Shown here: piece by piece, positions 1 through 64,000 of the stretch | Position numbering within the stretch: position 1 is the first letter of the stretch | How the letters are laid out: every line of letters starts with the position of its first letter | Source: a virus | Length of the DNA: 64,000 nt | Direction: 5' to 3' (one strand) | IMG/VR virus record: IMGVR_UViG_3300012001_000006 | Coordinates: 17,266 to 81,265 of that record | Notes under the pieces: model-generated | Database searches by the model: none | What the model was told of the DNA's origin: nothing | Seen by the model: the letters and a program-made list of their open reading frames with translations, nothing else | Made by a program: the position numbers and the translations under genes

Positions 1-393
1 AATCTCCGCCTTGAACTCGTCCATGTCGATGTAGAAGTTGAGCGCTGGCGGCCCTTTCTTCGGTGCGGGGTTCGGCTCCGCTTCAGTCGCGGCTGCTGCT
101 ACCGTCGCCTTGTGATCAGCCTCGATCTGTTTGAGCTTCGCGGCCAACGCTTCCTTCTTGTCAGCTTCGGCTGCTGCCGCCTTCAACTGCTCGGCGGCCT
201 CGTCCGGCTCATCAGCCAGCGTCGGCTTAACGACCGGCTCCGGCTCTGGTGTTGGCTCCGGTTCGGGGTCAGGCACCACTACCGCCGCCACGATCGCCGG
301 CTTCACCACCATGTCTGCGGTTTCTGCGTCCAGTTCTGCCATCAGTGCGTCGAGTTCATCGTCGCCAATCAATACTTCTTTTGCTGCTGCCAT
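1..393 (-). CDS. Acidic Ala/Pro/Glu-rich phage protein, C-terminus cut off by the window edge
   Basis: An open frame runs from the ATG at 393 down to base 1, giving 131 codons, and leaves the window. A GGAG ribosome-binding site lies just upstream of the ATG. The product begins MAAAKEVLIGDDELDALM, continues through a Pro-Glu repeat region (PEPEPTPEPEP near residues 43-53) and an Ala/Lys/Glu stretch likely to be helical, and ends in the window with an ordered-looking segment that includes NFYIDMDEF. I do not recognise the family. It follows the polymerase gene and has its own promoter/operator element at 449-477. Confidence 0.75.
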   Translation of the reverse strand, partial: MAAAKEVLIGDDELDALMAELDAETADMVVKPAIVAAVVVPDPEPEPTPEPEPVVKPTLADEPDEAAEQLKAAAAEADKKEALAAKLKQIEADHKATVAAAATEAEPNPAPKKGPPALNFYIDMDEFKAEI

Positions 394-448
394 TTCGTTC
401 TCCCTGTTTGTGTACTTCAATCGATATGATGCTGCTTAATGCTTGGAT

Positions 449-477
449 TTGCTACTCAATACTGACTGACTTGTCAG
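449..477 (-). promoter_or_regulatory. Promoter with palindromic operator in the spacer
   Basis: On the minus strand, CTGACA, a 17-nt spacer and TAGCAA form a sigma70-like promoter. The spacer holds AGTCA-GTAT-TGAGT, a member of the recurring palindrome family. It overlaps the 3' end of the polymerase gene and faces the gene starting at 393. Confidence 0.5.
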
Positions 478-3400
478 CTCAAAATCTCACTAACTTTTTC
501 GAACACCGCCATCAACACCTCACCCTTCGTTGGATCGAACGTAATCTGCTGCGCGTTCAAGCCGCACACGATCGAGGCGTCGAGCTTCGGGTCGTAGATG
601 ACCTTGCCCGCCAACTCGGCCGTGCCGCCCTTCAACCCTGGCACGAAATGCTTGATTGCGGCCGAGCCAAGCGCGACGATGATTGCCGGCTTGATCAGTT
701 CAATCTCGCGCTCAAGGTACTTCGCGCAGCCATTGATCTGTGCGTTGGTCAGAAACTTCTCAGACTTTTTGGCCTTGACCAGCGTCGTGTAATAACCGTC
801 TGCCGGTAGCAGGCCCGCGTCTTTGATCGCTTGCTTGATGTAACCCGCAGCGTCGCCCTCCAACAGCTTGCCGACCTTCTCTTCCTGCCACGACGGACAG
901 TCCGAGACAACCATGAATTTGACCGTACTCTTCATCCTCACGGTCGGGTGTGGCTGATCGTGCAGGTCGCAGCCGGTGCAGGTTCGATAGTCCTGAACGA
1001 CGTGAATGATCTTGGCGCGCAAGAACTTCTCCGTCACGTCGGTCTGGCGATCTGCTTTCACCGAGTCCACGATCAGACCAGGCAGAAGCTCCATCTGGTC
1101 TTTGCGGCGGTCAGGGTGACGCGCAGCCTTCTCTGTCGAATCGATCGCCGCGTATGCGCCAACCAGCCCTAAGTTATCGACCACCCGCGCATTGACCTTG
1201 GAACCCTTTTGCGCTGCCGACGTTCTGAACTCCTCGATAGTATCGAAGCGACCCTTGACGGCACCCCATACCGGCTTGCCTTTTGCGTCAAAAGTCAGTT
1301 CCCGCGCAGCCTCGCGCAGTTCGACGATGCGCTTGGCGGCGTTGTCCGAGCAGCCTTTCATCTTCGAGAATGGCATCAGCAGGTGCTTGTTGTCCGGTAT
1401 CGTGAAATACTCGGTGGACTTGTTGATGTCAGGCGGCAGCAACTCGATGCCGTAGCCCCTGGCGTCATTGACCAAGCTCGTCAGTTTGTCGTCGCCAACC
1501 ACCGACAGACAAGCGGCGAAGTATTCAGCGGGATAGCGCACCCGCACCCACATCGTCCAATAGCTGATGACCGAGTATTCAACGGCGTGCGACTTGTTGA
1601 AGCCGTAACCGGCGAAGGCTTCGATCTTATCGAATAGCTCACCCGACTCGTATGCCGCCATGCCCGACTTGCTCAAGCACCCGTCGATCCATTGTTGACG
1701 CATCGACGCCATCTTGTCTTTGTCCTTCTTACCCATCGCCTTACGCAAGTGATCTGCTTCGGTGCGGGTAAAGCCGGCAAGGTCGACCGCCAGTTGCATG
1801 ACCTGTTCCTGGTACACGATGACGCTGTACGTTGGACTCAGCGACGCCTCCATGTTCGGATGCTCGTAATACGGCACCTTCGTACCCTGCTTGATCTGCA
1901 CGAAGTCAGCCATCAGGCCCGACTCCATTGGCCCTGGACGGTACAGTGCGGTCGCCGCGGTGATGTCCTCGAACGTCAGCAAGCCACCCATCGCGAGGTC
2001 GCGCAGCAACTTTTTCATGCCTGGCGATTCGAACTGAAACACGCCCGTCGTGTCGCCACGCCCGAACGATTCCATGATGTCGGTCTCTTCGAGCGGCAGA
2101 TCGATGTAGCTGAACGCGTAACCGTGCCGGTCTTTGATGTAGCGGCGGGCCAGCTCAAGCACATCGAGCGTGGACAGGCCCAAGATATCCATCTTGACCA
2201 GCCCGAAGTCCTCGACGACGCGCTTGTCCCAACAGACCACCGGCACGCCATCATCGCTCTCGCGGGTCTCGACAACGGCACGGTTGATCAGCGGCTCACC
2301 GGCGACCACGACACCTGCGGCGTGCTTACCGAACGAGCGCATGACCCCTTCCAGCTTCAGGGCGTGGCCCCAAATGTCTTCGTGCGTATTCTTGAACTTC
2401 TCCAGCTCCGGTACGGCTCTGGCTGCGTCGGTCAACGAGCAGGACTGACCGTGTTCTTTCGGCACCAGCTTGGTCGCCATCAGATCCAGGTTCGACAAGT
2501 CATGCACCCGACCGGCGTCACGCAGGGCAGATGCCGACGCCAACGTCGAGAAGTTGCTGATACCCGCTACGCGATCGGCGCCATACTTGCCCGCCAGATA
2601 GCCGACGACCATGTGGCGCTTCGAACTCATGAAGTCAAGATCGGCGTCAGGTAAGTCGAGGCGGTCAGGGTTGATGAACCGCTCGAACAGGAGGTTGAAG
2701 CGGATTGGATCGACATCGGTGATGCCGAGCAGGTACGCAACCAGTGAGCCGCCGACCGAACCGCGTCCAGGGCCGACGATGATTTCGTTCTGCTTGGCCC
2801 AGACGACCAGATCCTCAACCAGCAAGAAGTAGCCGGCGAATCCCATCTTTTTCAGGACGCTTAGTTCGAACGCCAGACGTGCGCGGTATGCTGGCAACTC
2901 TGTCGCGGTCGGCATGTGACCGAGTACCGGCTGCACGAAGCGGCGCTTCCAACCCTCGATGCATTTCTTACCGAGCGTTTCGAACTCGTTGACCGCCATG
3001 ACCGGCAGCGAGACGGGCATTTTCTTGAACTCGTACTCGCACAGGTTCGCCAGCTTTTCGATGCCGCCCATCGCTGTGCGCCACATCATTGGCTCGTTGA
3101 CGCCGTTCCATTGCTTGACGCGGGCCGCAGCGCCGGTGACTCGACGCGCCAGATCAATCGGCGGACGAAAGCCAAAATCCTTGACGTGCTGCTTGACGCG
3201 GAACGTGGTGGACATCTTCGATTGCGACGTGATGACACCGAGAACGTCCAAGGTGGACGCATCAGCGTCGTCGCGGTACAGGAATGGGTAAGTGGCGACT
3301 GTCGCATAGCCACCCTTCGCCGCCTCGATCGCTTTCGCATTCAGGGTGTCAAACAGCGGCGTGTCGATCGGCACCAGCTCCACGAAGGTCGGGAATTTCT

Positions 3401-3887
3401 CCGCCAGGTCTTCGAGAATCCCTTTTGCCTCTTTGTGGTGAAACAACCCGTTAAAGTCGCCGGTCGATACCGCAACGCCCTCCAGCCCCATTACGTCCTG
3501 CCAGCCGCAGCGCGAATGGTAATAGAAGTATTCCTTCGAGTTCGCTTTCGACAGCAGCTTCAACAAGGATGAAATGCCGGCGTCGTTGATGGCGTAGACC
3601 TTGATCGTCACCATCTGATTCGGCACTTCCTTGATGCCGCTTGCCTTCGCCGGCTTGTGATAGGTCGGGTCGTCATAGACGCGCAGCCGGCAGCCGATGA
3701 TCGACTTCAGGCCCGCCTTCTTGGCGCGGCTGGCGAAGTCAACCATGTTGTGAATGGACATCGAGTCGCACAGCGCGACCGATTCGTAGCCATGCTTTTT
3801 GGCCTCCTCAATTATGTGATCGACTTGCAGTAGTGATTGACCGATGGAAAAATCAGACATCACATTGAGCGCATGATTGATATTCAT
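474..3887 (-). CDS. DnaE-type DNA polymerase III alpha-like replicase with C-terminal UDG-like domain
   Basis: C-family replicative polymerase of 1137 aa that would synthesise phage DNA. The palm signature GPGRGS is at 372-377. The acidic pair D416/D418 lies in PDADLDF and the third acid D567 in VKMDILG, so the polymerase active site is intact. A helix-hairpin-helix region lies around 835-910. The N-terminal PHP domain (about 1-75) lacks the metal-binding His-x-His and the TDHG motif (CDSMS is there instead), so it should be inactive. In place of the usual OB and tau-binding C-terminus, residues 963-1137 resemble the family 4/5 uracil-DNA glycosylase fold: CTGC at 970-973, DCPSWQEE near 997-1003 and KPAIIVALGSAA near 1066-1077. 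The ATG overlaps the upstream HNH stop (ATGA). No separate proofreading exonuclease was recognised in the window. Confidence 0.9.
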   Translation of the reverse strand: MNINHALNVMSDFSIGQSLLQVDHIIEEAKKHGYESVALCDSMSIHNMVDFASRAKKAGLKSIIGCRLRVYDDPTYHKPAKASGIKEVPNQMVTIKVYAINDAGISSLLKLLSKANSKEYFYYHSRCGWQDVMGLEGVAVSTGDFNGLFHHKEAKGILEDLAEKFPTFVELVPIDTPLFDTLNAKAIEAAKGGYATVATYPFLYRDDADASTLDVLGVITSQSKMSTTFRVKQHVKDFGFRPPIDLARRVTGAAARVKQWNGVNEPMMWRTAMGGIEKLANLCEYEFKKMPVSLPVMAVNEFETLGKKCIEGWKRRFVQPVLGHMPTATELPAYRARLAFELSVLKKMGFAGYFLLVEDLVVWAKQNEIIVGPGRGSVGGSLVAYLLGITDVDPIRFNLLFERFINPDRLDLPDADLDFMSSKRHMVVGYLAGKYGADRVAGISNFSTLASASALRDAGRVHDLSNLDLMATKLVPKEHGQSCSLTDAARAVPELEKFKNTHEDIWGHALKLEGVMRSFGKHAAGVVVAGEPLINRAVVETRESDDGVPVVCWDKRVVEDFGLVKMDILGLSTLDVLELARRYIKDRHGYAFSYIDLPLEETDIMESFGRGDTTGVFQFESPGMKKLLRDLAMGGLLTFEDITAATALYRPGPMESGLMADFVQIKQGTKVPYYEHPNMEASLSPTYSVIVYQEQVMQLAVDLAGFTRTEADHLRKAMGKKDKDKMASMRQQWIDGCLSKSGMAAYESGELFDKIEAFAGYGFNKSHAVEYSVISYWTMWVRVRYPAEYFAACLSVVGDDKLTSLVNDARGYGIELLPPDINKSTEYFTIPDNKHLLMPFSKMKGCSDNAAKRIVELREAARELTFDAKGKPVWGAVKGRFDTIEEFRTSAAQKGSKVNARVVDNLGLVGAYAAIDSTEKAARHPDRRKDQMELLPGLIVDSVKADRQTDVTEKFLRAKIIHVVQDYRTCTGCDLHDQPHPTVRMKSTVKFMVVSDCPSWQEEKVGKLLEGDAAGYIKQAIKDAGLLPADGYYTTLVKAKKSEKFLTNAQINGCAKYLEREIELIKPAIIVALGSAAIKHFVPGLKGGTAELAGKVIYDPKLDASIVCGLNAQQITFDPTKGEVLMAVFEKVSEILS

Positions 3888-4369
3888 ATCGCAGAACTCC
3901 TTCTATTATTAGCCTGCTCTTTGTACGTAGCCCACTTGCAATTACCTGGCCCGTACCCTTTGTCGTTGTTTTCACGCTCGATCGTTAAGCCATCCGGCTG
4001 CTCACCCATATCGGCAAGAAAATTGTCAAATGTCGTCCAGCGTTCGCAAACAGTAATGCCGCGACCTCCGTAGTCCGCATATTTTGGATACTTAGGATTC
4101 CCGCAGCGTTGCCTCATATTTGTCCAGCAGATATGGGTTGGCGTGCGTGTCAATCCGTGCTTCTTCTTTGCTCGACTTACCATCTCCTTATTGACGCAGC
4201 CGCACGACGTAGTGTTGCCGCGACGAAGATTTGATCCGACCGCTGTGGCGATTCCACCGCAGTCACAAACGCACTTCCATTTGACATTGCCGCACTTCGC
4301 AGAATCGGCGCGCTCAACCACTGTCAAGCGTCCAAATCTTTGTCCCGTAATGTCTGATAGCGCGCTCAT
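3884..4369 (-). CDS. HNH-type homing endonuclease-like protein
   Basis: This 161-aa protein has two parts common in free-standing phage homing endonucleases. The N-terminal half carries zinc-ribbon-like pairs (CVCDC near 33-37 and SCGC near 55-58). The C-terminal half has the pattern YGGRGITVCERW followed by DGLTIERENNDKGYGPGNC, typical of HNH/AP2-type phage endonucleases. It starts at an ATG preceded by AAGGG and ends in an ATGA overlap with the polymerase start. That position, directly beside a replication gene, is classical for a mobile endonuclease. It is not inserted inside a gene here. Whether it is active cannot be told. Confidence 0.75.
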   Translation of the reverse strand: MSALSDITGQRFGRLTVVERADSAKCGNVKWKCVCDCGGIATAVGSNLRRGNTTSCGCVNKEMVSRAKKKHGLTRTPTHICWTNMRQRCGNPKYPKYADYGGRGITVCERWTTFDNFLADMGEQPDGLTIERENNDKGYGPGNCKWATYKEQANNRRSSAI

Positions 4370-4401
4370 TTTTTCCCTTCGTTAATTCAGTACGTATTAT
4401 T

Positions 4402-5115
4402 TCAACCGAGGGCAGGATTTAAAACAAACATTTCGCCCTGGCTCACCATGATTCCAAAGTAGAAAAGCAGCGACGACATCGCCACATGGGAGCCTGCGGT
4501 GTTGTCTGTCCAACCGAACTCAGCCACGAACCGCGCTTTCAGTGTCGCTTTCGTGAAGCCGCCATTCATGAGCAGGTCACACGCGACCCGCAGAAAAGCT
4601 GGCCCTGTCTCAGCGAACGGGTTGACGCCCTTCGCGAGTCCTTCGCGACATTCGGTGATCTTGTTCTGTCTGCACAATATGACTGCCTGATCGTACGTTT
4701 TCACGTTGCCGATTCTGGCGAGTGCCGCCTGGTGTTCGGCGCTGATTTCAAACGTCACCTGCTCCACCGTCGTCTTGCGCTTGACCGGCTGCGTGATCGC
4801 GGCCGGCTGCGTGATCGCGGGAGTCTTCGCCTTCTCAACCGCGGCGGCCGCCTTCGCGAACTTGACCGGCGGCACCGATGCCGCTTGCCTGATGCGGTCA
4901 GCTTCCGCCTTCGCTTGCGCTTGCTGTCTGGCCCGAACATGCTTCGCCAGGATGTCCTTGACGTTGATGGTCGACTGAATCGCCTCAAGCGTCTTCATCG
5001 ACTCTGCGTTGCACGCCTCAAACGCCACGCATCCCTGACAGACCTTGCTGTCCATGCTGAATACGCTGGCCGCGCCGAAGCAGCCTGGCGCCTGTGATCG
5101 CTGTAGTTCTGTCAT
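4402..5115 (-). CDS. Hypothetical protein with four N-terminal cysteines
   Basis: A 237-aa protein of unknown function. The N-terminus carries a Cys pattern C-x12-C-x2-C-x5-C (PGCFGAAS ... VCQGCVAFEAC, about residues 12-35), which could bind zinc or an iron-sulfur cluster. A Lys/Ala-rich linker, with two copies of PAITQP, leads to a C-terminal region of about 120 residues with winged-helix-like character (ATLKARFVAEFGWTDNTAGSH). Its start overlaps the stop of the sigma-like gene (ATGA), so the two are probably translationally coupled. A transcription-related role is possible from context only. Confidence 0.7.
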   Translation of the reverse strand: MTELQRSQAPGCFGAASVFSMDSKVCQGCVAFEACNAESMKTLEAIQSTINVKDILAKHVRARQQAQAKAEADRIRQAASVPPVKFAKAAAAVEKAKTPAITQPAAITQPVKRKTTVEQVTFEISAEHQAALARIGNVKTYDQAVILCRQNKITECREGLAKGVNPFAETGPAFLRVACDLLMNGGFTKATLKARFVAEFGWTDNTAGSHVAMSSLLFYFGIMVSQGEMFVLNPALG

Positions 5116-5879
5116 GCCATTGCCTTTCTTTCTTTGCGCAGGGCCGATTCGTACTTGCGGCGAATCGATGTCAGTTCCGAATCCACCTTCACGATGTCCG
5201 CATCGCTCAGATCGTCCGATATCAGCTTCAGGAACCGGCCAATGCTCTGCACCGTCACATCACCACCACAAGGCACCTCGTTCGTGCCAAGCACGTCATG
5301 GGACGCCTGACCCATCAATTCCTTCAGCAGCGCCTCTGGCGGGTCTTGCAGCCACTCCACGACCAGTTGCGACAGCGGCGACAGTCTGCGTAGCGCGACC
5401 TGCCGCTCTTGCGCTTCTTCCAGGATCTCTTCGGGTGTCGGTTCGTCCGACGCGATCCTCGCCTCGAAGCTCTCGCCGCCCTCCTCGCCCATCAGGGTCA
5501 GTTCCGAGAATCGCATCGGTTTCAAGCCATAGTTGTAGTCTGGTCGCGACTGCAATCCGGCCGCAGTCAGCGTCTTGTTTTCTTCCTTGCGGTCGGTGAT
5601 CTCCTGACGTTGGTGCCTGTTCAGGTTCTTGACGCCACTCATGACGCCAATCGTCTTTCGAAACTGCGAGAACGCCGCCATCGTGAAGTACGCCGAGAAT
5701 TTGATGCCCTTATCGGGATCGAAGCCGGCAGCGGCCTGCACGAACGCGACCGACGCTTCCTGAAACATATCGTCGTAGTCCATCGCAAGACCGACACCAT
5801 GCGCCCACCGCAAGCCAAACTTCGCTTGCATGTGGACGATGCCCTTGTGATCCTCGAACCGAATAGGTATCTGGTTCAT
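5112..5879 (-). CDS. Phage RNA polymerase sigma factor-like protein
   Basis: A 255-aa protein whose N-terminal half matches sigma70 region 2. The segment DYDDMFQEASVAFVQAAAGF followed by DPDKGIKFSAYF (about residues 34-65) mirrors the core-binding and -10-recognition helices of bacterial sigma factors (DLxQEGxxGLxxAxxxFDPxxGxxFSxYA). A clear region 4 is not visible; the C-terminal half is charged and helical. It is probably a divergent sigma that redirects host RNA polymerase to some phage promoters, as T4 gp55 does. The ATG lies two bases after the CobS-like stop and lacks a strong ribosome-binding site, so it is probably made by translational coupling. Confidence 0.75.
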   Translation of the reverse strand: MNQIPIRFEDHKGIVHMQAKFGLRWAHGVGLAMDYDDMFQEASVAFVQAAAGFDPDKGIKFSAYFTMAAFSQFRKTIGVMSGVKNLNRHQRQEITDRKEENKTLTAAGLQSRPDYNYGLKPMRFSELTLMGEEGGESFEARIASDEPTPEEILEEAQERQVALRRLSPLSQLVVEWLQDPPEALLKELMGQASHDVLGTNEVPCGGDVTVQSIGRFLKLISDDLSDADIVKVDSELTSIRRKYESALRKERKAMA

Positions 5880-5881
5880 GA

Positions 5882-7060
5882 TCAGCCAAAGATGCGCTGA
5901 GCAAGGCCGTCACAGACTTCACGGTCGATCCTGGACAGCTTGTTGATGAACGACAAGGTAAGACCCTGGCGGAACGACCCGCGCATCACGCCGATGGTGG
6001 ACGCGAAGATCAAGGTGCGTGGCGAAATCGTGTCGCTGATCTTGGCGCCGTCGTACGCTTGACGCACCAGACTGGCGAATTCGATCATCTTGTCGGCGTC
6101 TTCCTTCACCAGCTTGCAATGGTTCTGGAGAATCTGCGACTCTGCCTTCTTGTCCATATACTTCTTGTTGATGACCATGCCGAAGCGGTCGTAGTTGGCG
6201 CTGTTCTGAATCATGGTTCCCTGATACAGACCAGTTTCGTCGCCACTACCGTTCGTGTTACCGGTGCAGCAGAAGCGGAAGTTCGCATGTGGCTTGATGA
6301 TGCGCAGATGACGCGGCGCTTCCTTGATCACCAGCGACTTGCCTTCCAACACAGCCTGGTAATTCGCCAGCACTGACGGCAGACCGAAGTCGTATTCGTC
6401 GGCGATGTACGTCCAGCCGTTCATCATCGCCAAGGGAAGTGGCCCAAGCTCGAATTCGGTTTGACCGCCCTTGACCGTCCACTGACCGTTGATGTGGCTC
6501 TCTTCGGTGTTGACTGTGTGCTGAATGCGAATCGCAGGGCGGTTCGTCCGAGCGCAGATTTGCGACAGCAGTTCGGACTTGCCGGAACCTTTGTGGCCCC
6601 AGACGTAGCAGGGAATGTTGCGCTCGAAGGCGAGGATGACGTTCTTCAACTCGTCGATGTCATACACGTAGTTGTCGGACACGTCCGGCACCATGTCTTG
6701 CTGGTCGTGCGGCGACATCACCGAGATTGGAATTGGTTCACCGCGCGCAGACATTGCAGCCTTGACCTTGCCAAGCTCGAACACTTCATGAAGCATTTGC
6801 TTGACCATGTGGCCCTTCGGTATCAGCGTGGTCACGCTGGCGGCGGTGCCGGACATCTCCATCGTCGTACCGGAGGCTGCGGCAGCAGCGGCTTCGTCGC
6901 GCTTCTTGATCGCGGCGATTGCCGGATTCGACAGCAGAGGCGCGTCGGGAAACTTGGCGACGTACTCTTCGACCGTCATTTCCGGATGCATCTTCTGCAA
7001 GTGGAGTTTGATTGAATGCTCTTGCGCGCCGCACACTGCACAGGTAATTTTTCCGCTCAT
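5882..7060 (-). CDS. CobS-like AAA+ ATPase (MoxR group)
   Basis: A 392-aa AAA+ ATPase. The N-terminus has a C2H2 zinc finger (CAVCG ... HLQKMH). The ATPase core shows Walker A GHKGSGKSELL, Walker B WTYIADEYD and a sensor-type GNTNGSGDETG. This matches CobS-like proteins found in large phages. In bacteria CobS works with CobT and CobN to insert cobalt into a corrin ring. No CobN is present here, so cobaltochelatase activity is unlikely, and a MoxR/VWA-type remodelling machine is more plausible. The start at 7060 was chosen for its GGAG site seven bases upstream. It is downstream of the CobT-like gene, with a promoter and two operators between them. Confidence 0.85.
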   Translation of the reverse strand: MSGKITCAVCGAQEHSIKLHLQKMHPEMTVEEYVAKFPDAPLLSNPAIAAIKKRDEAAAAAASGTTMEMSGTAASVTTLIPKGHMVKQMLHEVFELGKVKAAMSARGEPIPISVMSPHDQQDMVPDVSDNYVYDIDELKNVILAFERNIPCYVWGHKGSGKSELLSQICARTNRPAIRIQHTVNTEESHINGQWTVKGGQTEFELGPLPLAMMNGWTYIADEYDFGLPSVLANYQAVLEGKSLVIKEAPRHLRIIKPHANFRFCCTGNTNGSGDETGLYQGTMIQNSANYDRFGMVINKKYMDKKAESQILQNHCKLVKEDADKMIEFASLVRQAYDGAKISDTISPRTLIFASTIGVMRGSFRQGLTLSFINKLSRIDREVCDGLAQRIFG

Positions 7061-7118
7061 TGTTCTCTCCAATGGTCATACGACCGTAAGTAAATAATTT
7101 GTTTTCGCAACAGAACCA

Positions 7119-7161
7119 ATGTTACTCACTATTGACTGGATTCGCAAGTCAGTAGTGACTT
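7119..7161 (-). promoter_or_regulatory. Promoter with two palindromic operators
   Basis: Minus strand TTGCGA, 17 nt, TAACAT. One palindrome (AAGTCACTACTGACTT, 7146-7161) overlaps the -35 box. A second (AGTCAATAGTGAGT, 7124-7137) fills the spacer. It would drive the CobS-like and sigma-like genes. The 40-bp block 7138-7177 is nearly duplicated at 19862-19901. Confidence 0.6.
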
Positions 7162-7180
7162 ATCCTGTCAGGTTGCCTAA

Positions 7181-9331
7181 CTACTTCAAGATCAGGGCGC
7201 GAAGTTCCTTCATGACGACGCCAGGCAGGTCTTCCACGTTGTTCAACGTCAAGTGTTTCGGGTAGAAACGCCGCACTTCGTCGGACTGGATGCCGATACC
7301 GATCACGTTGACACCGGCCCTTGTGATGTCCGCGATCGTTTTCTTCAGGTGCGGCGCCAGGGTATGTGTTTCGCCGGCCGCGTGTGGGGCGCCATCCGAC
7401 AGCACCATCATGATCTTGCCTGTCTCGCGACGATTCATCAGGCGGCGGGCCGCAATCTCGACGCACTCGCCATCGACGTTGTTGTGCAAGATGTTCGAGT
7501 TGGGCAGCCAACCGAACCGCGCCTTCACGTCCGTCGTCATGCGCTCGTCGAAACCTTTCAGAATTGGCATATAGAGCGCTTCGACGCGGCTGAATCTGCG
7601 ACCGAGTTTGGCGGTCTCGGCCGACAGCGTGGCGTGATCAGCGCAGCCTTCGCCGGTCGTGAAGCAAATCACTTCGCACTTGATGCCAATCCGCTCCAGT
7701 ACGCTGGCTAACGCGTACGCCGCCTGGGTCGCGGTGTCGATCTTTTGACCATCCATCGAGCCGGACGCATCGACCACTAACTCGACCGCCACGTCCTTGC
7801 TGGTCGCTTCATGCTTGCGGCGAAACACCCGATCGTCACCGACTGCAAGGCGTGACAGGTTTGCAGCATGGATGCGACCGCTGCGATGCCCTGCCGAGTA
7901 CATCGACAGCGAACGGGCCGCGATGGCGCGCTCCAGGTCTTTCTGAAGTGGCGCAACCATGTGATCGACTTTCGACTGCAAGCGCGTCAGCATGGCAGAG
8001 TCGTATTCGCGACCGACCTTCAACGGCTCAACGACATCCTTGTCCTTCGTGTAAATCAGGTAGTCGGATTCTTTCGCCGCATCGCAAGCGGCAGACGAAA
8101 TCAACGTGGACATGGTTTCGTCAAAGTCGCGCTTAGTCTCCTTGTCGATCGCCGACCAGTTGATGCCGGCAGCTTTCGTGATGTCCGTTTCTGACTCGGC
8201 AGGCTTGCTGGCGCCGTCAGACGCTTCAGGCATACCGTCACCTTCTTCATCACCTTCGTCGTCACCGCCACCGCCAGACAGGTCGCCATCTTCTTCGTCA
8301 GGCATTGGTTCGTCGTCGCCTTCTTCACCCTCACCCTCTTCCTCTTCTTCGCCCTCTTCCTCATCGGCTTCAGGGTCAGCTTCGGGGTCAGCTTCATCCT
8401 CTTCAGGGTCGGCCGCTGGATCAGCTTCAGGGTCTTCCTCGTCGGTTGGTGCCGGCGTTGGGTCTGCCTCTGGATCTTCTTCGGGCGGTTCGGTTGCGGC
8501 AGGGTCTTTTTCGCCTGGTGTCGGTTCGCCCTCTTCTTCCTCTTCGTCGTCTTTAGGCTTCGGTTCGGCTTTCGCTTTCTTTGGCTTGGGCGACTTGGCG
8601 GGCTTCTCTTTCGACTTCTCACCCTTGCCACCGCCTTCACCTGCGTCACCCGATGGTGACGGCGGTGTCGGGGCCGGCGGTGCCGGTGGGGCTGGCTTAG
8701 CAGCCTTCAGGCGCTTCGTAACCTCTTCGGCGATCTCAAGGCAGTCACGCGTTGATGTCGCGCCCTCGATGCGATCCGCCAGGTCTTTGATTTGGTCATA
8801 GACTGGCGCGATGATGTGCATCTTGTCCTTCATGTATTCTTTGAACACTTGCTGACCCGCCATTGCGCGAATCAGCGGCACCATCAAGGCGCCGATCACC
8901 GTGTCGGTGTCGCCTTTAGCGACCGCTTCCGCAACGCGTGGCGTGGTGTATTTGTCGAGGAAGAACTTCCCCGTATTGGCAAGGTTCAGACCAGAACCTT
9001 GAAACCGCTGCGCCATGCAACGCTCGATGCGGCTGTCTTCAATCAGGTTGAGCATTTGGCCCGAACCCGATTTGATCGCTGCATCCATCACGTTGAATTC
9101 GGTGAAGAGTATGTGAGCAACTTCGTGATCCAAGAAACCTTGAATGGCGTCGATCAGTTCGTCGGTAGCGTTATCGGGTAGATACGGCAGGTTGACCAAG
9201 AAAGGACGACCAGCGCTGTCAGCTTTCACAAAGGCGCTTACTCCGCGCTGAGTGACTTGGATTCCCTTACCGGCGAGCATCTGCGTCAATTTGACGACTG
9301 ATTCACGCATTACATATACACGTTCGTTCAT
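7181..9331 (-). CDS. CobT-like protein with HEVAH motif and VWA domain
   Basis: A 716-aa partner of the CobS-like ATPase. The N-terminal domain contains LDHEVAHILF (HExxH-type, about residues 68-77), as in CobT. The middle is a long, very acidic Glu/Asp/Pro linker of about 170 residues with tandem EADPEADPEADEEE-type repeats, flanked by Lys-rich blocks. The C-terminal third is a von Willebrand factor A domain with the MIDAS motif DASGSM. A longer frame begins at 9355, but the ATG at 9331 has a GAGGAG site at the right distance and was chosen. Role: probably substrate recognition for the AAA+ motor. The absence of CobN argues against corrin chemistry. Confidence 0.85.
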   Translation of the reverse strand: MNERVYVMRESVVKLTQMLAGKGIQVTQRGVSAFVKADSAGRPFLVNLPYLPDNATDELIDAIQGFLDHEVAHILFTEFNVMDAAIKSGSGQMLNLIEDSRIERCMAQRFQGSGLNLANTGKFFLDKYTTPRVAEAVAKGDTDTVIGALMVPLIRAMAGQQVFKEYMKDKMHIIAPVYDQIKDLADRIEGATSTRDCLEIAEEVTKRLKAAKPAPPAPPAPTPPSPSGDAGEGGGKGEKSKEKPAKSPKPKKAKAEPKPKDDEEEEEGEPTPGEKDPAATEPPEEDPEADPTPAPTDEEDPEADPAADPEEDEADPEADPEADEEEGEEEEEGEGEEGDDEPMPDEEDGDLSGGGGDDEGDEEGDGMPEASDGASKPAESETDITKAAGINWSAIDKETKRDFDETMSTLISSAACDAAKESDYLIYTKDKDVVEPLKVGREYDSAMLTRLQSKVDHMVAPLQKDLERAIAARSLSMYSAGHRSGRIHAANLSRLAVGDDRVFRRKHEATSKDVAVELVVDASGSMDGQKIDTATQAAYALASVLERIGIKCEVICFTTGEGCADHATLSAETAKLGRRFSRVEALYMPILKGFDERMTTDVKARFGWLPNSNILHNNVDGECVEIAARRLMNRRETGKIMMVLSDGAPHAAGETHTLAPHLKKTIADITRAGVNVIGIGIQSDEVRRFYPKHLTLNNVEDLPGVVMKELRALILK

Positions 9332-9353
9332 AGCTTCTATCTCCTCGTTCATC

Positions 9354-9367
9354 ACTCAGCATTGAGT
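9354..9367 (-). promoter_or_regulatory. Degenerate palindrome in the CobT-like leader
   Basis: ACTCAATGCTGAGT (minus strand) is a weaker member of the operator family. It lies just upstream of the ribosome-binding site of the CobT-like gene. I could not define a convincing -35/-10 pair around it. Confidence 0.35.
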
Positions 9368-9433
9368 GAACATTTACAATGATAGAGAAGCTCGTCAGGA
9401 AGCGCAACGACTATCTGAAAGAATCCTGAACGT

Positions 9434-9461
9434 AAAAAAAGCGGACGTTTATGTCCGCTTT
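9434..9461 (-). terminator. Intrinsic terminator after the 61-aa gene
   Basis: The stem AAAGCGGAC/GTCCGCTTT with a 6-nt loop is followed on the minus strand by a run of Ts. It closes transcription of the small gene at 9481-9666 before the CobT-like unit. Confidence 0.85.
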
Positions 9462-9480
9462 GTCGTTGGCGCTGACGCCC

Positions 9481-9666
9481 TCAAAGCCGGAGCAGCCCAT
9501 GTTTCGTTCCGGTCGTATTGACCAGGATGATGTTGCCTAATTTCGGATGATTAGCTCTATATACGAGGGACTCCCCCAAGTCTAACTGATCTTGAACTGT
9601 CGACTCCTCCAACGTGTCGACAAATGATTGCAGGCTAAGAACGGACGTTTTTGCTGAATGTGGCAT
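9481..9666 (-). CDS. Small hypothetical protein (61 aa)
   Basis: A 61-aa product beginning MPHSAKTSVLSLQSFVD, unrecognised. It has its own promoter with a TATAAT -10 box and a variant operator at 9709-9728, a GGAGAG site before the ATG, and its own terminator at 9434-9461. It is therefore a single-gene unit transcribed divergently from the XRE-type regulator. A single gene divergent from a repressor-like gene is a common place for cro-like or anti-repressor functions, but nothing in the sequence proves that here. Confidence 0.65.
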   Translation of the reverse strand: MPHSAKTSVLSLQSFVDTLEESTVQDQLDLGESLVYRANHPKLGNIILVNTTGTKHGLLRL

Positions 9667-9708
9667 TTATTCTCTCCGAGTTGATTACTGTTATGTGCGC
9701 TACACCAC

Positions 9709-9728
9709 ATTATAGCTCACCGCTAACT
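9709..9728 (-). promoter_or_regulatory. -10 box plus variant operator, faces the 61-aa gene
   Basis: Minus strand AGTTA-GCGG-TGAGC followed directly by TATAAT, the same palindrome-to-minus-10 spacing as at other units. The first half-site carries one change from AGTCA. Confidence 0.5.
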
Positions 9729-9828
9729 TACTTTTATTGTGGAAATTGTTAATCTTCGTTTCTTCTTTACTGCATAAATCGGGACTGAATTGGGGCTGCT
9801 TTTTAAATCTTATTAAAACGATAACGGT

Positions 9829-9863
9829 AAGTCACTAAGAAGTAATAGTTTATGAACTATAAT
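9829..9863 (+). promoter_or_regulatory. Promoter region of the XRE-type regulator
   Basis: A TATAAT box lies at 9858-9863, with a degenerate operator-like sequence AAGTCACTAAGAAGT upstream at 9829-9843. No good -35 box is visible, which would fit a promoter needing an activator or a weak autoregulated repressor promoter. Confidence 0.4.
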
Positions 9864-9919
9864 ATAAACGTGAGATGAATCACTTACCTGCCGGTCGTCC
9901 GGCGCTGAATGGAGAAAAC

Positions 9920-10360
9920 ATGACTAAAGAACCCAAAGCCTCAAAGGCGACGAAGAGTCCGACCGTTGCCCAGTATCTTGAAATGCAATTCAATCTCTGC
10001 GGCAAGTCGCAGATAGAGATCGCCACCGAATGCGGCTTTCCAAAGCCAAACATTCTCTCGATGATCAAGCAGGGCAAAACAAAACTACCCATCTCGAAGA
10101 TCGCCGTAATGGCGAAATCGCTCGGTGTTGATCCGCTGCATCTGTTCAAATTATGTATGCAGGAATACGAGCCGGCGAATTGGGAGGCAATCCAAGAAAC
10201 AATCTTGAAGCAGCCCGTCATCACCGCTAACGAGATGGAGATCATTCGGGTGATTCGTAAATCAAACGTGATCAATCCGAAGCTGCGCACGAATGAGGAA
10301 CGCATTCGTTTGCTCGACGTGATTGCGACGTTGAAGCCTGAAAACGCCACCAACGACTGA
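9920..10360 (+). CDS. XRE-type helix-turn-helix regulator, candidate lysogeny repressor
   Basis: A 146-aa protein starting at the ATG at 9920, which has GGAG seven bases upstream; a longer frame from 9875 has no ribosome-binding site. Residues about 25-65 form an XRE/Cro-CI-type helix-turn-helix (KSQIEIATECGFPKPNILSM then IKQGKTKLPISKIAVMAKSL). There is no LexA/S24-type peptidase domain, so RecA-driven self-cleavage as in lambda CI is not expected. It lies divergent to the small gene at 9481-9666 and starts the plus-strand regulatory group. It is the best candidate in this window for the protein that binds the repeated palindromes; this is inference from position and fold. Confidence 0.75.
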   Translation: MTKEPKASKATKSPTVAQYLEMQFNLCGKSQIEIATECGFPKPNILSMIKQGKTKLPISKIAVMAKSLGVDPLHLFKLCMQEYEPANWEAIQETILKQPVITANEMEIIRVIRKSNVINPKLRTNEERIRLLDVIATLKPENATND

Positions 10361-10375
10361 TCCATTCTCACCCTC

Positions 10376-10403
10376 AAAAAAGGCACCTTCGGGTGCCTTT
10401 TTA
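10376..10403 (+). terminator. Intrinsic terminator after the XRE-type gene
   Basis: The stem AGGCACC/GGTGCCT with a TTCG tetraloop is flanked by A and T runs. It separates the repressor candidate from the Arc-type and LuxR-type genes. Confidence 0.9.
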
Positions 10404-10454
10404 TTGTCGTTTTATTGGACGAGAACAACTATGCTCTTGTGTAACATTGTGCGC

Positions 10455-10474
10455 AAGTGTATAAAAATACACTT
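10455..10474 (+). promoter_or_regulatory. Inverted repeat upstream of the Arc-type gene
   Basis: AAGTGTAT-AAAA-ATACACTT is a perfect 8-bp inverted repeat and differs from the phage-wide operator family. A TTGACA overlaps its right arm at 10472-10477. It is probably an operator of the 10569 unit. Confidence 0.45.
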
Positions 10475-10568
10475 GACAGATTAAGTGCGAAGTGATTCGA
10501 CTACCTGTAATATATGACTTCATGCTGTCGCTACATGGTGAAAATGATATTTTGTACACTATGCGGCT

Positions 10569-10817
10569 ATGAAAAGTCCAAAGTCCGTGCGCCGGCAGGT
10601 TACAAATATCATTCCATTTGGCTTGCGTATGCAGCCCGATCTGAGAAAGTTGATTGAAAAGGCGAGTGAGGATACGGGTCGGTCGCTCAATGCGGAAATT
10701 TGCATCCGACTCCACCAAACCTTTATGGCAGACAACAAGGCCGATGAATTGCTGGCGGTGGCAAGGGCAATTCATGCGGATATCCAGACCCTAAAGACCG
10801 TGCGCGCGCCAAAGTAA
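10569..10817 (+). CDS. Arc-type ribbon-helix-helix regulator
   Basis: An 82-aa protein. Residues about 13-50 (IIPFGLRMQPDLRKLIEKAS then EDTGRSLNAEICIRL) match the Arc/MetJ ribbon-helix-helix family: a beta strand, then two helices with the conserved GRSLNAEI turn. Such proteins bind operators as dimers of dimers; in P22, Arc represses the anti-repressor operon. It sits between the XRE-type regulator and the LuxR-type gene, so a role in the lysis-lysogeny decision is likely. The perfect inverted repeat at 10455-10474 is a possible target. Confidence 0.8.
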   Translation: MKSPKSVRRQVTNIIPFGLRMQPDLRKLIEKASEDTGRSLNAEICIRLHQTFMADNKADELLAVARAIHADIQTLKTVRAPK

Positions 10818-10889
10818 TCCGCTGAGCCTGGCGAGACACTCTCAAAACTGCTATTCTCTCGACGACTTCACCATGAAGCTATCGATGGA

Positions 10890-12011
10890 GTGAATCGCAT
10901 CGCGCGCGTCTCAAAAATAGCAGTAAGCAAAGACGGCTATATCCGAATGCGGAAAGCTGCATTCAAGAAGTTGGCATTTCAACAGTTGGTGGCGAATGCT
11001 GATCCGGAATTGCTTAGTGAATTGATCGGTCAGGCGATCCCGTCCCGCATTGCAGGTTTTTGCGAATGGGTGAGCGACACAGCGCCGGTGGTCAGCGTCG
11101 GTTTTGATTGGCACATCAATGACGAACCAAACCGCGTCGCCATCTTGTCTAATGCGCCTCGCACCAATCTGATGATGGTCAACGCGAAGGGCTACGATTA
11201 CGGGCCGCAGCGCACGTCGCGGTTCCTACTAACTTGGATTAATACCTTTCTCCGCCCGCGATTATCGCCTCTCGCGCGGCAAGATATTGTGTCGAACAGT
11301 AGCGGATGGCGCGGCGGCTACCTGTCCATTCTGGACAACTTGACGACAGAAATGGCGCTCTACAAACAGGTTGAGCGGCGGGTGCGCGCGCTTGGCTTTG
11401 ACTACACCGCGTACGGCATTCGGATGGCCTTCCCTATCATCCGGCCAACTGTGTGGACGCACAACAATTACCCCGAAGAGTGGCAGCGGCGTTACGCAGA
11501 AAAGGATTACGTCGATATCGACCCTACCGTTCAGCGCGCGATCGAGTCGCCGCTGCCGATGGTTTGGTCAGACGCATTATTTGAGGATCAGCCAGAATTC
11601 TGGCGTGATGCGCAAAGGCACGGCTTGCGCTTTGGGTGGGCGCAGTCGTCAAGGGATGCCACCGGCTCGGTCGGTCTTCTCAGCGTGGCGCGACGCGATG
11701 GACCGATCACGGACGCCGAACTGCAAGAAAAGCAGCACAAGTTGTCGATGCTCGTCCAAATCACACACGCCGGCATGTCCAGGATTATGGCGCCCGCACT
11801 TGCGCCAGGGCTGCGCGCGACCGTAACCTCTGGAGAGCGCGAGATTTTACGCTGGACGGCCGAGGGGAAAACATCAGCCGAGATTGCGAGCATTTTGGAA
11901 TTACCGGAGCGCACCGTCACGTTTCGACGCACCGCCGTAATTAGAAAGTTAGGCGCCGTGAATATCACCCAAGCGACGGTGATGGCGTTCTCTCTCGGGA
12001 TGATTTGCTAG
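10890..12011 (+). CDS. LuxR-type acyl-homoserine lactone receptor with DUF4902-like N-terminal domain
   Basis: A 373-aa quorum-sensing receptor, longer than the usual 230-260 aa. The autoinducer domain (about 150-295) keeps the six canonical ligand-pocket residues: W198, Y202, D211, P212, W226 and G262. The C-terminal LuxR helix-turn-helix (about 312-370) shows SGEREILRWTAEGKTSAEIA and KLG. Residues about 15-120, with DGYIRM, RIAGFCEWVSD, VSVGFDWH and GYDYG, resemble as I remember it DUF4902, a small protein encoded beside luxI/luxR in Burkholderiales; this would be a fusion. No luxI is present, so it is a solo that could read host signals. The GTG start at 10890 overlaps its own GGAG and is uncertain; an ATG near 10947 is possible. 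Confidence 0.88.
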   Translation: MNRIARVSKIAVSKDGYIRMRKAAFKKLAFQQLVANADPELLSELIGQAIPSRIAGFCEWVSDTAPVVSVGFDWHINDEPNRVAILSNAPRTNLMMVNAKGYDYGPQRTSRFLLTWINTFLRPRLSPLARQDIVSNSSGWRGGYLSILDNLTTEMALYKQVERRVRALGFDYTAYGIRMAFPIIRPTVWTHNNYPEEWQRRYAEKDYVDIDPTVQRAIESPLPMVWSDALFEDQPEFWRDAQRHGLRFGWAQSSRDATGSVGLLSVARRDGPITDAELQEKQHKLSMLVQITHAGMSRIMAPALAPGLRATVTSGEREILRWTAEGKTSAEIASILELPERTVTFRRTAVIRKLGAVNITQATVMAFSLGMIC

Positions 12012-12020
12012 AAAAATAAT

Positions 12021-12036
12021 AAGTCATTGATGACTA
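12021..12036 (+). promoter_or_regulatory. Palindromic operator before the excisionase-like gene
   Basis: AAGTCATTGATGACTA is a near-perfect member of the operator family, in the 84-bp gap between the LuxR-type stop and the excisionase-like start. TATAAG follows at about 12056; the -35 is unclear. Confidence 0.55.
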
Positions 12037-12095
12037 TCATTTGCGCCAATTATTGTATAAGATAATGCCATTACTTACCGAGTGGCGAGATAGCT

Positions 12096-12440
12096 GTGAG
12101 AACCCTAGACATTGATGAATGCGCCGAATTCCTGAAGGTTGATCGCTCGACCGCATTGCGACTGGCCGGCGGTGGCGAGCTACCTGGCGCCAAGATCGGA
12201 CGCGCGTGGGTGTTCCTGCTGGACGACTTGGTGGAGTATCTGCGCACACAGGTGCGCTCTCAGGCGCGGCAGCGTCAAGCGGAAGCCGACACCGATGGCG
12301 CGCTGAACAAGGCGGTCGTCAATAACGCCTCGTTCGTGATGTCACCCATGCGCCGGCGGCCGAAGAATGCGGCCCCCGACCTGTCAGGCTACCCTGACCT
12401 TACCAGAGCTTCCCCGCCAAATTTGAGCCGCGCAGGTTAG
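12096..12440 (+). CDS. Excisionase-like helix-turn-helix protein
   Basis: A 114-aa protein with GTG start. Residues 4-48 match the MerR/excisionase-type winged helix (LDIDECAEFLKVDRSTALRL then GAKIGRAWVFLLDDLVEYL), a fold used by many phage directionality factors to bend att DNA. The C-terminal half is basic and Pro-rich (MRRRPKNAAPDLSGY). It lies just downstream of the LuxR-type gene and ends 41 bp inside the convergent integrase gene, so their 3' ends overlap. Alternatives are a transcription regulator of the same fold. Position favours an Xis role. Confidence 0.75.
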   Translation: MRTLDIDECAEFLKVDRSTALRLAGGGELPGAKIGRAWVFLLDDLVEYLRTQVRSQARQRQAEADTDGALNKAVVNNASFVMSPMRRRPKNAAPDLSGYPDLTRASPPNLSRAG

Positions 12441-13563
12441 CGTAACGCGCCAACATTCTGGTCGAACTGTGGCCGGTGATCTTCATAATCTCTGTGTCCG
12501 ACAATGTGGTGCGTTCGAAGAAGCGGGATGTCGCCTCATGACGCAGATCGTGGAAGGTTAGATCGGGACAGCCCGCCGTCTCGAAGACGCGCGAATACTG
12601 CTGCGACATCGCCGCGCTCAATCGCTCCAACGTCTGCCGCTCCACGCCCCCATCCCACCAAGGGAACAGCCTCTCTTTGTTGAACTTGAAGTCTTCCATG
12701 CCGCGCGTGCCGGCGCCCACATGCTCCAGGTACTCGCGCAGTTTGGCAACCGCGACCGTCGACAACGGCACCTGTCGTTTGCTGCCGTTCTTTGTTTTCT
12801 CCAGGAAGATCGTACACAATTCAAAGTTCAGTTGATCGAGCGTGAGCGTGTACATTTCCCGCATTCTCATCGCCGTCTCCAGCGCCAGGTCAAACAGCAT
12901 CTCGATGGCCGCCTGGTAGCGCATCTCAAGCGCCCTCTGCTTGTCGGCCGACTTCGCGCCCGCCATCACCGCGCGAATCGCCGGCTCTTCCAGCACACCT
13001 ACGCGGCGATCGCGCGACACGTCTTCGCGCCTGGTGTGATGTGGGTTGTTCTTGGCCGCCTCGAACGATTCCTTGTCGGTGTATTGCGCGTAGCGTTTTG
13101 GCAGTTGACGAATTGGATTGAGCGCGAGCGCGACGATGTTTTTATTGGACGCCCAATCGAAGCATCGAGCGAGCGCGCCGACGTGATGTCGAATCGTTGA
13201 TGGCGCGATATTCAACTCGATCTTCATACTGCGAATCCACTTCTCAACCCACACGTAGTTGATCAACTTGATCGGCGTCGCGCCGATTCTGGCATACGCC
13301 ACGTTGAGCAGGTTCACGTCCGATTGCGGTATCGTGTTGTGCGCGAGATAGCCGCGAATCACTTCGGCCAAGATGGTGTAGACGGCGGTTCGGGTGTCCA
13401 GCTCCGGCGGCACGATGCCGTTATCGAGCAGCGCTTCGATCTTCGCGATGTAGGCGTCGCCTTCTTCTTCGTTGTTGGTGTAGTAGCGCCACGGCCGCGG
13501 CAGCAATTTTGCGCGCTTGACGACGTACTCCCACGAGTCGCCTTTCTTCCGTTTCATAGCCAT
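12400..13563 (-). CDS. int: Tyrosine recombinase (phage integrase)
   Basis: A 387-aa site-specific recombinase. All catalytic boxes are visible: Arg in ETAMRMREM, Lys in EKTKNGSKRQVPL, HDLRHEATSRFF (His-x-x-Arg), GHSS and the nucleophile Tyr in MLARYANLR near the C-terminus. The N-terminal region supplies the arm-binding and SAM-like core-binding domains. The ATG at 13563 has an ideal GGGAGG site, so the upstream in-frame ATG at 13587 was not used. The gene sits directly beside an attachment core derived from tRNA-Cys, the usual arrangement for tRNA-targeting integrases. Confidence 0.93.
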   Translation of the reverse strand: MAMKRKKGDSWEYVVKRAKLLPRPWRYYTNNEEEGDAYIAKIEALLDNGIVPPELDTRTAVYTILAEVIRGYLAHNTIPQSDVNLLNVAYARIGATPIKLINYVWVEKWIRSMKIELNIAPSTIRHHVGALARCFDWASNKNIVALALNPIRQLPKRYAQYTDKESFEAAKNNPHHTRREDVSRDRRVGVLEEPAIRAVMAGAKSADKQRALEMRYQAAIEMLFDLALETAMRMREMYTLTLDQLNFELCTIFLEKTKNGSKRQVPLSTVAVAKLREYLEHVGAGTRGMEDFKFNKERLFPWWDGGVERQTLERLSAAMSQQYSRVFETAGCPDLTFHDLRHEATSRFFERTTLSDTEIMKITGHSSTRMLARYANLRGSNLAGKLW

Positions 13564-13679
13564 CTTTTTCCTCCCGTTGACGGCCAACAGGCCGAAGTGC
13601 GGGTGGACTGTCCACCCGCGATGGGTGGAATCATACCCTTTTAGGCACTTTTAGGCGACTCTACGTTGGCGACGGGCAA

Positions 13680-13704
13680 GAAAAAGCCCACTAGGAAGTG
13701 GGCT
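13680..13704 (-). terminator. Intrinsic terminator between attP core and integrase promoter
   Basis: An 8-bp stem AGCCCACT/AGTGGGCT with a 4-nt loop is followed by a T run on the minus strand. It would stop minus-strand transcription coming through the recombinase-like gene and att core before int. Confidence 0.8.
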
Positions 13705-13731
13705 AAGTCTTTGATTCTATTACCTAAAAAC

Positions 13732-13782
13732 TGGAGGCGGGGGTCGGGATCGAACCGGCGTAAACGGCTTTGCAGGCCGCTG
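13732..13782 (-). other. Partial tRNA-Cys (3' half), predicted attachment core
   Basis: Read on the minus strand, this is the anticodon arm to CCA end of a tRNA-Cys: loop CTGCAAA with GCA anticodon on a CGGC/GCCG stem, T-arm loop TTCGATC, acceptor strand CCCCGCC, discriminator T and CCA. A T discriminator is the cysteine identity base. The T stem has one mismatch. The 5' half (D arm and acceptor 5' strand) is absent, so it is not a working tRNA gene. It would restore the host tRNA 3' end on integration. Confidence 0.85.
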
Positions 13783-13850
13783 TCGTTTGTTTAGAATCAA
13801 AGACTTGCGTGAGTCGTCCACCTTATCGTCCACCCGACACTTTTTCAACT

Positions 13851-14498
13851 TCAGCGCGACAGGTAGGTCTCGATGGACTTGCGATCCGCCTCTTCGTCGA
13901 TGCGAATCAGGTTCGCGTAGCCATTTTCCAGTTCGGCCCACACCATCCCGAACGCCTCGAAGATTGTGAAGTCGAGGCCGGTCAGTCGGGCCAGACGCCC
14001 ACCTTCGTTTTGCCAGAACACGTACGGGAAGCGAAGCTGCTGCGGACAGGCCAGGATGCACTTCTTAGCCAGCGCTGAGAGCGCCTTGGTGCGCTCCATG
14101 CGGGAGACCATCGTCCAGGTCACGCTGGCGACCTCTGACGCGTCCATGCCGGTCTCCAGGGCGAACAGAATCGCCGCAGCTTTCGGTTGCTGCGCGTGTC
14201 GCAGTCCATTACGCAGCTCACCCGCTGTCAGGTAGACGCGCGATGGCGAGCGGTAGGTCAGCATGGGAGGGCTGGCAAATTCGTTGCGCGCGACCGCCGC
14301 TTGTACTTCTCGCATTGCGAGGTCGATGGCTGATTCTGCTTGATCGCGCTGGCCGGCTTCTGACATGCGGGCCACGAACGCGTAGATGGATGCGGTGCTG
14401 ATCTTGTCGGCCGGTCGAGACCAGAGCGGCGACTGTGAGAGCGGCGATACGCCGAGAATTGTGGAAATCTTACCGATGTCCTTGAGCGCTGGTGTCAT
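13851..14498 (-). CDS. Tyrosine-recombinase-like protein lacking catalytic residues
   Basis: A 215-aa protein. Its middle (AAILFALETGMDASEVASVTWTMV, split here as AAILFALETGMD / ASEVASVTW) aligns with the box I region of tyrosine recombinases (ALLxALxTGxRxSExxxLxW), but the catalytic Arg is replaced. No HxLRH box, GH motif or terminal Tyr is seen. It is probably a domesticated or decayed integrase-fold protein without strand-exchange activity. The ATG at 14498 has GGAGGG upstream; the frame continues further without a good start. It lies between attP and the guanylate kinase-like gene. Confidence 0.6.
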   Translation of the reverse strand: MTPALKDIGKISTILGVSPLSQSPLWSRPADKISTASIYAFVARMSEAGQRDQAESAIDLAMREVQAAVARNEFASPPMLTYRSPSRVYLTAGELRNGLRHAQQPKAAAILFALETGMDASEVASVTWTMVSRMERTKALSALAKKCILACPQQLRFPYVFWQNEGGRLARLTGLDFTIFEAFGMVWAELENGYANLIRIDEEADRKSIETYLSR

Positions 14499-14534
14499 GT
14501 TCCCTCCAACGCTCAAGGATACCGCATTGCTAAA

Positions 14535-15158
14535 TTACGCGATAGCGAAATCCAGCGCCAGCATATCGGCGATTTCGACGCAATTCGTTATGTCGATCCG
14601 CTGCAAATCCAGATCGTACGCATGCGCCTCAAGTCGCCAAGCCTGCTCGGTCGTCATCATCACTTCCATGCGCTTCGCTGCCGTCTTGATAACTCTGTTG
14701 TGACTGTTGCTCCCTATCGCCGCCGCTGCCGTCGCATCATTGATCGTACGCTGTAAAAATCGCTCATTGATGACTGACTGCGGATTGTCGACGAAAACCT
14801 GGCGCAACTGAATTTCGTCGCGGTGGCTTTTGCACCACAACGCGATCTGTTTCGCGCCGACCGGCTCACACACCAGAACGATATGGTCGCCATGCATGAA
14901 CAGTCGATTCAGTTCCGCCGTTGACAGTCCGTAGAAGTTGTCGCCGAACTGGATGCACTCGATGAACATGCCGCAGTCTTTCATCGTCTTGAACTTGTCT
15001 GCGCCGATGAAATAGTAATCGACGCCATCGACTTCGCCGGCGCGTGGCAGCCGCGTGGTGGTTGATACCGCTTTCATGCAGCCGCGTTCGACCATCATAC
15101 TTTCGAGCGTGGATTTACCGGCGCAGGATGGGCCGGTCAGTGTGGTGAGTTGTTTCAC
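14535..15158 (-). CDS. Guanylate kinase-like protein
   Basis: A 207-aa P-loop kinase. The start LTGPSCAGKSTLESMM is the Walker A loop. It is followed by the guanylate kinase GMP-binding signature STTTRLPRAGEVDGVDYYFI (residues about 32-51). The later region, with GDNFYGLSTAELNRL, also matches guanylate kinases. It would phosphorylate GMP or dGMP to raise nucleotide supply for phage DNA synthesis. Its ATG overlaps the upstream stop by 4 bp, part of a long chain of coupled genes up to 23172. Confidence 0.8.
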   Translation of the reverse strand: MKQLTTLTGPSCAGKSTLESMMVERGCMKAVSTTTRLPRAGEVDGVDYYFIGADKFKTMKDCGMFIECIQFGDNFYGLSTAELNRLFMHGDHIVLVCEPVGAKQIALWCKSHRDEIQLRQVFVDNPQSVINERFLQRTINDATAAAAIGSNSHNRVIKTAAKRMEVMMTTEQAWRLEAHAYDLDLQRIDITNCVEIADMLALDFAIA

Positions 15159-15865
15159 AGAATGATCTCCAAAGGGGGTAGAGTTTGTTGAGTCAGCCCG
15201 ATTGCCGCAGCGGCGTCCAGACCGAGCTTTCGGACTTGATGGTTGATGTACGCCTCGACATCGATCTTGGCGGCTGTGGTGGCCTTTGCAAGCGCCTCTT
15301 CCGCCTGCCCCACGACGAAGCTGACTGAGCCTGGCAGGTACTCGGCTTCGCGACCCAAGTTCTTGTGGATCTCGCGCAATTCACCCTTCGGCAGTTTGCC
15401 CGACTCAATCAGGTCGCCGAGCTTGCGGATTTCAGCTTGCATAGCTTCCATGCGCCTTCTTCCAGACGCTTCGATTTCGCGCTTGAAGATTTCCATCTTC
15501 GACTCGTTCATGACGATGTACGGCATCGGCTCGCCGTTCACGTATGCGAGAGTGCATGGAACGCCGTCGCCACGTCCAGGCGATGTGATGAATTCGGCAA
15601 ACTGCGAATGGCTCATTTCGAACTCAACGAGCGTCGTGCCAACGCTGTGATTCCAGTCATTCGACAGGTTGCGCGCCAGCTCTGCGCGCTTGACCCGAAT
15701 GCAAATCCGATGGTCGTGCTTAACGTCCGAGCCAAAGAGCGTCTTGTCGCCGCCCGTCACGACCGACATCGTGACGACGCCAAAAGCGGGATGGTCGAAG
15801 ACTTCGTGCGGCTCGCACTTTCCCGTTCTCTCCTCGCGCTTAGTTGGCCGCTGATGCTTTCTCAT
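15155..15865 (-). CDS. Conserved-looking phage hypothetical protein (236 aa)
   Basis: Unrecognised by name. The N-terminal half is beta-rich (FGVVTMSVVTGGDKTLFGSD, then HDHRICIRVKRAEL) and includes SQFAEFITSPGRGDGVPCTL, a pattern I associate with widespread phage hypothetical proteins encoded in replication regions. The C-terminal half is a helical region with coiled-coil character (about 125-200). AAGGAG precedes the ATG. The gene overlaps both neighbours, so it is co-translated with the guanylate kinase-like gene. Confidence 0.65.
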   Translation of the reverse strand: MRKHQRPTKREERTGKCEPHEVFDHPAFGVVTMSVVTGGDKTLFGSDVKHDHRICIRVKRAELARNLSNDWNHSVGTTLVEFEMSHSQFAEFITSPGRGDGVPCTLAYVNGEPMPYIVMNESKMEIFKREIEASGRRRMEAMQAEIRKLGDLIESGKLPKGELREIHKNLGREAEYLPGSVSFVVGQAEEALAKATTAAKIDVEAYINHQVRKLGLDAAAAIGLTQQTLPPLEIIL

Positions 15866-16061
15866 TTTCCGGCTCCTTTTCTGTTGCGGCTCCGCGAGCC
15901 AGTTTGTCGGTGATCATCACAAGGAAACGCGTCATGGTGAAGATCGGTACTTCGTTGCCGGCGTTGTCGATGATCTGGACGAGACCGCCTTTGTTCGTGT
16001 TGAACACGCGTTCCGTCCAGGGCATCGTCGCCTTCAGCGCTTTGAATTCTTGCTCGTTCAC
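15840..16061 (-). CDS. Small hypothetical protein (73 aa)
   Basis: A 73-aa soluble product, MNEQEFKALKATMPWTERVF..., with a Glu/Ala-rich tail. The GTG start overlaps the upstream stop (GTGA) and AAGG lies about 12 bases upstream. No family recognised. It is part of the overlapping gene chain from the helicase to the guanylate kinase. Confidence 0.55.
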   Translation of the reverse strand: MNEQEFKALKATMPWTERVFNTNKGGLVQIIDNAGNEVPIFTMTRFLVMITDKLARGAATEKEPENEKASAAN

Positions 16062-16378
16062 GACGCACCTACCTTTCGTTTGCCAACTTCCTTCTTCAAG
16101 AGGATCTTCATCATCAGCACCGAGCCTTCAGTGGTGGCGAAAATGTAGATGATGCCGACCGCGACGATGTTCCACCAGTTGCCGGTCTTGATCGCTTGCC
16201 ATACCTGCAAGGTGATCAGAATGTTCGTGGCGAACCAGACGCCGTTGGAGCAGAGCGCAGCCCAACGGTGATAGTTTGGATCGCCGCTGTTGCGGCTGCG
16301 GCTGACCCATGTGAATGCCATGTTCTGTACGAAGGCGATCAGCGCGAGCGTGGCGAGGTCGAGAATTGAAATGTTCAT
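16058..16378 (-). CDS. Small membrane protein (106 aa, about three TM helices)
   Basis: A 106-aa protein starting at the ATG at 16378 (AAGGGG site). Hydrophobic segments are visible at about 7-23 (LATLALIAFVQNMAF), 44-60 (VWFATNILITLQVW) and 70-95 (WNIVAVGIIYIFATTEGSVL). The tail is basic (KKEVGKRK), predicting a cytoplasmic C-terminus. Its length and three-helix layout recall the small membrane protein at 58010-58297, but I see only weak residue similarity. Function unknown. Confidence 0.65.
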   Translation of the reverse strand: MNISILDLATLALIAFVQNMAFTWVSRSRNSGDPNYHRWAALCSNGVWFATNILITLQVWQAIKTGNWWNIVAVGIIYIFATTEGSVLMMKILLKKEVGKRKVGAS

Positions 16379-16386
16379 GAAGCCCC

Positions 16387-16767
16387 TTAAAAGGTTGAGT
16401 GTTGTTGCGGTTGATCGGGTGAAAATGTCGGCATTGGAGGGAACGCGATCCTCCGCAGGTCGGCGATGTGTTCTTTCATCAGCGAGACGACTTGTTCGCC
16501 GGCGCCAGTTACCTGCTGCCCCGAACTCGGCCGAATGCCGGCCTCCCACAGCGCATCGAGCAACGCCTGGGCCGACTGTTCGTCGAGTTGAAATGCCGGA
16601 TTGGGCGCGCTGTAGACGCCATACGCGCTCGTTGACACGGCCAGTGGCGGGAAAGGCATGAGCGTCTCCACTCCAGTCGGCGTCTGGCGGGCAAGCACAT
16701 GCACGTCGTACGCGTTGCACGCCAGGTTGCGCTCAAGCCGCGCTTTGCAGATCGGTATCAGGTTCAC
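16387..16767 (-). CDS. Hypothetical protein (126 aa)
   Basis: The start chosen is the GTG at 16767, which overlaps the stop of the upstream gene (GTGA) and has AAGGAG ahead of it. A longer frame from 16806 would run inside that upstream gene. The protein begins VNLIPICKARLERNLACNAY and contains DEQSAQALLDALWEAGIRPS, a helix resembling those in phage proteins that annotators leave unnamed. No function can be assigned. Confidence 0.55.
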   Translation of the reverse strand: MNLIPICKARLERNLACNAYDVHVLARQTPTGVETLMPFPPLAVSTSAYGVYSAPNPAFQLDEQSAQALLDALWEAGIRPSSGQQVTGAGEQVVSLMKEHIADLRRIAFPPMPTFSPDQPQQHSTF

Positions 16768-17069
16768 GTAGTCTCCTTCGGAATCCACACCCAAGCGGCG
16801 ACCCACGTTCCGCGCTCAGTTTTCGCCAGCATCGGCTTGTCGTCGATTTCGATGTCGTCGTCGGACGGCAATGCGTACTGTTCGCGCGCCAGGGCGACAA
16901 TCGCGCCCTCCTCGCCAGACAGCTCCGGCTCCAGCACCGTATTGACCGCATTGACGATCTTTTCCAGATCGATGCTGCCGATCGTTGTGATCGGGTGCGG
17001 AGGGAACTGCTGCATCCCAAGCCTGGCCCGTCTGAAGTCGGCCTTCAGGTCGTCGATGTCGATTTTCAC
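16764..17069 (-). CDS. Hypothetical protein (101 aa)
   Basis: A 101-aa acidic product, MKIDIDDLKADFRRARLGMQ, ending in an aromatic segment WVAAWVWIPKETT. GTG start inside the GTGA overlap with the 53-aa gene upstream. No family recognised. Four-base overlaps on both sides show it belongs to the ligase operon. Confidence 0.55.
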   Translation of the reverse strand: MKIDIDDLKADFRRARLGMQQFPPHPITTIGSIDLEKIVNAVNTVLEPELSGEEGAIVALAREQYALPSDDDIEIDDKPMLAKTERGTWVAAWVWIPKETT

Positions 17070-17227
17070 GCCGCCTCCTCCACGTCGCCAACCATCACGT
17101 CGGTCGTGCTGTCAAACACATTCGAGTCGCGCGCATCCTCAAGACTTTGCGCCATCTCGTCACGCGCTTTCTCAGCCTCCCCCTGGCTCTTTGCGCAGAT
17201 CGTCACCAGAATCGTGAAGTTCTTCAT
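17066..17227 (-). CDS. Small hypothetical protein (53 aa)
   Basis: A short gene filling the gap between the ligase and the 101-aa gene, with 4-bp overlaps at both ends (ATGA and GTGA). The product begins MKNFTILVTICAKSQGEAEK and ends in an acidic tail. The perfect overlaps support it despite its size. Function unknown. Confidence 0.6.
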   Translation of the reverse strand: MKNFTILVTICAKSQGEAEKARDEMAQSLEDARDSNVFDSTTDVMVGDVEEAA

Positions 17228-18618
17228 GCTGCCGCCTTCAGGATTGCCGCGCCCCGCTTTGCAGCCTCTTCTTGAGCGAAGACTTGCGCCAGTGTGTCCG
17301 CGACCGTTTTATCCTTGCGCAATTCAACGTAGCGCGGAAGGAAGAGCGAGTGCAGATCGCCTTCTTTCGACGGCCGCATGACACCGGTCGCCTTGACAGC
17401 CATGATGGTGCCGAGCAGCGCTGCGCGGTTGTCACTTATCTCCTTACGCTTCGCATCCTTGAAGCCGGACACGGACACGCGCAGTTGACCGCAGGACGTT
17501 TCAGTGATGACCGACCCGAAGGTGGCCGCGTTCTTGCCGTTGCCTGGTTCGAAGCCGACGATTTTCAGATCGACGACGAACTCCAGCTTCAGCTTGACCT
17601 GATCCTTTGATGTCGCGTCGCGCCAAATCGCCGTCATCTTTTTAAGGACGACGCCCTCTTTGCCGAGCGCCAGCAGTTCGGCATAGTATTCGTACGCCGC
17701 AGCCAGGCTCTTGACGATGCGCGTCGGGATGAGGCGTACCAGCGACGCAGGGCCGATCGCCGCTTCGCGTATTTGCGTGATGAGGCCCGTCAGGCGATTC
17801 TTGTACGGATCGAGGTACTGGCCCTTCGGTTTGACCGATGTCAGCGGAATCTGATCCCACACCAGCAGCACCGGCTTTTCGCCAGGGCCGAAGTCGCCGC
17901 CCTTGAGGACGCTGTTCAGAATGCCGTTGCCGATTTCACGCGCCAGGACAACGCCGTCGCGCTCGACGACCACTTCGCCATGACTTTGCGTGGAGCGTGG
18001 GAAGGTGAGCTGAATGTCGCCAATCATTTCGTCGAACTTTTCAGTCGGGAACTGGCTGCCTGCGCGCGACGACAGAAACACTTCGCCGTCGTCTTCGTGA
18101 TCGACGTTGAAGAACATGCCGTCCGCCTTCTCTTGCGCGATAACGCCGCCAGCAAAATCCCACTTGCTCAGATCGGTGTCGGTCGGCAGGCAGCAGCGCA
18201 TGTACGGGAAGTCCGGCACCAGGCCAGGAAACGCCTTGTTCGTGGTGTTCTCGCCAAAGCCGGCGCGCAAGTCTTTCAACAGGATGCGCTTGAACAGCTC
18301 CGCAGACTCTTCGCCGAGACGGTTGATTTCGTCCAGAATCGCCGCCTGCATTGCGGTGCCGGTCAGGGCGCGGACACGCATCTGGTCAAGGATCTCCCAC
18401 GTCTTCGCGTCGAACTGACCGGCGCCAGGTGCGGTGCGTTCCGGTATCTTCTTGACGCCGTAGGTGATCGTCGTGTCGCAGGCGGCCTTCAGCACTTTGC
18501 GCAGGAGGTCGCTGGTGTCGCACTTCTTGAGCATCGCCTCTTTGTCGTTCTTGCCAGGTGTGGCGGCGATCGATTCAATTAAGCCAAAAACCTCGTCGCT
18601 ATTCATAAGTAAGATCAT
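17224..18618 (-). CDS. ATP-dependent DNA ligase
   Basis: A 464-aa ligase of the T4 gp30 type, sealing nicks during phage replication. The adenylation motif is KADG (in AQEKADGMFF, about 164-173). Motifs SSRAG, EVVVERDG, EGVVLKK and KLKLEF follow in the usual order (Ia, III, IV, V). The N-terminal 130 residues are the helical DNA-binding region and the C-terminus is OB-fold-like. The ATG has GGAGG upstream. It is encoded in the replication chain between a hypothetical gene and three small genes. Confidence 0.9.
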   Translation of the reverse strand: MILLMNSDEVFGLIESIAATPGKNDKEAMLKKCDTSDLLRKVLKAACDTTITYGVKKIPERTAPGAGQFDAKTWEILDQMRVRALTGTAMQAAILDEINRLGEESAELFKRILLKDLRAGFGENTTNKAFPGLVPDFPYMRCCLPTDTDLSKWDFAGGVIAQEKADGMFFNVDHEDDGEVFLSSRAGSQFPTEKFDEMIGDIQLTFPRSTQSHGEVVVERDGVVLAREIGNGILNSVLKGGDFGPGEKPVLLVWDQIPLTSVKPKGQYLDPYKNRLTGLITQIREAAIGPASLVRLIPTRIVKSLAAAYEYYAELLALGKEGVVLKKMTAIWRDATSKDQVKLKLEFVVDLKIVGFEPGNGKNAATFGSVITETSCGQLRVSVSGFKDAKRKEISDNRAALLGTIMAVKATGVMRPSKEGDLHSLFLPRYVELRKDKTVADTLAQVFAQEEAAKRGAAILKAAA

Positions 18619-18629
18619 GTTTCCTCCGG

Positions 18630-19313
18630 TTATCGTGATGCGGCAACACGCCGCGCGTACTGCAATGGGGATTCGTTCGGCAGCATCATTACTACCGGAC
18701 GTGACGCGATGAGCGTCTTCAATTCGGGTGGCGTCGCGTTGACGGCCAGCGCAGCGACAACCTTCGGCGCTGGTGCCGGTGCGACAACCTTCGGTGCCAG
18801 TGCGGCGGGCGTCTCCGCCAGCTTCTTCATTTCGGCGTTGATCGCTGCGGCGTAGCTGTCTTCTTCCGGCGCCGGCGTGTCGAACTCGCGATCAGCCGCG
18901 GTCGGCGCTTCCTTCGGGGCCGACTTCGTGACGACATCGATCACGCGCCGCTTGCCTGGCATACGCGGGATTTCATCCGGCAGCGTCAAGTTCGTGATGA
19001 TTTGGTTCTGAATGAACTGGCGCGGAAAGTAGAACAGCGCCTCGCCCTTCAACAGCTCCTCGTTACGCATATGAATCGCCGCACAAGTCTTGTTGGCGAT
19101 CGAAGGGATGCAATCGGCGTGCAGCGGGTGCGTACGGCCCGCCTCATGCTCTGAAATCTTCCAGAGACACGACGAGTACGACGGACTGCGCTGCACGATG
19201 TCGCAGCCACGCAGATAGAACGCGTTGTCGCCGCCGGCCGAAGCCGATGGTGGGTAAATTTTCTTCGGCACTTCTGCCGGCTTCACTTCTTCAACTTTTG
19301 TTTCATCGGTCAT
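18630..19313 (-). CDS. Hypothetical Pro/Ala-rich protein (227 aa)
   Basis: Three ATG codons stand in a row; the third (19313) is best spaced from GGAG and was chosen. Residues about 30-125 look folded and contain several Cys and His (LRGCDIV, SSCLWKISEHEAGRTHPL, HADCIPS, NKTCAAIH), possibly a metal site. The C-terminal half is a low-complexity linker with APKVVAPAPAPKVVAA, ending in a helix MMLPNESPLQYARRVAAS. Not recognised. It precedes the ligase in the operon. Confidence 0.6.
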   Translation of the reverse strand: MTDETKVEEVKPAEVPKKIYPPSASAGGDNAFYLRGCDIVQRSPSYSSCLWKISEHEAGRTHPLHADCIPSIANKTCAAIHMRNEELLKGEALFYFPRQFIQNQIITNLTLPDEIPRMPGKRRVIDVVTKSAPKEAPTAADREFDTPAPEEDSYAAAINAEMKKLAETPAALAPKVVAPAPAPKVVAALAVNATPPELKTLIASRPVVMMLPNESPLQYARRVAASR

Positions 19314-19325
19314 CATCATCTCCAG

Positions 19326-19799
19326 TTACCAGCTACCCCAATTGCCATCGCGAACGATCGGCGGCTCTTCAATTTTTGTCGTGTCAACTATGTCAACCGC
19401 CGGCACGCCAGGCGTCATCGCAAAGTAGTCAAAATACTCAGAGACAGCCTCGCGATCCGTTGTCTCGTTGTAATGCTTCATCGTCGTCTCGCGCAGGCCC
19501 GTTTGGCTCAGTGACTTAGGGCCGACGATGTGGAAGCCAAACTTCGCCTCCGCGAATTTGTACACGCCCTTGCCAGGTCGCGGCGCCGACTTTTGGTTCA
19601 GAATTTCGCGCTGTGCCGACTTGGCCGCCCCTTCGCTTGCGTAGTATTCGATCTTCGTTTGGCCGCCACCGAGCCTCTTGCCGATCGGGCCGTATCGCTT
19701 GATCAAGATCGACTTACCACCGTCGCCGACGATCCGCACCGTTTCGTAGAACTTGGTGCCTCCGTCATGCTCCAGATATTTTGCCTCGACTTGATACAT
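19326..19799 (-). CDS. WGR-domain-like protein
   Basis: A 157-aa protein. Residues about 14-75 resemble the WGR domain: FYETVRIVGDGG, ILIKRYGPIGKRLGGGQTK (Trp replaced by Tyr in the WGR signature), then a helix EGAAKSAQREILNQK and KGVYKF. WGR domains occur in PARPs and in bacterial and phage proteins and bind nucleic acid. The C-terminal half is unassigned and ends in NWGSW. It is the first gene after the promoter/operator at 19836-19885. Confidence 0.65.
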   Translation of the reverse strand: MYQVEAKYLEHDGGTKFYETVRIVGDGGKSILIKRYGPIGKRLGGGQTKIEYYASEGAAKSAQREILNQKSAPRPGKGVYKFAEAKFGFHIVGPKSLSQTGLRETTMKHYNETTDREAVSEYFDYFAMTPGVPAVDIVDTTKIEEPPIVRDGNWGSW

Positions 19800-19835
19800 A
19801 TTCAGCTCTCCCGCGCATTTGACGCTTCACTCGAT

Positions 19836-19885
19836 AAGTCATATGTTACTTATCTATCTCAGGATTCACAAGTCATTAATGACTT
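19836..19885 (-). promoter_or_regulatory. Promoter with two palindromes
   Basis: Minus strand TTGTGA, 17 nt, TAACAT. The perfect 16-bp palindrome AAGTCATTAATGACTT (19870-19885) overlaps the -35 box. A weaker one (19836-19851) covers the -10/start region. The architecture and sequence match the 7119-7161 element. It faces the WGR gene. Confidence 0.65.
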
Positions 19886-19900
19886 ATCCGTACAGGTTGC

Positions 19901-20116
19901 CTATGGCATCACTTTGAAGTTTTCATCGAACAGCGAATGGATCCAACGTGAGGTCTCGCTCTCTTGTGGCAAGTCCGCCGGCACCACTAGAAGCCAGGGG
20001 CCGCGCTTATCCGAAAACAACACGCTGTCTCGCTTCGTCAGCACACGCCAGCGCGCGCCACGCTCTTTGATAACCTGTCTCCCGCGCTTCGAGAGTCCGG
20101 CCAGTTCTATGTTCAC
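19901..20116 (-). CDS. Small hypothetical basic protein (71 aa)
   Basis: The GTG at 20116 lies one base after the primase stop and has GAGGG upstream. The longer frame from 20155 would overlap the primase without a ribosome-binding site. The product begins VNIELAGLSKRGRQVIKERG and has a beta-rich middle (WLLVVPADL). Basic and small; unknown function. It ends just before the conserved 40-bp promoter block. Confidence 0.5.
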   Translation of the reverse strand: MNIELAGLSKRGRQVIKERGARWRVLTKRDSVLFSDKRGPWLLVVPADLPQESETSRWIHSLFDENFKVMP

Positions 20117-20117
20117 G

Positions 20118-21203
20118 TCACGCCCTCTTGCGCAGTCGCAGCCGCGTCGCCACACCCGCGTTGATCACTTCCGCTTTCCAGAATGCAGCGCAGACTTCGG
20201 ACGCGGGGATTTCGTTCGGGTCTTTGTCCTTCGGCAGTATCGCGATGCGCGCCTGGATGCCGCAGCCGTTCAGCATCAGCCCCGCCTCGATCGCATCGTC
20301 GATGGCGCGATCCTCGCCGTCCCACATGAAGGTTGCCTGTTTCAGCCCCTTCTCCTTCAAGCGCATGACCTTGGCGAGCTGGCTATGCTCGTCGCCGCGC
20401 GACAGGTGCTTGCCGAACGTACCAATCGGCACCACGTCACGCAGGGCCATATCGCCGTCCAGAGCGATTTTCATGGCAGCCACGTCGAATACCCCCTCAC
20501 CGATGGCGATACGCGCAGCACCGACCGCATTGTGGCCGTTGTACAGGTGTGTACCGGTCGAGGAAAAGCCAGGCGGGAATAGATATTTCTTATCTGCCGT
20601 GTCAGTGATGTCTCGCCCCTGGAAGCTGACCAGTTCGCCTTCCAGATCGAATACAGGAATGATGATCCGGTTGGTGTAATCCTGAAACAAAGGTCGCCCA
20701 CGCTCGTCCTCATAATTGAACTTCCCTCTCTGTGAAAAGCGCAGCGAGAAATACTTGGCGATGTCCGCGGTGATGTTGCGGCTGTCCAGGTACTTCAGGT
20801 TGCGCCCGTTGTGCGGCAGCGCGATCGATGCCGGCAGCTTCAGTTCCTCGCCGGTTAGACTGACCGCCACGCTGATCTTGCGCGCCGGCCGCCAGCCCTG
20901 ATCACGCGCGAACGTCTTGATGTGGTCAACCGTCGCCTTGTTCGTTCCGCCGATCGATGCGTGGATGAAGCTCCACTTGTTGTATTTCGTTTCGCAGTCG
21001 CCGGCGAAGCAGTTGCCGAGACCGCTGTCGGCGTTCAGAAACACCTTCCAGTTCGAGTTACCGCAGCAAGGGCATTCCTTGACGTTAAGCTGCTGGCCGG
21101 ATGCGCCGCGCGCCCGTTTGTAGCGGACACCTTCCTGATCCAGCCAGGACTCGATGTCGAGCGTATCGATGGCCTCGCGCAGCTCCTCGTTGCGGTCGGT
21201 CAT
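20118..21203 (-). CDS. DNA primase, zinc-finger plus Toprim type
   Basis: A 361-aa DnaG/T7-like primase that would lay down RNA primers for the DnaE-type polymerase. The N-terminal zinc-binding domain shows CPCCGNSN ... NCFAGDC (about 44-70). The Toprim core has IGEGVFDVAAM (catalytic Glu) and FMWDGE (acidic motif). No helicase domain is fused; the DnaB-type helicase is the separate gene upstream. Start ATG directly follows the stop of a 31-aa gene. Confidence 0.88.
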   Translation of the reverse strand: MTDRNEELREAIDTLDIESWLDQEGVRYKRARGASGQQLNVKECPCCGNSNWKVFLNADSGLGNCFAGDCETKYNKWSFIHASIGGTNKATVDHIKTFARDQGWRPARKISVAVSLTGEELKLPASIALPHNGRNLKYLDSRNITADIAKYFSLRFSQRGKFNYEDERGRPLFQDYTNRIIIPVFDLEGELVSFQGRDITDTADKKYLFPPGFSSTGTHLYNGHNAVGAARIAIGEGVFDVAAMKIALDGDMALRDVVPIGTFGKHLSRGDEHSQLAKVMRLKEKGLKQATFMWDGEDRAIDDAIEAGLMLNGCGIQARIAILPKDKDPNEIPASEVCAAFWKAEVINAGVATRLRLRKRA

Positions 21204-21299
21204 TTAGGCATCCAGCCAGAGGCACAAGAAGCCGATAACGAACGCATACCACGGTGCGTCATAGTGAATACAGGCGAAAAAAGCGAAGATAGCAGTCAT
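21204..21299 (-). CDS. Very small hydrophobic protein (31 aa)
   Basis: A 31-codon frame exactly filling the space between helicase and primase. The ATG overlaps the helicase TAA and its own TAA abuts the primase ATG. The product, MTAIFAFFACIHYDAPWYAF then VIGFLCLWLDA, is strongly hydrophobic, probably a single membrane segment. Tight coupling supports expression; it could also serve mainly to couple translation. Confidence 0.5.
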   Translation of the reverse strand: MTAIFAFFACIHYDAPWYAFVIGFLCLWLDA

Positions 21300-22750
21300 T
21301 ATTCGATCTTTATGATGGAACTTATGAATTTCATCTTCGCCAATTCTTGCTTGATGAAAATCGTAAAGCCGGATTCTTGGTTTCGGGATGCGGCAAAGAA
21401 TAGTCGCGCCTCATTAGCCGCTCGCTCCTCGTCGGTGACGTTGATCGATATCATCAAGTCAACCGTCCGCACCTTGTTGAAGTCGTCCGCGACGTGTTCC
21501 GCTTTCGCTACGGCCGCCTGGTATCCCACGCGGTTCGTCTGCGTTGCGGTGAGCATGGCGACGTTCTCTTCGAACGCAATGGCGCGCAGTCCGAGCCAGA
21601 TGTTCTTGGAGTTCTCAATCGCGTCGTTGCAGCGGTGATCCGGCGCCATGATGTCGCCGTAATCGACCACCACCAAGTCGAAAATGATGGCCGGTCGGAC
21701 GGTGCCGTCCGACTTCAACTTTGGCGTCTTGTAGCGCTGAATCAGCGCACTCAGCATGGATGGCGTCAGGGTGCCGCTTGGGTATTCGTGAATCATCAAC
21801 GCGCCGGTGTTCTTTTGCAGCGCCTCGACCTTCGCACGGACATCGTGGATCTTGATACCTAGCTCCTTGACATAGGTGTCGGTGATCGACGCATCCAGGC
21901 GCTCGGCGAGAATCCGACCCGCAACCTCGCATGTCACGTACAGCACATTCTTTTTTGCCAGCGATGCGAACTTGGCGAAGTTGATCAGCGCCGTTGTTTT
22001 GCCCGCCTTCGCGCCGCCCACGATGCAAGACAGCTCCTTCTTGCCCCACCCCCTGTGGTAGAGCAGGTTATCCATCTGCAACAAACCGGTCGTGACGCCG
22101 GTTGGCGGCATCAACCCTGCCGCGCGATCCGTGCGCTCGTTGGTGCGCTCGGTGATCCGATCGTAATAGTCGTATTCGTCGCCATCGGTATTGACGCCGA
22201 CCTCGACCGCCATCTTGATTGCCGTCTCGATCTTATCGAACTGCTTTTTCTCCAGCAGATCGACCGACTTGAGGATCGCGGCCGAGACCGCCTGGTGGCG
22301 CGCAAAGACCGCAACGTCTTCCGCCATCGCATCGCTGTTGCTCAGATCGGCGGTCGATTTGAAGATCGCGCCGAATGCTTCTTTCGCCACATCGAGGATG
22401 TCGCTACGAATTGTCTTTTCTTCTTTGGCGGTCTTGAACAGCTTGATCGCCACGGTCAAGCCTGGCAGGTCGTTGTACTTCTCGTAGAAGCGCAACGCCA
22501 TGTTGACGATCGCCGCCTCGCCCACGTTGTCGAAATACTCCGGCTTGATCAGGTGGCCGACCTTGCGCATGAAGCTGATATCACGCATGGCGTGAGTGGC
22601 GATCTTGGTTTGAAAGGCGGGGTCATCTTCAAACTTCGACACTTCAGCCGTATCGATCGTTACGTCGGCGGCCGACACTGGTGTAGCAATGCCCGAATAC
22701 GCTTTGCCGACCATTGCAGCGACGGACTCTTCTGCGGTTGCAACGGTCAT
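21299..22750 (-). CDS. DnaB-type replicative helicase
   Basis: A 483-aa RecA-fold hexameric helicase that would unwind the fork and recruit primase. The N-terminal 170 residues are helical, like the DnaB N-domain. The motor has Walker A VGGAKAGKTTALINF, Walker B DLVVVDYGD, and a DnaB-like QTNR arginine/glutamine motif (TATQTNRVG). It sits directly upstream of the 31-aa gene and primase and three bases after the Hfq-like gene. Confidence 0.88.
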   Translation of the reverse strand: MTVATAEESVAAMVGKAYSGIATPVSAADVTIDTAEVSKFEDDPAFQTKIATHAMRDISFMRKVGHLIKPEYFDNVGEAAIVNMALRFYEKYNDLPGLTVAIKLFKTAKEEKTIRSDILDVAKEAFGAIFKSTADLSNSDAMAEDVAVFARHQAVSAAILKSVDLLEKKQFDKIETAIKMAVEVGVNTDGDEYDYYDRITERTNERTDRAAGLMPPTGVTTGLLQMDNLLYHRGWGKKELSCIVGGAKAGKTTALINFAKFASLAKKNVLYVTCEVAGRILAERLDASITDTYVKELGIKIHDVRAKVEALQKNTGALMIHEYPSGTLTPSMLSALIQRYKTPKLKSDGTVRPAIIFDLVVVDYGDIMAPDHRCNDAIENSKNIWLGLRAIAFEENVAMLTATQTNRVGYQAAVAKAEHVADDFNKVRTVDLMISINVTDEERAANEARLFFAASRNQESGFTIFIKQELAKMKFISSIIKIE

Positions 22751-22752
22751 GC

Positions 22753-23172
22753 TTATACCTGCTCGGCTGGCGCGGCCGACTCAACAGGGCGCGGGGTGAT
22801 GGCTGAGAACTCGCTGATATCGTGTTTGAATATCACACGGTCGCGGAATGTTTCGCCGGCCCCTTCAGAAAAGGAAGCGACGCGAACCGAAACGGTGAAT
22901 TTGTCGGAATGCTTGATGGTGCCAACGACAATCGTCCCGTCGCGCTTTTGAATCGTGACCATTGCGCCCGATGTCTCCAGCGCCTTCAGGAAGAGTTCGT
23001 GACCCTTCAAGACTTCCTTCTTTGGCGCCGCCGCTGTGGTGCGCGCCGTGTATGGCCGAGTTGCTTTGATGATTGGGCGACGAATTGAACCGTCTTCGCG
23101 AGCTAAGCGGGCGCCTTCTTCGATTTGCTGTGTACGTTCTTTGGCGTCGAATGCCTGCTGTGCGTGTAACAT
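22753..23172 (-). CDS. Hfq/Lsm-like protein with an N-terminal extension
   Basis: A 139-aa protein. Residues about 55-125 align with Hfq: the N-terminal helix GHELFLKALETSG, Sm1-like strands MVTIQKRDGTIVVGTIKHSD followed by KFTVSVRV, and the Sm2-like VIFKHDISEFSAI (host Hfq: VYKHAISTVVPS). Hfq forms hexamers that bind U-rich RNA. The N-terminal 50 residues are charged and the tail is Pro/Ala-rich. AGGAGAT precedes the ATG. It is the first gene of the helicase-primase-ligase operon behind the 23222-23252 promoter. RNA binding is inferred, not shown. Confidence 0.75.
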   Translation of the reverse strand: MLHAQQAFDAKERTQQIEEGARLAREDGSIRRPIIKATRPYTARTTAAAPKKEVLKGHELFLKALETSGAMVTIQKRDGTIVVGTIKHSDKFTVSVRVASFSEGAGETFRDRVIFKHDISEFSAITPRPVESAAPAEQV

Positions 23173-23221
23173 TGAATCTCCTGTAGGTTGATGAAAAATG
23201 CTGATTCACTCGAATGACTAC

Positions 23222-23252
23222 ATTATAGCTCAGTATTGACTGACTATTGCAA
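23222..23252 (-). promoter_or_regulatory. Promoter with operator for the replication operon
   Basis: Minus strand TTGCAA, 19-nt spacer, TATAAT. The spacer carries AGTCA-ATAC-TGAGC, which ends directly at the -10 box. It drives the Hfq-like gene and probably the coupled genes down to about 20118. Confidence 0.6.
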
Positions 23253-23966
23253 GCCGGCGATCAGGCAATGATCAATTGCGTCGGCAACATTTTGACCAGA
23301 GAAGCGCCGCAACACGGTCTCGATGCGAATCGCGTCATGTACATATAGCGATGCGTGAATCCCGAAACGTGGATGGGGGCGCTGCGCGATTTCACCGACC
23401 AGATAGTCTTCATAGGCGAGCTGGTCAGGGCCACCGACGAACGCTGACGTGACGTATCGCGGCGACTTCGCGTATTGAATCTTGGCCTTGCGTTCGAGCG
23501 CCCACGCGTTTGCAATCTCCACCAGCATGTCGCTATTGGTCGTGATGTGGCAAGGGCGTGGCGGCTGTCTCCAGCCGGCCGTAATGCACCAATCCATCGC
23601 CTTGCGCATGAAGAAGTCGTACCGCACTCCCATTTCGTCGATCTTCTGCCGCAACAGCCAGAACGAGCGCTTCTCCCGCGCATTCATCACGTCCTTGCCG
23701 GTGAAGCCCGCCATGAAGCCGCCGCCCTTTCCATACGCTGTCAGCATGAAGGTGCCGTAAGCGCGGTTGAAGTGATGGGCAAACAGGTACGTCGCCTGGG
23801 TTGGATGCAGTGGACGGTAATCGAACCATTTGTCCTGGTACAGCTTTGCCTCGCCGGCCAGGACTTTACGATCGATGTTCGCAATCGCCAGTATTTCGCA
23901 TTCGTTGAATGTCAGCGCCGACCCAAAATAGGGGCCGTGTGTTTCGCTTGGGGATACTTCGCTCAT
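23244..23966 (-). CDS. Hypothetical phage protein (240 aa)
   Basis: Not recognised. The sequence has a folded look with many aromatics: YRPLHPTQATYLFAHHFNRA, then a Gly-rich stretch AYGKGGGFMAGFTGKD and a Trp/Arg-rich helix KRSFWLLRQKIDEMGVRYDF. It may be a replication- or structure-associated protein; no motif decides. Its 3' end carries the promoter/operator of the next operon. Confidence 0.65.
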   Translation of the reverse strand: MSEVSPSETHGPYFGSALTFNECEILAIANIDRKVLAGEAKLYQDKWFDYRPLHPTQATYLFAHHFNRAYGTFMLTAYGKGGGFMAGFTGKDVMNAREKRSFWLLRQKIDEMGVRYDFFMRKAMDWCITAGWRQPPRPCHITTNSDMLVEIANAWALERKAKIQYAKSPRYVTSAFVGGPDQLAYEDYLVGEIAQRPHPRFGIHASLYVHDAIRIETVLRRFSGQNVADAIDHCLIAGLQ

Positions 23967-24022
23967 CTTGGGTACGCCTCTCTCCGCGGTTAATCTTCAA
24001 TTCTGTATTTCTGCATTTCAGT

Positions 24023-24047
24023 ATTATAGTAAGTCTTTACCTAAGAC
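24023..24047 (-). promoter_or_regulatory. -10 box with short inverted repeat
   Basis: Minus strand TATAAT preceded by GTCTT-N5-AAGAC (24033-24047). It resembles but does not match the operator family. It faces the gene starting at 23966. Confidence 0.35.
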
Positions 24048-24129
24048 CGTGGCGGCCCCAAGCAACCTGCCCCCAACTGGATCTGAGATTCAAGAAGGCG
24101 AGGCACCGGCCCCACCTTCCCGTTGTTCC

Positions 24130-24906
24130 TTATCGCTGTAGTGCCGGATTGATGCGACTCGGTGCCGGTGATTCGTACGCTTCCACGACCTCCTGACAGA
24201 ACCCTGACCGCACGATGTCCTTCTTCTCGAACATCACGACTTTCACGGACGAAATGTGCATCAGACGGTTCGCGGCGTCGACAAAACCGCTTTGCCCTTT
24301 GATATCGACCTGCGACTCGTCGCCATTGATGACCACGGTAGCGTTCTCACCGACGCGCGTCAGGAACAGCTTGAACTGGTCGGCGGTCGCGTTCTGACCT
24401 TCATCCAGGATCACGAAGCAATTCTTAAATGTCTTGCCGCGCATGTAGGCGAACGGCTCGCACTTGATGCGGCCTTCCTTGATCAGATACTCGACGAAGG
24501 ACTTGCCCAAGCGCTCCTCGAATACGTCGCGCACTGGATCGAAGTAGGCGTCGAATTTCTCGTCTGCCGTGCCAGGTAGAAAGCCCAAGTTCTCACCGCC
24601 CGCCTCGACTGCCGGCCGCGTCAGAATGATCTTCTCGACCCGCTTGTCCATCAGCGCTTCGCACGCCATAGTGCCGGCGATATAAGTCTTGCCTGTACCT
24701 GCCGGCCCCAGACCAAACACAACCCCGCCATCATTGCGCATGGCACTGGCGTATTTGCGTTGCTTGTCGTTCTTGGGTTCGAAGGCTGCGGCGCGCACCG
24801 GTTTGGCCGGCGGCATGTGTTCTGCGTACTGCTGTTCTGGGAGTGAGCCTGCTCGTTTCGATTGGCGCTTGTTACTTCTGTCCGACTGCTTGCTGCTTCG
24901 CGGCAT
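24130..24906 (-). CDS. phoH: PhoH-like ATPase
   Basis: A 258-aa PhoH-family P-loop protein, common in phages. The N-terminal 45 residues are basic (MPRSSKQSDRSNKRQ). The core has Walker A GLGPAGTGKTYIAGTM, then ILTRPAVEAGGENLGFLPG, a PhoH hallmark, and Walker B NCFVILDEGQNAT, followed by TRVGENATVVINGDESQVD. The family is thought to act on RNA; the role in phage is unsettled. GAGGG precedes the ATG. Its promoter/operator lies at 24947-24976. Confidence 0.93.
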   Translation of the reverse strand: MPRSSKQSDRSNKRQSKRAGSLPEQQYAEHMPPAKPVRAAAFEPKNDKQRKYASAMRNDGGVVFGLGPAGTGKTYIAGTMACEALMDKRVEKIILTRPAVEAGGENLGFLPGTADEKFDAYFDPVRDVFEERLGKSFVEYLIKEGRIKCEPFAYMRGKTFKNCFVILDEGQNATADQFKLFLTRVGENATVVINGDESQVDIKGQSGFVDAANRLMHISSVKVVMFEKKDIVRSGFCQEVVEAYESPAPSRINPALQR

Positions 24907-24946
24907 GAGTGTCCCTCTTCCAGATTGGTTGGTTGGTCAAGTCCTT

Positions 24947-24976
24947 ACTATACCTCACTGGTGACTGACTAAACAA
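24947..24976 (-). promoter_or_regulatory. Promoter with operator for phoH
   Basis: Minus strand TTGTTT, 18 nt, TATAGT. The spacer contains AGTCA-CCAG-TGAGG, with the same spacing to the -10 as at 23222. Confidence 0.6.
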
Positions 24977-24997
24977 TATGAAAGAGGGAATATATTT

Positions 24998-26329
24998 TCA
25001 GTGCATGAGTAGCGGTTTGATAACGTGATGATCAACCTCGATCGGCTCGCGTACGTACATCTTGCCGCCCGCCACGCAGAAGTCCGTGATCGACACGTAG
25101 TCATGCACCGTGGAGCGCGTGTGCGTGTCGATGTGGGCGATATCGAACCCGTTGTGCCACTTCTCACCCTCGCAGTACGATGCGCTGCGCTTGTGGCCGC
25201 TGCCGAGCTGATGCCACTCAAACGCGCCGTAGATCGGCGTGAAGTCCGACCAGACGACGTGCTTGTGGTGATGTCCGTTCACGCCAGGCATTTTCCAATC
25301 GCGTGCGAATGGGAAGTGATGGCAGACGAAGGTGTCGTAATAGATTTTGTAGTTCTGGGCCAGCTCCTTCTCGAAGTCGCGCTTGGTGAAGGCGGCCAGG
25401 TCGGCTTTCGCGATGTAGTTGATTTCGAACTTGTCCAGGCCCAACAGCTTGGCGATCGTCCAGCCGTGGAGGTCTGCCAGCACCGCCCTGATCGCTGGTG
25501 ATTCGTCCGCCAGGTGCCGCAGCATCCGTGCTTCGTGGTTGCCTTCAATGAAGTCGATCTGCGCGTCCGGTGCGGCAGCGCGTGTCGGCCCGAGGATGCG
25601 TTCGTGGGCAAACTTGATGCGCTGCACGACCCCCCACTCCCGCGGATCGACGCCGTAGCGCCCGAATTCCGGCAAATCAAAAATGTCTCCATTGAAAACG
25701 ATGATGTCTGGCTGCACGCGGGCCACCGTATCGAGCCATACGCGCAGGTAGAATTCATCGACCTCGACATCGTGGAGATCCGAACAGATCATGATCGTCT
25801 TGAAGCGGCCGGTGCCGTCCTTTAGGTACTTGGTCGCATAGTCCATACGATCGACGGTCATCTGCCGATAGTGGTCTACCGATGCGTGCTTGGCGATGTG
25901 GCGCTCAAGTTGGTGCTGCTGGCGCGAGAGTTTGAGACCGGCCTGGCGCTTGAACTCTTCGAACGTGCCAAAGAAGCGGTTCCAGGTCGATTCCGAGATG
26001 GCGCTGTGATTGCGGAAGTAGTTGCGGCTGATGACTTGCTCGGTGTCGATCTTGGCGATGCGGCGCAGTTCCTCGATACAGTCTTCTGCCGTCCAGTCCG
26101 CCATGAACTTCGATGTGTCTTCCGACATCGGCACTTCTGATGTCGGAGCGCGCAAGATCATTTTCTGCGCTGCCGGATCACTCTTGGCTAAATTGCGCAG
26201 GAATCCCGCCTTGTTGCGCACCGTCTTGATTGAGATGTCCAGCTCGTTCGATACGTCTGCGAGTGTGTGGAAGGATTCGAGGTCGTTGTAGACTTCGACA
26301 AAGCGCTGTAAGTCGGTCAATTTGGGCAT
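24998..26329 (-). CDS. Calcineurin-like metallophosphoesterase with N-terminal HTH
   Basis: A 443-aa protein. Residues 1-60 look like a helix-turn-helix (FHTLADVSNELDISIKTVRN). The C-terminal two thirds are a metallophosphoesterase: CSDLHD, VFNGDIFD, EGNHEARML, then CHHFPF and a late GHHHKH supply the expected metal ligands. Phages use such enzymes as DNA-repair or end-processing nucleases, or as phosphatases; the substrate here is unknown. No good ribosome-binding site is visible upstream of the ATG. Confidence 0.85.
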   Translation of the reverse strand: MPKLTDLQRFVEVYNDLESFHTLADVSNELDISIKTVRNKAGFLRNLAKSDPAAQKMILRAPTSEVPMSEDTSKFMADWTAEDCIEELRRIAKIDTEQVISRNYFRNHSAISESTWNRFFGTFEEFKRQAGLKLSRQQHQLERHIAKHASVDHYRQMTVDRMDYATKYLKDGTGRFKTIMICSDLHDVEVDEFYLRVWLDTVARVQPDIIVFNGDIFDLPEFGRYGVDPREWGVVQRIKFAHERILGPTRAAAPDAQIDFIEGNHEARMLRHLADESPAIRAVLADLHGWTIAKLLGLDKFEINYIAKADLAAFTKRDFEKELAQNYKIYYDTFVCHHFPFARDWKMPGVNGHHHKHVVWSDFTPIYGAFEWHQLGSGHKRSASYCEGEKWHNGFDIAHIDTHTRSTVHDYVSITDFCVAGGKMYVREPIEVDHHVIKPLLMH

Positions 26330-26348
26330 ATTCGGGCGAGTAAGAGGA

Positions 26349-26378
26349 TGAAAAAAGCAGGCCGTTTCGGGCCTGCTT
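26349..26378 (-). terminator. Intrinsic terminator after the 99-aa gene
   Basis: The 9-bp stem AAGCAGGCC/GGCCTGCTT is followed on the minus strand by a T run. It separates the lysis region from the phosphoesterase gene. Confidence 0.85.
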
Positions 26379-26380
26379 GT

Positions 26381-26403
26381 TTAGTACGTCACGTATGACT
26401 TAC
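26381..26403 (-). promoter_or_regulatory. Weak operator-like element over the terminator
   Basis: Minus strand AAGTCA-TACG-TGACG followed by TACTAA. It lies between the stop of the 26407 gene and the terminator, so a start here would fall within the terminator stem and escape it. Confidence 0.35.
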
Positions 26404-26406
26404 GCA

Positions 26407-26706
26407 TTAGACCGCGGCAGGAATCGCTTCGGGTGCAAAGAGCGCCGCAGCAGCCGCTATGCCTCCGTCTTTCTGATACGCCGCGAGCATGGCGGCAATG
26501 TGCGGCCAGACGTGTTCGAAGGCGACTTCGGCCGAACCGAATGCTGAGTAGAACGAAGTCAGACCAGCCTTAACCATTTCCATCTTTGCTTCTGCCGGAG
26601 CAGACGCGCCAACAGAGCCTTCCACCGCACCGATCAGCTTGACCGCGACAGGAATCAGGCCAGCTACGCCCTCGACGATTTGAACAGCTTGGAGTACGTT
26701 GAACAT
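26407..26706 (-). CDS. Small Ala-rich hydrophobic protein (99 aa)
   Basis: The ATG at 26706 has AAGGAAA upstream. The product MFNVLQAVQIVEGVAGLIPV continues with amphipathic to hydrophobic helices (VAVKLIGAVEGSVG; AAAAALFAPEAIPAAV). It is encoded next to the holin-like and endolysin genes, so a lysis or membrane role is possible. I do not recognise a family. Confidence 0.6.
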   Translation of the reverse strand: MFNVLQAVQIVEGVAGLIPVAVKLIGAVEGSVGASAPAEAKMEMVKAGLTSFYSAFGSAEVAFEHVWPHIAAMLAAYQKDGGIAAAAALFAPEAIPAAV

Positions 26707-26802
26707 GCAATTTCCTTTCAGTTGATACATTTGACTTCAAAAATGACCCCATCAATCGAGGCCAGGTAATTCTCTAAAGACCGCTGCGCCGACAGCGATT
26801 CG

Positions 26803-27222
26803 TCAGCCGAAATATGGCGGGAGACCTGCGTCTGCGGCCGAGCTGAAAGGCCGCACTTCGCTTTTGGGGTTAGGAGCTTCGTTAGCGACGGTAGGCTCAG
26901 CAGTTTCGGCTGACACTCGGTTGCTGACTGACGAATCAATTGCTCCAGGCGCGACGACGACTTTTGCCGGCAATAGCCCGCCGCGTTTGCTCGTAATGTT
27001 GTTGAGTACAAAATGAACAAGAGCAACAATGCCAGCAGCGATTGCAGCGGCGGTGGTGGTGTCCAATGTGATGCCAATGCCATAATCCCCCGCTACTTTG
27101 ACCGCCATCATGATTGCCGGAACCAAGACCGTTGCCGCGTTGCCGCCATCCTTCCAGGCTTCTGGGTTGGCGACCTCGTTACCCTTTCGGAATAACGAGA
27201 GTAAATCCATCAACTTTTCCAT
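26803..27222 (-). CDS. Holin-like membrane protein (139 aa)
   Basis: Two likely membrane helices are visible: NAATVLVPAIMMAVKVAG (about 28-45) and TTTAAAIAAGIVALVHFVL (about 55-73). They are followed by a hydrophilic Pro/Ala/Ser-rich tail of about 60 residues. GAGG precedes the ATG. The position directly downstream of the muramidase and its small size fit a holin, though the long tail is unusual. It has its own promoter/operator at 27255-27284. Confidence 0.65.
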   Translation of the reverse strand: MEKLMDLLSLFRKGNEVANPEAWKDGGNAATVLVPAIMMAVKVAGDYGIGITLDTTTAAAIAAGIVALVHFVLNNITSKRGGLLPAKVVVAPGAIDSSVSNRVSAETAEPTVANEAPNPKSEVRPFSSAADAGLPPYFG

Positions 27223-27254
27223 ACGTACCTCGATAAATGTTTGCCACCTTCGCC

Positions 27255-27284
27255 ATTATAGCTCACTCAATACTGACTTATGAA
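27255..27284 (-). promoter_or_regulatory. Promoter with operator for the holin-like gene
   Basis: Minus strand TTCATA, 18 nt, TATAAT. The spacer contains AGTCA-GTAT-TGAGT followed by GAGC. It overlaps the 3' end of the endolysin gene. Confidence 0.6.
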
Positions 27285-27796
27285 TCCTGTGCGCCAAAAC
27301 GCAGATCGGCAGCGATACGCCGCGCCCATCCCTTGCCGGCAAACTCCCAATTCTTGCAGCCCGTCATGAAGATCAGGCGCTCAGCCAGAAACCTCATAAT
27401 CAGGTCGTGGGCCGCCATCGCCGCGATCGCCGCGACCGTTACAGGGCCAACGTGTCCGTCGTCTGCGCAGCTCACCGCGCGCTGGATGGCGCGAATCGCC
27501 GGGCTGATACCGGAGTTGACCGCAAAGTCCAGCATTTGATATGCGACGCCGAACGCTTGGCCGTCCAGGTGTGCCGCATCCCAGAAGTCGCGCTTGTACA
27601 GGGCGATCGCCTGGTCGCGCGTCAGCTCCTTGATGTTGACGGTTGGGTAGCTGCGCTTGCTGATACCCCAATTGGTTTCACCGCCTGGATCTTGAGGGTC
27701 GTTAACATAGCCGCCCTCATTGCCGAGCAAGCGGCCGATGGCAACGTAAAAGTCTGGCCGCTCTGCCGATACTACGTGTGTGGTTCCGAAGAACAT
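27278..27796 (-). CDS. Endolysin, glycoside hydrolase 108-type muramidase
   Basis: A 172-aa lysozyme-like enzyme. The segment GNEGGYVNDPQDPGGETNWG with the following ISKRSYP is the catalytic signature of GH108 N-acetylmuramidases (Glu in EGGY). The later QMLDFAVNSGISPAIRAIQRAV and DGHVGPVT match the peptidoglycan-binding C-terminal half of the same family. No signal peptide, so export should depend on a holin. ACGGAG precedes the ATG. Confidence 0.92.
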   Translation of the reverse strand: MFFGTTHVVSAERPDFYVAIGRLLGNEGGYVNDPQDPGGETNWGISKRSYPTVNIKELTRDQAIALYKRDFWDAAHLDGQAFGVAYQMLDFAVNSGISPAIRAIQRAVSCADDGHVGPVTVAAIAAMAAHDLIMRFLAERLIFMTGCKNWEFAGKGWARRIAADLRFGAQDS

Positions 27797-27808
27797 AAAT
27801 GCTCCGTG

Positions 27809-28216
27809 TTAATGTAAGAGGCGAACGACGGGCGGAACGACGACCGATGCGACGTAGGTAAGAACGCCCCCAACTACCGTCCAGACGATCTTCATGGTTT
27901 TTTGCGCACCCACCTCCTTACCGTTGCTTGCCGCCTGCTTCAGCTCCGTGGTGCGCAGCTTGGTGTCTATCAAATCAACCCGCCCCTGCAAGTGCGCGAT
28001 TGACTCACCTGACACGTTTTGGGCGCGTTCGCGCTCTTCCAAGCGGTCGACCCTCTCACCGTAGTTACGAACGGTTGTGGCGGTATTCTGGTGTCTTTCT
28101 TCGAGAACCGCGAGACGAGTAATTGCCTCCGCGATCAGTTTCATGCTGCCGCGCATCTCACGCATGTCTTCCTGCATTTGCCCCATTTGCTGTTCCAGGG
28201 AGTGACTGAGAGGCAT
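27809..28216 (-). CDS. Coiled-coil protein with C-terminal TM helix, lysis-associated
   Basis: A 135-aa protein. Residues about 5-100 are heptad-rich coiled coil (MGQMQEDMREMRGSMKLIAE; VLEERHQNTATTVRNYGERV). A single C-terminal membrane helix follows (IVWTVVGGVLTYVASVVVPP), with a short RLLH end. This layout matches XhlA-type holin-associated proteins more than Rz spanins, whose TM helix is N-terminal. It precedes the endolysin in the same unit. AAGGAA site present. Confidence 0.7.
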   Translation of the reverse strand: MPLSHSLEQQMGQMQEDMREMRGSMKLIAEAITRLAVLEERHQNTATTVRNYGERVDRLEERERAQNVSGESIAHLQGRVDLIDTKLRTTELKQAASNGKEVGAQKTMKIVWTVVGGVLTYVASVVVPPVVRLLH

Positions 28217-28289
28217 TTTGATTCCTTCGAATTAAGGTAGTCCATGTCAATCCTTCGTCGCTCGCTTGCAAAGGGATAAGTGTGACTGG

Positions 28290-28331
28290 ATTCTATCGCC
28301 TTTCAGCCATTTTGTAAATCATTACTGACTT
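28290..28331 (-). promoter_or_regulatory. Promoter with operator for the lysis genes
   Basis: Minus strand TTTACA, 17 nt, TAGAAT. The palindrome AAGTCA-GTAA-TGATTT overlaps the -35 box. It lies between the peptidase gene and the coiled-coil/endolysin unit. Confidence 0.6.
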
Positions 28332-28849
28332 ATTTCTTTGTCCGGCAAAATCTTACACAATTCGTGTCCAGCGTCCAGTACCGCCGCAACCACCGCGGCC
28401 GGCGTCGCTTTTGGGCCGAAGTCGAGACCGGACAGCCTGCGGGCGAGGATGAACAGTTCGGCGCATTCGAGCTTGCTACTGGCGCCAAGCGTCAGCAGGT
28501 TCAGTTGCGCCATCACGGCGTCGATCTTGGAGTACTCGGCTACCCCGATCACGGACTTCAGGTAAGCCGTCTCGGCAGGGGAAAAGTCGGTCTTGAGTGG
28601 CGCCCAATAGCAGCCGTGCGCGCTCAGAACCGCCGATAGCGGCACGCGGCGAACAACCGGCACAACCGACTCAATCACCCACACCACGCCATCCTGGTCG
28701 ACTTGCGCCAGGGCGACGTGGCAGTATTCCGACTCGGTGCCGATGCGTACCGCTTGAACTTGCAGGTCGTACCAAGTAGACCAGTCGTAATGAGACCAGG
28801 CGAGCATGTCGCCTGTCTGGATCTTCCTCTTTGCTTCGGAGAAATTCAT
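28322..28849 (-). CDS. YiiX-like permuted NlpC/P60 cysteine peptidase
   Basis: A 175-aa protein. GDMLAWSHYD, ESEYCHVALAQV (His in a beta strand), VIESVVPVVRRVPL and LECAELFILARRL follow the order of the circularly permuted NlpC/P60 group, in which the catalytic Cys lies near the C-terminus in an xCxEL motif. Such enzymes hydrolyse amide or ester bonds of peptidoglycan or lipids. Encoded between tail fibres and lysis genes, it may help infection, lysis or virion function. AAGGAA site present. Confidence 0.7.
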   Translation of the reverse strand: MNFSEAKRKIQTGDMLAWSHYDWSTWYDLQVQAVRIGTESEYCHVALAQVDQDGVVWVIESVVPVVRRVPLSAVLSAHGCYWAPLKTDFSPAETAYLKSVIGVAEYSKIDAVMAQLNLLTLGASSKLECAELFILARRLSGLDFGPKATPAAVVAAVLDAGHELCKILPDKEISQ

Positions 28850-28884
28850 CGCGTTCCTTGATTGACGTTGGCCGGCAGTGTCGT

Positions 28885-29397
28885 CTATTCGTACACCGTC
28901 AATTCGAACGGCACAGGCAGCGCGATATGCAATGGAAGATCACGGCTGTTGATACCCGCCTCGGTGACTTGGTAGTAGCCAGAGCGGTCGAATGTGATGC
29001 TGACATTCGCCACACCATTGACGAAGTTGACACCCTTGATACGCGACACGGCACCATTGCTTTCAATTGGCACCGCGAACGTCTGCGTGAGCGGTATGAC
29101 CACCCCATGCCCGTCCTTCAGCGTGGCTGAAAAGTTGACAGGCGCGCCAATGGCAGCGGTAAGAGAAGGTGCGGTAATCTCCAGGTGCGTCTCGGCGGAG
29201 AGTTTGTCGTGTTCAGCTTGTGCGGCCGCAGCATCACTGGCGGTTTGCGCGGCCGTGATCGCGGCAAGATAATTATCCTGCCAGGTCTGGGCAAGGGCTG
29301 CGGTAGTAAATGCCGAACCATCTGCCGGATCAATGTCCTGATACAGAAAGTGGTCCGGCAGACTTACGACGTAATTTCCATTTTTTTCGATAATCAT
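28885..29397 (-). CDS. Tail-fibre-associated protein (170 aa)
   Basis: The N-terminal 40 residues (MIIEKNGNYVVSLPDHFLYQ then DIDPADGSAF) are followed by an Ala/Gln-rich helix and then a beta-sandwich-like segment (EITAPSLTAAIGAPVNFSAT ... GVANVSITFDRSGYYQVTEA), resembling an Ig-like domain. It sits next to the fibre genes. A fibre tip, chaperone or decoration role is possible. No specific family recognised. Confidence 0.6.
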   Translation of the reverse strand: MIIEKNGNYVVSLPDHFLYQDIDPADGSAFTTAALAQTWQDNYLAAITAAQTASDAAAAQAEHDKLSAETHLEITAPSLTAAIGAPVNFSATLKDGHGVVIPLTQTFAVPIESNGAVSRIKGVNFVNGVANVSITFDRSGYYQVTEAGINSRDLPLHIALPVPFELTVYE

Positions 29398-29406
29398 TTT
29401 TATTCC

Positions 29407-30891
29407 TTAGAATGTGAGATTCAGGGTCAGGGATTTCTTAAACAGGCCGTAGTAGTCTGTACTTATTGTTCCAGTGGTAGTACCCGTACCCTGTGCGATC
29501 CAGAGATCCAAGACGCCAGCTACCATGCGTGCGCCTACTACTTGCCCCCATTGCGTTGACGCGGCTGTAGCTGAAATTCCCTGTGCGCTATTACCTGTTA
29601 AGTAAAGACTGCCGATGTATCTGCTAACTCCTGTCGTCTTGTTAAGGATCGCCATTGCAATCTTTCGCGACCCCGCGTCAGGTCGCCGTACAGTGGATGC
29701 TTGCCCATTTATCTGCATGGAGATGGTATGCAGCATGTAGGTGCTGTCTAGCCGATGGAATTTATGACTGCCGTTACCCAATTGCTGAATATCGGAGTTT
29801 TGATTAAAACCATTACCTTGTGTGCATTCTGCAAGTAGATCCCAATTTATGTCACCGAGAGGTGCAATCTTCGTTCCACCCCCATTCGACATAGCAAATG
29901 GAGGCCAGTAACGCGTACCTGTTTGTTCGGGGGAACTAGCACCATACCCAGCTACCGCAGGGAGAATGCCAAAGTTTGTCCAGTAACCTGGAGAGGCCAG
30001 TAACGCGTAATTACCAACATTGTCATTATTACGGCAATAATTAGAGCTATACATCCAACCATAGCTAGAGGGATATGGGTCAGCAGTAGTTGTTGCTGTG
30101 CCTCCTGAAAGAATGTACCAACTTGCCCCATAAGTACGGTAGTAAATAACATCGTCCGAGCCGCGTGCAATCATCCCCTGATTAGTGTCCACAATTACTT
30201 GCGTCCATGCTGCCGTGCCGGTACGCTTCCAAAGACCGTAGTAACCGGCACTTGCACAGTTTGCCCAGACGGTGCCGCTGGCATCTTCGGTAATATAGAT
30301 AAAACATTTGGATTGAGAATCTACCGTACCGACCCCTGTTGTAAGGTCTACCGCCTGAACAGTGTATGGGTTGGCTTGCATGGCGATGAAGAGCAAGTTC
30401 TTCGAATCACTCCGCCAAGAACAGGAATATTGGGCGTATTGCGCCGCATACGCGTATGTTGAAACAGGCTCTGCGTTCGCTATATCACGGTGCAAACAGG
30501 TCATCGGAGTAGACGCAATGATCAAATCCCTCTTATTCGAGAGATCAGACCGTTCAGACATCAGGATATTGGTGCTGGCAGTAAATCCGGCGGCAGTATT
30601 CGTCATAGCCGTGCTGGCCGCGTTGACCGCCGTAACGGAATTAGTTTGCGCCGTCTGCAAAGCCGTGACCGCTGCCGCTTCCGACGCGGAATTCGCTGTC
30701 GTGGCGGCATTCAACGCCGTCACACTGTCACTCATCATCCCTGCTGCAACCGCCTGGAAGTCCGTACCGGCCTGAAGCAGTTGCAGACCTTTCGTGTAGA
30801 TTGCAATCTGCTCAGTGGTGGCCGTACCTGCCGTGATTAAATCGGCCAGTGCGTTGATAAGTTGTGCGCTGAGTTGAACTGAAGTCGTCAT
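29407..30891 (-). CDS. Putative tail fibre / receptor-binding protein
   Basis: A 494-aa protein. Residues 1-115 are an Ala/Thr-rich helical stalk (NAATTANSASEAAAVTALQT). The remaining 380 residues are rich in Tyr, Trp, Gly and Asn with repeated strands (YITEDASGTVWANCAS; GLWKRTGTAAWTQVIV), resembling a beta-propeller or beta-prism receptor domain. Base composition is visibly more AT-rich and codon use less regular than in the neighbours, as is common for exchanged host-range modules. It follows the long fibre gene by one base. Confidence 0.7.
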   Translation of the reverse strand: MTTSVQLSAQLINALADLITAGTATTEQIAIYTKGLQLLQAGTDFQAVAAGMMSDSVTALNAATTANSASEAAAVTALQTAQTNSVTAVNAASTAMTNTAAGFTASTNILMSERSDLSNKRDLIIASTPMTCLHRDIANAEPVSTYAYAAQYAQYSCSWRSDSKNLLFIAMQANPYTVQAVDLTTGVGTVDSQSKCFIYITEDASGTVWANCASAGYYGLWKRTGTAAWTQVIVDTNQGMIARGSDDVIYYRTYGASWYILSGGTATTTADPYPSSYGWMYSSNYCRNNDNVGNYALLASPGYWTNFGILPAVAGYGASSPEQTGTRYWPPFAMSNGGGTKIAPLGDINWDLLAECTQGNGFNQNSDIQQLGNGSHKFHRLDSTYMLHTISMQINGQASTVRRPDAGSRKIAMAILNKTTGVSRYIGSLYLTGNSAQGISATAASTQWGQVVGARMVAGVLDLWIAQGTGTTTGTISTDYYGLFKKSLTLNLTF

Positions 30892-30892
30892 G

Positions 30893-32995
30893 TTAGTAGC
30901 CTCTTGTCATAATTAAAATATCCTTTATGTCGCCCATATCCAGAAATCGATAGAGGGCGGCACTCTGTTCGCTTGCGAGTAATGAACTTGCGGTGACACT
31001 GTTTGCGGTGATGGCGGTAATTGCAGCCTGCGTTGCGGTCGATACCGGCTTGTTGAGGTCGCTGGTGTTGTCCACATTGTCGAGGCCCACATCGCCCTTT
31101 ACCAGCACCACTACGCCACCCTTGCCGGCGACCGAATCCACTGCACCGCTGGTGATGTAGATGTAGGCGGAACCCGACCAGCGGTAAGCCTTGTTGGTGT
31201 CCAGCGCCACGTAAATCTTGCCCGCCTCACCGATAGCCGGCATCGAGGCGAGGTTGGCGAATTCCAGTACGTCATCGACGTAACTTGGTAGGTAGGCCGC
31301 TGCGATCTTGCTGTCGGAACCGAGCGGCGCTACACCGCTTGCGGCGCCCTTTTGTGCTGCGTCGAGCGGCGTGAATGTCAGCGCCGTCGTAACGTTTAAT
31401 GCCGTCAGCTCGCTGCGAATCGTGGCCGAGGTTTTGTTCTCGACGTTGCCCAATCCAATCGCTGCCGCGGTGATGGTGGGCTTGTTTAGTATTTGCGCAA
31501 CGCCTGTTGTTGCGTTCCAGTCGGCGTTAATTTGCCCCGACGCCGCCTGGGCCGCCGACGCTGCTGACGCTGCTGCGCTGGCTGCGGCCGCCTCTGCTTG
31601 AGTAGTTGAGACGCCAGCCTGGGTTGTCGCCGTGGTTGCGCTACTTACTGCCGCCGCTGCCTGTGTAGTTGCGGCAGTTGCGCTGTCGGATGCTGATGTT
31701 GCGCTGGTGGCGGCGCTGGCGGCGCTGGTTGAGGCGGCCAAAGCACTTGCTGACGCGTCTGCCGCTTTAGTCGTTGCTGTCGTCACGCTGGTTGCCGCCG
31801 CAGCAGCACTACCCGCTGCTGCCGCTGCACTGCTTGCCGAACCTGTAGCTGAAGCAGACGCCGCTGTGGCACTGGATGCGGCCGTCGCGACAGAGCTGGC
31901 GGCGCTGGCGGCACTTGCTGCGGCGTCAGTCGCCTGCGCCGTTGCGAGCGTTACCTGGGCGGCGCCGTTTGTTGTCGCCGCGGTAGCTTGAGTCGTTGCA
32001 GTCACGGCGGAGTCTGCGGCGGAAGTAGCGCTAATTGAAGCTGCTGTGGCGCTTGCGGCCGATTCTGTGACGTGATCGCCAGCGGTGATTGCGGAAGCTG
32101 CTGATGCGGTTGCAGAAGCTGCGGAGTTGCCCGCCTGCGCGGTCGAGATACCCGCCTGCGCGGTCGAGATACCCGCCTGCGTGGTTGCTGTAGCAGCGCT
32201 GTCTGACGATGCTGTTGCGCTGGTGGCTGAAGCTGTCGCGCTTGTGGCGGCGCCGGATGCTGATCCTGCGGCTGCTGCGGCCGACAGGGCCGCGTTGACC
32301 GTTTCAATCTGAGCGTCAGCGTCGTAGTCGCCCCATGCGGTGCCGCTATAGACGCGCAGCTTGTGTTCTGTGGTGTTGAAGTACTCGGTGCCGGCGGTCA
32401 GTGCGGCGCCGTTGCCGTCAAGTGCTGGATCGGTAGCGAACGAGCCTAAATACTTTTCGCGAAATGATGCGAGTTGCGCTGCCAGGGCTGATGCGGAGCT
32501 GGCGGCGGCGGTCGCTTGCGTGGTTGCGGTAATTGCACTGTCCGCGGCGGCAGTAGCGTTAGTCGCCACACCGGCAGCCGTCGAGACCACGACGGCGGTG
32601 TCGGCAACGACGGTGTTGTATTGGGCCGCAACGACCGCAAAGCCAGACGGTGACGCTGCCGTCATCATCTCTTGCAATTTATACATTGTCGCCGTCCAGA
32701 TCGCTGCCGTACCAACGTCGCCTTGAGCGATCGTTGGCAGCATGTCTGGGTAGGTGTAATCCGCAACGAAAACGCCAGGCGCGGAAGAATTTGTGTCGCC
32801 GACATAGTTGCCGGTCAGCGTGACGTGGGTGTTGGTGCCGTCGAATGTAGCATCAGCGGCGACGGTATAAGGCACAAGCAGTGAGTCCACCATGAAGATG
32901 GAGTTCCGCTTGATTCGCAAGGTCAAGTCGATGCCCGCAAGGACAACCGCCTGGCTACCGTTCGTTACGCTGCACGTCTGTTTAACTTGTGACAT
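30893..32995 (-). CDS. Long Ala/Ser/Thr-rich tail fibre protein
   Basis: A 700-aa fibre. Residues about 1-130 resemble a fibre base. About 150-480 is an extended low-complexity rod of ATTQAxxxxASA-type heptads, including the 7-aa unit ISTAQAG repeated in tandem. The C-terminal third carries fibre motifs such as INADWNATTGVAQILNKPT and KGDVGLDNVDNTSDLNKPVS, common in phage fibres. The start at 32995 is preferred over 33001 because GGTGG is better placed. Confidence 0.85.
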   Translation of the reverse strand: MSQVKQTCSVTNGSQAVVLAGIDLTLRIKRNSIFMVDSLLVPYTVAADATFDGTNTHVTLTGNYVGDTNSSAPGVFVADYTYPDMLPTIAQGDVGTAAIWTATMYKLQEMMTAASPSGFAVVAAQYNTVVADTAVVVSTAAGVATNATAAADSAITATTQATAAASSASALAAQLASFREKYLGSFATDPALDGNGAALTAGTEYFNTTEHKLRVYSGTAWGDYDADAQIETVNAALSAAAAAGSASGAATSATASATSATASSDSAATATTQAGISTAQAGISTAQAGNSAASATASAASAITAGDHVTESAASATAASISATSAADSAVTATTQATAATTNGAAQVTLATAQATDAAASAASAASSVATAASSATAASASATGSASSAAAAAGSAAAAATSVTTATTKAADASASALAASTSAASAATSATSASDSATAATTQAAAAVSSATTATTQAGVSTTQAEAAAASAAASAASAAQAASGQINADWNATTGVAQILNKPTITAAAIGLGNVENKTSATIRSELTALNVTTALTFTPLDAAQKGAASGVAPLGSDSKIAAAYLPSYVDDVLEFANLASMPAIGEAGKIYVALDTNKAYRWSGSAYIYITSGAVDSVAGKGGVVVLVKGDVGLDNVDNTSDLNKPVSTATQAAITAITANSVTASSLLASEQSAALYRFLDMGDIKDILIMTRGY
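32130..32183 (-). repeat. 21-bp tandem repeat in the fibre gene
   Basis: Two perfect 21-bp units (32130-32150, 32151-32171) and a partial third encode the ISTAQAG heptad. This marks recent length change in the fibre stalk. Confidence 0.85.
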
Positions 32996-33027
32996 TTTCA
33001 TCCACCGATTCGACTTCTGGCGATTCT

Positions 33028-33050
33028 ATCATAAGTCATGACTGACTTAT
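33028..33050 (-). promoter_or_regulatory. Operator with -10 box for the fibre genes
   Basis: ATAAGTCA-GTCA-TGACTTAT (8-bp perfect arms) is followed directly by TATGAT on the minus strand. The -35 is poor. It faces the long fibre gene at 32995. Confidence 0.6.
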
Positions 33051-33058
33051 GCGAGAAA

Positions 33059-33469
33059 TTAAAAATTATTCAGCTTTGCAGTTACGGCGGCAACATGGGA
33101 GACGATCGTCGGCACCGTACTGATGCTCGTTAGAGTGTCCTTGCCGGCTATTCTGGCACCCTCAATGTTCGGCCCGATCACGTTATTCCAGGTGTCGCCG
33201 ATGGTCTTAATCCGGTCGGCGGTATCTTTGGGCGACATGCCGGTCTCTGTTGATTCAGCCCGAACCCACGGAAAGCCCGTCACGTCTTGCGGGTAGCCCG
33301 CCGTCACGTAGGCGCGCGCATCGTCGTACTTGGCCTTATAGGTGGCGTCCTGCCCCTGGACGGTCGTGATGTACCGCGCGCGGGCCTCGCCGGCGGCTGT
33401 ATCGATCTTGTCGCGACCCCAGACGCGAGCCTCCTCGTCGGTCTTGAACGGGTGAATGTCAAATCGCAT
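33059..33469 (-). CDS. Tail-associated hypothetical protein (136 aa)
   Basis: A helical, charged protein (MRFDIHPFKTDEEARVWGRD; RARYITTVQGQDATYKAKYD) encoded between the J-like tip protein and the fibres. Its ATG overlaps the stop region of the preceding gene. It may be a fibre assembly or attachment protein; no motif is decisive. Confidence 0.6.
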   Translation of the reverse strand: MRFDIHPFKTDEEARVWGRDKIDTAAGEARARYITTVQGQDATYKAKYDDARAYVTAGYPQDVTGFPWVRAESTETGMSPKDTADRIKTIGDTWNNVIGPNIEGARIAGKDTLTSISTVPTIVSHVAAVTAKLNNF

Positions 33470-33854
33470 GGATGGTTACTCGCTTGTCTTGATAGGGAAA
33501 GAGCGTCAGCAGCACCGTGTAGGTGCCGGCCAGCGCAAACGTCATCGTCACATCGACAGCCGCGTCGGTGACGCCAGACATCGCTGTCGGGCCAGTCACG
33601 TCGATCTTGGCGCCGACCGGTACGCCGCTAATCACCAGCTCGTCGGTGGAGTCGGCCGTCACGGTCATCTTCGAGAACATAGCGGGGCTTTCCGGTCGCG
33701 CCACCTTCTCCCCGCCGACGATATACTCGGTTTGCGGGTTAGCCTCATCGCCCATCCAGAGGTTGTCGCCTTGTAGTTCAATCATCCCCTCCGGCACGCT
33801 CCCCATGAAAAGGATTCGGCCGGCAGCATCGTACTTCGCATACTTCACATTCAT
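33459..33854 (-). CDS. Tail tip-associated protein (131 aa)
   Basis: The ATG at 33854 overlaps the J-like stop (ATGA). The product, MNVKYAKYDAAGRILFMGSV, is beta-rich, with an Ig-like second half (MTFALAGTYTVLLTLFPYQD). Its layout is similar to the 28885-29397 product, whose second half is also a short beta domain. Function is probably structural. Confidence 0.6.
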   Translation of the reverse strand: MNVKYAKYDAAGRILFMGSVPEGMIELQGDNLWMGDEANPQTEYIVGGEKVARPESPAMFSKMTVTADSTDELVISGVPVGAKIDVTGPTAMSGVTDAAVDVTMTFALAGTYTVLLTLFPYQDKRVTIHAI

Positions 33855-36800
33855 CGCATCACTCCAAGAAAAGTCACACCCCATGCCGCCAAGTCCCACG
33901 TACCGTCCGTCCAGTTATTGCCGACCCACATCGTAAAGGTATGAGTGCCGGCGCCAAGGAAGACTTTCGCGCTCGCGATGTGCGACTGCGTGACGCCACC
34001 GTATGCGGTGTCCGCCCAATCTAGGTAGGTGTTGCCATCTACCTTCACCATAAAGCGCGTGTTGCCGCCGGTGAACCCGCTGCCAGTCTGGCTGGCTTGC
34101 CAGTTGGCGACGGTCAGCACATTCACGGCGTCATTGAAGCTCAGCGTCAGCGATGCGATCTGCACCAGCGACCCCGCGACGAGACCGGACGCAGAATAGG
34201 CGCCGCTAACGTACGACGGCACAGTTACCGCGTTGCCTGCAATCTTTAAGGTGTTGATTTGCGCATCACCAATCTTGGCGGTGGCAATTGATGCGTCACC
34301 AATCAAGGCGGTGCTGATGATTACAGCCGGCGTGCCGCCGACCGCACCAATCGTGAACGGGTACACGTTTGGATAGCCTGGCATAACCACCGAGAAGCTG
34401 TCGGCCCGCACCATAAATTCAGAGACCGGCACGCCGTTGATGGTAGTGCTGGCGAGTCCATAGCCAGAGACGTAGCCGTTGTTGTCGATCTTGACGGTGT
34501 ACTGCGCCGCCAACCCGTTGATTGATGTCGCCTGAACGCCGATCGCCGTTGTGTGGTCTGCAACCGTGCTGGAGATGGTTGATATTGCCGCGGCACTCGC
34601 TGAGTCTGCGTTGGCACGTACCGTCGTTTCTGTAGCGATGGACGCCGTGTTGTCGTCAACCGTCGCCATCAACGCACTGATCGTTGTTGCGAGCGCTGAG
34701 TCCGCGGTCGTGCGTGCGGTCGTTTCCGTAACGATTGCCGCCGTGTTGGTGTCAGTACTCGCTGCCACAGCGTCGATGCGCGCACTGAGGGCGCTGTCCG
34801 CGGTGGTGCGCGCGGTTATTTCGGTGGAGATAACCGCCGTGTTGTTGTTTGTCACTGCCGACACCGAACTCAGTGTCGAAGAAATGGCATCAGTTGTCGT
34901 GTTGACGGAGTTGGCAAGATTGGTGATGGCCGTACCGCGCTCGGTCGCTTCGGCCAACACTCGCGCCGCCACGCTACCCAGCAGCCCGACAGGGCCGTCA
35001 ACAAGGTTGATGCGATCCTGCAAGGTCGTGATAAGTTGTGAGTCCTTCAGTACGCCACCCGCAATCGCGTCCACATCCATATAGGGCGTCTTGAAGTGCG
35101 TCACGGCGGAAGGCAGCAACTCGGTCTTGCCGAACGCGTCATAGGCGGCAATGCGGTAATAATAATCCGCATTGAACATCAGCTTCGACAGGGTGATCGC
35201 CTTGTCGGGGCCGTCAAATACCACGAATGTATCGCCGTAGGTGGCTATACCGGCGTCAGAAAGATCGTTGGCGTTTTGCGACAGCCAGATCGTCGCGCCG
35301 GCGAAGTCGGGGTCTTCTGAGTGGGCGTACGAAATCGCAGCGGAGTTATAGGTCGCTGTGGAATCTGTGCCAAGCACTATCGGCGGCGGATTGTACGCAT
35401 CGAGCGTGGTGATAGGCCCGAGATTGTTGGACTTATCGCGCATCCTGATCTGAAACTGAAGGTGACGTTCGATGCCATCTTCGAAGTTGTGTTCGTACGA
35501 GTAGGTGTAGTTGCTGGCGGTCACGTACTCGGTTCTACGCAGCGTCACGCCCGCTTTGTCGAATATCTTGATCTCGTAATCTTTGAATTGCGGGTCAAGC
35601 GCACCGGCATCAGCGCCGACCGGCTCAGATCCGAACTCGTACGAGTGCGTCAGCGAGTTGTAGCGCCAACTGATCTTGCAGTTCTTGCCAGACCAGATGA
35701 ATTCAGCGCCGGTGACGCTGCCAACATTCACCTTTGGCAGTTCGCCAATGACTGTGTAGGTGATGGATGGCGATATGGCGAGCGCGCAGCGTTTGCCGAA
35801 CGCGTCATAGGCGACGACCGTTACGGTCAGCACGTCGCCCTTGGCGGTGTCGATCGCGGTGTCGGTGCGATGCGGTACGGAGCCGATCTTGATTTGCGGG
35901 CCGTCATTCTTCTTCACATAGATGTCGGCGCCATCATACATACCGGTTTGCGGCAGCGCCCAGGAGGCAACCGCTTTGCTAACGATATTGCTGCCGGAGA
36001 CGTATGTCTCCTCGTACATGACCAGATCCATTACCGGCCCGATGATGGAATCTTCTGGGTGAATGACGGGCGGCGTGGTGGTGCCATACCGTCCGAAGTC
36101 ATAGACCAGCGGGTCATACTGAAGCGCCGTAATGTCGCGACGATACTCGTGCGAGCCGATGATTGAAGTGACGCGGAAAGCCTGTTTCACCTTACCGACT
36201 TCGCCGAACATCCAGTTGCCGTACAGGGCGGCAGTCTGGATCATTGGCGTCTGAAGTGTGATGACGGAGGTATCGCCAGGTACGTTGACGACGTTGACCT
36301 CCTCGACAACATCAGTATCCCAAAGTGTGTAGGCTGCGCCAACCACCAAGCCGGCCGGATCGTCAACGATGACGCCGTAGCTTCCACCGCCCTGATCAAA
36401 GGTGGCCGACGCGCGCACGTCGATCGTGCCGACCTTGAGACGCTTGACCGTCTTCATGCCGTTGTAACCGGTGAGGAAGATCGAGTCACCTGCGATGTTG
36501 TAGATGGCGCCGGCCGCTTGCTGTTGTGTGTCATGCAGCGCCAGCAGCATGTACTGCTTGCCGGCCTCCATCGTGACTGGCCGGTCGAGCTGAACAACGG
36601 ATGCGGTATTGTCGTCGTTAAACCGTCCCGCCTGCGCCCAATTCGGCATGTCGTGCTGAACGTAGATCAGACTACCTACCGTGCAGCTAATCGCTTCGAG
36701 CGGCGCGGAAAAGCTGACAGTTTTCAGAATATAGCGATTCAAGTTCATCATGAACTGCGCTTCCTTGAACGCTGTCTCCGCATTGTCCACGCCATACATC

Positions 36801-38869
36801 GTGATCGCCGAGTTGCGTGTTGGCGTGCCGTTCACCAGTACCGCCGGATCGTAAACCTTGACCGTCTTTTGCTTGTAACTGTCCGTCTTGTCGAAGTAGG
36901 TAACGTCAATACTATTGGCGCGATCGGCGGTGCCGAGCCAGGTTTCCTTGTATGTGTTTTCGATCATATTGGCGACCGAGAACATCATTACCGGCGTAGC
37001 GGGCGCCTCCGTGATGATTGAATACTTGGTGCCGATATTGACCATCTGCGCGTGACCGACGCGCAAAACAAGCTGCGCGGCGTCCCAGACGTTCGACACC
37101 GTGTCAAATGGGCCGTGCCAGGTGAGACCTTCGTCGTCGCAATAGACGGCCCAAGTTTTGAACGCTGAAAAATCGAGGCGGGCAGAGTTGACGCCGGCGC
37201 CATACCGCTTGTTCGTCAACATATCCCACAAGATCCATGCGGGGTTGCTGCTGGCGCTTGGATACCAATTCTCTATCGTCGCCCAACTGCCAGGCAAGCC
37301 GTAGGCGTTAATGATGCGGCCGCCGTTCATGAATGTCACGTTTGGAACGCCGCTAATTGTGTCATCCAGAACGATGCGCAGACCGAGCAGCGCTGTGTTT
37401 GGGTAGGACAGCGTATCGTTGACAATCTCATTAACGTCCGTAAGGTAGACGGTATCCATCACCGATGCGTCGGTCGACTTGGCGTTGGCACGCGAGACGC
37501 GAATGTCGTACTTTCCTTTTTCCAGAGGGCCGGTCTGATATGACCGGCGCACTGCCGACCGCATATTTGCCGTCATATCTGGCGTGTTGCCGTATAGTGG
37601 AACCGTCCCCGTTAAAACACTGCTGCCGCCGCCGTCATTACTGAAAGACGTGACAAGGGCGTTCGCGCTCAGGTACGTAAGCTCCGTTTGGTCGGTAATA
37701 GTTAAGCCAGTGTCGTCATAAGTCCACACATATGTTGGCGTAAGCAAACTGAATGCGCCTGTAACAGCATCCTGCACATAAATTTGACCGTCCTGGCCGG
37801 TCTGAATTACTTGGTCTGGGCCTGGCGCATTGGTGAGTGTAGCGGTGCAGTGGCGTTGACCGATAATGTGTGAGCCGATCGGGACGGGAGTCCAGCTTGA
37901 CGCGCCAACCAGGCGGTAGTCCATATTCAACACGACCGTCTGTTCCGAGGTCGATCCGTCGTTCAAGTCAGTCCTGCTCAAACCATACGGTGCGGTGAAG
38001 TCGAGGCGAAACGCATCCACGATCGCTTGAGTCGTGTAGTGGATATAGTCCTGTGATGTTTCCAGCCCCAAGCTGTGTGAGGTTGTAACGCCGCTAAACC
38101 AAGGTATTGGCGTTTGGTTCTGGTTGCCGAGTCGGATGTCTGTTTGAACTTGCTTATAGTCCGTGATTGGGTTGTTGTTGATTTGAATGTCGGTAATGCC
38201 CGCGATCGGGCCTTCGCCGGCATTGATCAGCATGTACAGGTCTTGCGTATCACCGTCGTTCACGACGAACATATCAATTACGTTCCCGGCGGTACGAAAC
38301 TTGCCGTATGAAACTGGCACCGGCGCCCCCTCAACGGAGGTAAGTTTTGCGCCATCAATGCCGTACGTTGTCGAGCTGGTGCTTGAATTGGTTGGCTTGC
38401 TTGGCGCGAGGATGCCTTGAATCAGCATCGATCCCGCCACCATAACGATGCCTTGGGCTAATCCAACACTCACGCCCATATCACCGGCAAAGGCGGCAAA
38501 GCCAGCGCCGCCCGTCATGACGCCAAGCGCGATAATCGCAATGATCGCCACAATTTGCTTCGCGCCGTTACTGCCTGCCGGTACAGGGCAGACAACCAAA
38601 TTGTCCGTCCTGTCCAAATACGTTACCGCAAACTTGTCGCTTTCAACAATCTTCCCATTGACCGACACGACGACCAGATCAGCAACGATTGGGAAGTAGT
38701 CTTGAAGGGTTTTTTTAGCGCCCCAAAGCACTGTCTCGCGCACGAACTCACGCGGGTTGAATGGATTGGTAACGCGAATGACGGGAATCTCGACAGGCTG
38801 AGCAAGCTCGCTCGTCTTGGATCTGCGTACGCGTTTTTTAAGCGATTTTTTAGTGACCGACGTATTCAT
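33851..38869 (-). CDS. Tail tip / host specificity protein (lambda gpJ-like)
   Basis: A 1672-aa central tail protein. Near the N-terminus a hydrophobic Ala/Gly stretch (IVAIIAIIALGVMTGGAGFA) is followed by MLINAGEGPIAGITDIQINN, a hallmark of gpJ homologues. The middle has fibronectin-III-like repeats (YYYRIAAYDAFGKTELLPS). The region about 1370-1500 holds Ala/Thr/Asp helical repeats (TTADSALSARIDAVAAST), and a beta domain closes the protein. It would form the tail tip and contact the receptor. The start chosen (38869) overlaps the K-like stop; an in-frame ATG at 38911 is possible. Confidence 0.9.
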   Translation of the reverse strand: MNTSVTKKSLKKRVRRSKTSELAQPVEIPVIRVTNPFNPREFVRETVLWGAKKTLQDYFPIVADLVVVSVNGKIVESDKFAVTYLDRTDNLVVCPVPAGSNGAKQIVAIIAIIALGVMTGGAGFAAFAGDMGVSVGLAQGIVMVAGSMLIQGILAPSKPTNSSTSSTTYGIDGAKLTSVEGAPVPVSYGKFRTAGNVIDMFVVNDGDTQDLYMLINAGEGPIAGITDIQINNNPITDYKQVQTDIRLGNQNQTPIPWFSGVTTSHSLGLETSQDYIHYTTQAIVDAFRLDFTAPYGLSRTDLNDGSTSEQTVVLNMDYRLVGASSWTPVPIGSHIIGQRHCTATLTNAPGPDQVIQTGQDGQIYVQDAVTGAFSLLTPTYVWTYDDTGLTITDQTELTYLSANALVTSFSNDGGGSSVLTGTVPLYGNTPDMTANMRSAVRRSYQTGPLEKGKYDIRVSRANAKSTDASVMDTVYLTDVNEIVNDTLSYPNTALLGLRIVLDDTISGVPNVTFMNGGRIINAYGLPGSWATIENWYPSASSNPAWILWDMLTNKRYGAGVNSARLDFSAFKTWAVYCDDEGLTWHGPFDTVSNVWDAAQLVLRVGHAQMVNIGTKYSIITEAPATPVMMFSVANMIENTYKETWLGTADRANSIDVTYFDKTDSYKQKTVKVYDPAVLVNGTPTRNSAITMYGVDNAETAFKEAQFMMNLNRYILKTVSFSAPLEAISCTVGSLIYVQHDMPNWAQAGRFNDDNTASVVQLDRPVTMEAGKQYMLLALHDTQQQAAGAIYNIAGDSIFLTGYNGMKTVKRLKVGTIDVRASATFDQGGGSYGVIVDDPAGLVVGAAYTLWDTDVVEEVNVVNVPGDTSVITLQTPMIQTAALYGNWMFGEVGKVKQAFRVTSIIGSHEYRRDITALQYDPLVYDFGRYGTTTPPVIHPEDSIIGPVMDLVMYEETYVSGSNIVSKAVASWALPQTGMYDGADIYVKKNDGPQIKIGSVPHRTDTAIDTAKGDVLTVTVVAYDAFGKRCALAISPSITYTVIGELPKVNVGSVTGAEFIWSGKNCKISWRYNSLTHSYEFGSEPVGADAGALDPQFKDYEIKIFDKAGVTLRRTEYVTASNYTYSYEHNFEDGIERHLQFQIRMRDKSNNLGPITTLDAYNPPPIVLGTDSTATYNSAAISYAHSEDPDFAGATIWLSQNANDLSDAGIATYGDTFVVFDGPDKAITLSKLMFNADYYYRIAAYDAFGKTELLPSAVTHFKTPYMDVDAIAGGVLKDSQLITTLQDRINLVDGPVGLLGSVAARVLAEATERGTAITNLANSVNTTTDAISSTLSSVSAVTNNNTAVISTEITARTTADSALSARIDAVAASTDTNTAAIVTETTARTTADSALATTISALMATVDDNTASIATETTVRANADSASAAAISTISSTVADHTTAIGVQATSINGLAAQYTVKIDNNGYVSGYGLASTTINGVPVSEFMVRADSFSVVMPGYPNVYPFTIGAVGGTPAVIISTALIGDASIATAKIGDAQINTLKIAGNAVTVPSYVSGAYSASGLVAGSLVQIASLTLSFNDAVNVLTVANWQASQTGSGFTGGNTRFMVKVDGNTYLDWADTAYGGVTQSHIASAKVFLGAGTHTFTMWVGNNWTDGTWDLAAWGVTFLGVMR

Positions 38870-39242
38870 AGAATCCCACAATTCTTTGCTTCCAACTTTC
38901 AACTTGAACAATCGACACGCCGCCTGAGTGTTCCCACGTATGAATCATTTGGTACTGGTTAATCATGTAGCCGACATGTGCGACGTACCGCCCTACCCGA
39001 ATCAGCACCACGGCGCCTGGCCGCTGCTTAACTTCTTTCCATTGCGGCAGGGTCGCGCCCATCATTGCCGCGACAAGTGCTTGGTCGCTGGCGAATCCGA
39101 AGTCAGGTAATGACTTACCTTGGCGCCGATGCAAATCCATGATCAAGCCGTAGCAGTCGAACCTTGCAGGGCCGCGGCCGCCGTATTGGAATGGGACACC
39201 AATCAGGTCTGCGAAGTCGATCGGCACTTCCTGATTAGCCAT
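38850..39242 (-). CDS. NlpC/P60 tail assembly protein (lambda gpK-like)
   Basis: A 130-aa cysteine peptidase-fold protein: GVPFQYGGRGPARFDCYGLI (catalytic Cys in FDCYG) and RYVAHVGYMI (His). It corresponds to the C-terminal NlpC/P60 half of lambda gpK, needed for tail tip assembly and possibly cell-wall passage; the N-terminal Mov34-type half of gpK is absent. The ATG overlaps the L-like stop. Confidence 0.87.
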   Translation of the reverse strand: MANQEVPIDFADLIGVPFQYGGRGPARFDCYGLIMDLHRRQGKSLPDFGFASDQALVAAMMGATLPQWKEVKQRPGAVVLIRVGRYVAHVGYMINQYQMIHTWEHSGGVSIVQVESWKQRIVGFYEYVGH

Positions 39243-39867
39243 ACGACACGTTCTGGTTGCTGATGCCGGGGAATGCGCCGAAGTTCGCCTGGTTGCCGTG
39301 CGCCTCGCAGCCATTGATGCCACGCAACGACAGGTCGCAGGAAGTCATCGCTCCCTGATACCCGCACTCGACCCCCTTGAAACGAAACTGACAGTAATCG
39401 CGCGTCTGGATACGCAACGGGAAGGTTTTTGTGATGATGTTTTCGGCGCCGAGCGTGAATGTGCAGGTGTAATTTGTTGAGGTCGCGCCGATCACGACGA
39501 AGTATTCGACGACTTCTGGCGGCTGTGCTAGGTTGCCGGCGTTCACAACCGAGATCGCCACATTGAAGCCGACACCGCCCCCGTAAAGCTGCATTTGAGA
39601 TTGCACCGCCAGCGAGTGGTCGTTCATCGTGAGATTCACAGACGACTGCTTGCCAGACTCCTCCCGCAGCTCGATATCGAAGCTGGCCGGCAGGTAGGTA
39701 TGACCGTTAAAGACGATCTCTTCCGTGTTGCGGACTAGGTTCATCGTCTGCACGACGGCGCCTGTGATCGGATTGACGACATCGATATCCAGGCAGATTA
39801 GCCAGGGAACGTCGGAAGAAAGCCGGTTCTTCTCAATAATGCTGGCGACGGAAAGTGATTTACTCAT
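39235..39867 (-). CDS. Minor tail protein L-like, Cys-rich C-terminus
   Basis: A 210-aa tail tip protein. The C-terminal motif YCQFRFKGVECGYQG ... SCDLSLRGINGCEAHGNQAN contains four Cys in the spacing seen in lambda gpL, whose C-terminal domain binds an iron-sulfur cluster. The N-terminal 150 residues form the hub-like part. The ATG stands six bases after a TATAAT box with no ribosome-binding site, so the mRNA from that promoter may be leaderless. Confidence 0.85.
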   Translation of the reverse strand: MSKSLSVASIIEKNRLSSDVPWLICLDIDVVNPITGAVVQTMNLVRNTEEIVFNGHTYLPASFDIELREESGKQSSVNLTMNDHSLAVQSQMQLYGGGVGFNVAISVVNAGNLAQPPEVVEYFVVIGATSTNYTCTFTLGAENIITKTFPLRIQTRDYCQFRFKGVECGYQGAMTSCDLSLRGINGCEAHGNQANFGAFPGISNQNVSYG

Positions 39868-39873
39868 GCCGGC

Positions 39874-39903
39874 ATTATATATCAGTCAGTTGTGACTTAT
39901 CAA
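39874..39903 (-). promoter_or_regulatory. Promoter with operator before the L-like gene
   Basis: Minus strand TTGATA, 18 nt, TATAAT. The spacer begins with AGTCA-CAAC-TGACT. The predicted start falls on or beside the ATG at 39867. Confidence 0.65.
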
Positions 39904-39907
39904 GTGA

Positions 39908-40273
39908 TTACGCCTGTTGCAAGGAAAACTGAACATCCCAACGCTGCGCGGTGCCGATGCCGGTGTACTTAAAGTTTAGCTTCTTATCCATAAATCGCAC
40001 CTGAAAGACCGCCTTGTCGATCGGATCAGTCCAGGCAAAAATCACCGAGCCGCCCTTCACGGTGTCGTAAAACGCCTGAAGTGCGCCGCGATCCGCGTTC
40101 GACAGGTTCGTGAAGCCGGACGTGAAGGAGCGGCGTGGCGCGCGGGTCGTCTTGGCGCGCGAGACAACGTAGCCGCCATCCATCTTCGACTGCATCGATA
40201 CGTCTTCCTGCTCGACGGAGTAGAATTTGGAATCCTGACCTGTTGAAAGCGTTGGGAAGATAGGGGTGGTCAT
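39908..40273 (-). CDS. Minor tail protein (lambda gpM-like position)
   Basis: A 121-aa protein between tape measure and L, as gpM in lambda. The central region SRAKTTRAPRRSFTSGFTNL and the closing AQRWDVQFSLQQA are typical of this small beta-rich tail protein class. AAGGA precedes the ATG. The call rests mainly on gene order and size. Confidence 0.75.
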   Translation of the reverse strand: MTTPIFPTLSTGQDSKFYSVEQEDVSMQSKMDGGYVVSRAKTTRAPRRSFTSGFTNLSNADRGALQAFYDTVKGGSVIFAWTDPIDKAVFQVRFMDKKLNFKYTGIGTAQRWDVQFSLQQA

Positions 40274-40283
40274 TTACATATCC

Positions 40284-43200
40284 TTATTTTAGCGCCGACT
40301 TCATACCGGAGCGGAAGCCGCCGGCCTGGTTCGCCGCGGTTAGAACGACATCTAAAATCATTTGGGCGCCATCCATGCGCGGCTGACCCTGCTGAGCGCT
40401 AACAGGCTGGCCGCTTTGGTTAATAACGTTGACGGTTACGTTTGGCGCCGAATTTCCCTGCTGGCTGCCCTTCATTGTTACAGGGATGCTGCGACCGTCT
40501 GGAAGCGGCACGTATGCTTCGGGGCCAGCCTCGCCGTAGATCGCGACCTGCGGGCTGTTCGCGATGCCGCCGGAGGCGTATTTGCGCAACTCCATCGACC
40601 CCATGCTTGTCATGACGCCGCCGTTCGCAAAGGCGGTCGCGTAATCTGCGTACGTTAAGCCGTCGATGTTCTGGCCGTAAAAGTTCGAGCCGCCTAATCC
40701 ACCGCCTAATCCACCGCCTAATCCACCGCCAGAGGCGCCTGCGCGAAGATTATTCATAAACGTGGTCAAGGCGGCGTTAGTGCTGCCAACCGTAGTCGTC
40801 ATACTCGCTAGAGCCGTTGTATTTGCGGTGGTCGCTGATGTCTCGGCGGACTTGCTTGCCGTCTTTGTCACGCCGCCACCCAATGACGAACCACCACCGA
40901 ACAGACCGCTAAGAAAGTTCGTGCCGGCGCTGACGACGCTCTTCAATGAATCACCAATCGCCTTTTTAATCGCCACGTCCGCTATGCTTGTCAAAACCGA
41001 CTGCATGTAGCCGAGGATGTTATCCTTGAACTGCTTCATGCGGCTTTCGCCTTTCGTCATCGACTTTTCAAGCAGCGAAACGAAGCCTGATGCCCATTGA
41101 TCTTGCAGGCTATTAAGCTGTTGCGTCGTATCTTGCCATTGACGATTTAAGCTAACAATAGGCTGTTCCAGAGCGTGCGCAAGCTCCTGGGCCTGCCTCG
41201 TCATGGTCAAGTTGTGCTGCGCCTGTTCTTTCTCAATCAGCGCGTCGGATTTAGCATTGATGCCGACAATTTCGTCCGCGGTTGAGGAGGCGATTTCCGT
41301 TTCGCGCCGCTTGTTAAACTCGAATACGCGTTGCGCCGTTTCGTCATTTTCCTTCTTGTTTGCCTCGCTGAACTGCTGACGGATCGCGTCATCGTGGGTT
41401 ATATCCCACTTCGGAATCTTGTTCTTCTGCGTGACATCGGCGGTATTGTTCGCCAAGTCTGCGCCGGCCTGATTGAAGAGCGCCTTATTCTTCGCCCTCT
41501 CCCATTCTGCAAACCCCACCGTGCCGGCTTTCAGACTCTCCCCCGTACGGGCGAACTCCCTGTCCAGCGCGCGAAGTGCGTCCGACTGCTTGGTCAAGCT
41601 GCCGCCGTTCATACGCTCCATCGCGGCGTCAAACTCGCCCGACGTTGCGGCCGCGCGCTCATTTGCGTAGACGACCGCCTTGGTCTGCGCAGCCAGCAGC
41701 ATTTCTTGTGCTGTTTTCGCTTTTAGCCTATTGATTTCGTCGGAGTCGGCGGCGGGTCGTACCTTGATTGGCTTGCCGTTCTTGTCTTTCGCATCCTTGT
41801 CGTACTTTCCGGCGGCCCGATTGCCCTCGATGATCGACGCAGCTTCATCTTTCAAGGTTGCGAGCTTTTCGCCACCCGAGATGAGCGCCTTGAGCTTTGC
41901 TTCCTGTGCGCCAAGTTTGCCGTCAGCTTCCGCGAGCGCAGCCGTCAGTGGATCTTCGCGATTAGCGCGACCACCATGTCCGCCAGTGACGTTTGCGGCG
42001 TCAATGACCCGCTGCGCGGCTGCGTCAGCGCCCGTTTTCGCAACCGGCTTCGCCACTACTGGCGCGACCGGCGGCAACCCTAGCCCTGCCGCTTCGCGAT
42101 CAGCTTGACGCTGCGCCGCCTGACGCTCCTCCCATGTGCCTTTTTTACGATCTGCCTTCTCTTTTTCCGTCAGCGTGCCGGACGCAAGGCGTCCGTTGTA
42201 TGACTCGCCGTTCCGATCGTCTCTTTCGGCCGCCAGGCGCATCTTGCCGGCTTCGTCGGTGAAGAATGCGCGCGTCTTGGATACCGCGTCCGCGATTGTG
42301 TCGTAAAACCGCGCGCCGAACGAAATAGCCCAATCGATCACCTTCGCACCACCAACCTCCAGGTTGGCAACCCAATCGGTCAACTGGTACAGCATCGCCA
42401 GTTCGCCGATGATCGGAATCATCTTGAGGAATGCGGAGCCAATCTTACCGGCGATACCGATCATCTTGGCGCCGGCGCCCAATACCATTTCGCCGGCACT
42501 TACCGCACCCGCGCCGAACTTACCGAGCGACGGAACTGCCGTTGCGATCTTCTCGCCGACGCCGCCGATCGCGTTACCCATCCCTGCGTAACCTGGAATG
42601 GAGGCGGCGACCTTGCTGGCTGATTCACCGATATTCACGTTCCACTTCGCGCTTTCAACATTCCCCAGGCCGAACATGCGCGTCAAGAGCGAGCCGGAGT
42701 TGGTGACTGTGCCAAATGCGCTGGATGCCGCGGTTGCGCCGCCGGCCATGTTGCGCAAGATACTCACGAACGAGCCGGCCATACCGAACATACTGGCGAA
42801 GCCTTTGAACGCCAGTACCGCACCACCAATTGACGCTGCGATCGCGCCAAACTGAACCACCATCGGGTTCGCTGTTGCAAACTCTTTGGCTTTCTGCACG
42901 ATGCTTGAAAACGCAGTCAAAAGCTCTTTCAAGACCGGCAATAGCTGCGTACCGACCAGCATCGCAACGTCGGTCGCTTGCGCCTTGAAGTCCTTCATCT
43001 GGCGGTCGTACGTTTGCTGCAAATCCTTGTCAACCCCGTCAATTCCCTTCGAGCCTGTAATCGTCTTGCTCTGCTCGGCCAAACGCTTCTGTGAGCGTGG
43101 GTCGCCGGCGGTCATCAGCGCTTGCGCGGCGGTCGTGGTGATCCCCAGATGGGCCAGGTACATCGACACGGCAGTCATCTGGTTCTCGGCAGAGTTGACA

Positions 43201-45092
43201 TCCTTGCCTTGGTAGAACTTCGCGACGTTGCCTTGCTTCTGCGTGTACGCGATGATGTCCGGCATGATCGACTGCACCGCGGCGACCGGATTTTTCAGCC
43301 ACAGGTCGGCATTCTTGAAGCCGCCATGCTTGGCATCCTTCAAGACGCCGGCGTTGTCTTTCGACATATCGAGACCGGAGGTATTCATCACGCCGGCGCC
43401 CGCGAATTCCTTAACTGCTTCGCTGCTCAAGCCTTTACCGAGCGCGTAGGACTGCATCATCTTGAACGCGGTGCCGACCGTAGACACGCCGCCGGCCGAA
43501 CCACCGCCGTCGCCGCCGCCTGCAACCTTGAATTGATCAACCACGCCTGCAAGGTTGATCAGGCCCGCGTCGCTCAACTGACCGGCGCCGACACCCAGGC
43601 GTCGCAGCACCGTTTCAATGTCTTGCGTCTGCACCTTGCCGGCCGTGCCGATCGAAATCTTCTGCAAGGTCTCGAACGTGCGCTTTGTGGCTTCAGGATC
43701 AGCCGTTTGTTGCCGCATTTCGGCCACGCCGTACATATTGCGAATGGTCGATTGCGTGTCGCCATGCACCAAATCGAGCGACTTCAGATTGTTCGAAGCC
43801 TTGACCGCGGACTCAAGCGTCTTGTTGATGATGTCCGCGTTGTTCGAGCCGATCGAGGCGATCGCCGACATGCGCGACTTGATCGCGTCCAGTGTCGAGA
43901 GGAACTTCAGATTGTTGCTCATCGCTTCCGAATCGGCATAGATGCCGGCTTCTTCCGCTTTTGGCAGGTTCAACGCGCCGACGATCACCTTCTGGCGCTG
44001 CATCTCGTCAGCCGCGCCGATCGATGCGCCGATACCCTTTTCAATCTTGGCGCCGGCGTACATCTGCGCCATGCCCTTCCACATCTGGCCCATCGAGGCG
44101 ACTTGCGCGCGCTGCTCCTCGAAGCGCTGCCGTTCGGACAGTTGGAAGTTGCGAATTTGTGCGGCCGACTCATCGGCGTTCGCGCGACGTTCAGCGAAGG
44201 CGGCCTTGTCAGCCTCGCGACGCATCTTGGTCAGGCGAATGATCTCTTCCGCGTTTGACTGCTCAACGTGAGCTAGAACGCCTGCCGCGCCTGCCTGTTG
44301 CGTGGTGAGCTGGATCGACTTCTCGATCTCGGCATTCTTCCACTTCATCTCATTGATGGTGGCCTGAACGTGAGCGGCTTCAGCCTGTGCCTCTGCTGCG
44401 CCGGCCGCGAACGGTGCGGCGTCCTTTCGAATCTGCGCGCCGGTGGCGGCATTCTTGCCGAAGTAATTCTTTGCCGGCGCGACGTTCGCGTCGTACAGGT
44501 GATCCAGCTTGCGCTGAAGCGCGGTTAGTTCCGCAACCGCCCTCTCGCGCTCGGCGATGATTTTGACGTTACCCTGGCGCTCTACCTCCAGCGCCTTGAT
44601 CTTGTTTGCCGCTGTGCCTTCGATCGCGCGCTTGCCGCTGGCGACGCTGTTCGTGTTGGCCTCATCGAGCTGGAGAATACTGGCAACCGTCTTGCGAATA
44701 GCGGGGCCGAGCGAGTCGAGACTTTCGCTATACAGCTTTGTCCACTTGTCGGCGCCGGTCGAGGTCGCTCGTTTGTTTGCGTCCGCAAGCGCATCAACGC
44801 CCTGCGCGGCAGCTTTTGATTTGGAGCCGATCGCGTCGAGCTTCGTGACGGTCTCTGCCATTTGGCTGACCATCGCCTGAAGCGTCTTGCCGACTGCGCC
44901 GAAGCCGCCAGCAAAGGCGGCGATCTCTTTGGTGAGGCCGGAGACTGAACCCTCGATCGAGTCGGCCACCTTGCCGAAGCTCTTCAGCCCTGCCTCGAAT
45001 ACCTTGACGACCTCGCCGGCACTTTTGGTCTTGACGCTGAATCCAGCGTCTTCGAGAGTTAATACGACCTTGATGTCTTTGCTAATCGTCAT
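40284..45092 (-). CDS. Tape measure protein
   Basis: 1602 aa, the expected product for a tail roughly 200-250 nm long under the usual 0.15 nm per residue rule. It is helical and Ala/Lys/Glu-rich throughout. Hydrophobic segments lie in the middle (NPMVVQFGAIAASIGGAVLA; FLKMIPIIGELAMLYQL). The C-terminus has the common tape-measure ending FANGGVMTSMGSMELRKYAS and GEAGPEAYVPLPDG. A Gly/Leu repeat precedes it (12-bp units at 40690-40735). GAGGG ahead of the ATG. Confidence 0.93.
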   Translation of the reverse strand: MTISKDIKVVLTLEDAGFSVKTKSAGEVVKVFEAGLKSFGKVADSIEGSVSGLTKEIAAFAGGFGAVGKTLQAMVSQMAETVTKLDAIGSKSKAAAQGVDALADANKRATSTGADKWTKLYSESLDSLGPAIRKTVASILQLDEANTNSVASGKRAIEGTAANKIKALEVERQGNVKIIAERERAVAELTALQRKLDHLYDANVAPAKNYFGKNAATGAQIRKDAAPFAAGAAEAQAEAAHVQATINEMKWKNAEIEKSIQLTTQQAGAAGVLAHVEQSNAEEIIRLTKMRREADKAAFAERRANADESAAQIRNFQLSERQRFEEQRAQVASMGQMWKGMAQMYAGAKIEKGIGASIGAADEMQRQKVIVGALNLPKAEEAGIYADSEAMSNNLKFLSTLDAIKSRMSAIASIGSNNADIINKTLESAVKASNNLKSLDLVHGDTQSTIRNMYGVAEMRQQTADPEATKRTFETLQKISIGTAGKVQTQDIETVLRRLGVGAGQLSDAGLINLAGVVDQFKVAGGGDGGGSAGGVSTVGTAFKMMQSYALGKGLSSEAVKEFAGAGVMNTSGLDMSKDNAGVLKDAKHGGFKNADLWLKNPVAAVQSIMPDIIAYTQKQGNVAKFYQGKDVNSAENQMTAVSMYLAHLGITTTAAQALMTAGDPRSQKRLAEQSKTITGSKGIDGVDKDLQQTYDRQMKDFKAQATDVAMLVGTQLLPVLKELLTAFSSIVQKAKEFATANPMVVQFGAIAASIGGAVLAFKGFASMFGMAGSFVSILRNMAGGATAASSAFGTVTNSGSLLTRMFGLGNVESAKWNVNIGESASKVAASIPGYAGMGNAIGGVGEKIATAVPSLGKFGAGAVSAGEMVLGAGAKMIGIAGKIGSAFLKMIPIIGELAMLYQLTDWVANLEVGGAKVIDWAISFGARFYDTIADAVSKTRAFFTDEAGKMRLAAERDDRNGESYNGRLASGTLTEKEKADRKKGTWEERQAAQRQADREAAGLGLPPVAPVVAKPVAKTGADAAAQRVIDAANVTGGHGGRANREDPLTAALAEADGKLGAQEAKLKALISGGEKLATLKDEAASIIEGNRAAGKYDKDAKDKNGKPIKVRPAADSDEINRLKAKTAQEMLLAAQTKAVVYANERAAATSGEFDAAMERMNGGSLTKQSDALRALDREFARTGESLKAGTVGFAEWERAKNKALFNQAGADLANNTADVTQKNKIPKWDITHDDAIRQQFSEANKKENDETAQRVFEFNKRRETEIASSTADEIVGINAKSDALIEKEQAQHNLTMTRQAQELAHALEQPIVSLNRQWQDTTQQLNSLQDQWASGFVSLLEKSMTKGESRMKQFKDNILGYMQSVLTSIADVAIKKAIGDSLKSVVSAGTNFLSGLFGGGSSLGGGVTKTASKSAETSATTANTTALASMTTTVGSTNAALTTFMNNLRAGASGGGLGGGLGGGLGGSNFYGQNIDGLTYADYATAFANGGVMTSMGSMELRKYASGGIANSPQVAIYGEAGPEAYVPLPDGRSIPVTMKGSQQGNSAPNVTVNVINQSGQPVSAQQGQPRMDGAQMILDVVLTAANQAGGFRSGMKSALK
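40690..40735 (-). repeat. 12-bp tandem repeat in the tape measure gene
   Basis: About three and a half copies of a CCGCCTAATCCA unit encode GGGL repeats. Confidence 0.8.
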
Positions 45093-45121
45093 GCTGCCCT
45101 CAAGCTATTAAATTTCAGTAA

Positions 45122-45789
45122 TTACGAAAGCCCCTTCAATTCTGCGAAGCCCACCTCGTCTCTTTCATCTATCAACTGCGCCGGTGGCTGGTCTTCCAAC
45201 TTAACCAAGGTGCCTGCCTCGACGACCAAACGCTGTCTGTATGTGGCGGCTCCTTCAGCGCTCTCGCTGCAAACCGCAACCGTCAGCGAGCGCATATCCT
45301 TTTGGGCTTGAATTCGATCGACGTTTCTGCTCATTAGCCAGAACGTCTTCAATGGAAGCGTCATCACTTCCGCGTAGCTCTGGGCGTAAAAGTGCATGAC
45401 TCGACAGAAGAAGAAACCGAAATCGATCTCCTCTATCTGTGCGCCTTTTAGTTTCCCGCTGGTGTGCCGTCCTCTGCTTTGTCGGCTGGAACGGTGTCGG
45501 CCTGCTCGTTATCGCCGCGTACGAATGCGGTAATCGAGCGCAGCTTTTCCAGCGTGAGACCGCCGAGCGCTTCGCGCGGCAGCGTTGGGACACAGCGAAT
45601 GATCATGTCGATGGTTGCTTCGATCTGGTCAACGATGCTGGCAGCGTCCGAGAGCTTTTCAGCAGCGCGGGTTGTTTCGATGAAGTTGGCAACACTCATC
45701 TCGATCACCGGATAGGTGACGCCTTTGATTACCAATTCGCGTGCTTCTTCGTTGGCGCTCAAAGCGTCCAGGTTCAGGATTTTTGCCAT
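45122..45789 (-). CDS. Tail assembly chaperone GT-like fusion by -1 frameshift
   Basis: The frame 45122-45397 has no ribosome-binding site and continues open upstream, in the -1 frame, through the end of the G-like gene. Slipping at GGGAAAC (45451-45457) gives a 222-aa product: G up to GTPAG, then KLKGAQIEEIDFGFFFCRVM and the T part (HFYAQSYAEVMTLPLKTFWL). The T part matches the usual C-terminal extension of gpGT-type chaperones, which bind tape measure and tail tube during assembly. Confidence 0.88.
45448..45789 (-). CDS. Tail assembly chaperone G-like protein
   Basis: The 113-aa zero-frame product, beginning MAKILNLDALSANEEARELV. It is acidic and helical, with an acidic Ala/Glu/Asp tail. 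Its position between tail tube and tape measure and its slippery C-terminal codons (GCG GGA AAC then TAA) identify it as the lambda G equivalent. It would be made in excess over the GT fusion. Confidence 0.85.
   Translation of the reverse strand: MAKILNLDALSANEEARELVIKGVTYPVIEMSVANFIETTRAAEKLSDAASIVDQIEATIDMIIRCVPTLPREALGGLTLEKLRSITAFVRGDNEQADTVPADKAEDGTPAGN
45451..45457 (-). promoter_or_regulatory. -1 programmed frameshift heptamer GGGAAAC
   Basis: Read in the G frame as G GGA AAC, this fits X XXY YYZ, and the stop TAA follows at once. Lambda uses GGGAAAG at the same place. Confidence 0.88.
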
Positions 45790-45809
45790 TTCAGTATTTC
45801 CTTGTAAGG

Positions 45810-45834
45810 AAGCCCCACCGTATAGGTGGGGCTT
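45810..45834 (-). terminator. Strong hairpin after the tail tube gene
   Basis: The 10-bp stem AAGCCCCACC/GGTGGGGCTT with a 5-nt loop. The U tract is poor, so it may act as a partial terminator or mRNA stabiliser below the abundant tail tube gene. Confidence 0.65.
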
Positions 45835-45844
45835 CGTTGGTTGG

Positions 45845-45865
45845 TGAATAAGTCAGGTCTGACTT
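45845..45865 (-). promoter_or_regulatory. Operator with -10-like box after the tail tube gene
   Basis: AAGTCAGACCTGACTT (minus strand) is followed directly by TATTCA. It lies between the tail tube stop and the hairpin at 45810-45834. Confidence 0.55.
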
Positions 45866-45867
45866 AG

Positions 45868-46710
45868 TTAGCTGCCGACAGAAAAGAGCTTGCCGGTGTT
45901 TGGGTCTGGATAGCCGGTGAAATCACAGTTGTACACGCGCTCATTTTCGAGCTTGTATGCAAAGGTCAATCCACCTGCTGTGCCGGCCAGCGGGATCACG
46001 AAATCTTCCGACTGGTCGTTGTCGGGCCGCGACTTCGGATGCAGACGAAGTTCCTTGGCTGTCGACAACAGATCGACACCAACGCCGTTGGTCACATCGA
46101 CGCGAGCGACAGTTCCGTCAACACCGCCGGTCAGGGTTGCGCCGGACACGGTAACGGAGGCGCCGGCAGTGCCGCTCGCCAGCGTGAAGGCGTTGCCGAT
46201 GACGCCGCGCATACCGTACGCGACGTTCACAATCGCGCCGACAGCCGAGTAGGATGCGACGTTGAGGGCGGGAGCGACCGAGCTGTTCAGCACGGCAGCC
46301 AAAGCTGCGGCCGAAGCGGCAGCGGTGGCGCCGATGGTAACTTCATTCACTGCGGCGGCCAGCGTCTTGAAGGTCAGAGTTTGACCATTCACGACGACCG
46401 TTTGACCGGTGGTTGGCTGAACGGCGACAGTCATCTGGCCGGCTGCGGCAACGGCATCCGTTACCAGCGTTGCGCCTGGCATAACCTTCACCAGATTGTC
46501 CAGCGTGGTTTCGGCCATAGGCACCTTGACCGTCACTTCGCGGCCCATGATGTATTCGTTGATGGAGGTTTTGCCGAATTGATCGACTGTGACCTTGTGG
46601 GTGTCCGTCTTTACGGCCACTTCAACGCCGCCTTGGGTGTAACCCAAGTCACCGCCGCCGAAGAAGACCTTACAAACGCCCAACTTGACGTTTCTTGTAT
46701 CACTTGCCAT
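45868..46710 (-). CDS. Major tail tube protein
   Basis: A 280-aa protein at the lambda gpV position. It begins MASDTRNVKLGVCKVFFGGG with DLGYTQGGVEVAV. It contains an Ala/Val/Thr-rich inserted segment (about 90-180: TVAVQPTTGQTVVVNGQTLT; AAASAAALAAVLNSS) that looks like an added surface domain. The C-terminus (GGLTFAYKLENERVYNCDFT) returns to the tube fold. The start at 46710 was chosen for its AAGGAG site. Dedicated upstream operator and downstream hairpin suggest separate dosage control. Confidence 0.8.
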   Translation of the reverse strand: MASDTRNVKLGVCKVFFGGGDLGYTQGGVEVAVKTDTHKVTVDQFGKTSINEYIMGREVTVKVPMAETTLDNLVKVMPGATLVTDAVAAAGQMTVAVQPTTGQTVVVNGQTLTFKTLAAAVNEVTIGATAAASAAALAAVLNSSVAPALNVASYSAVGAIVNVAYGMRGVIGNAFTLASGTAGASVTVSGATLTGGVDGTVARVDVTNGVGVDLLSTAKELRLHPKSRPDNDQSEDFVIPLAGTAGGLTFAYKLENERVYNCDFTGYPDPNTGKLFSVGS

Positions 46711-46747
46711 TTTAAAACTCCTTTGCAAAGGAAAACCGGATGAGATA

Positions 46748-46761
46748 AGTCAGTACTGACT
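46748..46761 (-). promoter_or_regulatory. Perfect palindromic operator before the tail tube gene
   Basis: AGTCAGTACTGACT is a perfect 14-bp palindrome and the clearest consensus core. TTGTGG stands upstream; the -10 would overlap the palindrome (TACTGA). It faces the tail tube gene at 46710. Confidence 0.6.
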
Positions 46762-46792
46762 GCTTGACTATACCACAAAAGAGGCTAAACGC

Positions 46793-47290
46793 CTAGCTGA
46801 GAGACTGCATGATTTCGCCCAAGGCAACCATCAGCATTTCGTCCATTTCTTTTTCCATCACCTGCTCGGCCGCGCGCTCCAGAAAGGCGCCACCGACAAG
46901 TTCCGGCTGACCAGATTGCTTCGCCTGCGACTCAGGGCCAGGCATCATGAAGCCGACCGGATACATATGCTCATTGACCTCGTACGCATAGTCGCCGACC
47001 GTCTTGCCTGGTCGATCCGGCACCGGCATATCGGTATCGACATACACAGCGACCTCTACCTTGCCATACGAGCCAAACTGTCCCGTGGCGCTGCGAGGCT
47101 GCTGTATGTCCCTGTCCGGCACCATCTTGATCGCCTCCTCCAAAAGACCGTGATCTCTTGGCGCCATCTTGACGGCTAAATCCTGGATCTTCGCGCCGGC
47201 GTCGACCATTTGGCGCACGACTGCTTTTTTGGCGGTCGATTCGAGCGTCAGAAACAACTCCCCATGCGTGCCGATAACCTCGACGCCCAT
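46793..47290 (-). CDS. Head-tail joining / tail completion protein (gp10-like)
   Basis: A 165-aa protein. MVDAGAKIQDLAVKMAPRDH then GLLEEAIK matches the HK97 gp10-type tail-component pattern (a helix followed by AP-x-x-x-G-x-L). PYxVE-like YAYEVNEHMYPVGF and a C-terminal helix also fit. It lies between the tail tube and the next connector gene, whose stop it overlaps by one base. Confidence 0.7.
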   Translation of the reverse strand: MGVEVIGTHGELFLTLESTAKKAVVRQMVDAGAKIQDLAVKMAPRDHGLLEEAIKMVPDRDIQQPRSATGQFGSYGKVEVAVYVDTDMPVPDRPGKTVGDYAYEVNEHMYPVGFMMPGPESQAKQSGQPELVGGAFLERAAEQVMEKEMDEMLMVALGEIMQSLS

Positions 47291-47673
47291 TATGGCGCCT
47301 TGACGTAGGTAACTTCGAACATGGCGTTGAATTCGATCAGGTTGCCTTTCGACAGCGGGTATGCGACAGGCTCCGTTTTCGGCCGGCTGAATTTGAAATA
47401 AGCGTCCTCGACCTGCGTTTCGTTGAGCGTCAGGATAGCGATCACCCGATTCATCAAGGTCTCTGTCTCAGCGTACGAATGACCGCGGACGATGAGCTGG
47501 AACTCCGTGCGGAAGTAGCCAGGCATCTCGTAGTTGATCCTGGCGCCTGAAAGCGGATTGCGCAGCAAAATGGCTGATTCGGCTTCGGCCGGCATCATGT
47601 TCAGAAAGATGGACTCCCCGCGGACGCCAACACTTTCGCCTTCAAGAAGGTCAGCCAGCGGCATTAGGTTCAT
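47290..47673 (-). CDS. Tail terminator / connector-like protein (127 aa)
   Basis: The ATG at 47673 overlaps the upstream stop (ATGA) with GGAG nearby. The protein contains GYFRTEFQLIVRGHSYAETE and ETLMNRVIAILTL, which recalls phage tail-terminator proteins of the gpU/DUF3168 type. The identification is positional and tentative. Confidence 0.6.
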   Translation of the reverse strand: MNLMPLADLLEGESVGVRGESIFLNMMPAEAESAILLRNPLSGARINYEMPGYFRTEFQLIVRGHSYAETETLMNRVIAILTLNETQVEDAYFKFSRPKTEPVAYPLSKGNLIEFNAMFEVTYVKAP

Positions 47674-48020
47674 TTCGCGCTCCACATTGATACGTCAACT
47701 TGATAGTGGTCGAGCTTGCCTTGCAGGTCGAACCGAGGGAACATGCCGCGAATGCGCAGGCTGTATCCGTTCAGCTTCACAATGTCGTCGATGCGGCCGC
47801 GGGTGGCCGCGGTCAGCAAAATAGTTGACATCGTTTCCAGCTCCAGAGCGCTGCCGCGCGAGGCTGAGCTGTCCGCGCGTACCGAGGACTTTTCGTTCTC
47901 GATCATCAGCTTGATGATAGAGCAGCGTTCCTTCACCAATTTGCCAGGGATCGGCTGACTGTAGATGTCGGTCTTGCCGGAAGTAAGCTGAATGAGGCAG
48001 TCGAGGTTCGGGCTAAACAT
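47670..48020 (-). CDS. Head-tail connector-like protein (116 aa)
   Basis: A beta-rich product (TDIYSQPIPGKLVKERCSII; LNGYSLRIRGMFPRFDLQGK) between the 222-aa protein and the terminator-like protein. The size fits a head-closure (stopper) protein. No signature motif is visible; the call rests on order. Confidence 0.55.
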   Translation of the reverse strand: MFSPNLDCLIQLTSGKTDIYSQPIPGKLVKERCSIIKLMIENEKSSVRADSSASRGSALELETMSTILLTAATRGRIDDIVKLNGYSLRIRGMFPRFDLQGKLDHYQVDVSMWSAK

Positions 48021-48681
48021 GAGATGGCATCCCCACCAGTTGCGCGCTGGCGTTCGGGTGAAAGATCGCGCTGCGCACCGAAGCGAGCGACGGGTATTCC
48101 GGCGTGCCGGTGAACGAGATCACCAAGCCGTTATAGACGTGCGTGGCGTCAGGGTAAGACACGACAGCGAGGTCGCCAATGGCGGCAAGGGTCGCCGCTT
48201 GCATGTCGATGAGGGTCTGGTAGGCAAAGTCGCGCGTAAGTGCCTTGACGAGCTTGCTGGCGTGCCAGACGCGGCCGGCGGAGTCGACCGCCTTGAAGTC
48301 TTGTTTATCCTGGGCCTGCTTCATCAGCGCGTCCATTGCGGCCGAGCCGCCATACAGCATCGACTTTGGTGCGCTGCCATTCTTGACGCGCAAAACTGAA
48401 TCGGTGAGGTTTTTGGTCGCGATGATGCGCAAAGCGGTCAGCAAGCGCCCTTGACGGTCGCGCTGGTCGCGCGAGACGACGCCATCGTCAAGGGTGATGA
48501 GGTAGTAGTCGGCCGCGTCACTGGCGGTCTTGACGAACGAGTTGACCGCGCGGTGGCCCTCAACCTGAAGCTGCGCGATCGACTGCGGCGTGACTGCCGT
48601 GCGCAGGCAGAGACCGGATAGCGCCAGGGTGAAAAGCGCGTAGTCGTTGCTGACCTGATTGGAAAATTGATCGAAGCGCAT
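48013..48681 (-). CDS. Structural hypothetical protein (222 aa)
   Basis: A mixed alpha/beta protein with SNQVSNDYALFTLALSGLCL near the start and YVNGLVISF-like strands near the end. Encoded in the connector cluster by overlapping genes. It could be a connector or a small head protein. Not recognised. Confidence 0.55.
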   Translation of the reverse strand: MRFDQFSNQVSNDYALFTLALSGLCLRTAVTPQSIAQLQVEGHRAVNSFVKTASDAADYYLITLDDGVVSRDQRDRQGRLLTALRIIATKNLTDSVLRVKNGSAPKSMLYGGSAAMDALMKQAQDKQDFKAVDSAGRVWHASKLVKALTRDFAYQTLIDMQAATLAAIGDLAVVSYPDATHVYNGLVISFTGTPEYPSLASVRSAIFHPNASAQLVGMPSHV

Positions 48682-49523
48682 TATCGGCGTGAAATCGTTT
48701 TGGAGAACGTGACGAAATAGGACAGGTAGCTCAACGCGCGGCGCGAGACCGGCAGTTGCAGCGGCTTGCCTTGTCTGAACATCTGCTTCACTTCGCCGAT
48801 CGTCTCCAGCATCAGCCCTTGCTGGCGCTTCTGCTCAACTGGATCTCCGCCGAGAATGTTGTCGGCTTCGGCAAGTTGCGCCAGGTAGAGCGCGTTCAAG
48901 AACCTTGCCGGCAGTTTGACGAATTGCTCCGGCGTCAGGAATGCGATGTTGCCGTTAAACAGGAACATGCCGCCCTGCGTCGCGTATTGCGTCATGTAGA
49001 CGCCATCAGGGACGAAGGACAGGCTGTCCTGACCCCAAAACATATTCGAGTTCGTTTGCGTGAAGTTCAACTGGCAGATGCGAGAGCGGGCCTCAATCAG
49101 CGCCGTGATCCGGTCGGTGTCGTTGGCGGCGTCCCATCCAGGCGTATTGGGAACCGCCAGACTGGTGAACTCGGCCATCGAGTAGCTTTGAAAGGTGTTG
49201 ATGCCAACCTGCATCGGGTCGGTCAGTGCGACTGCGTAGGCGGCGCTGAGCGCGACGGTGTTGCCGAGAGCGTTCACGCATAGCAGCGACACCATACGCA
49301 TGTCGCGCGTGCTGCCGGCGGTCAGAGCGTTGGAGACCGCAGGGACGGTGACGCTTGCGTCCGTGTCGCCTGGGGTGTAGGTGAGCGCCTGCGAGGGTAC
49401 GAGTACCGTGCCGGCTTGATCCGTGACGCTGTACGTGATCGTCGAGACGCTGAGAGCGTTGCCGTTCTTATCGACCAGCGGCACCTTCAGCGTTACGTCC
49501 GTCCCTTGCAGGAAAACTTCCAT
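48681..49523 (-). CDS. Structural protein with Ig-like N-terminus, possible adaptor (280 aa)
   Basis: Residues 1-85 are a beta-sandwich-like domain (MEVFLQGTDVTLKVPLVDKN; AGTVLVPSQALTYTPGDTDA). Residues about 120-270 are helical with RITALIEARSRICQLNFTQ and FLNALYLAQLAEADNILGGD, which fits a head-tail adaptor core. AAGGGG precedes the ATG. Its function is inferred from its place between capsid and connector genes. Confidence 0.6.
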   Translation of the reverse strand: MEVFLQGTDVTLKVPLVDKNGNALSVSTITYSVTDQAGTVLVPSQALTYTPGDTDASVTVPAVSNALTAGSTRDMRMVSLLCVNALGNTVALSAAYAVALTDPMQVGINTFQSYSMAEFTSLAVPNTPGWDAANDTDRITALIEARSRICQLNFTQTNSNMFWGQDSLSFVPDGVYMTQYATQGGMFLFNGNIAFLTPEQFVKLPARFLNALYLAQLAEADNILGGDPVEQKRQQGLMLETIGEVKQMFRQGKPLQLPVSRRALSYLSYFVTFSKTISRR

Positions 49524-49526
49524 TCT

Positions 49527-49982
49527 TTACCCCTTTGGCGCCTGTGACGCTTGCATGATGGCGGTGATCATCTCCGCGATTGAATTGCTCTTGACGCCCA
49601 ACGGGTCGGCAATCAGGCGCAAACCTTTGATGCCGTCAGCGTCGGCGACCGCGCTCAACTCCTCGACCGTGTAGCCTGACTTGGCCGGCGCCGACAAGAC
49701 CGCCGGTTCCGATGAGGGCGCTTGTGCGGAAGCTGCCGCTTCAATGTCGTGCTGCCCTTCCGCGCCCGATACGAACATTGGCGCCGATGTCTCAGCGTTA
49801 TCCAGAATCGCCTGGGCGACGGACGGGGAGCCGCCGTTTTCCCATTCGCACAACATGACCGCGGCCATGCGTACGGCATCAACCGGCAACACGTCGGCGA
49901 TAGAGAGGCCGTTTTCAAAATTGATGACGCCCATTTGGCCGTTATAGGTATTGAAACCTGCCTGCGTTATGCGGAGCTTCAT
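49527..49982 (-). CDS. Small capsid-region protein (151 aa), paralogue of its neighbour
   Basis: The N-terminus MKLRITQAGFNTYNGQMGVI aligns with the neighbouring gene product (MKIKLTQPGYENFTGQLGNV). The middle is Ala/Ser/Glu-rich. The C-terminal 45 residues (VKSNSIAEMITAIMQASQ) look like a SAP/HeH-type helical hairpin. Possibly a decoration or head accessory protein. Confidence 0.6.
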   Translation of the reverse strand: MKLRITQAGFNTYNGQMGVINFENGLSIADVLPVDAVRMAAVMLCEWENGGSPSVAQAILDNAETSAPMFVSGAEGQHDIEAAASAQAPSSEPAVLSAPAKSGYTVEELSAVADADGIKGLRLIADPLGVKSNSIAEMITAIMQASQAPKG

Positions 49983-49991
49983 GGCGATTCC

Positions 49992-50243
49992 TTATACGGT
50001 TGGGGCTGGATTTGTGGCAGCATTAAAGTCGCCAGTATTGTCTTCAACATTAAGCTCGACGTTCGTCGTATTCAGTACGCCCGTATCGACGCCGGCGACA
50101 ACCTGGTCTACCAGATAGACCGCCGCAATGCCTGCCGCGCTCTGTTCGCTGACCTCGCCATCGGAGGTGCCATCGGTGAATGTCACGTTGCCAAGTTGGC
50201 CGGTGAAGTTTTCATAGCCAGGTTGCGTTAATTTAATTTTCAT
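49992..50243 (-). CDS. Small capsid-region protein (83 aa)
   Basis: Shares its first 30 residues with the 49527-49982 product, followed by GIAAVYLVDQVVAGVDTG and an acidic Thr/Asn-rich tail. It lies right after the major capsid gene and terminator. Decoration or head-stabilising role is possible but unproven. Confidence 0.6.
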   Translation of the reverse strand: MKIKLTQPGYENFTGQLGNVTFTDGTSDGEVSEQSAAGIAAVYLVDQVVAGVDTGVLNTTNVELNVEDNTGDFNAATNPAPTV

Positions 50244-50261
50244 ACGTTTCTTTCAGATGTG

Positions 50262-50289
50262 AAAAAGGCAGGTCTTTTGAACCTGCCTT
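50262..50289 (-). terminator. Intrinsic terminator after the major capsid gene
   Basis: The 9-bp stem AAGGCAGGT/ACCTGCCTT is followed by a T run on the minus strand. It limits read-through from the capsid gene. Confidence 0.85.
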
Positions 50290-50291
50290 CT

Positions 50292-50320
50292 ATTCTACGT
50301 CAGTACTGACTGATCAGCAA
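50292..50320 (-). promoter_or_regulatory. Promoter with perfect operator overlapping the capsid terminator
   Basis: Minus strand TTGCTG, 17 nt, TAGAAT with GTCAGTACTGAC in the spacer. The predicted start (about 50285) lies inside the terminator stem, so its transcript could not form the full hairpin. Confidence 0.6.
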
Positions 50321-50323
50321 GAC

Positions 50324-51235
50324 TTAGATGTTGGTGACGCCTTTGCAGACGGCCAACGACCGTGTGGACTTCAGCGCGAGGCCGGTGTACCACTTGAGAC
50401 GGATGCGGGTAGCATCCTTGTTCTGCACGGTGCCGATGTTCTCGACCACGATACCGGCGTTTTCACCGCCCCACAGACCATGCAGACCGTCGAGTTCGTT
50501 CATGCGGACAGCGAACACGGAACAGGTTGCAACGTTGGTGCCTTGCGTTTCATCGCCAGGCAGGAACTCGTTCATGAGAATAGGAATGCCGTTGTGAGTC
50601 AACATCGGGCGACCGAAGTTTTCCATCATCTGCATGATGGCGTCGGTGCCGTAGGTGGCGCGCAGCAAAGCGCGATACGCACGGATGGTGCCGCGGCGCA
50701 TGACCAGTACATCGGCGCCGTTTGGAATTGCATCACACAGCTCGTCCATCATCGTCAGGGTCAGGGCATTGCCGTTGACGCCGGCCGAAGTGTGCTGCGA
50801 CGCTTCCAGGGTCGAAGCGATCTTCACGATGCCGTCGAACTGCTTGGTATTGACAGCGGAGTCGCCGTTTGCCAGCGCGCGGTGGAACTCGCGGCCAACA
50901 GTCTTTGCCTTCTTCGCGATCTGGATCGCAACTTGGTCGTTCGAGTCGCTCATCGTGGACGACAGGAATTTGTCGATATCAACGTCGCCAGCCAGGATCT
51001 TCAGCGAAGCGACGACTTCGGTGAAATTCGCAGACGATTCGTTCACAGCGTCGTTCGGGGAAAGCCAGTCGGCAGAACCGATGGAGTTTTCGCGGTTATA
51101 CACGTACGCTTTGCCGACCGTTTTCACGAAAGGCAGAACGGCGAACATATCGTCGCGGTCGATGATTTCGTCGATGACGCCCGAAATCAGTTGGTTGTTA
51201 CTCAGCAATGCGGCTTCAGTAGCTAACAGTGGCAT
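50324..51235 (-). CDS. Major capsid protein
   Basis: A 303-aa protein next to the scaffold gene. LPFVKTVGKAYVYNRENSIG, the central helix-rich part (QVAIQIAKKAKTVGREFHRA) and MRRGTIRAYRALLRATYG fit HK97-fold capsid proteins of this size. The ATG at 51235 has AAAGGA upstream; the frame extends 33 codons further without a start signal. It has its own promoter and operator and a strong terminator, as expected for the most abundant head protein. Confidence 0.82.
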   Translation of the reverse strand: MPLLATEAALLSNNQLISGVIDEIIDRDDMFAVLPFVKTVGKAYVYNRENSIGSADWLSPNDAVNESSANFTEVVASLKILAGDVDIDKFLSSTMSDSNDQVAIQIAKKAKTVGREFHRALANGDSAVNTKQFDGIVKIASTLEASQHTSAGVNGNALTLTMMDELCDAIPNGADVLVMRRGTIRAYRALLRATYGTDAIMQMMENFGRPMLTHNGIPILMNEFLPGDETQGTNVATCSVFAVRMNELDGLHGLWGGENAGIVVENIGTVQNKDATRIRLKWYTGLALKSTRSLAVCKGVTNI

Positions 51236-51305
51236 GACACGTCCTTTAAAAAGAATATAAAAAGAGTTTTCGGGGCCAAAGTCGCTCTCAGTCACCAATG
51301 GCTGA

Positions 51306-51346
51306 ACAATACTCCATAATGGCAGAAAAGTCAATCACTGGTGACT
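51306..51346 (-). promoter_or_regulatory. Promoter with operator for the capsid gene
   Basis: Minus strand TTGACT, 17 nt, TATTGT. The palindrome AAGTCACCAGTGATTGACTT spans the -35 box. Confidence 0.6.
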
Positions 51347-51354
51347 TACTTAAT

Positions 51355-52236
51355 TTAGCGAACGACAGCTCCCAAAATGTTCAACGACGCCAGCCCTGCA
51401 CCAATCTTGCCCACAGTGTCACCGGCAAAGTCTTTCTTGCCGGTTGTCGTGGTGGCCTTCTTGGTTTCGGAGCCGGAGCCAGGCTTCACTTTGCTTTTCA
51501 GCAGGTGATCTTTGTCGGGGTCAGCCTCGATAATCTTGCGCATCGCGACTTCGAACCCTACGGCGTTGCCGAATTGGTCGACGAGTTCGGTGCGACCGGC
51601 TTCACCGCGCGGCTTATCGAAGGGAACCACCTTGCCGTCCACGACATCGAAGTGATCGCCATAAACCTTGCGAGCCTTGGATGGTGTCAGGGTTGATTCG
51701 GTGGCGATGAATTCGCTCTGGCTGAACTGCGAGCCAATCGACAGTTCGTCGATCGTGCCGGTGCTGGTCTTCAACTGTGCCTGGAGCGCGTCGATCCGTT
51801 CTTGCAGCGACTTGGTTTGCACCGTATGCTCTTCAGCCATGCGCGTGCGCAAACGCTCGAAATCGCCCTTCGCGAGAAGCTGCGCTTCCTCTGCGGTGCG
51901 TGCGTCTGCCAGCAACTTCTTGATGGCGGCCGGATCGACGCCTTCGAATTCTTTCAAACGATCCTGAGCTGCTGTGAGGTCGGTCTGAGTTTTCTTCAGC
52001 GCTTCCTTCTTCTGCATGACCTCCTTGAGCAAGGCAGCTTCGGCGTCGGTAGGTTTCGTGCCGGCTGCTTTTGCCGCCTCGGCTGCTGCGGCGGCTTCTG
52101 CTGCGGCTGTTGCGGCGGCTGCATCTGCGGCGGCTTTCGCTGCTGCTTCACCACCATCGCCACCGCCTTCAGGGACGACGCCCATCGACAGTGTTAAGCC
52201 AAACATCAGCATTTTCAGGAGTTTATTGATCTTCAT
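51355..52236 (-). CDS. Capsid scaffold-like protein
   Basis: A 293-aa helical protein. An Ala-rich N-terminal segment with KAAADAAAATAAAEAAAAAE leads into a coiled coil (about 70-165: LKKTQTDLTAAQDRLKEFEG; TVQTKSLQERIDALQAQL). The C-terminal globular part (LTPSKARKVYGDHFDVVDG) fits phage scaffold proteins of the DUF6651 kind. It lies directly before the capsid gene. Confidence 0.78.
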   Translation of the reverse strand: MKINKLLKMLMFGLTLSMGVVPEGGGDGGEAAAKAAADAAAATAAAEAAAAAEAAKAAGTKPTDAEAALLKEVMQKKEALKKTQTDLTAAQDRLKEFEGVDPAAIKKLLADARTAEEAQLLAKGDFERLRTRMAEEHTVQTKSLQERIDALQAQLKTSTGTIDELSIGSQFSQSEFIATESTLTPSKARKVYGDHFDVVDGKVVPFDKPRGEAGRTELVDQFGNAVGFEVAMRKIIEADPDKDHLLKSKVKPGSGSETKKATTTTGKKDFAGDTVGKIGAGLASLNILGAVVR

Positions 52237-52274
52237 CGGTAGTGCCTTTCTCGACCAGTCTCTAGGTCAATGGT

Positions 52275-52302
52275 TAAAAAGCGAGTCATTCTCTAGGCTC
52301 GC
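52275..52302 (-). terminator. Weak terminator between portal and scaffold
   Basis: A 5-bp GCGAG/CTCGC stem with a 12-nt loop and a five-T tail on the minus strand. Probably only partial. Confidence 0.45.
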
Positions 52303-52312
52303 GGTGGTGGAA

Positions 52313-53932
52313 TTAGACGTTAGCCAAGGTCTCTTTGGCCGTTTCTTTGTTTGCCGTCTTGGTGAGGGCTTGCTGATCGAGCGCCGGCTGAGCAGTTGCG
52401 GCGGCCATGTCGCCCGCCAGTTCTACCGGATCGATCGGCCAGTTCTTCAGTTCGGCCAACATTTTTGCTTTCAAATCTTTTGCCAGTTGTGGGAACAGCT
52501 TGTCGATGACGGTTTCCATTTGCTGCTGACGCACAGTGTCAGGCGCCGTGATCAGCATCAGACGGGCCGCGATATCGAACTCGTCATACAGGCCGCGCGT
52601 GTCGAAGTTGTCTGGGTACGAAACCAGATCGTCCTTCACGGCAGCTTCCTCGCCGTTCCACTTCGCGACCAGTCGGGCGAGCTTGTTTTCGAAGACCTCA
52701 AGGCTGTCCGCTTTCGCTTGCAAGAGAGCATTGACGCGATCGAAATCGTAGGCTTTGGCAACGCCGGAGCTGTTGTCAATGCCCATCGCGTTGTCCTGCT
52801 TGGTGCGTTCACCAGCTAGGCCAACGGTGTGATAAATCTCAGAAATAATCTTGTTGACGACGTTGAGGATCATCGCCGCCTGTTTCGGATCGGGCGACAG
52901 GTACATCGGAGCCGCACCGCCTTCGCCGTCGTACAGAAAGACGCGCTTGGTTCCCATGTCCACCATCTTGGTGTAGCTGTCTTCGCCAGGCAGCACGTTT
53001 TGTGCCGGCATCGCCAACTGCGAGAAGGTTTGATCCTGGATGATGGCGTCCAGGTTCGACAGGTAGTTTGCGGTCGCGCGATCCAGGTAAGCGATGTCAC
53101 TGATGAGCGACGGCGCCACGAAATCCTCGTCCGTGATCATGTGGTCGTGCAGGATGACCGGCACTTCGCCCAAGTTATGCGCGCCGTTACCGATCTCAAC
53201 CACCCGCTGCTTATTGCCCCTGCCCTGCAACTCGAACAGGCGCCAATCAGTTTTCGTCCAGAGGCGCCAGCGCGGGCTTTCCACACCGGTCGAATTGAGC
53301 GGATCAACGTCGTCGCGGCTCGACTCTTGGATCAAGATCCAGTTCAGTTCACCTTCGCTGTCGTAGGAATAGTCCAGCAGTTGTTCGGGACGCACCGCGT
53401 AAGCGTAGGTGCGAACACCCATCGCCTTTTCTTCTGCCTTGGAATTGACCTGCGTCGTTGCGGTGTTGTCCACCACGATGCCGATGCGACCGAAGACCGA
53501 CGCCTTCTTGCCGCACTGCCGCGCGAAGTCGCGAATCGACAGGCCGTTCTTGGTAGACTTCAACCAGAATGCTTTCACCGACTCTGGCGCGTCATCCGAG
53601 CGGACGATGTTTTGCTTGAAAAGGTATTTGTTCAGGAGATCCACAACCTCGCGGCTGTGGTTGAAGCGGTACGCGCGCTTGAGACGATCGGCATACTCGC
53701 CTGAACCTTCCTTGATGTATTGGAAGATATTCCCTTTGAACCACTCGCGACCACCCTCGTAGGTATCTTCCAGGAAGTCCCAATGCGCAAGGTTCTCCGC
53801 GTACTCAGGGTGCCGACGCGTGATCAACGCCTTCAGCTTCTTCTGATCGTCGGACATCGGCGCGATACCCGACGAAATGGCCGGATTGTTCGGGTCGATG
53901 GTCGCTGTACTGCCTGGTATAAGAATGTTCAT
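52313..53932 (-). CDS. Portal protein
   Basis: A 539-aa protein in the canonical portal position between large terminase and scaffold. Features such as YRFNHSREVVDLLNKYLFKQ, the wing-like beta region (WRLWTKTDWRLFELQGRGNK) and the long helix (DFDRVNALLQAKADSLEVFE) fit portals of the DUF4055-like type. It would form the dodecameric DNA channel. The ATG has no ribosome-binding site and lies 7 bases after a TATTAT box, suggesting near-leaderless translation from that promoter. Confidence 0.87.
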   Translation of the reverse strand: MNILIPGSTATIDPNNPAISSGIAPMSDDQKKLKALITRRHPEYAENLAHWDFLEDTYEGGREWFKGNIFQYIKEGSGEYADRLKRAYRFNHSREVVDLLNKYLFKQNIVRSDDAPESVKAFWLKSTKNGLSIRDFARQCGKKASVFGRIGIVVDNTATTQVNSKAEEKAMGVRTYAYAVRPEQLLDYSYDSEGELNWILIQESSRDDVDPLNSTGVESPRWRLWTKTDWRLFELQGRGNKQRVVEIGNGAHNLGEVPVILHDHMITDEDFVAPSLISDIAYLDRATANYLSNLDAIIQDQTFSQLAMPAQNVLPGEDSYTKMVDMGTKRVFLYDGEGGAAPMYLSPDPKQAAMILNVVNKIISEIYHTVGLAGERTKQDNAMGIDNSSGVAKAYDFDRVNALLQAKADSLEVFENKLARLVAKWNGEEAAVKDDLVSYPDNFDTRGLYDEFDIAARLMLITAPDTVRQQQMETVIDKLFPQLAKDLKAKMLAELKNWPIDPVELAGDMAAATAQPALDQQALTKTANKETAKETLANV

Positions 53933-53939
53933 TTTTTGG

Positions 53940-53969
53940 ATAATAACTCAGTAATGACTTAGTTGTCAA
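53940..53969 (-). promoter_or_regulatory. Strong promoter with operator for the portal gene
   Basis: Minus strand TTGACA, 18 nt, TATTAT, the best -35 box of the set. The spacer contains AGTCA-TTAC-TGAGT. It lies between the terL stop (53972) and the portal ATG (53932). Confidence 0.65.
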
Positions 53970-53971
53970 GC

Positions 53972-55249
53972 CTATCGAGACAGGCCGCCAATATCAACCT
54001 TCCGCACCGGAAATTCCAGGTCGATGCAATATCCGCCAGCATCAGCGGAGTGTTCTACGCCGGCGGCTTTATCCACATCGCGCGAACCCTTTTTGTAGAT
54101 CGTTTGTTCCAGGGCGTTGATGAAGTGCTTGCACCGCTCATCGACGCGCATCCTGATGTTGCCATTGGCTGCACGCAACATCCGGTTCACGGCATTCACG
54201 CGGTCAGCGACGGCCGGATGCTTCCGGCGGTACTTGACGCGCTTGAAGCCCTTCTCGCGCAGGATGTCCACGTCGGTCTCGCCGCGGGCATGTTGTCGGG
54301 AGCCGCCGGCCGGATCGGGGTAGATGACGATCTGAAGCTGGTTGCGCCAGTAGCGCTTCTCCAGCTCCTCGCAAATCTCTTCAGTGTTGGATCCAAACAG
54401 CACGATTTCGTCGACCGCCCACAGTTCGCCGTTGTCCTGCGGCTGGAAGATCACGGTAGACATTGGGTCGATGTTGAAGTCCATCCCCACCCAGATCGGC
54501 AGCTTCGGGTTGAAGGCGTACTTGCCGACGTGTTCGCTGCGCTCGAACGGATAGTAGACGCGGCCGGACATGGTTTCGAAGCTGGCTTCGAACTCCTGCT
54601 TGAACGACTTCTCGTCCATGTCTTCGCGGGCCGCCTCGATTTCGGACAGCGGGATGAACGGCGACGTGATGGTCGGGAACTGCCAGGACTCCCACAGCTC
54701 CTTCTTGACGGCCATCGGATCTTGGCCGCGCTTGTACAGGTCGTAGAGGTAGTTGTATGCCTTCGGCGTGCCGATGAAGATGGCCTGGCCGCGGCGATCC
54801 GCCAGGGTCGGGCGCAAGACTTTCGTCCAGGTGTCTTCCGAGATGTCCTGAAACTCATCCAGCACAAGGAAGTCGACACCCACGCCGCGCAATGAGTCCG
54901 GCTTGTCGGCGCCCTTCAGCTCGATACGGGTGCCGTTGACCAGCGTGATCGCCAGGGTCGTTTCATTGATCTTGCGAATCCACTTCTTCGGAATGGCGTC
55001 CAGCAGGTCGATCCACATAATCTGCTTCGCCATCCGGTACGTTGGAGCGACGTACCAGATTTTGCGCTTCTTGACTTTGGCGCGCGTGATGATGAGGACG
55101 CGCGAGAGCGCGGTCTTGCCCCACCGGCGGCCAGCGACCACAACGCGAAAACGCGCTTTGGACTTGTAGACCTCCATCTGCTTCGTGTGCAGACTAAGCG
55201 TGCTGCGGGCCGCCACGTTATTCTTCGCCCTCGTTGACGATCCCGTCAT
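53972..55249 (-). CDS. terL: Terminase large subunit
   Basis: A 425-aa packaging motor and nuclease. Walker A VVAGRRWGKTALSRV (about 32-46) is of the classical GRRxGKT terminase type. Walker B is FLVLDEFQDIS. The nuclease domain shows VGMDFNIDPMSTV and YPDPAGGSRQ with the expected acidic residues. The start at 55249 overlaps the small subunit gene by 32 bp and has GAGGG upstream. Confidence 0.94.
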   Translation of the reverse strand: MTGSSTRAKNNVAARSTLSLHTKQMEVYKSKARFRVVVAGRRWGKTALSRVLIITRAKVKKRKIWYVAPTYRMAKQIMWIDLLDAIPKKWIRKINETTLAITLVNGTRIELKGADKPDSLRGVGVDFLVLDEFQDISEDTWTKVLRPTLADRRGQAIFIGTPKAYNYLYDLYKRGQDPMAVKKELWESWQFPTITSPFIPLSEIEAAREDMDEKSFKQEFEASFETMSGRVYYPFERSEHVGKYAFNPKLPIWVGMDFNIDPMSTVIFQPQDNGELWAVDEIVLFGSNTEEICEELEKRYWRNQLQIVIYPDPAGGSRQHARGETDVDILREKGFKRVKYRRKHPAVADRVNAVNRMLRAANGNIRMRVDERCKHFINALEQTIYKKGSRDVDKAAGVEHSADAGGYCIDLEFPVRKVDIGGLSR

Positions 55250-55856
55250 CTGGATCGCCCTCAAGCCCGATTTGACCCACTGCTACGTCATCTAGGTCGC
55301 TGATGTCGCGGTCGCGCAGCTCTTTGATCTCTTCTGCGGTCAGTTCCGAGATAATCAGTTCTGGCAACTCGTCTGGATCCACCGCGTCCGGCCGGTCGAG
55401 ACCGAGAATGGCGAAGCGTTCGATTCGCATTCTTGCCAGGATGCTACCCGCCAGGTCGAGCGACTTCAGGGCCGGCTGGATCGACGCGAGCGGGGTGCCG
55501 GCCTTCTTCGCCGACAGGATCTCATTCCAGGTCAGGCGCGAGATCGCCGCGGCCATCTTGTAATGCTCTTCCTTCGTCTCGGTGATTCTGGCCACCAGGA
55601 TCGTCACCTCATTGACGGTCGTGCGCGCGATGGCCGCCGCGGCGCGCTTCTTGGCCGCATCGACGGTTGCGCCCTGCTTGACGCCGTGTTTGGTGAAGTA
55701 GCGCAAGAAGGTCGTTTCGCTCCGCGCGTACTTCTTGGCGAGACCTTCGAGCGTGGTGACGCCGCCTTCCCAAAGCGCGGTCGCTTCCGCCCACTGCTTC
55801 GGTGTCATGCGGGTCTTCGTCTTCGGTGTAGCTGCTGCTGGTTTCGGTGCTTTCAC
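55218..55856 (-). CDS. terS: Terminase small subunit-like protein
   Basis: A 212-aa protein. The GTG at 55856 has AAGG upstream and lies below a leader terminator. Residues about 17-60 form a helix-turn-helix (TPKQWAEATALWEGGVTTLE then GLAKKYARSETTFLRYF), as in small terminases that bind pac or cos. The middle is an oligomerisation helix and the tail is very acidic (EEIKELRDRDISDLDD). It overlaps terL. Confidence 0.8.
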   Translation of the reverse strand: MKAPKPAAATPKTKTRMTPKQWAEATALWEGGVTTLEGLAKKYARSETTFLRYFTKHGVKQGATVDAAKKRAAAAIARTTVNEVTILVARITETKEEHYKMAAAISRLTWNEILSAKKAGTPLASIQPALKSLDLAGSILARMRIERFAILGLDRPDAVDPDELPELIISELTAEEIKELRDRDISDLDDVAVGQIGLEGDPDDGIVNEGEE

Positions 55857-55871
55857 AACATACCTTTCGGC

Positions 55872-55899
55872 CAAAAAAAAGGGCGCGGAGAGAGCGCCC
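55872..55899 (-). terminator. Terminator in the leader of the packaging operon
   Basis: The stem GGGCGC/GCGCCC with a 7-nt loop is followed by eight Ts on the minus strand. It stands only about 30-60 bases after a predicted transcription start and just before terS. Confidence 0.8.
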
Positions 55900-55936
55900 A
55901 TGTAGGAACGGTGATGTTGAATCCGCCCAGATGGTC

Positions 55937-55980
55937 ACTATAACTGAATTTACACATTTTATCAACTCATTACTGACTTA
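55937..55980 (-). promoter_or_regulatory. Late promoter with operator ahead of the leader terminator
   Basis: Minus strand TTGATA, 17 nt, TATAGT. The palindrome AAGTCAGTAATGAGTT (55965-55980) abuts the -35 box. Transcripts would meet the terminator at 55872-55899 before terS. Confidence 0.6.
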
Positions 55981-56279
55981 CTCTCTGACAGCACAAAATG
56001 CAAGGCGCAGGCCAGCGCTTGGGAGCCTTTCTTGAACGACTTGGTGACGCACACTCCGCCTTTGTGATCGAAGATGCAGACGTGCCGGCGGTCTAGCGTT
56101 GGCTTCACATACGGGACGCGGTTCTCAAACTCCATGTACTCCGCGCTGATATCCGATCTGTTGCAAAAATCAGGAGCCGGTTGTTCTGTCAATTTCAACA
56201 TAGCCGCGATCTCAATGTTTGACTTGGGGCCAGGTATGAAGTCGGCCCCAACCTCCAAAATTTCTAAATTACTTTTCAT
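55962..56279 (-). CDS. Hypothetical protein (105 aa)
   Basis: A 105-aa soluble protein with a beta-rich middle (ENRVPYVKPTLDRRHVCIFD; KGGVCVTKSFKKGSQALACA). Not recognised. No ribosome-binding site precedes its ATG, and a degenerate operator with TATTAA stands immediately upstream (56286-56302), so it may be translated from a short or absent leader. It lies between the GNAT operon and packaging genes. Confidence 0.55.
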   Translation of the reverse strand: MKSNLEILEVGADFIPGPKSNIEIAAMLKLTEQPAPDFCNRSDISAEYMEFENRVPYVKPTLDRRHVCIFDHKGGVCVTKSFKKGSQALACALHFVLSESKSVMS

Positions 56280-56357
56280 ATTTAATAACTCATTACTTAG
56301 GTATTAAGGTTTATAGTATTTACGTAAGAGCTTGGGAGTCCCAAGTGGTTTTGAATG

Positions 56358-56711
56358 TTATTCGAGCAACTCCAAAACACCGGAAGTGAAATCATCAAAC
56401 ACAGCGGAATCCATTTCTGCGCCTTCGATAATCTCAGACACAGCGGCAGCGGAATCCTTTGCGACGCGCATGTGGGCATGTCCTTCGCCGGTCGCCTCGA
56501 TCACCTGACGCTGCCGGCCCCTCCTCTTCTCGATGCCTTTCTTGAAGATCAAGCCGTGCGCGATCAAGGCGCGGATCGAGAATTGCAGACTTTGCTTGGA
56601 GGTCTCGTAGCGCACGCGCTCCAGAATTTCATCCAGGTCGGCTGGCATATCGAGACCATTACCGGCGCTAATTACGCGCAGCAATTCAGACTGTTTGGTT
56701 GTCAGGTGCAT
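56358..56711 (-). CDS. Winged-helix protein (117 aa)
   Basis: The ATG at 56711 lies inside the end of the GNAT-like gene. LTTKQSELLRVISAGNGLDM followed by RYETSKQSLQFSIRALIAHG and a KKGIEKRRGRQRQVIE wing fits a MarR-like winged-helix. It is the last gene of the ParB-ABC-GNAT operon and may regulate it or bind DNA for it. Confidence 0.65.
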   Translation of the reverse strand: MHLTTKQSELLRVISAGNGLDMPADLDEILERVRYETSKQSLQFSIRALIAHGLIFKKGIEKRRGRQRQVIEATGEGHAHMRVAKDSAAAVSEIIEGAEMDSAVFDDFTSGVLELLE

Positions 56712-57678
56712 CTTCTTCTTCCCAAGCGAGGGCAATAAGGGGTGTGAGTGCTTCAATTGCGGCTAGTTGGGCGCGTGTGGCCGCCAAATCAAGTCGCTCG
56801 TGGGTTGCCTGGTTGTCGAACGCAATTAGCGGCAGGCGGGCTGGTATCGCGTCTTCGCGACCGAAGTCGGGGTTGGTGAAAACGCCGTACAGCGGGCTGG
56901 CAAACACTAGCTGCTGCAACGATCGCAGGAGGTAGGGAACTTCCATCGCATCGACGCGTGACGTGCCGTTAGCGCGGTTGTCGCCCGACTTCTCCATCGA
57001 GGAGCATTTGTAATAGAACTTGCGCATGTCCGCGATGCACTTGTCGCGTGCGAATGGCGGCAACGCGTTCAGCTCTTCCAGCACACCCACGTAATCCGAT
57101 GGCGTACAGGTGAACCATCGCCGAAACCATTCCAGGCCGCTGATGTAGCTCGACGATCGCTTCGGCTTGGTGAACAGCATCCCTGCCTTGGAGGCGAACG
57201 GGTTGAACTTCGACATCGACGACTGGAATTCGACATAGCGGCAGCCAGTCATTCGCATCATGAGGTTCTGCATCCGGTACGCGATGCCGGCGCCGCGGAA
57301 GACCGTATCTAGCACCAGACGACTGTTCGTGCAGGAGAAGGCATTGATCCAGATCGCGCGGTGACGGTTGATCAGCTTCGTGTCGCGTCCATTCACGTTG
57401 GGGCGCAGGTTGGTGAACACCTCGTTGCGGCCCGACAGGAGCATCTTCGGTACGGTCATGACACCCACCCCGATCACCTGCCCGCGCAGCACGCAGCGGA
57501 AGATTTTCGGGCCGATCCCCAAGTTCTCCGCCTTGTAGTGCAGTTCGTGCAGAAGGTTCCAGTCATCCTTGGTGCCGCGCTCGACGTAAATCTCAGGCAG
57601 CAGCGAGAAGGTGTGATTCTTCGGCACTTCATGACGCGTGATGTGCCAGTCCGCGGTGTCGGCAACGAGATGACTCAC
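56686..57678 (-). CDS. GNAT-like acyltransferase-fold protein
   Basis: A 330-aa protein. Residues about 40-175 have the GNAT layout: ELHYKAENLGIGPKIFRCVL, the beta strand VIGVGVMTVPKMLL, INAFSCTNSRLVLDTVFRGA with GIAYRMQNLMMRM (CoA-binding turn region), and FQSSMSKFNPFASKAGML as the late beta-alpha element. The C-terminal half is unassigned. In known proteins this GNAT type is found fused or paired with an ABC ATPase (the COG2401 arrangement), matching the ABC gene in this operon. Substrate unknown; Mu Mom, a DNA-modifying GNAT, is a possible analogue. GTG start in a GTGA overlap. Confidence 0.65.
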   Translation of the reverse strand: MSHLVADTADWHITRHEVPKNHTFSLLPEIYVERGTKDDWNLLHELHYKAENLGIGPKIFRCVLRGQVIGVGVMTVPKMLLSGRNEVFTNLRPNVNGRDTKLINRHRAIWINAFSCTNSRLVLDTVFRGAGIAYRMQNLMMRMTGCRYVEFQSSMSKFNPFASKAGMLFTKPKRSSSYISGLEWFRRWFTCTPSDYVGVLEELNALPPFARDKCIADMRKFYYKCSSMEKSGDNRANGTSRVDAMEVPYLLRSLQQLVFASPLYGVFTNPDFGREDAIPARLPLIAFDNQATHERLDLAATRAQLAAIEALTPLIALAWEEEDAPDNQTV

Positions 57679-58013
57679 GGCCGCTCGCCACTGATTGCTG
57701 CGCGCGTGCGTGGCCCGACTTTCATCTCGGCTAACGCTTGCGCGACAAACACCGGCGCGACGCCGGCGCCATTACACAAGATCGACGATTCGCCGACCAG
57801 ATACGGCCCGCCGCGCGTGACGAGACCGCCGCTTGCGTATATCTGGCCTGGCAGGCCGCCTGGGCGCGGAAGGATGTTGAACGGCGGGTTGATGGTGATC
57901 TTGCCGCGGGTCTGGTCGATCTTGTTCTGAATCGCCTTGCGGGCCTGGTCAGTGACGCCTGGTGCGGTCTGAATGAAGCCTTCGAGCCAGTAGGTGAATT
58001 GTTCCGGTGTCAT
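57675..58013 (-). CDS. Hypothetical protein (112 aa)
   Basis: Starts MTPEQFTYWLEGFIQTAPG, a short N-terminal helix common in small phage proteins. A Gly/Pro-rich part follows (NPPFNILPRPGGLPGQIYAS). It overlaps both the upstream membrane gene (ATGA) and the GNAT-like gene (GTGA). No function assigned; the overlaps place it firmly in the operon. Confidence 0.6.
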   Translation of the reverse strand: MTPEQFTYWLEGFIQTAPGVTDQARKAIQNKIDQTRGKITINPPFNILPRPGGLPGQIYASGGLVTRGGPYLVGESSILCNGAGVAPVFVAQALAEMKVGPRTRAAISGERP

Positions 58014-58297
58014 GGTGAGCCTTCTGTAGTTTGAGGATCGCGACGCTTGGCCTCGATCACGTTGCTGTAGAACCAAATCGAAAACGCGATGCCGCACGCA
58101 CCGCCGGCGGCGCAGGTTGTGAAGACGGTCATGTCGCCGGACGCCGCGTACCGGATGAACAGGAAGTTCGCCATCGAGATGCCGAACGAGGTCAGAATGG
58201 CGGCCAGGTAGCGCCCTTGATTGACGTTCTTCGACTGCAAGCCAAGCAGAAAGACGACAAAGAAGTTACTGACGAACATCAGCAGGTAGTCGGTCAT
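58010..58297 (-). CDS. Small membrane protein (95 aa)
   Basis: Three likely membrane helices: LLMFVSNFFVVFLLGL (about 5-20), LAAILTSFGISMANFLFI (about 31-48) and GGACGIAFSIWFYSNVI (about 66-82). A hydrophilic tail ends the protein. Same size class as the membrane protein at 16058-16378. It could anchor operon products at the inner membrane; unproven. Confidence 0.65.
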   Translation of the reverse strand: MTDYLLMFVSNFFVVFLLGLQSKNVNQGRYLAAILTSFGISMANFLFIRYAASGDMTVFTTCAAGGACGIAFSIWFYSNVIEAKRRDPQTTEGSP

Positions 58298-58407
58298 GCG
58301 AAATGTCTCCGGCCGCGACCGTCCCTGAAGTCGATCTGACGCTCCGCCACCAGTTTGGTGAGCGCGCGGCGGCAGTAGGTGTACGCGCTGAAGAAAAAGA
58401 TGCTCAT
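58294..58407 (-). CDS. Very small basic protein (37 aa)
   Basis: A 37-codon frame linking the thioredoxin and membrane genes by ATGA overlaps on both sides. Product MSIFFFSAYTYCRRALTKLV then AERQIDFRDGRGRRHFA: hydrophobic start and Arg-rich end. The coupling supports expression. Confidence 0.5.
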   Translation of the reverse strand: MSIFFFSAYTYCRRALTKLVAERQIDFRDGRGRRHFA

Positions 58408-58733
58408 CGGATGCCCAATATGGAGAGGTGATGTTTGATGTCGGTCATGGCGCCAACCTGGCACGTCAGCCCGACCTGCCGGCCCTTGCTGTAGACCAGA
58501 ATGCTTGGCACCGAGCGCACGGATTCCAAATTCGTCGTTCGGTAGTTCGCGCCGGCGTCGATGATGCAGAGCCGGAAGTCCAGCAATTGCGACAGCTCCT
58601 CAAGCAACGGCTTTACCCGCTGACATGGGGCGCAGGTCGGGCTGGAGAACAGCACAACGACCGGCTCCTTGTACGAAGCCATCAACACGTCATCCAGAAA
58701 GGTGGCGTCGGTAACTTGGACTACTTCTCGCAT
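58404..58733 (-). CDS. Thioredoxin-like protein
   Basis: A 109-aa thioredoxin fold with active site SSPTCAPCQRVKPLL (Cys-Ala-Pro-Cys, about 31-34) and a cis-Pro in VRSVPSILVY. It could act as a reductant for an enzyme of this operon or of nucleotide metabolism, or as a processivity factor as in T7. GAGGGG precedes the ATG; it overlaps the ABC gene by 13 bp. Confidence 0.87.
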   Translation of the reverse strand: MREVVQVTDATFLDDVLMASYKEPVVVLFSSPTCAPCQRVKPLLEELSQLLDFRLCIIDAGANYRTTNLESVRSVPSILVYSKGRQVGLTCQVGAMTDIKHHLSILGIR

Positions 58734-59380
58734 GATTTGAACCCCTCTGGCGTGCGGACGATTTGGACTTTCTCGCGGTACTTCTTGTTGATTTGCAGCG
58801 TAGGTGCCAGGTCAGCAACCATGTCCGAGTGGGTGGTCGCGACGATCAGCGTGGCGCCGACACTGCGCGCGATCTTCTGCATGTTGAAGGCGACGTTGAC
58901 CGCCACGGTGCGATCCAGCACCGCCAGGAACTCGTCAGCGAACCAGACCTTCGACTGCGACTCGATCGCTTTGGCGAGCCGGAACCGGTAGCGCTGGCCG
59001 TCCGACAGTTGGGCCGGCTTGCGCAGCCAGATATAGGCGTCGTTGATGCCGACCATGCCCATGATGTTGGTGCCTTCGTTGGTCGTTTTGCCGATCTGGT
59101 CGATCAGCGGCTTGTCCAGCAGTTCGATTTCGTCGATGCTGACCACATCGAGGCCGCCGGCTTCCATCTGGGCGCGCAGCTCGCGCAGCAGCAGCGACTT
59201 ACCTCCGCCGGACTCGCCGGTGATGTACACCACTTCGCCCTGCTCGATGTCCAGCTCAAGGTTGTCGAACACGACGAACTCTTTGCTGTCCAGGCCAAGC
59301 CCGAATGCTTCTGCGATCTCAAGGACGCGCGGCGTGCGCTCCACCCGCGTCTCGAAGCGTTTGTTGATTAGATATTTCAT
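58721..59380 (-). CDS. ABC-type ATPase
   Basis: A 219-aa soluble ABC ATPase domain with Walker A ITGESGGGKSLLLREL, signature LSDGQRYRFRLAKAIE, Walker B SKVWFADEF and H-loop ATTHSDM. No membrane domain is attached, so it is not a normal transporter. This kind pairs with a GNAT domain in COG2401-type proteins. The ATG overlaps the ParB-like stop, and an operator-like palindrome lies just upstream within the end of that gene. Confidence 0.87.
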   Translation of the reverse strand: MKYLINKRFETRVERTPRVLEIAEAFGLGLDSKEFVVFDNLELDIEQGEVVYITGESGGGKSLLLRELRAQMEAGGLDVVSIDEIELLDKPLIDQIGKTTNEGTNIMGMVGINDAYIWLRKPAQLSDGQRYRFRLAKAIESQSKVWFADEFLAVLDRTVAVNVAFNMQKIARSVGATLIVATTHSDMVADLAPTLQINKKYREKVQIVRTPEGFKSCEK

Positions 59381-60054
59381 GCAGTCACCACTGACTTATC
59401 AACAGGAGCAAAATGTTTCACGAATTCGACGAAGGCTTCGGCGCCGGTCTTGCCGGTCTCGCCTTCGAGCTGCGCCATGAAGATCGCCACAAACCGCTCG
59501 TCTTTACCCTTGATCGACTTGAAGCCGAGCGCCTTGGAGATCTGAACCTCTTTTTCGTCGACCGCGGCAAGGGTGGCGACAGTCTCGTCGGTCTGCCGGA
59601 CGACCGCGGCGTCCAGGTCGTCAACGAAGGCGCCGACGTTCATCTCGCCCATGTCGGCAACCATGAAGTCCAGCTCCTTCTTGTCGAAGATGCCGTCCAT
59701 GTCGAAGGACAGGTCGGCCAGTTCTTTCTGAAGGATGTCGGTGTCGATGTTGGAGATCGCGACGCGGTTGTCGGCCAGACGGTATGCCCGTTCCGCCTCC
59801 ACTGTCAGCCCACTGATGACCTCCACCGGCACCTGCCTCATTCCCATGCTGATTGCGGCAAGTCGGCGACCGTGACCGGCCAGGATGATGCCGGCGGCGT
59901 TGACCACGATCGGATTGCCCACCCATCCAAACCTGTTGATGGATTTGGCGATCTTCTCAACCTGCTTTTCGTCGTGGACTTTGGCGTTCAGTTCGTACGG
60001 GAAGATCGTATCGATGTCACGCAACTCGGTTTTTGCCTTTGTAATTTTGGTCAC
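59377..60054 (-). CDS. ParB-like protein 2 (225 aa)
   Basis: The N-terminal 110 residues are a ParB/sulfiredoxin-fold domain: ELNAKVHDEKQVEKIAKSIN, NPIVVNAAGIILAGHGRRLA (the GHGRR nucleotide-binding motif) and LADNRVAISNIDTDILQKEL. In phages such domains often accompany methyltransferases or other modifying enzymes. The C-terminal half is helical and unassigned. GTG start just after the small Zn-ribbon gene. Confidence 0.83.
   Translation of the reverse strand: MTKITKAKTELRDIDTIFPYELNAKVHDEKQVEKIAKSINRFGWVGNPIVVNAAGIILAGHGRRLAAISMGMRQVPVEVISGLTVEAERAYRLADNRVAISNIDTDILQKELADLSFDMDGIFDKKELDFMVADMGEMNVGAFVDDLDAAVVRQTDETVATLAAVDEKEVQISKALGFKSIKGKDERFVAIFMAQLEGETGKTGAEAFVEFVKHFAPVDKSVVTA
59383..59397 (-). 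promoter_or_regulatory. Operator-like palindrome at the ParB/ABC junction
   Basis: AAGTCAGTGGTGACT (minus strand), preceded by TTGAT, lies within the last codons of the ParB-like gene. A -10 would overlap the ABC start codon, so it may be an operator or a chance coding match. Confidence 0.35.
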
Positions 60055-60055
60055 G

Positions 60056-60232
60056 CTATGCCGCCTTTTTGAACATGATTGTCTTCAGGTCGTGAACGGT
60101 CAGCGCCTCGCTCTCGTCCTCCCCCTCGTAATTGCTACCGTTATCGCAGTCATCGCATTGGAACGGATCGAACTCCGCATTGATGCAGGAGTCGCAGTAG
60201 TCGTACCCCTTGCCGGCGCAGCGTTGTGCCAT
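60056..60232 (-). CDS. Small zinc-ribbon-like protein (58 aa)
   Basis: A 58-aa product with Cys pairs in CAGKGYDYCDSC and FQCDDCD, likely one zinc site, followed by an acidic stretch (YEGEDESEAL) and a helical end. It lies immediately after the ParB-like stop and just before the next GTG. Function unknown. Confidence 0.65.
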   Translation of the reverse strand: MAQRCAGKGYDYCDSCINAEFDPFQCDDCDNGSNYEGEDESEALTVHDLKTIMFKKAA

Positions 60233-60886
60233 TTATGCCTCTGCGTTACGAAGAAGGTGAACCAGCGCGTTGCCGGCATTGGTGAGCGAGTCCTCGTCCT
60301 GGAAGCGTTGCTGCTTCATGACTTTCTCGATCTGTTCGGTAATGACCGACACGTCGCCCGAAGGCACCTTGAAACGCATGATTTGGTGCGTCTGAATCAC
60401 GCGTTCGGTCGGCAATTTGCTTGGGGGTGTGCTGTCGTCGTCAAGATCGAGGTCATCGAGCGCTATATTCACACTTGAGAAGATCGACTGAAATTCAGAG
60501 TCGGAATAAGGCAAGAAAGAGCCTAGTTCTTCAACCCCGCCCAGACTTTCGAGGAGTTCAGCCAATTGAAGCGTGTCGTCGTTACCGTAGCGCCCGTTGT
60601 CCGCGATGCCGATCTCTTTGGCTTGCTTGTCGCTGATCCGGCCGAGGTTGATGATCGGTACGGGGTTGATCTTGAGGCGCAGCGCGGAGTCCCGACGATG
60701 TTCGCCGCCGACGATCTCCAACTGGCCGCTGGCAAGCTCGCGAACGATCACCGGCTTGAACATGCCGAAGCGTTTGATTGATTCGTCAATCTTGACTTCG
60801 TTCTCCGGCGCGACGCGGTTTGTGTTCCAAGGGTTCGGACACAACGACGCTGGATCGGCGGTGGTTTGTGTGTACTGTTGCTGCAT
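60233..60886 (-). CDS. ParB-like protein 1 (217 aa)
   Basis: The N-terminal 115 residues match ParB: NPWNTNRVAPENEVKIDESI, PVIVRELASGQLEIVGGEHR (GGEHRR motif) and IADNGRYGNDDTLQLAELL. The C-terminal 100 residues carry a tail (SKLPTERVIQTHQIMRFKV) that often occurs in such phage ParB proteins. First gene of the operon; its promoter shares an operator with the divergent helicase. Confidence 0.83.
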   Translation of the reverse strand: MQQQYTQTTADPASLCPNPWNTNRVAPENEVKIDESIKRFGMFKPVIVRELASGQLEIVGGEHRRDSALRLKINPVPIINLGRISDKQAKEIGIADNGRYGNDDTLQLAELLESLGGVEELGSFLPYSDSEFQSIFSSVNIALDDLDLDDDSTPPSKLPTERVIQTHQIMRFKVPSGDVSVITEQIEKVMKQQRFQDEDSLTNAGNALVHLLRNAEA

Positions 60887-60909
60887 AGTGGTCGGCTTTA
60901 CCCTAGTGA

Positions 60910-60941
60910 TTGATAATAAGTCATTTGTGACTTATACTTTA
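60910..60941. promoter_or_regulatory. Divergent promoters sharing one perfect operator
   Basis: The palindrome ATAAGTCATTTGTGACTTAT (60916-60935, 8-bp perfect arms) fills both spacers: plus strand TTGATA-17-TATACT toward the helicase, minus strand TAAAGT-17-TATTAT toward the ParB operon. One protein binding here would control both units. Confidence 0.75.
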
Positions 60942-60967
60942 GCATCCTTATACCGAATTGGCAACCC

Positions 60968-62704
60968 ATGACCGAAATAATCACAATTGCATCGAGCGCC
61001 GTCACCGCGAAGCTCCATAAACCGAGCCGCGAGGTGAAGCTGGAGGTGCAGGCGATCCTTTCGTACAACGTCGATGGGGCCGAACACTCGATCTCCTTCA
61101 AGCGCGGATCGTGGGATGGCCGAAGCAGCTTTTTCAACTTCAAGCTCGGCACCTTCCCCGCCGGCTTCATCCATTTCGTCGGTGCGAAGCTGCGCCAGAA
61201 GGGTTACACGGTCAATCAGGTCAGAAAGCCCTTACCGACCCCGCTTGGCCCTCTCAATCCCGTCGTAGACAGCTTCGGTAACGACCCGCGCTACGACTAT
61301 CAGCCCGAAGTGGTCGCCCGTCTGGTCAAACATGGTCAGATCATTGCGCAAGTGGCGACCGGTGGCGGCAAGTCCCGTATCGCGCGCATGGCGTACGCCA
61401 GGCTCGGTCTCCCTACCCTGTTCCTGACCACGCGCGGCATCCTGATGTACCAGATGAAGGACACGTTCGAGCGCGACCTTGGCGTGAAGGTGTCCGTGTT
61501 GGGTGACGGCCAGTTCGGTCACACGATCATCGAGAACGGCGTCGAGAAAACCGCCGTGCGCAAGATGTCGGTCGGCATGGTGCAGACCTTAGTCTCTCGA
61601 CTGGAAGAAAAGACAGTCGAGAGCGAACTCGATCGGATGATGGACGCGCTGATCAAACGCGAGCTGAAGCACTCCAACGCCCTACGAAAGACCCTCGAAG
61701 CAAAGGAAGTGCCGGAGCCTGATATTCGCGCGGCGCTTGTTGCGGCGGACAAAATAGTTGAGGCCGCTCGACCGACAGCGAAACAGATGACCGCGGCTGC
61801 GGCCGTCAAGGTTCACGCGCACATGGCCGATCGCGCCAAGACAATCAGCCTGCTCGGCATGTTCGGGCTGGTGATCCTGGAAGAAGCGCATGAGGCGGCT
61901 GGCAACAGCTACTACGAAATTCTTCAGCATTGCAAGAACGCCCACTACCGCCTGGCCCTGACCGCCACGCCGTTCATGAAGGACTCCGAAGAGTCGAACA
62001 TGCGCCTAATGGCTTGCTCCGGCCCGATCGCGATCAAAGTTACCGAGAAGATGCTGATCGACCGCGGTATCCTGGCACGGCCGCATTTTGAAATCATCCC
62101 GATGGGTATCAAGGCGGGCAAGCTGCACAAGCACACCGCCTGGGCCAGCGCGTACCGACTTGGCATCACCGAAAGCCTCCCGCGCAACACCGCTATCGTG
62201 AACAAGTGCGACCTCATGCGCCAGTACGGCCTGTCGTCAATGGTGCTGATCCAGCAAACCAAGCACGGCGAGATCCTGCTGGAGATGATGATCAGGCGCG
62301 GCTTGCGGGTCGAGTACATCCAGGGCGAGGATGACCAGGAGGGCCGGAAGGCCGCTTTGCGTCGTCTGGCCGCCGGCGAGATCGACGTGCTGATCGGCAC
62401 CACCATCCTCGATGTCGGTGTGGACGTGCCGGCGGTTGGTCATGTCTGCCTGGCCGGCGGTGGCAAAGCGGAAGTCGCGCTGCGTCAGCGCATCGGTCGC
62501 GGCTTGCGTGAAAAGAAGGTCGGCCCCAACCTGTGCTTCGTCACCGACTTCGACGATTCCTTCAATACCCACCTGCGCGACCACGCGAAGCAACGCCTGG
62601 CGATCATCAAAGGTACACCTGGCTTCGACGAGAGCGTGTTGGAGGGCGGCCGCACCTTTAACTTCGAAGCGCTCGGCTATTCCAAAGTCCGGCTGGCCGC
62701 CTAA
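60968..62704 (+). CDS. SF2 helicase (UvsW-like)
   Basis: A 578-aa superfamily 2 helicase. An N-terminal region (about 1-100) with VGAKLRQKGYTVNQVRKP is followed by a Q-type YQPEVVARL, Walker A VATGGGKSRIARMAY, Walker B VILEEAHEAAG (EEAH instead of DEAH), TATPF and the motif VI QRIGRGLREKK. This matches T4 UvsW-type helicases that restart forks and process recombination intermediates. No clear ribosome-binding site. Confidence 0.87.
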   Translation: MTEIITIASSAVTAKLHKPSREVKLEVQAILSYNVDGAEHSISFKRGSWDGRSSFFNFKLGTFPAGFIHFVGAKLRQKGYTVNQVRKPLPTPLGPLNPVVDSFGNDPRYDYQPEVVARLVKHGQIIAQVATGGGKSRIARMAYARLGLPTLFLTTRGILMYQMKDTFERDLGVKVSVLGDGQFGHTIIENGVEKTAVRKMSVGMVQTLVSRLEEKTVESELDRMMDALIKRELKHSNALRKTLEAKEVPEPDIRAALVAADKIVEAARPTAKQMTAAAAVKVHAHMADRAKTISLLGMFGLVILEEAHEAAGNSYYEILQHCKNAHYRLALTATPFMKDSEESNMRLMACSGPIAIKVTEKMLIDRGILARPHFEIIPMGIKAGKLHKHTAWASAYRLGITESLPRNTAIVNKCDLMRQYGLSSMVLIQQTKHGEILLEMMIRRGLRVEYIQGEDDQEGRKAALRRLAAGEIDVLIGTTILDVGVDVPAVGHVCLAGGGKAEVALRQRIGRGLREKKVGPNLCFVTDFDDSFNTHLRDHAKQRLAIIKGTPGFDESVLEGGRTFNFEALGYSKVRLAA

Positions 62705-62740
62705 TCATATTGTATGTTGTCTGAAACCTGTGTATATTGA

Positions 62741-62762
62741 ATCATTCACTTCTGACTTATAA
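62741..62762 (+). promoter_or_regulatory. Operator-like half site with -10 box
   Basis: ATTCA-CTTC-TGACT followed directly by TATAAA, with TATTGA about 17 bases upstream. It faces the small membrane protein at 62772. Confidence 0.45.
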
Positions 62763-62771
62763 AGGCGATCC

Positions 62772-62978
62772 ATGAATCAAGCGCTGTTGATGAACTTTGG
62801 AATTATGGTCGCGGCCGTGTTTGCGCTGTACCTGACGAAAGACCCGCTCGTTCTCCTGATCCCTGGCCTTCTGATGTCGCAACTGCCATTTGGCCTGCTC
62901 GCGCAAGGTCGCGACGGGAATGATGACGACGATGACGACGAGGCGCAACCGATGGGATTCACGCAGGACGTTCACTGA
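62772..62978 (+). CDS. Small membrane protein (68 aa)
   Basis: Two hydrophobic segments (FGIMVAAVFALYL, about 9-21; LVLLIPGLLMSQLPFGLLA, about 26-44), then an acidic Asp run (NDDDDDDE). Predicted inner-membrane hairpin with cytoplasmic ends. Its own promoter element and the terminator at 62998-63025 make it a single-gene unit. Function unknown. Confidence 0.65.
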   Translation: MNQALLMNFGIMVAAVFALYLTKDPLVLLIPGLLMSQLPFGLLAQGRDGNDDDDDDEAQPMGFTQDVH

Positions 62979-62997
62979 CCGATCGCTTTGTTGCCTC

Positions 62998-63025
62998 AGC
63001 GCCTCACTTGGGGCGCTTTTTTTTG
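62998..63025 (+). terminator. Intrinsic terminator after the 68-aa gene
   Basis: The stem AGCGCC/GGCGCT with an 8-nt loop is followed by eight Ts. Confidence 0.85.
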
Positions 63026-63030
63026 CGTGT

Positions 63031-63053
63031 TAATTTAAGTCGTGAGCTATAAT
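63031..63053 (+). promoter_or_regulatory. -10 box with half operator
   Basis: TTTAAGTCG-TGAGC-TATAAT. The right half matches the operator family (same TGAGC-TATAAT as at 9709 and 23222), the left half is degenerate. It faces the gene at 63087. Confidence 0.5.
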
Positions 63054-63086
63054 TATCCTGCAACTTAAACACACGGAGACATTGCC

Positions 63087-63374
63087 ATGACAACCGAAGA
63101 GAATATCGCCCGATTCACCATCACGGTCAGCAAGCCGCATCAGCGCACGCTCGCCGAGTTGGCGAAGCAGTACAAGATCAGCCAAGGCGAAGTCGTTGAG
63201 GTCTTTCTCGACAGCGCAGACATGGAAGAATTCGCCACCTACTTCACCCGTAAGCGCGACGAGAAGGTCGATATGCGGGCTGGCGCCGATAAAGCGCTCC
63301 TGTCGAAGCTCAAGAAGCTCACGCCGGCTCAACTCGCCATGATCGAGAAGATGTCGGCAGAAAACGAATCATAA
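63087..63374 (+). CDS. Small DNA-binding-like protein (95 aa)
   Basis: MTTEENIARFTITVSKPHQR then TLAELAKQYKISQGEVVEVF has a strand followed by two helices, compatible with a ribbon-helix-helix or short HTH regulator. The C-terminal half is Lys/Glu-rich helix. GGAG precedes the ATG. It could be a small regulator; the family is not certain. Confidence 0.6.
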   Translation: MTTEENIARFTITVSKPHQRTLAELAKQYKISQGEVVEVFLDSADMEEFATYFTRKRDEKVDMRAGADKALLSKLKKLTPAQLAMIEKMSAENES

Positions 63375-63399
63375 CCGGCCCTGCGCCATGGAGAAATCA

Positions 63400-63729
63400 A
63401 TGAAAAAAGCAATCGTAATGGGTGTCCTGGTCTTTGCGGCGATGTCCGCTTCGGCCCTATCTCTCGGCTTCAACATGGCCGCGCTCGACCTTCAGCTCGA
63501 TACCTGTCATGCCAGTATCAGGAATGGCGACTATGATTTCTGCCGCAATGCGAAGAGTGAGGCGGTAGACTCATTCAAGCAAGATTATCGCCCCGCCGAC
63601 ATCGCCAACCCCAAGGTGAAGGCGATGTTCGCACAGTGGATGACCGCGATGGATACCGCTGGTACGCGTCAGGGGCAAGCCGAGGAAGCGAAGTTCCACA
63701 CTCTCATGAACGAGCTGAAGCTAGACTGA
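63400..63729 (+). CDS. Exported small protein (109 aa) with signal peptide
   Basis: The start at 63400 has GGAG upstream and gives a classic signal peptide (MKKAIVMGVLVFAAMSASAL, cleavage probably after ASA). The mature part of about 90 residues contains two Cys (LDTCHAS and YDFCRNA) that could form a periplasmic disulfide. Role unknown; phage-encoded periplasmic proteins may act in exclusion or lysis control. Confidence 0.65.
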   Translation: MKKAIVMGVLVFAAMSASALSLGFNMAALDLQLDTCHASIRNGDYDFCRNAKSEAVDSFKQDYRPADIANPKVKAMFAQWMTAMDTAGTRQGQAEEAKFHTLMNELKLD

Positions 63730-63730
63730 C

Positions 63731-64000
63731 ATGAGCCGCTTCTTCACGTACCACACTGGTCACTTCCCGAACAACTCGGCTTATATCGAGGTAACGGACG
63801 ACGATCGGTGGTTCACGCACCTGGATGACGGCACCGCACGCGAAAACACAGATACGCGGGCGGTTGGTAAGTTGCCGCGCGTTCATGGCGCCCTTCTATA
63901 CGTTCAGAACGGGAACTGGATCGAGATCACGGACAGAATCGACGAGTTCAGGGCCGCGCTGGCTGCCAGGGACGCTCCAGCCACCGTCATGGCTGACCAC
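63731..64000 (+). CDS. Hypothetical protein, cut by the window edge
   Basis: The ATG at 63731 follows the previous stop (TGA ending at 63729) by one base; the frame stays open for 90 codons to the window end. The product begins MSRFFTYHTGHFPNNSAYIE and contains VQNGNWIEITDRIDEFR, a small beta-rich domain. Unrecognised. Confidence 0.6.
   Translation, partial: MSRFFTYHTGHFPNNSAYIEVTDDDRWFTHLDDGTARENTDTRAVGKLPRVHGALLYVQNGNWIEITDRIDEFRAALAARDAPATVMADH

Follow-up and report, generated by a model that had tools for sequence, protein, structure and literature searches.

A ParB-ABC-GNAT cassette upstream of phage terminase genes as a candidate ATP-dependent DNA-modification system

Why would a phage place two ParB-like proteins, a soluble ABC ATPase and a GNAT-type acyltransferase in a single operon directly ahead of its terminase genes? 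The question is raised by a 64,000-nucleotide stretch of viral DNA (hereafter, the window), where an operon of ten ORFs runs on the minus strand from 60886 to 56358. All ten ORFs were confirmed, and seven of the nine gene junctions overlap: by 4 nt between ParB2 and the ABC ATPase, by 13 nt between the latter and thioredoxin, by 4 nt at each of the junctions leading from thioredoxin through a 37-aa peptide, a small membrane protein and a hypothetical protein to the GNAT gene, and by 26 nt between GNAT and the winged-helix gene. The two remaining junctions are nearly as tight, since ParB1 and the Zn peptide abut, and the Zn peptide and ParB2 are separated by 1 nt. The palindrome ATAAGTCAnnnnTGACTTAT occurs in 16 copies in the window versus 0.07 expected from shuffling; a perfect operator copy, ATAAGTCA-N4-TGACTTAT (60916..60935, no strand assigned), is located in the divergent promoter region ca. 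30 bp ahead of ParB1. Hence, the original prediction of ten coupled genes under the phage operator held. On the other side of this promoter region, a DEAD/DEAH-type helicase is encoded on the plus strand (60968..62704; found in 37/39 relatives and annotated in SSU5, nickie and X66). The operon is followed on the minus strand by the small terminase subunit, TerS (55218..55901), which precedes TerL in all relatives, and by TerL itself (53972..55264), a conserved neighbour.

The ten genes do not constitute one system, as is evident from their conservation across 39 dereplicated IMG/VR relatives. The co-occurrence expected of the whole operon was found for ParB1, ParB2, the ABC ATPase, GNAT and the winged helix (39/39 each), the other five genes being present in 0–34 of the 39. 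The core, situated upstream of TerS/TerL, therefore comprises ParB1-ParB2-ABC-GNAT-winged helix. The Zn-ribbon-like peptide with its CxxC motifs (58 aa, 60056..60232, minus; 34/39), the thioredoxin (109 aa, 58404..58733, minus; PF00085 5e-13, CAPC site; 28/39), the holin-like membrane protein (95 aa, 58010..58297, minus; phrog_7045 ‘holin’ 3e-15; 17/39) and the hypothetical protein (112 aa, 57675..58013, minus; 2/39) are accessory insertions, the Zn peptide being a common one. The 37-aa peptide (58294..58407, minus) was detected by BLAST in none of the 39 relatives, such a short peptide being hard to detect. A reading of the Zn peptide as a Com-like translational activator was considered from its cysteines and set aside. 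Thioredoxin had been regarded as a redox partner of the modification genes, and this role was rejected as obligatory: it is missing from the SSU5, nickie and RHph_X66 modules, and none turned up in the vicinity of 80 fused ABC-GNAT loci or 80 Mom loci.

The core is also intact in SSU5/nickie-type phage-plasmids. The members of the SSU5 supergroup (SSU5, Cyrano, nickie, RHEph10, BUCTxx99) display the same order, helicase / ParB-ParB-ABC-GNAT-winged helix-TerS-TerL, differing from the window in the accessory genes between ABC and GNAT; the named phages examined are without thioredoxin. The GNAT gene is carried by 905 plasmid records in PLSDB, mostly from Klebsiella, E. coli and Acinetobacter.

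Both ParB-like proteins are encoded on the minus strand. ParB1 (217 aa, 60233..60886; PF02195 9e-9, phrog_723 1e-61) carries a box-II-like GGEHRR motif. ParB2 (225 aa, 59377..60054; phrog_930 1e-74) also matches the ParB-DNA methyltransferase family phrog_498 at 3e-35. Elsewhere, members of this ParB family occur as fusions with adenine DNA methyltransferases, one such fusion being located just ahead of a terminase. In phrog_498, the same ParB N-domain family is thus paired with a DNA-modifying enzyme; the methyltransferase is joined to ParB, and neither GNAT nor ABC is present.

The ABC ATPase (219 aa, 58721..59380, minus; PF00005 3e-13) keeps Walker A, LSxGQ, DEF..V.DR and the H-loop in 38–39 of the 39 relatives; the signature LSxG[QE] was not matched in SSU5 and pJN2-26. 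The GNAT protein (330 aa, 56686..57678, minus; phrog_886 8e-125), the presumed catalytic subunit, has no Pfam match, but its AlphaFold (AF2) model displays a GNAT fold (pLDDT 84.6), with the nucleic-acid acetyltransferases NAT10/TmcA among its top PDB folds, and its W-x6-HY and CoA-loop motifs are likewise kept in 38–39/39 relatives. In databases, the SSU5-type GNAT is misnamed ‘ABC transporter ATP-binding subunit’. The last core gene encodes a winged-helix-like protein (117 aa, 56358..56711, minus; phrog_900 1e-18), which probably starts at ATG 56711 and is probably part of the modification system.

By profile comparison, the separate ABC and GNAT of the window correspond to the N- and C-terminal halves of an ABC-GNAT fusion that is widespread in phages (phrog_11143, ‘ABC-type ATPase fused to a predicted acetyltransferase’), which possesses a homologous ABC with DEF..V.DR and a GNAT with W-x6-HY. 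In hhalign, the ABC ATPase matched the N-terminal half of the fusions at E 2e-32 over 187 columns, and GNAT matched their GNAT half at E 3e-7 (probability 93%). The COG2401-like label of the fusions, named in the original prediction, rests on database annotation of relatives (H36, H48). Like the window, the fusions have ParB upstream (50/73 eligible loci) and terminase downstream (TerL in 33/51). The window differs in that ABC and GNAT are separate genes accompanied by two ParBs, in the helical C-terminal extension of GNAT, and in the extra winged helix and accessory insertions. The two arrangements come closest in the SSU5-like genome L179 (TerL 67%, portal 56% identical), where the fusion resides between ParB1/ParB2 and winged helix/TerS, i.e., in the exact slot of the window.

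The same slot is occupied in many phages by Mom. The Mom methylcarbamoylase of phage Mu (PF25680; PDB 8bv8), whose product is N6-methylcarbamoyladenine, is to our knowledge the only biochemically characterised Mom; ParB-linked Moms are assigned by homology, matching PF25680 at 1e-44 to 1e-61. ParB was found upstream of 29/37 and TerL downstream of 28/34 Mom loci in a set representing one clade, since it was gathered with a single query, Mom of phage Sonny. No ABC ATPase was found beside the Mom genes examined. One Enterococcus Mom gene has a thioredoxin neighbour. Mom and the window GNAT share the GNAT fold and a His-Tyr in the same region, which is invariant in the Mom alignment; in an alignment made by eye, the later Asp/Tyr of Mom have no clear counterpart. 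Viral fold matches of the GNAT model include a phage Mom together with the LE4 ABC-GNAT fusion, while Mom is missing from its top 50 PDB folds. At the same time, GNAT did not match the Mom profile PF25680 at E<=1, and hhalign gave no significance (probability 1.4% with the broad Mom alignment). Because the direct sequence match to Mom is not significant, membership of GNAT in the Mom family was rejected.

Mom and the fused ABC-GNAT replace each other allelically. The genomes L173 and L329 share two regions, one of 840 bp with 92% identity and one of 2396 bp with 87% identity, and their TerL proteins are 97.9% identical in amino acids. The DNA between these regions differs in the enzyme and in the tail of ParB (from residue 140): L173 possesses a ParB tail with ABC-GNAT, and L329 a zinc-ribbon tail with Mom. 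The same exchange is seen in the Arthrobacter phages EastWest and Sonny. The swap was observed for the fused ABC-GNAT, the split form of the window being a different arrangement. The tail follows the enzyme: its CxxC is present in 51/51 Mom-linked and in 0/50 ABC-GNAT-linked ParBs. The N-domain does not, since its tree mixes Mom-linked and ABC-GNAT-linked classes, with 17 changes, at least 8 of them forced.

Overall, the core is read, with a probability of about 0.72, as a phage DNA-modification system in which ParB recruits an ATP-dependent enzyme that acylates the phage DNA ahead of packaging. The original suggestion that the ABC and GNAT pair points to DNA modification is well supported by inference, from the homology with the fusions, the slot of Mom and the swap with it. 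According to the proposed mechanism, the ParB proteins would load on DNA and bring in the enzyme via the C-terminal tail; the ABC ATPase may dimerise on ATP and then position GNAT on DNA or open the helix, whereupon GNAT would move an acyl group from acyl-CoA onto the exocyclic amine of a DNA base. Taking place just before packaging, such modification would let virion DNA escape host nucleases; restriction evasion by the cassette is plausible. The cassette is not a Mom family member, a partition system or a transporter, and is best seen as Mom’s role filled by a different, ATP-dependent enzyme.

Alternatively, GNAT might acetylate a protein of the phage or of its host, such as RNA polymerase, terminase or the ribosome, under the regulation of ABC and ParB. 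Phage GNATs modifying RNA polymerase are known, e.g., Rac, as cited in PMC7824862. Protein and small-molecule GNATs score high among the top 50 PDB folds of the GNAT model, the protein N-acetyltransferases RimI, NatF and HP0935 being among the best. Since the enzyme exchanges with Mom along with the ParB tail, and the ParB family otherwise pairs with DNA methyltransferases, this explanation is considered unlikely, if the strongest of the rivals. Slightly less probable is a packaging accessory, in which ParB and ABC would load on phage DNA and aid terminase in choosing or starting packaging, the GNAT activity being regulatory. The place directly ahead of TerS/TerL, kept across unrelated phages, would fit; however, EastWest and Sonny hold the ParB-enzyme pair away from terminase, beside the sliding clamp, L173 and L329 retain terminase while swapping the enzyme, and Mom and the methyltransferases that occur at this position serve in modification rather than in packaging.

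A role in defence or superinfection exclusion, with ParB acting as a nuclease that attacks foreign DNA together with the ABC ATPase, and GNAT marking self, is more doubtful still. ParB/Srx domains can act as nucleases (PMC5512222), and modification plus restriction would pay in phages living as plasmids, as the PLSDB records attest, but no recognisable restriction endonuclease was found in the core, which sits in the head/packaging block and not in the lysogeny region. The database names ‘ParB-like partition protein’ and ‘ABC transporter’ can be set aside almost entirely: the ParBs lack the canonical architecture (ParB1 scores 35 bits against the TIGR00180 cut-off of 58, and ParB2 has no TIGR00180 match), the operon has no ParA as a ParABS locus would, and the ABC is soluble, fused to GNAT in relatives and without a cognate transmembrane subunit in the operon, whose sole membrane protein is missing in 22/39 relatives. 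An ABC match in Acinetobacter phage MD-2021a was dismissed as an unrelated sulfonate transporter.

The combination had been thought undescribed, which needs correction: PMC7824862 cites a 2013 prediction of base acylation by GNAT-ABC (Iyer et al.), and databases annotate the SSU5-type module, albeit piecemeal. The ParB tail code, the Mom swap and the split ABC/GNAT form are added here. The literature search located no report of a modified nucleoside in any phage with the module and no paper in which SSU5-type DNA had been analysed by restriction or nanopore sequencing, PMC11780129 being concerned with other phages. A wider generalisation, to which we give somewhat under even odds, is that phages may employ one ParB-type loading protein to guide DNA modifiers of different chemistry, a universal adaptor with a common N-domain and an exchangeable C-terminal tail that specifies the enzyme (a zinc ribbon for Mom, a strand-helix-strand-like tail for ABC-GNAT, a direct fusion for methyltransferases); ABC-GNAT would then make a new acylated base in an ATP-dependent manner, distinct from the product of Mom.

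Base modification by GNAT-ABC is directly testable because near-identical phages swap this kind of cassette for Mom; for the prediction of 2013, still unproven, the near-isogenic swap offers a simple comparison. Phage DNA modification may have a general mechanism of targeting, as the ParB tail code suggests. The cassette belongs to the core of one of the commonest phage-plasmid groups; if the DNA is modified, a base modification may have gone unnoticed in the large body of long-read data already available, and the cassette would help phage-plasmids pass restriction barriers.

The ten genes of the cassette run on the minus strand (60886-56358) of the window, which derives from an 81-kb virus record of the SSU5/nickie type, in the order ParB1, Zn peptide, ParB2, soluble ABC ATPase, thioredoxin, 37-aa ORF, small membrane protein, hypothetical protein, GNAT-like protein and winged helix. 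Their coupling is as tight as the original prediction had it: neighboring genes overlap at seven of nine junctions, abut at one and are 1 nt apart at another. Terminase genes and the portal gene follow the winged helix, and the helicase gene is divergent. The palindrome ATAAGTCAnnnnTGACTTAT, probably the operator of a master repressor of this phage-plasmid type, occurs at 16 sites in the window (including 19834, 19868, 33031, 39881, 45848, 53943, 60916 and 62741) against 0.07 expected; a perfect copy at 60916-60935 directly precedes ParB1, in agreement with the predicted placement of the operon under a phage operator.

The predicted unity of all ten genes was upheld for only part of them. ParB1, ParB2, ABC, GNAT and the winged helix occurred in constant order in 39/39 dereplicated IMG/VR relatives that span the entire region; these were chosen for holding both ParBs, ABC and GNAT, so the telling figures are the 39/39 for the winged helix and the unchanging order. 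The same order recurs in SSU5, nickie, BUCTxx99, RHph_X66 and pJN2-26, where the small genes between ABC and GNAT differ or are absent. ABC was present in all 30 phage records carrying GNAT, and GNAT was found in 905 PLSDB plasmids. Conserved presence, order and co-occurrence thus define a core of two ParBs, ABC, GNAT and winged helix, the remainder being accessory: the cysteine-rich Zn peptide (58 aa; 60056-60232, minus strand; 34/39 relatives, with a C-terminal ELxVHELK segment in several), the holin-like small membrane protein (phrog_7045; 58010-58297, minus strand; within the module in 17/39), the hypothetical gene (2/39) and the thioredoxin, the supposed redox partner (28/39). In Enterococcus phage LoneStar (2474-3306 of its locus), a small thioredoxin/glutaredoxin gene is overlapped by a Mom-like gene, a second redox gene beside an acyltransferase.

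The window ABC retains Walker A, signature, Walker B and H-loop; in its family, DEF..V.DR replaces the usual DEPT..LD (motifs in 38-39/39 relatives), and the SSU5 and pJN2-26 proteins have a divergent signature motif. The window GNAT (phrog_886; 56686-57678) had no match among Pfam families. Its confident AlphaFold model (pLDDT 84.6) has a GNAT core, with dopamine N-acetyltransferase, NAT10/TmcA cytidine acetyltransferases and protein acetyltransferases as the top PDB folds, and the Leptospira LE4 ABC-GNAT fusion and a Salmonella phage Mom among the top viral ones. W-x6-HY and a CoA-loop-like R.VLDT.[FY]RG.G are kept in 38-39/39 relatives; the His-Tyr of Mom is catalytic, according to mutagenesis of Mu Mom. 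The phrog_886 family is a GNAT acyltransferase, wrongly labeled "ABC transporter ATP-binding subunit" in PHROG, and this label has passed into the RefSeq entries of SSU5, nickie and RHEph10.

Following up distant ABC matches revealed phrog_11143, a protein of ~365 aa that is widespread in phages and in which ABC is fused to GNAT; the window ABC and GNAT are homologous to its respective halves (E 2e-32 and 3e-7). The fusion adjoins ParB, usually before terminase, e.g., in Pasteurella Pmp13, Gordonia Axumite, Leptospira LE4 and Rhodococcus Jace; in Arthrobacter EastWest it lies beside ParB with terminase not adjoining, and Lactococcus P335 has a split form. Among the best 80 of at least 596 IMG/VR fusions, 50 of 73 eligible loci had ParB immediately 5' and 33 of 51 had TerL no more than 5 kb downstream, both fractions being lower bounds due to detection by local profiles. 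The split form is linked to the fused one by an SSU5-like phage (L179), since its fusion fills the slot of the window cassette (identities: helicase 48%, ParB1 48%, ParB2 40%, winged helix 49%, TerL 67%, portal 56%).

The same slot harbors Mom. A tblastn search with Mu Mom revealed ParB-Mom neighbors in actinophages, and a scan with a single seed, phage Sonny Mom, yielded 357 loci; in 61 dereplicated loci from the best 80 of these, 29/37 eligible loci had ParB no more than 1 kb upstream and 28/34 had TerL downstream, these fractions likewise being lower bounds. All six Mom proteins tested matched PF25680 at 1e-44 or better. ParB was found at 0/32 Mu-type Mom loci, near-copies that count as one data point. 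In one locus (L346, 637-3791) the order is reversed and TerL precedes ParB-Mom; the association with terminase is thus not tied to a single arrangement.

Moreover, the two enzymes replace each other. EastWest carries ABC-GNAT and Sonny carries Mom within otherwise syntenic regions (flanks 64%, 80% and 45%; ParB N-part 55%). In the clearest pair, the near-isogenic phages L173 and L329 (shared stretches of 840 bp, 92% identical, and 2396 bp, 87% identical; TerL 97.9% aa; ParB residues 1-140, 94%), similarity ends at codon 140 of ParB and restarts at the gene past the enzyme, exchanging a tail plus ABC-GNAT (L173, 919-2147) for a zinc-ribbon tail plus Mom (L329, 841-1644); L184/L286, L184/L320 and L126/L335 are weaker pairs. 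A CxxC marked the ParB tail in 51/51 Mom-linked vs. 0/50 ABC-GNAT-linked proteins, the latter ending in a strand-helix-strand-like segment, e.g., FEVAVECDGEEEQEKIYNQLTGDGYKCRILTM. In a tree of the ParB N-domain (128 columns, many forks unresolved), the two classes interleave with at least 17 changes, 8 of them forced by supported branches; therefore, tail and enzyme moved jointly and repeatedly while the N-domain stayed, which argues that ParB and enzyme act as partners and that ABC-GNAT does a job equivalent to that of Mom. Among phage proteins, the Pmp13 ParB is closest (57-61% identity) mainly to the N-domains of DNA methyltransferases, one of which immediately precedes terminase; at L365 (3971-6849), a ParB-adenine methyltransferase, directly followed by a DNA-binding protein and terminase, is a third enzyme type in this slot.

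The predicted likeness to COG2401 and Mom is thus supported by slot equivalence, allelic swap and ABC-GNAT homology, but membership of the window GNAT in the Mom family is ruled out by the lack of a PF25680 match: on the evidence, the system probably works like Mom but is not Mom. Nor is the combination wholly undescribed, as had been supposed: an uncharacterised acyl nucleobase modification by GNAT and ABC ATPase was predicted earlier (Iyer et al. 2013, as cited in PMC7824862). In the literature searched, we found neither the ParB tail code nor the Mom swap nor the split SSU5-type form described, though Iyer et al. may already mention ParB.

ParB folds bind different NTPs (PMC12704722), and the ParB-like DpdB and DndB are active in other DNA-modification systems (PMC12839542, PMC12704722). 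Most likely, a ParB-recruited, ATP-using ABC-GNAT acylates an exocyclic amine in phage DNA: the ParB proteins would load onto the DNA and recruit ABC-GNAT, the ATP-bound ABC dimer would set GNAT on the DNA, and GNAT would acylate the amine. Homology, fold, motifs, slot and swap are observed directly, and from them we infer DNA as the substrate, an acyl product, a role for ATP and protection as the probable benefit. The location of the cassette before the terminase suggests that it is expressed together with packaging functions.
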